Source: Bacillota bacterium (GTDB lineage Bacteria > Bacillota_A > Clostridia > Peptostreptococcales > Anaerovoracaceae). Taken from it: 11,916 nucleotides of DNA. Positions 1 to 11,916 of the stretch are shown in pieces (position 1 is the stretch's first letter; the number at the start of each line of letters is the position of its first letter). Below the pieces are notes generated by a model. It saw only the letters and a program-made list of their open reading frames with translations, was not told the origin of the DNA and made no database searches. The translations under genes and the position numbers were made by a program. The DNA is taken from positions 1 through 11,916 of the forward strand of contig JAFTHD010000194.1 of assembly GCA_017457585.1 (NCBI GenBank), written 5' to 3'.

Positions 1-272
1 AGTGCTCCGAAAGGACATTCTTCCACGCACTCCCCGCAGGCTATGCACCTCATCCGATCGATCAGTATTCTCTCCTGCTTTCTATCCGTAACCATTGCTC
101 CGGAAGGACATCTCCTCATACAGAGTTCACAGAGAGTACACTTCTCCTCATCTATTCCCACTCCGCCTCTTGAAGTGTCGGGAAGTCTCAGTCCGCCCCT
201 GGGGTAACTGCTCGTTGGCGGCACCTTAAAGAGCGTTCTGACCAAATCTTTGCCTATCTTCATAAGACTCAT
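1..272 (-). CDS. Ferredoxin-type 2x[4Fe-4S] subunit of an Ech/Ehr-like membrane complex (EchF/NuoI-like), partial at the left edge
   Basis: The first 90 residues are visible; the C-terminus lies outside the window. Two complete CxxCxxCxxxCP motifs are seen (C45, C48, C51, C55 and C76, C79, C82, C86), each of which would bind one [4Fe-4S] cluster together with the last cysteine of its partner motif. The N-terminal part, with a basic stretch and then PPTSSYP before the first motif, has the layout of EchF/HycF/NuoI subunits, which sit on the membrane arm and pass electrons from soluble ferredoxin to the small subunit. The ATG at 272 is preferred over the in-frame ATG at 263, because AAAGGTAGG lies about six bases before it. 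It starts only 7 bp after the stop of the large-subunit gene, so the two are surely cotranscribed. The cofactor role is secure; the electron donor is inferred. Confidence 0.88.
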   Translation of the reverse strand, partial: MSLMKIGKDLVRTLFKVPPTSSYPRGGLRLPDTSRGGVGIDEEKCTLCELCMRRCPSGAMVTDRKQERILIDRMRCIACGECVEECPFGA

Positions 273-279
273 TTGTGAC

Positions 280-1266
280 CTACCTTTCTCTGAGACAGTC
301 GTCAATTCCCAGTGTGAGCCTTACAAGCGCCTCGCTTTCGGGAGGACAGTTCTCAATTCTATACATGACTTTCTCATTTGACTCCGAGGCAGTCCTTATG
401 CCCACATCCTCAAGGTATGCAGAATTTCTTCCCCTTATATAATATGTTTCCATGCCGTCTGCCTGCTCTATCCTGGTTATCCATTCTCCGTCCACTGCAG
501 GCTGCACTTCAGCTTTTGTACTTCCCTCCGGAATTGAACCGGCCGCACTCATCACCAGTTTCCCCGACTGGATGATCTCCCTCGCTTTAACGAGACATCT
601 TCCATAGCAATCGCAGGAGTATTCTACGACGGGCTCATACCCCAAAGTTCTGTATGCTCCGTATTCTCCCAGATCCCTTCTGTCAACTGCAAACCCTGAA
701 CCTTTTGCGGCGGGGCCCGTGACGCCGGAACCCTGAGCGGCTTCCTTCGATATGAAGCCTATGCCCTTTAACCTTCTCGAAACAGTCTTCTCTCCTGAGA
801 ATGTATCCAATATGGCTTCAGCCTTCTGAATAATCACCTTGACTTCATCCATCGTCTCATCCAGAATCCCTTTGTTCAAATCCCTTTTCACTCCCCCCGG
901 AACGCACATGGAAAGGAACATTCTGTTTCCCGTAAGATCATCCAGTATTTCCAGCACCTTTTCCCGCTCGGTCCAGCATCGCATCGAAAGATTCTCGTAT
1001 CTCATATGTTCCGCTACCGCTGCAAGTCTCAGGAGATTTTCCTGCATGAGCGAAAGCTCCATCAGAATTGTCCTTATATATTGAGCCTTTTCGGGAACTA
1101 TGATACCTCCCGCACCTTCTATCGCAAGGCAGAATGCAAGACTGTTACCGAATCCTCCCGTCCCGTACAATCTTTCGGCGGCATATACCAGTTGTCTGTA
1201 ATCCAAGCTCTCTGCAAGCTTACGGAACCTGGCAGAATACCTGGTAGTTTCAAACATTCTACTCAT
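280..1266 (-). CDS. [NiFe]-hydrogenase/NuoD-like large subunit lacking most Ni-Fe ligands (EchE/Ehr-type), 328 aa
   Basis: The protein aligns by eye along its length with EchE/HycE/NuoD large subunits: a segment ending LAFC (residues 43-46) followed by an AIE..G.IVPEKAQYIRTI stretch, the KGIGFISKEAA..GVTGP region (167-184), and the CDCYGR motif (218-223). In true group 4 hydrogenases the first segment carries CGIC and the C-terminus DPCxxC; these four cysteines bind Ni-Fe. Here the corresponding residues are Y34, G37, C324 and E327, so only one ligand remains and no normal Ni-Fe centre can form. The protein also begins at the EKLAEKRDY-like helix, about 30 residues later than the family, so the GPxHP-type start is absent. 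The ATG at 1266 has an AGGAGG about seven bases upstream and overlaps the small-subunit gene by 8 bp. C-terminal maturation-peptide sequence is absent. Best match is the Ehr class; the reaction is unknown. Confidence 0.88.
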   Translation of the reverse strand: MSRMFETTRYSARFRKLAESLDYRQLVYAAERLYGTGGFGNSLAFCLAIEGAGGIIVPEKAQYIRTILMELSLMQENLLRLAAVAEHMRYENLSMRCWTEREKVLEILDDLTGNRMFLSMCVPGGVKRDLNKGILDETMDEVKVIIQKAEAILDTFSGEKTVSRRLKGIGFISKEAAQGSGVTGPAAKGSGFAVDRRDLGEYGAYRTLGYEPVVEYSCDCYGRCLVKAREIIQSGKLVMSAAGSIPEGSTKAEVQPAVDGEWITRIEQADGMETYYIRGRNSAYLEDVGIRTASESNEKVMYRIENCPPESEALVRLTLGIDDCLRER

Positions 1267-1756
1267 CTGCGGCCTCCTCTTCCTGCATCCTTGCCAAATT
1301 CATCTCTAATGTCCCTGCGTCCTCGTCTCTCGCCTTTATCAGCGCATCTATCAGCGCTTCCGGTCTTGAGGCACAGCCGGATACATAGACATCAACAGGA
1401 ATCATGCTGTCTATCCCTGAAACGACTCCGCTCAGATTCCCGAACATACTGCCTGTACATGCACATGAACCGGCAGCTACCACCTTGCTCCCTTCCGGAA
1501 GCTGCCTGTATATCCCTGTAAGCTGACGTCTGCAGGCTTTGTCTATCAGACCGGTTACAAGAAGTATATCAGCATAAGCAGGATTTCCCGTATTTCTGAA
1601 GCCAAGCCTTTCGATGTCCCAGGCAGGCGAAAAACATGCCATGTACTCTGCGTTACAACCGCTGCACCCATCACCGTCAAAGTGGAATACCCAGCATGAA
1701 TCAACTTTTATGTGCTTAAGGACAGGAGCCCCGCTTTTTTTATTTTTCTTAGCCAT
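1259..1756 (-). CDS. [4Fe-4S] small subunit of hydrogenase/complex I type (EchC/NuoB-like), 165 aa
   Basis: This is a complete NuoB/EchC/HycG-type small subunit. The proximal [4Fe-4S] ligands are all present: C31 and C34 in the CSGCNAE motif, C98 in GSCAC, and C128 in SGCASRPEA, where the family usually has GCPPRPEA. Residues 60-69 (AYADILLVTG) form the typical Rossmann-like core strand. The subunit would receive electrons from the ferredoxin subunit and hand them to the cavity at the interface with the large subunit. The first residues are lysine-rich and soluble, with no Tat signal, which is normal for cytoplasm-facing group 4 enzymes. The start ATG lies 12 bp after the NuoH-like stop, with AGGGGTG upstream. 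The acidic tail (residues 144-165) ends in the overlap with the large-subunit gene, and no NuoC/EchD-like gene separates them. Confidence 0.9.
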   Translation of the reverse strand: MAKKNKKSGAPVLKHIKVDSCWVFHFDGDGCSGCNAEYMACFSPAWDIERLGFRNTGNPAYADILLVTGLIDKACRRQLTGIYRQLPEGSKVVAAGSCACTGSMFGNLSGVVSGIDSMIPVDVYVSGCASRPEALIDALIKARDEDAGTLEMNLARMQEEEAADE

Positions 1757-1768
1757 ATTTCACCCCTG

Positions 1769-2635
1769 TCAAATTACAATATAAAGTACCGTCAAATTAA
1801 TTGCGCCAATGATAAACGCAGCAATCCACGAGGCCTTAAATGCTCTCTTGCTGTTATCGTGAGGTGCTATGTTTTCTATTACGCCCTGAAGCACTGCAGT
1901 GGCTACGCATACAGCCACTCCGACAGCCATCATCAAAATGGTTCCATCCGCAAAAAATGCATATATGATTCCATAGAGGGTTACCTTCTCATACCAGGAA
2001 CCGATCTCGCTGTATGCGGCATCTTTTCTGCTGAATGCATCCGCAATGCTGCTCATATCCTTCTGATACATGGTGTGCGGCATCAAGTATTCAAATCCGG
2101 TTCGGCGAAGCCTGGAGCAAGCTATGAATATGAACCCGGCAAACAGTCCGATCATTGGAAGGAAAGCAACAGGCCCGGATGAAGTCAGCTCCATTGCATC
2201 AAAACTTCCGCAGAACACATAAAACCCGATCGCTGTCATCATCATCATGGGTGCTGCCGCAACCATCTCCATGACGAGCCTGTCCGCGCCTATCTTTGAA
2301 TAGTACGTGCCATAGGCATTCGCCGCAAGCACGAGAAATATAACTCCAAGTCCCAGACATGCTATGGTCATGAGCAAATCAATTCCTGCGACGAACAGAC
2401 TTCCCGAAACAGCATAGAAAAACAGGCTTACTTTAATATAATAGCTCTGTATACCGCCCTTCTCACCGCTGCTCTTATTCAGAAGCGCTATCACATCCGA
2501 TATTGGTCTCGTTATATCTCTTCCTTCTCTGCCCTGAACTCTTGCAGAGGCCTTCTCTGTGATTCCTGTCAGAATACCGCCGGCAAGTGGTGCAAACACG
2601 AGGAATGCCAGCACTGATATTATGATTCTTACCAT
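1769..2635 (-). CDS. NuoH/EchB-like membrane subunit, 288 aa
   Basis: A polytopic membrane protein of about eight helices. The signature RVQGREG at 32-38, followed by a TRP..D segment, matches the RmQGRxGPp..QP.yDv motif at the start of NuoH/EchB/HycD. The later SEIGSWYEKVTLYG (209-222) matches the IEIaHWYE motif of EchB. This subunit anchors the small and large subunits to the membrane and carries the acidic path thought to link redox change to ion movement. Several acidic family positions look changed: the usual YEP/AEP is AAP here (A127, A128, P129), and the HQE region is YQKD (190-193). E123 nearby might substitute. The start at 2635 overlaps the antiporter-like gene by 7 bp, with GGAGG nine bases before it. 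Membership in the family is clear; the consequence of the changes is inference. Confidence 0.88.
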   Translation of the reverse strand: MVRIIISVLAFLVFAPLAGGILTGITEKASARVQGREGRDITRPISDVIALLNKSSGEKGGIQSYYIKVSLFFYAVSGSLFVAGIDLLMTIACLGLGVIFLVLAANAYGTYYSKIGADRLVMEMVAAAPMMMMTAIGFYVFCGSFDAMELTSSGPVAFLPMIGLFAGFIFIACSRLRRTGFEYLMPHTMYQKDMSSIADAFSRKDAAYSEIGSWYEKVTLYGIIYAFFADGTILMMAVGVAVCVATAVLQGVIENIAPHDNSKRAFKASWIAAFIIGAINLTVLYIVI

Positions 2636-4338
2636 TGCAGCACACCTCCCAGGAGTTCACTAAGGTTGAGTATAATAAATCCAAGACACATAACAATCAC
2701 GGCTATCGCAACGATGCTGCATATGATCTGCGCCCTTATGGTCGATTTGCTCTTTCTCAAAATTTCTCTCGTTCCACCCACTTCTTTGTTTCTATCTGAC
2801 TGTCTGCTTTCATCCCGCTGGACCCCTTTGTACATAGGGTATGCTGCAAGTGCAACTGCCGCTGCAATAACAGCTGAGTCCATTATATTATCCGTCAGGT
2901 TTGCCGCCGCAGACATTCCGCCAAACAGCTCGCCCATATAAGGTACTACCATATACCTTGAAAGAAACGGCAATCCTAAGATCAGCAGAATCAAAAGCCA
3001 TGCGTTGGCCTTAAAAGGATTCATCTCCTTCAGGTTGATACCCTCTATTCCTTCGCTTACAGCTTCACCAATCATTGTTCCCAGCCATCTGGTCCAGTAA
3101 AGTATCGCTATTGCACCGCTGAAGCAAAGGATCATAGCGAGAATGATGTTCCCGGTGTCGACTATAGAACCGAGAGACTCCCTCTGGAGAAGTACTATTG
3201 CAAAAGGCGCTGCCATCATGACGATTACACCCATTACCAGATCTGTTCTCAGTCTCCCCTGCTCCGTTCCTGCCAGAAGAAGCGGCTTTGCCACGCTGTG
3301 GAATATAAGCAGGATGATAGCTGCCCAGACTGCCTCTGAATTTCCAATACCGGCGCACATGATTACCAGTCCCATGATGGAACTGGTCGAGTCTGCCAGC
3401 ATCTTCCTCGAGTTGATTTCGGTAATTGCGTTCAGCGACGATATGAAGAATGTAACTCCGCCGATTATGATGGCCATGAGTCCTGCAAAGTTTGATACGC
3501 CCATGGCCGGTGCCATCTTAATCACAAGCACCGCGCCGCTGTTGACGAGCGTTACCGCCTGTATTATCGAACCTGCACCTGCACTGACCTTGTATTCGTG
3601 GGAAAACCACCTTTGAAAAGGTATCTGCATAGATCTCATCATACCTGCAAGAACCATGAATATACATGACATTGCAATCATGTCGGCATATACAGTATCA
3701 ATCAGGTTCAGCGTTGTAATATCCACCGTATCAAATACGAGTCCTGAAACACTTATTCCCACGCAGAAGCTTACACCTGCAAAAGAATTGACTGCGAGAA
3801 GCTTTGCAGCGCAATCGGCAGCTCCTGCTCTATCAGTTTTTACAAGCCTGTAGGAGCAGTATGTAAGTATCGTCCAAAACATGAACATCCACAGAAGGTC
3901 GTCCGACAGTGCCATCCCGCATACAGCAAGTATTGATACGATATGGTGTATGCTTCCGCCTGTCCTCCAGCAAACGATCGCACCCATGACACATGTAACG
4001 AGGCATATTATTACCGCGAACCAGTCAAGGTCCAGGGTCGCTGCACCCTCCAAGCCGCTTCCTACATAATAGTCAAAGCAAACAAGGCCTGCTATCTGCA
4101 GAAGCACTGCCGCCGCAGACACAAAGCCCTTTTCTCTGAAAGCAGATATGAGCATCATAACCCCTGCCGCAACCGTTATTCCGGCGATCGTCCAGAAGCT
4201 GATATCATCATTCAGCGTGATGACCATATTGCCATATATTCCGTGAAATACAGCAAAACCCACCGATGCCAGCGCAATTAATCCGGCCAGTGGCTTTGCG
4301 TATGCCTTTTTCATTTCCATAGAGTTAACGCTCTCCAT
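2629..4338 (-). CDS. Antiporter-like proton/ion channel subunit (NuoL/MrpD/EchA-like), 569 aa
   Basis: A large membrane protein of about 14-16 helices belonging to the proton_antipo_M family. Recognisable parts are the MFMFWTILTYCSYRLV helix (TM5 region, 151-166), MRSMQIPFQRWFSHEYK (234-250, the gKSaQxPfhxWLPdAM motif), RKMLADSTSS (311-320, the broken helix region with the LAYSTxS motif) and FHSVAKPLLLAG (346-357), whose K351 matches the conserved TM12 lysine. The nearly universal TM5 glutamate (FWE) is T156, the TM7 lysine appears as R235, and the usual HAATMVKAG stretch is QAVTLVNSG (260-268). A charged loop (504-535) and one last helix end the protein, much shorter than the NuoL lateral helix. 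Start at 4338 has GGAGG six bases upstream. First gene of the membrane cluster, 57 bp after recR. Confidence 0.88.
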   Translation of the reverse strand: MESVNSMEMKKAYAKPLAGLIALASVGFAVFHGIYGNMVITLNDDISFWTIAGITVAAGVMMLISAFREKGFVSAAAVLLQIAGLVCFDYYVGSGLEGAATLDLDWFAVIICLVTCVMGAIVCWRTGGSIHHIVSILAVCGMALSDDLLWMFMFWTILTYCSYRLVKTDRAGAADCAAKLLAVNSFAGVSFCVGISVSGLVFDTVDITTLNLIDTVYADMIAMSCIFMVLAGMMRSMQIPFQRWFSHEYKVSAGAGSIIQAVTLVNSGAVLVIKMAPAMGVSNFAGLMAIIIGGVTFFISSLNAITEINSRKMLADSTSSIMGLVIMCAGIGNSEAVWAAIILLIFHSVAKPLLLAGTEQGRLRTDLVMGVIVMMAAPFAIVLLQRESLGSIVDTGNIILAMILCFSGAIAILYWTRWLGTMIGEAVSEGIEGINLKEMNPFKANAWLLILLILGLPFLSRYMVVPYMGELFGGMSAAANLTDNIMDSAVIAAAVALAAYPMYKGVQRDESRQSDRNKEVGGTREILRKSKSTIRAQIICSIVAIAVIVMCLGFIILNLSELLGGVLQW

Positions 4339-4348
4339 TACTGTCCTC

Positions 4349-4367
4349 CCGCACCTTACCGGTGCGA
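4349..4367 (-). other. Small hairpin in the leader before the antiporter-like gene
   Basis: The 57 bp between recR and the membrane cluster holds one inverted repeat: CGCACC, a 5-base loop, then GGTGCG on the minus strand. It lies directly before the GGGAGG ribosome binding site of the gene starting at 4338. No T-run follows, so it is not a classical terminator. It could slow read-through, stabilise the downstream mRNA end, or be accidental. No convincing promoter is visible in this gap. Confidence 0.4.
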
Positions 4368-4395
4368 TGTAATATTCCCTCAGATGTCAGCGTTC

Positions 4396-4995
4396 CTATA
4401 ATTGTCTTCTTCCTTCCACTGCCTTGAGCAGCGTAACTTCATCAGCGTATTCCAAATCACCGCCAACAGGAATACCGTGAGCAATTCTTGAAACCTTTAT
4501 ACCGGAAGGCTTAATAAGTCTCGCGATGTACATTGCAGTGGCTTCCCCTTCTATGGTCGGATTTGTTGCTATGATGAGCTCCTGTACCTCCTCATCCTGC
4601 AGCCTTGTTATCAGGCTCTTGAGATTGATATCCTCAGGGCCGATCCCGTCCATGGGCGATATGGTTCCTCCAAGAACATGATATCTGCCTCTGTACTCTC
4701 GTATCTTTTCCATTGCGACCACGTCACGCGGACTTTCAACTACGCATATTACGCTTCTGTCTCTTTCATCGTCTGTGCATATGGCGCATGGATCAACATC
4801 CGTCAGATTGCCGCAAACAGAGCAGTACTTCATGGTCTCCTTCGCCTCTCTTATGGCATCTGACAGCCTAAATGCATCCTTGTCCTCCATGGACAGGATG
4901 TGAAAGGCGAGTCTCTGTGCCGTCTTACCGCCAACACCGGGAAGTCTGGACAACTCATTTATCAGTCTGTTTAACGGTTTAGGGTACTGCCTCAT
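4396..4995 (-). CDS. recR: Recombination mediator protein RecR, 199 aa
   Basis: RecR helps load RecA at gaps together with RecF and RecO in recombinational repair. The sequence shows all family parts at the usual length of about 200 residues: the N-terminal helix-hairpin-helix [14 protein letters not shown] (18-31), a four-cysteine zinc finger (C58, C61, C70, C73), the Toprim domain beginning [15 protein letters not shown] (82-96), and the C-terminal [14 protein letters not shown] stretch (141-154). It starts 3 bp after the ybaB stop, and its ribosome binding site is weak (a GGGG inside the end of ybaB), which suggests translational coupling to ybaB. This is the third gene of the dnaX-ybaB-recR operon found widely in bacteria. 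Nothing unusual is seen in it. Confidence 0.97.
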
Positions 4996-4998
4996 CGT

Positions 4999-5352
4999 TT
5001 AAAGCCCCGGTATGCCAAGTGCCGATGTGAACTTGCCCATCTCGTTCTGAGTTATTTGTTCCATCTGTCTCAGAGCTTCATTTGCAGCAACGAGAATGAG
5101 ATCCTGAAGCATTTCAACGTCATCAGGATCAACCACTTCCGGTTTGATAACGATGTCTTTGATCTCCTTAGCACCGCTGACTGTCACAGTAACTGCACCG
5201 CCGCCGGAGGAAGCGCTCGTCTCCATCTCGTTTATCTGAGCCTGCACTTCTTCCATCTGCTTCTGTACGGCCTGCATCTGTGCCATCTGCTTCTGCATGT
5301 TTCCGCCGCCGCCTGTCTTTGGCCTTTTACCGGCTCTCATTCCTTTTCCCAT
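4999..5352 (-). CDS. ybaB: YbaB/EbfC family nucleoid-associated protein, 117 aa
   Basis: A small DNA-binding protein of the YbaB/EbfC family, which forms dimers with a tweezer shape and binds DNA without strong sequence preference. The glutamine- and methionine-rich helix around residues 19-45 (MQKQMAQMQAVQKQM and following), the GGGAVTVTVSGAKEIKDIVI strand region, and the DPDDVEMLQDLILVAANEA helix are all typical. The extreme N-terminus is basic and glycine-rich (first 18 residues), a common variable tail in this family. The ATG at 5352 has GGAGG six bases upstream. It lies 22 bp after dnaX and 3 bp before recR, in the conserved order. Confident family call; the in-cell role of the protein in this lineage is only known by homology. 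Confidence 0.96.
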   Translation of the reverse strand: MGKGMRAGKRPKTGGGGNMQKQMAQMQAVQKQMEEVQAQINEMETSASSGGGAVTVTVSGAKEIKDIVIKPEVVDPDDVEMLQDLILVAANEALRQMEQITQNEMGKFTSALGIPGL

Positions 5353-5374
5353 TTTTTCCTCCCATATTCGAAAA

Positions 5375-7030
5375 TTATTCTATTTCAACGGGTATGCCGA
5401 GAATCTCGCTTGCCTTCGCTGCCGTTTCCTCAGCAGTTGTTCCTTTTCTCTTTGCCTCTGCCGAGTCCGCGGACAAAATTTTCATGTGCCTTCTCGCCCC
5501 GTCCGTATGCTCCGCTACAAGTCGTTCTATCATATCCCTGTTGTTTTCAGCCATTCTCTTCTGAAAGCTTCTGTTTACTTTCAGGGTGAACTGCCCGTCT
5601 TCTATGCTCACAATGTGCCCGTCTGTAGCAAGTACATAGAAGCTTCCTTTGCCTGCCTCAGCATCGTCAAAAACCGCCTTCCAGACAGCTTCACAGTCAA
5701 AGCCTGTTTCCTGCCTGCTGCTTTCTGCTCCCGTGCCGGAAGCGCCAGCGCCTTCGCTGCTTTGCTCCGCATCTGGCGTCCCGCTCGTCTCTTCCCGTTC
5801 TGGTAATTCAGACTCCGGGAAGTTCTGGTGCTCTTCAGGCTCGCTGCCTGCGCCGCTACTTTGCACCGGTGCCTGCTTTCGCGTATTTGGTATCGCTTGT
5901 ACAGCACTTTGCCGCTTCTGCGCCGGAATCCTGGACTGCGGCTGCTCTCCCACGCCTTCCGAAAGCTTGACGATTGCAAGTTCAAGGAGTATCCTCGGCT
6001 GCACCGACCTTCTCGCTTCGCTGTGGGTTCTGCTAAGTTCGAGCAACGCTTCATTTATATCTGCCAGTTCAAGCGCCTCCGACTGATGTCTTATGCGATC
6101 TATATTCTCGGCAGACATGTTAATCACATCCTGTGGGTTTCTGATGAACCTGGTCATAAGCAGGTTTCGGTAGTGATTGATCCATCCGCTTAGAAACTGT
6201 CTTACGTCCTTGCCGTCTTCCAGAATCTCAGCAAGGAGCATGAGTGCCTCCGCCGTCTTTCTGCGCCTTACGTGCTCCGTAATCTCAATGAAGGTTTCCT
6301 CACCTGATGCTCCGAGAAAATCGAGCACGTCCTCCGCATGAACTGTAAGATCGCCACCTGCAATACACTGATCCAATATACTGAGCCCGTCTCTTACAGA
6401 GCCGTCCGCATTGGCTGCGATGATCCTCAGGGCATCCTCAGATACGTTGATTCCCTTCTTTTTGCAGATTTCATCCATTCCGCGAATCAGGGCAGCTTCC
6501 GGAACTCTCTTAAAGTCCAGCCTCATACATCTGGACAGGATTGTAGCAGGAAGTTTGCCCGGCTCTGTGGTCGCAAGTATGAACGTAACATATTCCGGGG
6601 GCTCCTCTAAGGTTTTCAGGAGCGCGTTAAATGCTCCCGTGGAAAGCATGTGCACTTCATCGATGATATATACTTTTTTTCTGCCTGCGGCAGGGGGATA
6701 CTTGACGCTCTCACGCAGCTCCCTTATGTTGTCAACGCTGTTGTTCGAGGCCGCGTCGATCTCGATTACATCCAAAAAAGTGCCGTTCTTTATTGACTGA
6801 CAGGCAGGACAGACTCCGCACGGCCGGTCACCTTCACCCGTGCAGTTGAGGCCCTTTGCAAGAAGCCTTGCCGTCGTTGTTTTGCCCGTACCTCTCGTAC
6901 CGCAAAACAGATAGGCGTGACTTGTGCTGTCCGTGCTGATCTGGTTCTTCAGTATTCGTACTATGTGCTCCTGACCCAGCATTTCACTGAACACTTCGGG
7001 TCTATATTCTCTGTAGAGAGCTCTGTACAT
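5375..7030 (-). CDS. dnaX: DNA polymerase III subunit gamma/tau, 551 aa
   Basis: DnaX is the ATPase of the clamp loader of DNA polymerase III. The AAA+ domain is intact: Walker A GTRGTGKTTT (44-53), the zinc-binding cysteines C63, C71, C74 and C77, the DAASNNSVDNIRE motif (92-104), Walker B IIDEVH (122-127) and the SRC motif (166-168). Domain III runs to about residue 360. A low-complexity linker rich in Gln, Glu, Ser and Gly (about 362-443) leads to a C-terminal tau-type domain (about 444-551). The start is the ATG at 7030, giving MYRALYREYRPEVF, preceded by GGAGG with five bases between. Starts further upstream would run through the SRP RNA and are rejected. It follows the SRP RNA by 18 bp, as in B. 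subtilis. No convincing frameshift site for a separate gamma form is seen. Confidence 0.96.
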   Translation of the reverse strand: MYRALYREYRPEVFSEMLGQEHIVRILKNQISTDSTSHAYLFCGTRGTGKTTTARLLAKGLNCTGEGDRPCGVCPACQSIKNGTFLDVIEIDAASNNSVDNIRELRESVKYPPAAGRKKVYIIDEVHMLSTGAFNALLKTLEEPPEYVTFILATTEPGKLPATILSRCMRLDFKRVPEAALIRGMDEICKKKGINVSEDALRIIAANADGSVRDGLSILDQCIAGGDLTVHAEDVLDFLGASGEETFIEITEHVRRRKTAEALMLLAEILEDGKDVRQFLSGWINHYRNLLMTRFIRNPQDVINMSAENIDRIRHQSEALELADINEALLELSRTHSEARRSVQPRILLELAIVKLSEGVGEQPQSRIPAQKRQSAVQAIPNTRKQAPVQSSGAGSEPEEHQNFPESELPEREETSGTPDAEQSSEGAGASGTGAESSRQETGFDCEAVWKAVFDDAEAGKGSFYVLATDGHIVSIEDGQFTLKVNRSFQKRMAENNRDMIERLVAEHTDGARRHMKILSADSAEAKRKGTTAEETAAKASEILGIPVEIE

Positions 7031-7048
7031 CCGTTCCTCCATATAAAA

Positions 7049-7208
7049 TTCGCCCTTTGCAAGCCCCACATGCGTTGGAGAAGGCTGATCTGCGGCACAT
7101 AAGAGCTTCCGCTTATTGCTGCTTCCTTCCGGACCTGACAAGGTTCACGGTGTCCTATTGCGCAGGACCCAAACCATGCATGCAGAGCTTGCAAAGGGCA
7201 AACTCATA
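7049..7208 (-). ncRNA. ffs: Signal recognition particle RNA (4.5S/scRNA), short form without Alu domain
   Basis: The minus strand contains the invariant SRP domain IV core GTCAGGTCCGGAAGGAAGCAG (opposite 7119-7139) with its GGAA tetraloop and the two bulged sides that bind Ffh. The preceding TTTGGGTCCTGCGCAA and the following TTATGTGCCGCAG match the B. subtilis scRNA S domain closely. The ends are closed by a perfect 13 bp helix, GCCCTTTGCAAGC (7187-7199) with GCTTGCAAAGGGC (7052-7064), extended by three pairs to 7049 and 7202. A second helix, TGCATGC with GCATGTG, lies inside it. No 5' Alu-like portion is present, so the RNA is about 150-160 nt rather than the 270 nt Bacillus form. The 5' end is placed from the promoter, the 3' end from the run TTTT at 7045-7048. 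Ends are approximate. Confidence 0.93.
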
Positions 7209-7215
7209 CCACACA

Positions 7216-7244
7216 ATTATAGTCTCATGTATCCTCTCAGTCAA
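7216..7244 (-). promoter_or_regulatory. Sigma-A promoter of the SRP RNA (and probably dnaX-ybaB-recR)
   Basis: On the minus strand a TTGACT -35 box (7239-7244) and a perfect TATAAT -10 box (7216-7221) are separated by exactly 17 bp, which is near consensus for the vegetative sigma factor. The start of transcription would fall around 7207-7209, immediately before the SRP RNA closing helix. Such strength fits a stable RNA gene. As only 18 bp lie between the RNA and dnaX, read-through from this promoter is the likeliest source of dnaX mRNA. Confidence 0.88.
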
Positions 7245-7284
7245 GAACTGATGTGTGCCTAAATCAATAATATCTGCAAAGGCT

Positions 7285-7293
7285 ATTATATCA
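7285..7293 (-). promoter_or_regulatory. Possible second, extended -10 promoter upstream of the SRP RNA
   Basis: The minus strand reads TGATATAAT here, an extended -10 element (TGn plus TATAAT). No -35 box is recognisable 17 bp upstream (GAAGAT). The element lies 32 bp after the HypE-like stop codon. It may be a weak upstream promoter or a chance match in A+T-rich intergenic DNA. The rest of the 7203-7324 gap contains no terminator, tRNA or small gene that I can see. Confidence 0.3.
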
Positions 7294-7324
7294 TATCTAA
7301 GGCTTCCATCTTCTATTTTCTCCT

Positions 7325-8326
7325 CTATTTTTTGCTCAAAGCCACATAAAGTTCATCAGTCCCTGGCGGTTCTACCATTTTTAGGTTTCCTCCGGATTTT
7401 AGCTTTACTCCGAAATCCGCTTCCTTTATGGTTCCAACCTCTGAAATATCTACTCCGGCTTCCGCCATGGCCTTCTTTATTTCGCCCGTCTTATCTTTTG
7501 GCACGATAATCAGCATGGCGCCGCTGGATATGAGCCTTAACGGGTCAATTCCAAAGTGCTCTGACACCTTTCTCGTCTCTTCCCTTATCGGAATATCCGC
7601 TTCAATGATCTCCGCTCCAAGGCCTGCAATCTGGCACATTTCCCAGATGGCACCCAGGATTCCGCCCTCGGTAATATCGTGCATGCCGTGGGTACCTACC
7701 TTGCCGGCAACGACGCCTTCTTTGACCACGCTGACAAGGTCGAGAAAGGATACCGCCCTCTTTAGCTCATCTTCCGTAAGAACGCCCTGCAGCTCCTCCG
7801 CCATATCGCTGGCAATGATGCCCGTGCCTTCGAGACCCACAGCCTTTGTAACCATAATCACGTCGCCCGGTTCTATATCGTTACCCGATTGGGAGGTACC
7901 CGAAAGAGCCTTGCCAATGGCCGTTGACACGATGACCGGCTGATTTACGGCAGGCGTCACTTCCGTATGGCCTCCGATGATCTCCACGCCCACTTCTGCC
8001 GCCGTATCCGCCGCCTGCCCCATGATGGTCTTCACGTCGTCTTCCGTGGTTCCTACGGGGAGCATGACAGCCAGCATGATGCCGAGTGGCTGCACGCCGT
8101 TTGACGCGATGTCATTGCACGTTATATGAATGGACAGCCTGCCTATATCGCTTACGGACGACGTAATCGGATCCGTAGACATGACGCAGTCGTAATCTCC
8201 GTATCCAACGACGGCACAGTCCTCGCCAATTCCCGGTCTTACTTTTACATCATCATTTCTGAAGCTGATTCTTTCAAATATGAGGGACTTCAGCATATCG
8301 CTTTCCAGTTTACCGATGTTGAGCAT
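7325..8326 (-). CDS. AIR synthase-related protein, HypE/ThiL-like, without the C-terminal cysteine, 333 aa
   Basis: The protein has the PurM/HypE/ThiL/SelD fold signature: an acidic ATP-binding element GIGEDCAVV (32-40) and STDPI (50-54), ITCNDIASNGVQP (68-80), a GGHTEVTP loop (118-125), and the second domain with HDITEGGILGAIWEM (216-230) and GIDPLRLISSG (259-269). Databases often label such proteins hydrogenase expression/formation protein HypE. True HypE ends in PRIC, whose cysteine becomes the thiocyanate that supplies CN to the Ni-Fe centre. This protein ends PPGTDELYVALSKK, with no cysteine, and has HDITEGG where HypE has DPTRGG. It therefore probably does a different ATP-dependent reaction, substrate unknown. 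It starts 7 bp after ligA and is likely in the pcrA-ligA transcript. Confidence 0.82.
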   Translation of the reverse strand: MLNIGKLESDMLKSLIFERISFRNDDVKVRPGIGEDCAVVGYGDYDCVMSTDPITSSVSDIGRLSIHITCNDIASNGVQPLGIMLAVMLPVGTTEDDVKTIMGQAADTAAEVGVEIIGGHTEVTPAVNQPVIVSTAIGKALSGTSQSGNDIEPGDVIMVTKAVGLEGTGIIASDMAEELQGVLTEDELKRAVSFLDLVSVVKEGVVAGKVGTHGMHDITEGGILGAIWEMCQIAGLGAEIIEADIPIREETRKVSEHFGIDPLRLISSGAMLIIVPKDKTGEIKKAMAEAGVDISEVGTIKEADFGVKLKSGGNLKMVEPPGTDELYVALSKK

Positions 8327-8333
8327 TTTATCT

Positions 8334-10286
8334 CTATCCTTCCAGCATCCTGAGGAAATCCTCCTCGGTTATAATTGGTATTCCAAGCTCCTTGGCCTTC
8401 TTGTTCTTGCCCGAGCCTGAAGTGATATCGTTGTTTATCAGGTAATCCGTCTTACCCGTGACGCTTCCCGTTGTCTTGCCGCCGGCAGCTTCGATTGCCG
8501 CCTTGACTTCATCTCTGTTTGCGAAATGGTTTACCTTGCCGGTGATTACGAAGGTCTTTCCTTCAAGACTCCCCCCTGACTTTGCCGCAAAACTCTCGTC
8601 GAGGTTCAAGACCTTTTCCAGTTCATCAACCACATCCTTATTCTTCTCATCTGCAAAGAACCTGACGTAGCCTTCTGCCAGCACGGCTCCCACTCCATCG
8701 ATGCTTTCAAGCTCATCACGGGTAAGATTTCTCATCTTTTCCCACTTGTTCTCGCAGTGGGCTGCGATTACCTTTGCGTTCGCCGTTCCTATGCCAGGTA
8801 CGCCCAGGCTGTTCAGAAGCCTGTCCGGCGTCGTATTTGACGCCGCCTTTGCTGCTTCGATGAGATTTTCGTAGGACTTTTCTCCGAAGCCCTCCATCCC
8901 GATGATTCTTTCTTTATATCTTTCGAGTCTGAAAAGGTCTGCCGGCTGGCTCACCATACCCTCGTCCACCAGCTTCTCCAGCGTCGCTTCCGAGAGCCCG
9001 TCAATGTTCATGGCGTTTCTTCCCACAAAGTGTGTGAAGCTCTTGATCCTCTTGGCCGGGCAATCGGGATTGAGACATACGAGGGTTTCCACTCCCGTCT
9101 TATCCTCGAGAACCGTTTCACCGCTGCACACAGGACAACGTTCAGGAATCTCAAAGGCTCCGCTCTTCGTCAGATTCTCCGCAATCTGCGGAATGATCAT
9201 GTTGGCCTTGTACACGGTGATCCTATCGCCTACGCCCAGCTTCAGGCTCCTGAGTATGCTCACATTGTGAACGGAAGCCCTGCTGACCGTCGTTCCCTCA
9301 AGTTCGACCGGCTCAAAAATTGCAATCGGATTGATCAGTCCTGTCCTGGAAGGGCTCCACAGGATTTCCTCCAGGGTCGTCTCCTTCAGTTCGTCTCGCC
9401 ACTTAAAGGCCATAGAGTCTCTCGGAAACTTTGCCGTCCTTCCCAGGGATCTGCCGTATTCTATATCGTCGTAGATGAGAACCAGTCCATCGGAAGGCAG
9501 CGGATAATCGGCAACCTTCTCCGAGTATCTTTTTATCTCATCCTCTATGGTCTCTCCCGTAACCTTCACGTATTCAACCGTTTCAAATCCCAGCGCTGCA
9601 ATTCTCTCAAGCTGCTCATGCCTGTAAGTGGCATCATCCGCTCCTGCCGCAACGGAGAAAGCGTAGAATCTCACGTGCCTTTCTGCCGCTATCCTGTTAT
9701 TTAGCTGGCGCACCGTTCCTGCACAAAGGTTGCGCGGGTTTTTGTACTTAGCGTCCGCATCACCGATCTGTTCGTTGATCTTCTCGAAATCCTGGTAGGT
9801 TATAACGGCTTCCCCTCTGACGACCAATGTATCGCCCGTCGGAATCCTGAGCGGAACGTTGTCAAAGACCTTTGCGTTATCCGTTATGACTTCTCCGATA
9901 ACACCATCTCCCCTGGTAACAGCCTTGGTAAGTTCTCCGCCTTCGTAGGTGAGCACGATGGTGAGACCATCCAGCTTCCATGAAAGCAGGCCTTCTTTAT
10001 CCCCGAGCCAGCTTCTTAAGGCTTCCGGTTCCTTTGTCTTATCCAGGGACAGCATTGGCGACGGGTGCTCTTCCTTTGGCAGGCTGCTTATGACCTTGTA
10101 ACCCACGTTTACGGTAGGACTTCCTGCAAGGACGATTCCAGTCTCCTTTTCCCACTCGGCCAGTTCGTCGTAAAGCTTATCGTATTCCTGATTGGATATG
10201 ATCTCGTTGCTTTCCTGGTAATATACTCTGGCAGCTTCGTTTAAGAGCGCCACCCGCTCTTCCATGCGTTTTCTCGTGATTTCCAT
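8334..10286 (-). CDS. ligA: NAD-dependent DNA ligase LigA, 650 aa
   Basis: LigA seals nicks in replication and repair using NAD+. Seen in order: the Ia NAD-binding region (for example SNQEYDKLYDEL, 31-42), the adenylated lysine K104 in WKLDG, RGDG (125-128), RGEAV (157-161), the OB-fold stretch beginning SPSRTGLINPIA (311-322), the zinc finger C384, C387, C404, C409, four helix-hairpin-helix units (about 425-545), and a C-terminal BRCT domain (573-650). The ATG at 10286 is chosen, because GGGAGG lies six bases upstream; the TTG at 10313 has no such signal. The adenylation-domain motif KFPRDSMAFKW (286-296) replaces the more common aPRWAiAyKf, marking a divergent but apparently functional clostridial branch. 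It lies 57 bp after pcrA in the order known from B. subtilis. Confidence 0.96.
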   Translation of the reverse strand: MEITRKRMEERVALLNEAARVYYQESNEIISNQEYDKLYDELAEWEKETGIVLAGSPTVNVGYKVISSLPKEEHPSPMLSLDKTKEPEALRSWLGDKEGLLSWKLDGLTIVLTYEGGELTKAVTRGDGVIGEVITDNAKVFDNVPLRIPTGDTLVVRGEAVITYQDFEKINEQIGDADAKYKNPRNLCAGTVRQLNNRIAAERHVRFYAFSVAAGADDATYRHEQLERIAALGFETVEYVKVTGETIEDEIKRYSEKVADYPLPSDGLVLIYDDIEYGRSLGRTAKFPRDSMAFKWRDELKETTLEEILWSPSRTGLINPIAIFEPVELEGTTVSRASVHNVSILRSLKLGVGDRITVYKANMIIPQIAENLTKSGAFEIPERCPVCSGETVLEDKTGVETLVCLNPDCPAKRIKSFTHFVGRNAMNIDGLSEATLEKLVDEGMVSQPADLFRLERYKERIIGMEGFGEKSYENLIEAAKAASNTTPDRLLNSLGVPGIGTANAKVIAAHCENKWEKMRNLTRDELESIDGVGAVLAEGYVRFFADEKNKDVVDELEKVLNLDESFAAKSGGSLEGKTFVITGKVNHFANRDEVKAAIEAAGGKTTGSVTGKTDYLINNDITSGSGKNKKAKELGIPIITEEDFLRMLEG

Positions 10287-10343
10287 CTTGCGCCTCCCGG
10301 TTCCCCGGCTCAATCCGCAAATAAACTACAATTCCATTTTATC

Positions 10344-11916
10344 CTACAACTTCTTTAGCGGCGCGAAACCTATGGCAAGCTTCTTTCTCTCTCCGCCAAA
10401 ATCCACAGACACGATCTTTGCATTTGCCTCTACTACGGTTCCCTCTCCGAACTTCGGATGGAGCACCCTGTCTCCCGGAAGGTAATCCGTATCCGCTCCC
10501 GTCGCATTTTTCTTCGTAGCCTGCTTGGCGTATTTCAACCTGTCGTATTCAGCCCACGGCTTCGCAGGCGCTTTGCCCGAAGGCGATCCGTCTCTGAATA
10601 GCGCCTTGTTCTTCTCCGCCTTCTTTTCGTAGATTCCGTCTCCTTCGATGAGCTTTCTGTCGATCTCGCGCATGAACTGACTTTCCCTGGTGAAATCCGT
10701 CTTGCCGTACATGGTTCTGACTTCGGCTCCCGTCATCCACAGCCTTTCCTTGGCTCTCGTTATCCCAACGTAGCAGAGACGCCTTTCTTCTTCGATTCCC
10801 TCCGGCGTATCGAGGGAGCTCCAGCCCGGGAACAGTCCGTCTTCCATGCCCGGCATGAATACGAAAGGAAACTCCAGCCCCTTTGCGCTGTGCATGGTCA
10901 TGAGCACGACTGCGTCCTCATTGGGATCGTGGTTATCGACCTCCGCAAGCAGCGCGACGCTTTCGAGAAACTCCGCAAGGGTGATGTTAGGATTCTCCTT
11001 CTCGTAATCGTATATTACGGACTTGAACTCCATCAGGTTCTCGATCCTTGATTCCGCTTCAATGGTGTTCTGATTCTCAAGAGCCTTCATGTATCCCGAC
11101 CTAACGAGAAGCTGGTCGTAAATATCCGATACGCGCATATTGTCCTTTTCGTTTCCCAGGGTCTCTATGAGCTCTGCGAACTCTCCAATGGCGGCCGCCA
11201 CCTTCTTTGAAAGGGATGATATCACGTCACCGTCCAGAAGCACGTCAAAGAGACCCGTTCCTCTCACCTGTGCCAGCGCGGTCAGCTTTTCCACCGTCTT
11301 GCCGCCGATTCCCCTTTTCGGCTCGTTTATCACGCGAGCGATCGCAAGGGTATCCGCCCTGTTTTGCACAAGTCTCATGTAACACAGGATATCCTTTATC
11401 TCCTTGCGGTCGTAGTACCTGAGACCGCCCAAAACCCTGTACGGAATCTCCCTTCTCGAGAGCTGTTCCTCAAAGGTTCTCGACTGGGCGTTCGTCCTGT
11501 AAAGTATGGCAAAGTCGCTGTACTTCCTGTCTCTCGTCTTAAGCCTGTTGATCTCTGAGGCGATGAAAGCTGCCTCTTCTCTCTCATCTTCCGCCCTTTT
11601 GTATATGATCTTCTTTCCTGCTCCGGCGCTTGTCCAGAGTTTCTTCGCCTTTCTTCCCTTGTTGTTCACAATTACGGAGTGGGCTGCGTCCAGGATATTG
11701 GACGTAGACCGGTAGTTCTGCTCCAGCTTCACCACCTTGGCGTCAGGGAAGTCCTTTTCAAACTCCAAAATGTTTCTAAGATCTGCCCCTCTCCACTGGT
11801 ATATGCACTGATCGTCATCTCCTACCACGCACAGATTACCATGAACAGATGCCAGCATCCTGACCATCTTGTACTGAAGATAGTTGGTATCCTGGTATTC
11901 ATCGACCATGATGTAC
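10344..11916 (-). CDS. pcrA: ATP-dependent 3'-5' DNA helicase PcrA (UvrD family), partial at the right edge
   Basis: The window holds the last 523 or so residues; roughly the first 220 residues, with Walker A, lie outside. Numbered from the methionine at 11909, the visible motifs are Walker B VDEYQDTN (2-9), motif III VVGDDDQCIYQWRGAD (28-43), motif IV LEQNYRST (62-69), the LYRTNAQSRTFEEQL stretch (136-150), motif V MTMHSAKGLEFP (337-348) and motif VI RRLCYVGITRAKERLW (376-391). The C-terminal GDRVLHPKFGEGTVV segment (479-493) is the Tudor-like domain that in PcrA binds RNA polymerase, which favours PcrA over Rep. It unwinds DNA in repair and conflict resolution between replication and transcription. 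The gene has no start here because it crosses the window boundary. LigA follows by 57 bp. Confidence 0.96.
   Translation of the reverse strand, partial: YIMVDEYQDTNYLQYKMVRMLASVHGNLCVVGDDDQCIYQWRGADLRNILEFEKDFPDAKVVKLEQNYRSTSNILDAAHSVIVNNKGRKAKKLWTSAGAGKKIIYKRAEDEREEAAFIASEINRLKTRDRKYSDFAILYRTNAQSRTFEEQLSRREIPYRVLGGLRYYDRKEIKDILCYMRLVQNRADTLAIARVINEPKRGIGGKTVEKLTALAQVRGTGLFDVLLDGDVISSLSKKVAAAIGEFAELIETLGNEKDNMRVSDIYDQLLVRSGYMKALENQNTIEAESRIENLMEFKSVIYDYEKENPNITLAEFLESVALLAEVDNHDPNEDAVVLMTMHSAKGLEFPFVFMPGMEDGLFPGWSSLDTPEGIEEERRLCYVGITRAKERLWMTGAEVRTMYGKTDFTRESQFMREIDRKLIEGDGIYEKKAEKNKALFRDGSPSGKAPAKPWAEYDRLKYAKQATKKNATGADTDYLPGDRVLHPKFGEGTVVEANAKIVSVDFGGERKKLAIGFAPLKKL

Follow-up and report, generated by a model that had tools for sequence, protein, structure and literature searches.

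In the window, the whole 11,916-nucleotide stretch of DNA from an uncultured clostridial bacterium that was analysed, positions 1-4338 hold five minus-strand genes for NuoL-, NuoH-, NuoB-, NuoD- and NuoI-like proteins, the subunits of a complex that resembles complex I and the group 4 hydrogenases. These genes and the flanking recR are:

4396..4995, minus strand: recR, the upstream flank common to canonical Ech loci
2629..4338, minus strand: NuoL/EchA-like antiporter subunit, 569 aa (PF00361, Proton_antipo_M, 2.3e-25; alignment with canonical EchA)
1769..2635, minus strand: NuoH/EchB-like membrane anchor, 288 aa (PF00146, NADHdh, 8.4e-10)
1259..1756, minus strand: NuoB/EchC-like small subunit, 165 aa (PF01058, Oxidored_q6, 1.1e-21)
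280..1266, minus strand: NuoD/EchE-like large subunit, 328 aa (Complex1_49kDa, 3.2e-39)
1..305, minus strand: NuoI/EchF-like 2x[4Fe-4S] subunit with Fer4 domains, truncated where the window stops (ORF 3-305; probable ATG 270-272)

With Pfam matches for all five products and all five reading frames open, the original prediction of a five-gene Ech/complex I-like complex holds. The layout is also as compact as it had described, with overlaps of 7 bp (L/H) and 8 bp (B/D) and gaps of 12 bp (H/B) and 7 bp (from D to the probable ATG of I).

In three related loci (L001, L002 and L003), the gene for NuoI (176-184 aa) is the last of the operon and is followed by secE, so the five genes are likely to be the full set. 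No Mrp-like subunit besides NuoL was found in the operon, which is complete at five genes in these three loci. In other relatives, the same slot is occupied by an Ech [NiFe] hydrogenase of six genes (recR-[ech]-secE). The gene order in G034 (locus L042) is ligA-AIRS-dnaX-ybaB-recR-[L H B C D I]-secE-nusG-rplK-rplA, with canonical Ech inside; the window and L003 share this order, but with the altered operon replacing canonical Ech. The slot can also be empty, as recR directly adjoins secE in G044, which belongs to the same clade as the window's family, and in G015. A search of viral contigs with the single query P0006 found no related locus. The sixth Ech gene, EchD/NuoC, is present in 38 of 38 Ech loci versus none of three family loci. 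Searching for NuoC elsewhere in the genome (PF00329), we found none in G002 or G003, and in G001 only the copy on a 5.2-kb contig (L024). This contig bears an additional, canonical Ech with the C-terminus TIDPCISCTER and is perhaps contamination.

The fold of the large subunit is predicted confidently (AlphaFold2 pLDDT 92.3). In alignment with Ech, this subunit lacks the Ni-Fe ligand motifs and the N-terminal GPxHP β1-β2 loop. The former ligand sites are:

1141..1176, minus strand: ERLYGTGGFGNS (residues 31-42), standing in for ERICGICSFGHG; 10 of its 12 positions do not vary within the family
286..297, minus strand: C324 (Cys in 7/9 family clusters, Ser in 2) to E327 (9/9), at the place of DPCxxC; the second Cys is gone

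Both motifs are absent from all nine protein clusters of the family. At the N-terminal site, where AERLYGTG of the window aligns with AERMCGIC of P. furiosus MbhL, CxxC has become YxxG throughout (Y34 9/9, G37 9/9). Among the Ech-type large subunits read, CGIC is present at the N terminus in 38/38 and CxxC at the C terminus in 37/38. An assembly or sequencing error was considered as the cause of the missing ligands and rejected because nine clusters have the same change; the loss, as originally predicted, is therefore real and shared. Across these clusters, 21 of the 31 positions around the former ligands are invariant, compared to 130 of 328 overall (p = 0.0009). The former ligand site is thus among the best-conserved parts of the large subunit, which weakens an earlier suggestion that the complex is a relict.

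The Fe-S ligands are retained. All 12 cysteines recognized in the window by the original prediction, four in NuoB (residues 31, 34, 98 and 128, the proximal cluster) and eight in NuoI, are kept in the four family loci in which we read ligands and channel residues (the window, L001, L002 and L003), and the four NuoB cysteines are also present in 43 of 43 other Ech loci. Cys31 and Cys34 retain CxxC spacing; NuoB shows neither the shortened MBS-type motif that leaves three Cys ligands nor the adjacent Cys pair of complex I. The three full copies of NuoI (L001, L002 and L003) end in a polybasic tail, with 17-19 Lys/Arg among the final 40 residues; the 13 listed canonical copies have 2-8 there. Family NuoI carries two clusters, whereas the listed recR-secE relatives have a polyferredoxin. 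Short two-cluster EchF also occurs in L041, L051 and L058, and extra ferredoxin domains count as lost only by comparison with the recR-secE relatives listed.

Changes extend to the membrane arm, where the antiporter subunit is shorter than the Ech versions of relatives, which have about 640 aa. The altered sites are:

3871..3873, minus strand: antiporter TM5 Glu replaced by Thr156
3541..3561, minus strand: TM8 LLHSSTMVKAG of Ech replaced by IIQAVTLVNSG (His to Gln260, Lys to Asn266)
3250..3279, minus strand: site in the antiporter subunit at which the Ech HNIGSRDIEDMDGL stretch is deleted (alignment with canonical EchA)
2255..2257, minus strand: NuoH Ala127 in place of the channel Glu (YEP motif)
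2021..2095, minus strand: NuoH TM5-6 loop, HQELVxGxxTEF(S/V)G of Ech replaced by YQKDMSSIADAFSRK

The TM5 Glu site is Thr in three and Asn in one of the family loci (n = 4); it is Glu in 39 of 40 other aligned Ech loci and Gln in L084. Similarly, the YEP Glu is Ala in 4/4 family loci, Glu in 41 of 42 other aligned Ech loci and Gln in L084, and the NuoH of P0128 reads YVP in place of YEP. The TM7 Lys is Arg in 4/4 family loci and the TM12 Lys is Arg in three and Lys in one (n = 4); these residues could still carry protons. In Mbh, the β1-β2 loop has been proposed to act as a proton shuttle and as a trigger of pumping (PMC11228991), and in MBS it is described as one of three coupling loops (PMC7684303). 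Since residues of the antiporter and NuoH, the TM5-6 motif and this loop are all lost, canonical proton pumping by the altered complex would, judging from the sequences, be unlikely. The missing NuoC, the missing β1-β2 loop and the altered pump residues are observations that go beyond the original prediction, as is the absence of HypD from the genomes of three relatives.

To place the family, we used a tree of four joined subunits. In this tree, which carries a composition warning and a stem of 4.94 changes per column, the family nests within the recR-secE Ech group (support 99/95), and the alternative in which the other 22 ingroup Ech rows form a group that leaves the family out is rejected (p-AU 0.027). 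Addition of L084 lowers the key fork to 98/77. The shared site and the joined tree support common descent of the family with Ech, and at the level of sequence these comparisons show that an operon for an Ech-type [NiFe] hydrogenase was altered at its original site. The large-subunit tree was tried as sole proof of nesting and set aside, as it leaves inside versus beside Ech undecided (p-AU 0.416). In a comparison of large subunits without named Ehr sequences, that of the family groups with Ech, apart from two rows that we take to be Mbx-like (L060 and L061). According to the original prediction, a large subunit placed inside active Ech hydrogenases, with the cysteines present in close relatives, would speak against it; the subunit does group with active Ech, but the cysteine motifs are absent in all nine clusters. 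P0131 was placed as sister with support of 100/99 without L084; because this support drops to 93/74 with L084, the placement is only likely. A search of 393 genomes of the order for nearer relatives of P0131 found none; 84 of the genomes gave a match, at most 46% identical.

The operon remains under purifying selection, in line with the selection predicted from its intact frames. Of 30 gene pairs, 15 gave a finite dS, and their NG86 dN/dS was 0.04-0.21, or about 0.1; the estimate is rough because dS was saturated in half of the pairs. At similar RecR distance, the family evolves faster than canonical Ech. Of 66 genomes that gave an Ech-type hit, 61 had HypD, the sole maturation gene sought, versus none of three family genomes (p = 0.001). 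The three are metagenome-assembled genomes (MAGs) of relatives; the 66 were picked by E-value, with ligands read in 36 plus a few more and with one member, G026, lacking the N-terminal ligand pair. A UbiA-type prenyltransferase was found in 14 of 14 controls and in none of five genomes of relatives (three of them from the family), an indirect sign that a quinone is an unlikely acceptor; this absence and that of HypD may be gaps, because the completeness of these MAGs is not stated. All three family genomes encode Rnf and an [FeFe] hydrogenase, and ferredoxin therefore has other users.

Since the Ni-Fe centre and pump residues are lost, the Fe-S wiring is kept and selection is ongoing, the complex probably performs a new electron-transfer job. 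Our preferred reading, to which we assign a probability of about 0.4, is that Ech, at its original site, was reshaped into a membrane electron wire that contains no nickel, does not pump, is fed by ferredoxin and has a non-quinone acceptor. Such a complex would neither handle H2 nor pump by the known route. Electrons would enter from a soluble low-potential donor (ferredoxin), pass the two NuoI clusters and then the NuoB proximal cluster, and be delivered at the remodelled, highly conserved NuoD pocket to a non-quinone acceptor, which may be a small molecule or a partner protein. Energy would not be conserved; the complex would be a membrane-anchored electron outlet, with NuoL and NuoH acting as the anchor. 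G044 lives without the operon, an observation that we counted against the wire.

A rather unlikely alternative is a redox sensor, or an assembly or regulatory scaffold, in which the Fe-S chain would sense the state of ferredoxin and relay it to a partner by way of the remodelled large subunit, without catalytic turnover. That catalytic and pumping residues are both gone, with the Fe-S ligands and the large-subunit site conserved, fits this explanation, and the polybasic NuoI tail could dock a partner. However, no regulatory gene was seen between recR and secE in L001, L002 and L003 (ORF lists inspected by eye), and two large membrane proteins are costly to keep.

Improbable is decay of an unneeded hydrogenase under weak selection. 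The empty recR-secE junctions in G044, from the family's own clade, and in G015, the lack of HypD in the family genomes and the faster evolution could all be read this way, but four loci have open frames with low dN/dS and every Fe-S ligand, and the former active site is the best-conserved 12-residue stretch of the large subunit. Slightly more doubtful still is the ferredoxin-driven ion pump that the original prediction entertained, now with a new acceptor and with Arg replacing the TM7 Lys along with other residues. Both membrane subunits are retained, TM7 and TM12 are basic in all four loci, and the frames and selection are intact; nonetheless, the TM5 Glu, the TM8 His and Lys, the NuoH channel Glu, the TM5-6 motif and the entire β1-β2 loop are missing. 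Membership in an Ehr/Mbx/Mbs lineage that never had a Ni-Fe centre would explain the missing ligands, which both lack, but is very improbable given the genomic position and joined tree that point to Ech, the separation of the large subunit from the two Mbx-like rows, the lack of Mrp-type subunits besides NuoL, and the NuoB CxxC spacing, which differs from that of MBS.

The change that gave rise to the proposed wire may not be unique. G026, from another host lineage, has lost the N-terminal ligands, the TM5 Glu, the TM7 and TM8 Lys and the YEP Glu, and keeps the NuoB cysteines. The gene tree permits the family and L084 as a single clade (p-AU 0.286), but the tree of host genes rejects it (0.0006); transfer could reconcile the two. 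We tentatively suggest, as a possibility we hold with less confidence than the wire, that Ech of this clostridial order has repeatedly turned, at its native site in the genome, into an Fe-S membrane complex that has no nickel, has lost its pump and carries out a new redox reaction in the pocket once occupied by the Ni-Fe centre. This would have occurred at least twice (in the window's family and in G026), with loss of several of the same channel positions and with P0131-like intermediates. It has been proposed that complex I arose by a route on which a membrane hydrogenase lost its Ni-Fe centre. To our knowledge, the well-known cases of such loss date far back, and none of the immediate ancestors survives. 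If true, repeated conversion would be a natural and recent replay of the step from hydrogenase to the Ni-free relatives of complex I.

In titles and abstracts from a literature collection without most subscription journals, we recognized no description of a Ni-free Ech from Clostridia. Compared to respiratory complex I, the family has no adjacent NuoB Cys pair and no β1-β2 loop, and no UbiA-type prenyltransferase was found in relatives. The membrane-bound sulfane sulfur reductase MBS (PMC7684303) likewise has an Fe-S chain that ends at the proximal cluster beside the former Ni-Fe cavity. MBS has lost two Ni-Fe cysteines, keeps its pumping modules and three coupling loops, and has one iron without a Cys ligand in the proximal cluster, whereas family NuoB has four Cys with CxxC spacing and the operon has no Mrp part. 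The Ehr complexes described in PMC6349859 are also encoded by group 4-like operons whose large subunit lacks Ni-Fe ligands, but they have Mrp antiporter-like subunits; the family, which has lost pump residues as well, seems to stem from an independent loss within Ech. A putative group 4-like hydrogenase without Ni-Fe cysteines is also mentioned for Methanospirillum and Methanosarcina in PMC2686161. The original prediction had pointed to Ehr as sharing the loss; kinship with Ehr is unsupported, and both position and phylogeny relate the family to Firmicutes Ech. It shares the recR/secE position, gene order, NuoB and NuoI Fe-S ligands and tree placement of the group 4 Ech [NiFe] hydrogenase of Clostridia, and differs in lacking NuoC/EchD, the Ni-Fe motifs, the β1-β2 loop and the channel residues and in the basic tail of its two-cluster NuoI. 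Since the hydrogenase, its changed form and the empty site share one genomic slot among relatives, post-nickel function and the separate loss of electron transfer and pumping become testable by comparison and expression of matched pairs.

On its minus strand, the window carries pcrA, ligA, an AIR synthase-like gene, the SRP RNA, dnaX, ybaB and recR, followed by five tightly packed genes encoding NuoL-, NuoH-, NuoB-, NuoD- and NuoI-like proteins from the superfamily that comprises complex I and group 4 hydrogenases. We assigned the housekeeping names from translations, and they are consistent with matches in relatives' loci. The original prediction, of intact reading frames with overlaps of 7-8 bp and gaps of 7-12 bp, encoding a complex that has 12 Fe-S cysteines and lacks the Ni-Fe motif, was borne out on the window sequence. 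We found no NuoC in the window. The AIR synthase-like gene (HypE/ThiL-like; 7325-8326, between ligA and dnaX) scores under both the HypE and ThiL cut-offs and lacks the Cys tail characteristic of HypE. Matches to this gene occurred in 113 of 120 relatives, and some of them are probably true HypE.

Searching 5.8 billion proteins with NuoD yielded nine clusters at 60-98% identity, below which identity dropped to 36% and the matches were Ech subunits with ligands. A profile search returned the same nine clusters, followed at 39% by an odd form, the protein cluster P0131. Scanning the GTDB 220 genomes, we identified three family loci (L001, L002 and L003), in MAGs of 1.3-1.7 Mb (G001, G002 and G003, respectively). 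Among 197 relatives, whose genomes are MAGs of unstated completeness and purity, only these three gave family-level scores (632-634 bits; next 317), and 83 had some large-subunit match. For a class sample of 391 genomes, the corresponding numbers were one (G003) and 55. As recR, the five genes and then secE-nusG-rplK follow one another in all three loci, the family operon looks complete at five genes.

By descent the window complex is an ordinary hydrogenase; by anatomy it is an unusual complex. In a tree of four joined subunits, the family falls inside the Ech group located between recR and secE (99/95), and grouping the other 22 ingroup Ech rows to the exclusion of the family was rejected (p-AU 0.027). 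The key fork was 98/77 once L084, the Ech-type locus of genome G026, was added. The large-subunit tree alone joined the family and Ech at 100/100 and did not separate positions inside and beside Ech (p-AU 0.416). At 4.94 changes per column in the joined tree, the family has a very long stem; thus, the bulk of the change predates the split of family members. These trees were built without named Ehr sequences. Two genomes, G121 (L061) and G195 (L060), carry what by eye is an operon of Mbx/Ehr-like type, encoding Mrp-type subunits and a large subunit that has GPNHP and lacks CxxC. The G121 copy adjoins an operon that is, by eye, rnf-like.

We read the position of 37 Ech-type loci in relatives. 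In five, the operon is preceded by recR and followed by secE; in a further 11 secE follows it, and in a further seven recR precedes it. The remaining 14 end at contig edges or are located elsewhere, several adjoining hyp genes. At least one ORF, mostly an APC-type transporter, separates recR from the operon in 11 of the 12 loci with recR in view, and several loci have additional ORFs ahead of secE. The exception is L042 (G034), whose flanks match the window and L003 gene for gene and enclose a normal L-H-B-C-D-I operon. In G044 (L075, 6256-7441) and G015 (L079, 5748-7034), recR is followed by secE and the usual slot is an empty site; G044 and the family fall in one 100/100 clade in the housekeeping-gene tree. 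A lone NuoH-like ORF (289 aa, 36 bits) directly follows recR in G059 (L089, 10512-11381), with no match to other Ech subunits within the 16 kb examined. G001 contains, besides the Ni-free operon, a canonical Ech (L024) on a 5.2-kb contig (C97), and it gave no HypD hit; L024 groups with G099 at 100/100 and is probably contamination or transfer.

The losses extend beyond the Ni-Fe site. CGIC is present in 38 of 38 Ech-type large subunits and the C-terminal CxxC in 37; the other, L034 (G020), is a canonical Ech with an unrelated tail in place of DPCxxC, probably a frameshift or assembly error. In contrast, all nine family clusters have Y34 and G37 in place of CGIC cysteines. The family large subunit also lacks the beta1-beta2 loop (the N-terminal GPQHP...EP region), and the predicted NuoD structure begins to match known ones only beyond it: in T. 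elongatus NdhH (6nbq), for example, at residue 45, and in the bovine 49-kDa subunit (7qsd) at residue 81. In Mbh, this loop bears the proton-shuttling Glu21 and has been proposed as the trigger of pumping (PMC11228991); in MBS, it is one of three loops joining the arms (PMC7684303). NuoC is encoded in 38/38 Ech loci and 0/3 family loci, and HypD in 61 of the 66 genomes that gave an Ech-type match versus none of the three family genomes (p=0.001).

The membrane subunits are similarly altered. Family NuoL has Thr or Asn for the TM5 Glu, Arg for the TM7 Lys, and Gln and Asn for the TM8 His and Lys, and its GSRD stretch is deleted; NuoH has Ala for the Glu of YEP and has lost HQE and TEFSG from the TM5-6 loop. 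Antiporter and channel residues of these kinds serve proton transfer. NuoI has 9-10 cysteines in the three full family copies, compared to 19-47 in 13 canonical copies (L025-L028, L031, L032, L035-L037, L042, L046, L092 and L094), in which EchF is a polyferredoxin whose [4Fe-4S] sites outnumber the family's two; L041, L051 and L058 are further canonical copies with short EchF. The C-terminal tail of the full family copies contains 17-19 Lys/Arg in the last 40 residues.

A related state occurs elsewhere:

L084 (G026), 2121-9172: second Ni-free Ech operon, after recR and a transporter gene, in a host lineage different from that of the family

This operon retains NuoC, the GPxHP loop, the TE-G motif of the TM5-6 loop and all four NuoB cysteines. 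In its large subunit SGLT replaces CGIC, and the contig ends ahead of the C-terminal ligands. In the membrane subunits, Gln replaces both the TM5 Glu and the YEP Glu, Arg the TM7 Lys and Asn the TM8 Lys; HypD was not found in G026. G026 and G006 share 92% identity in RecR and 89% in the neighbouring transporter versus 47-50% in Ech subunits, which are 87-94% identical to those of G006 in two other canonical-Ech genomes. The host-gene tree places G026 beside G006 (97/75) and rejects its union with the family (p-AU 0.0006); the Ech gene tree also places L084 beside G006 (84/95) and does not reject that union (p-AU 0.286). In P0131 (440 aa), NuoC is fused to NuoD, AGTS stands in place of CGIC, the GPxHP motif is absent and the terminus reads MDPCRNGLDW; this form groups with the family (100/99 in one tree, 93/74 in another). 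Another cluster, P0128 (289 aa), is a NuoH with YVP for YEP, YGRYQDMV for HHAHQELV and TEFSG kept, perhaps from another partly changed Ech.

The reading with the fewest assumptions is that the complex is a ferredoxin-fed, non-conserving outlet to some acceptor, with a conserved electron wire that would run from the NuoI clusters via the proximal cluster of NuoB into the pocket of NuoD. The main rival is a redox sensor or scaffold. Ion pumping is unlikely, judging from the loss of key residues. Quinone appears an unlikely acceptor, since UbiA-type prenyltransferase was found in none of the five MAGs searched (G001, G002, G003, G026 and G044; control 14/14). On established chemistry, the lack of the Ni-Fe ligands excludes hydrogen as a substrate. 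As all three family genomes encode both Rnf and [FeFe] hydrogenase, these may cover the earlier roles of Ech, Rnf by pumping on ferredoxin and the hydrogenase by producing H2.

Group 4-like complexes without a Ni-Fe centre are a known kind, and genomic position and the joined tree indicate a separate origin for the window variant. In this variant the pump, too, has apparently been switched off.
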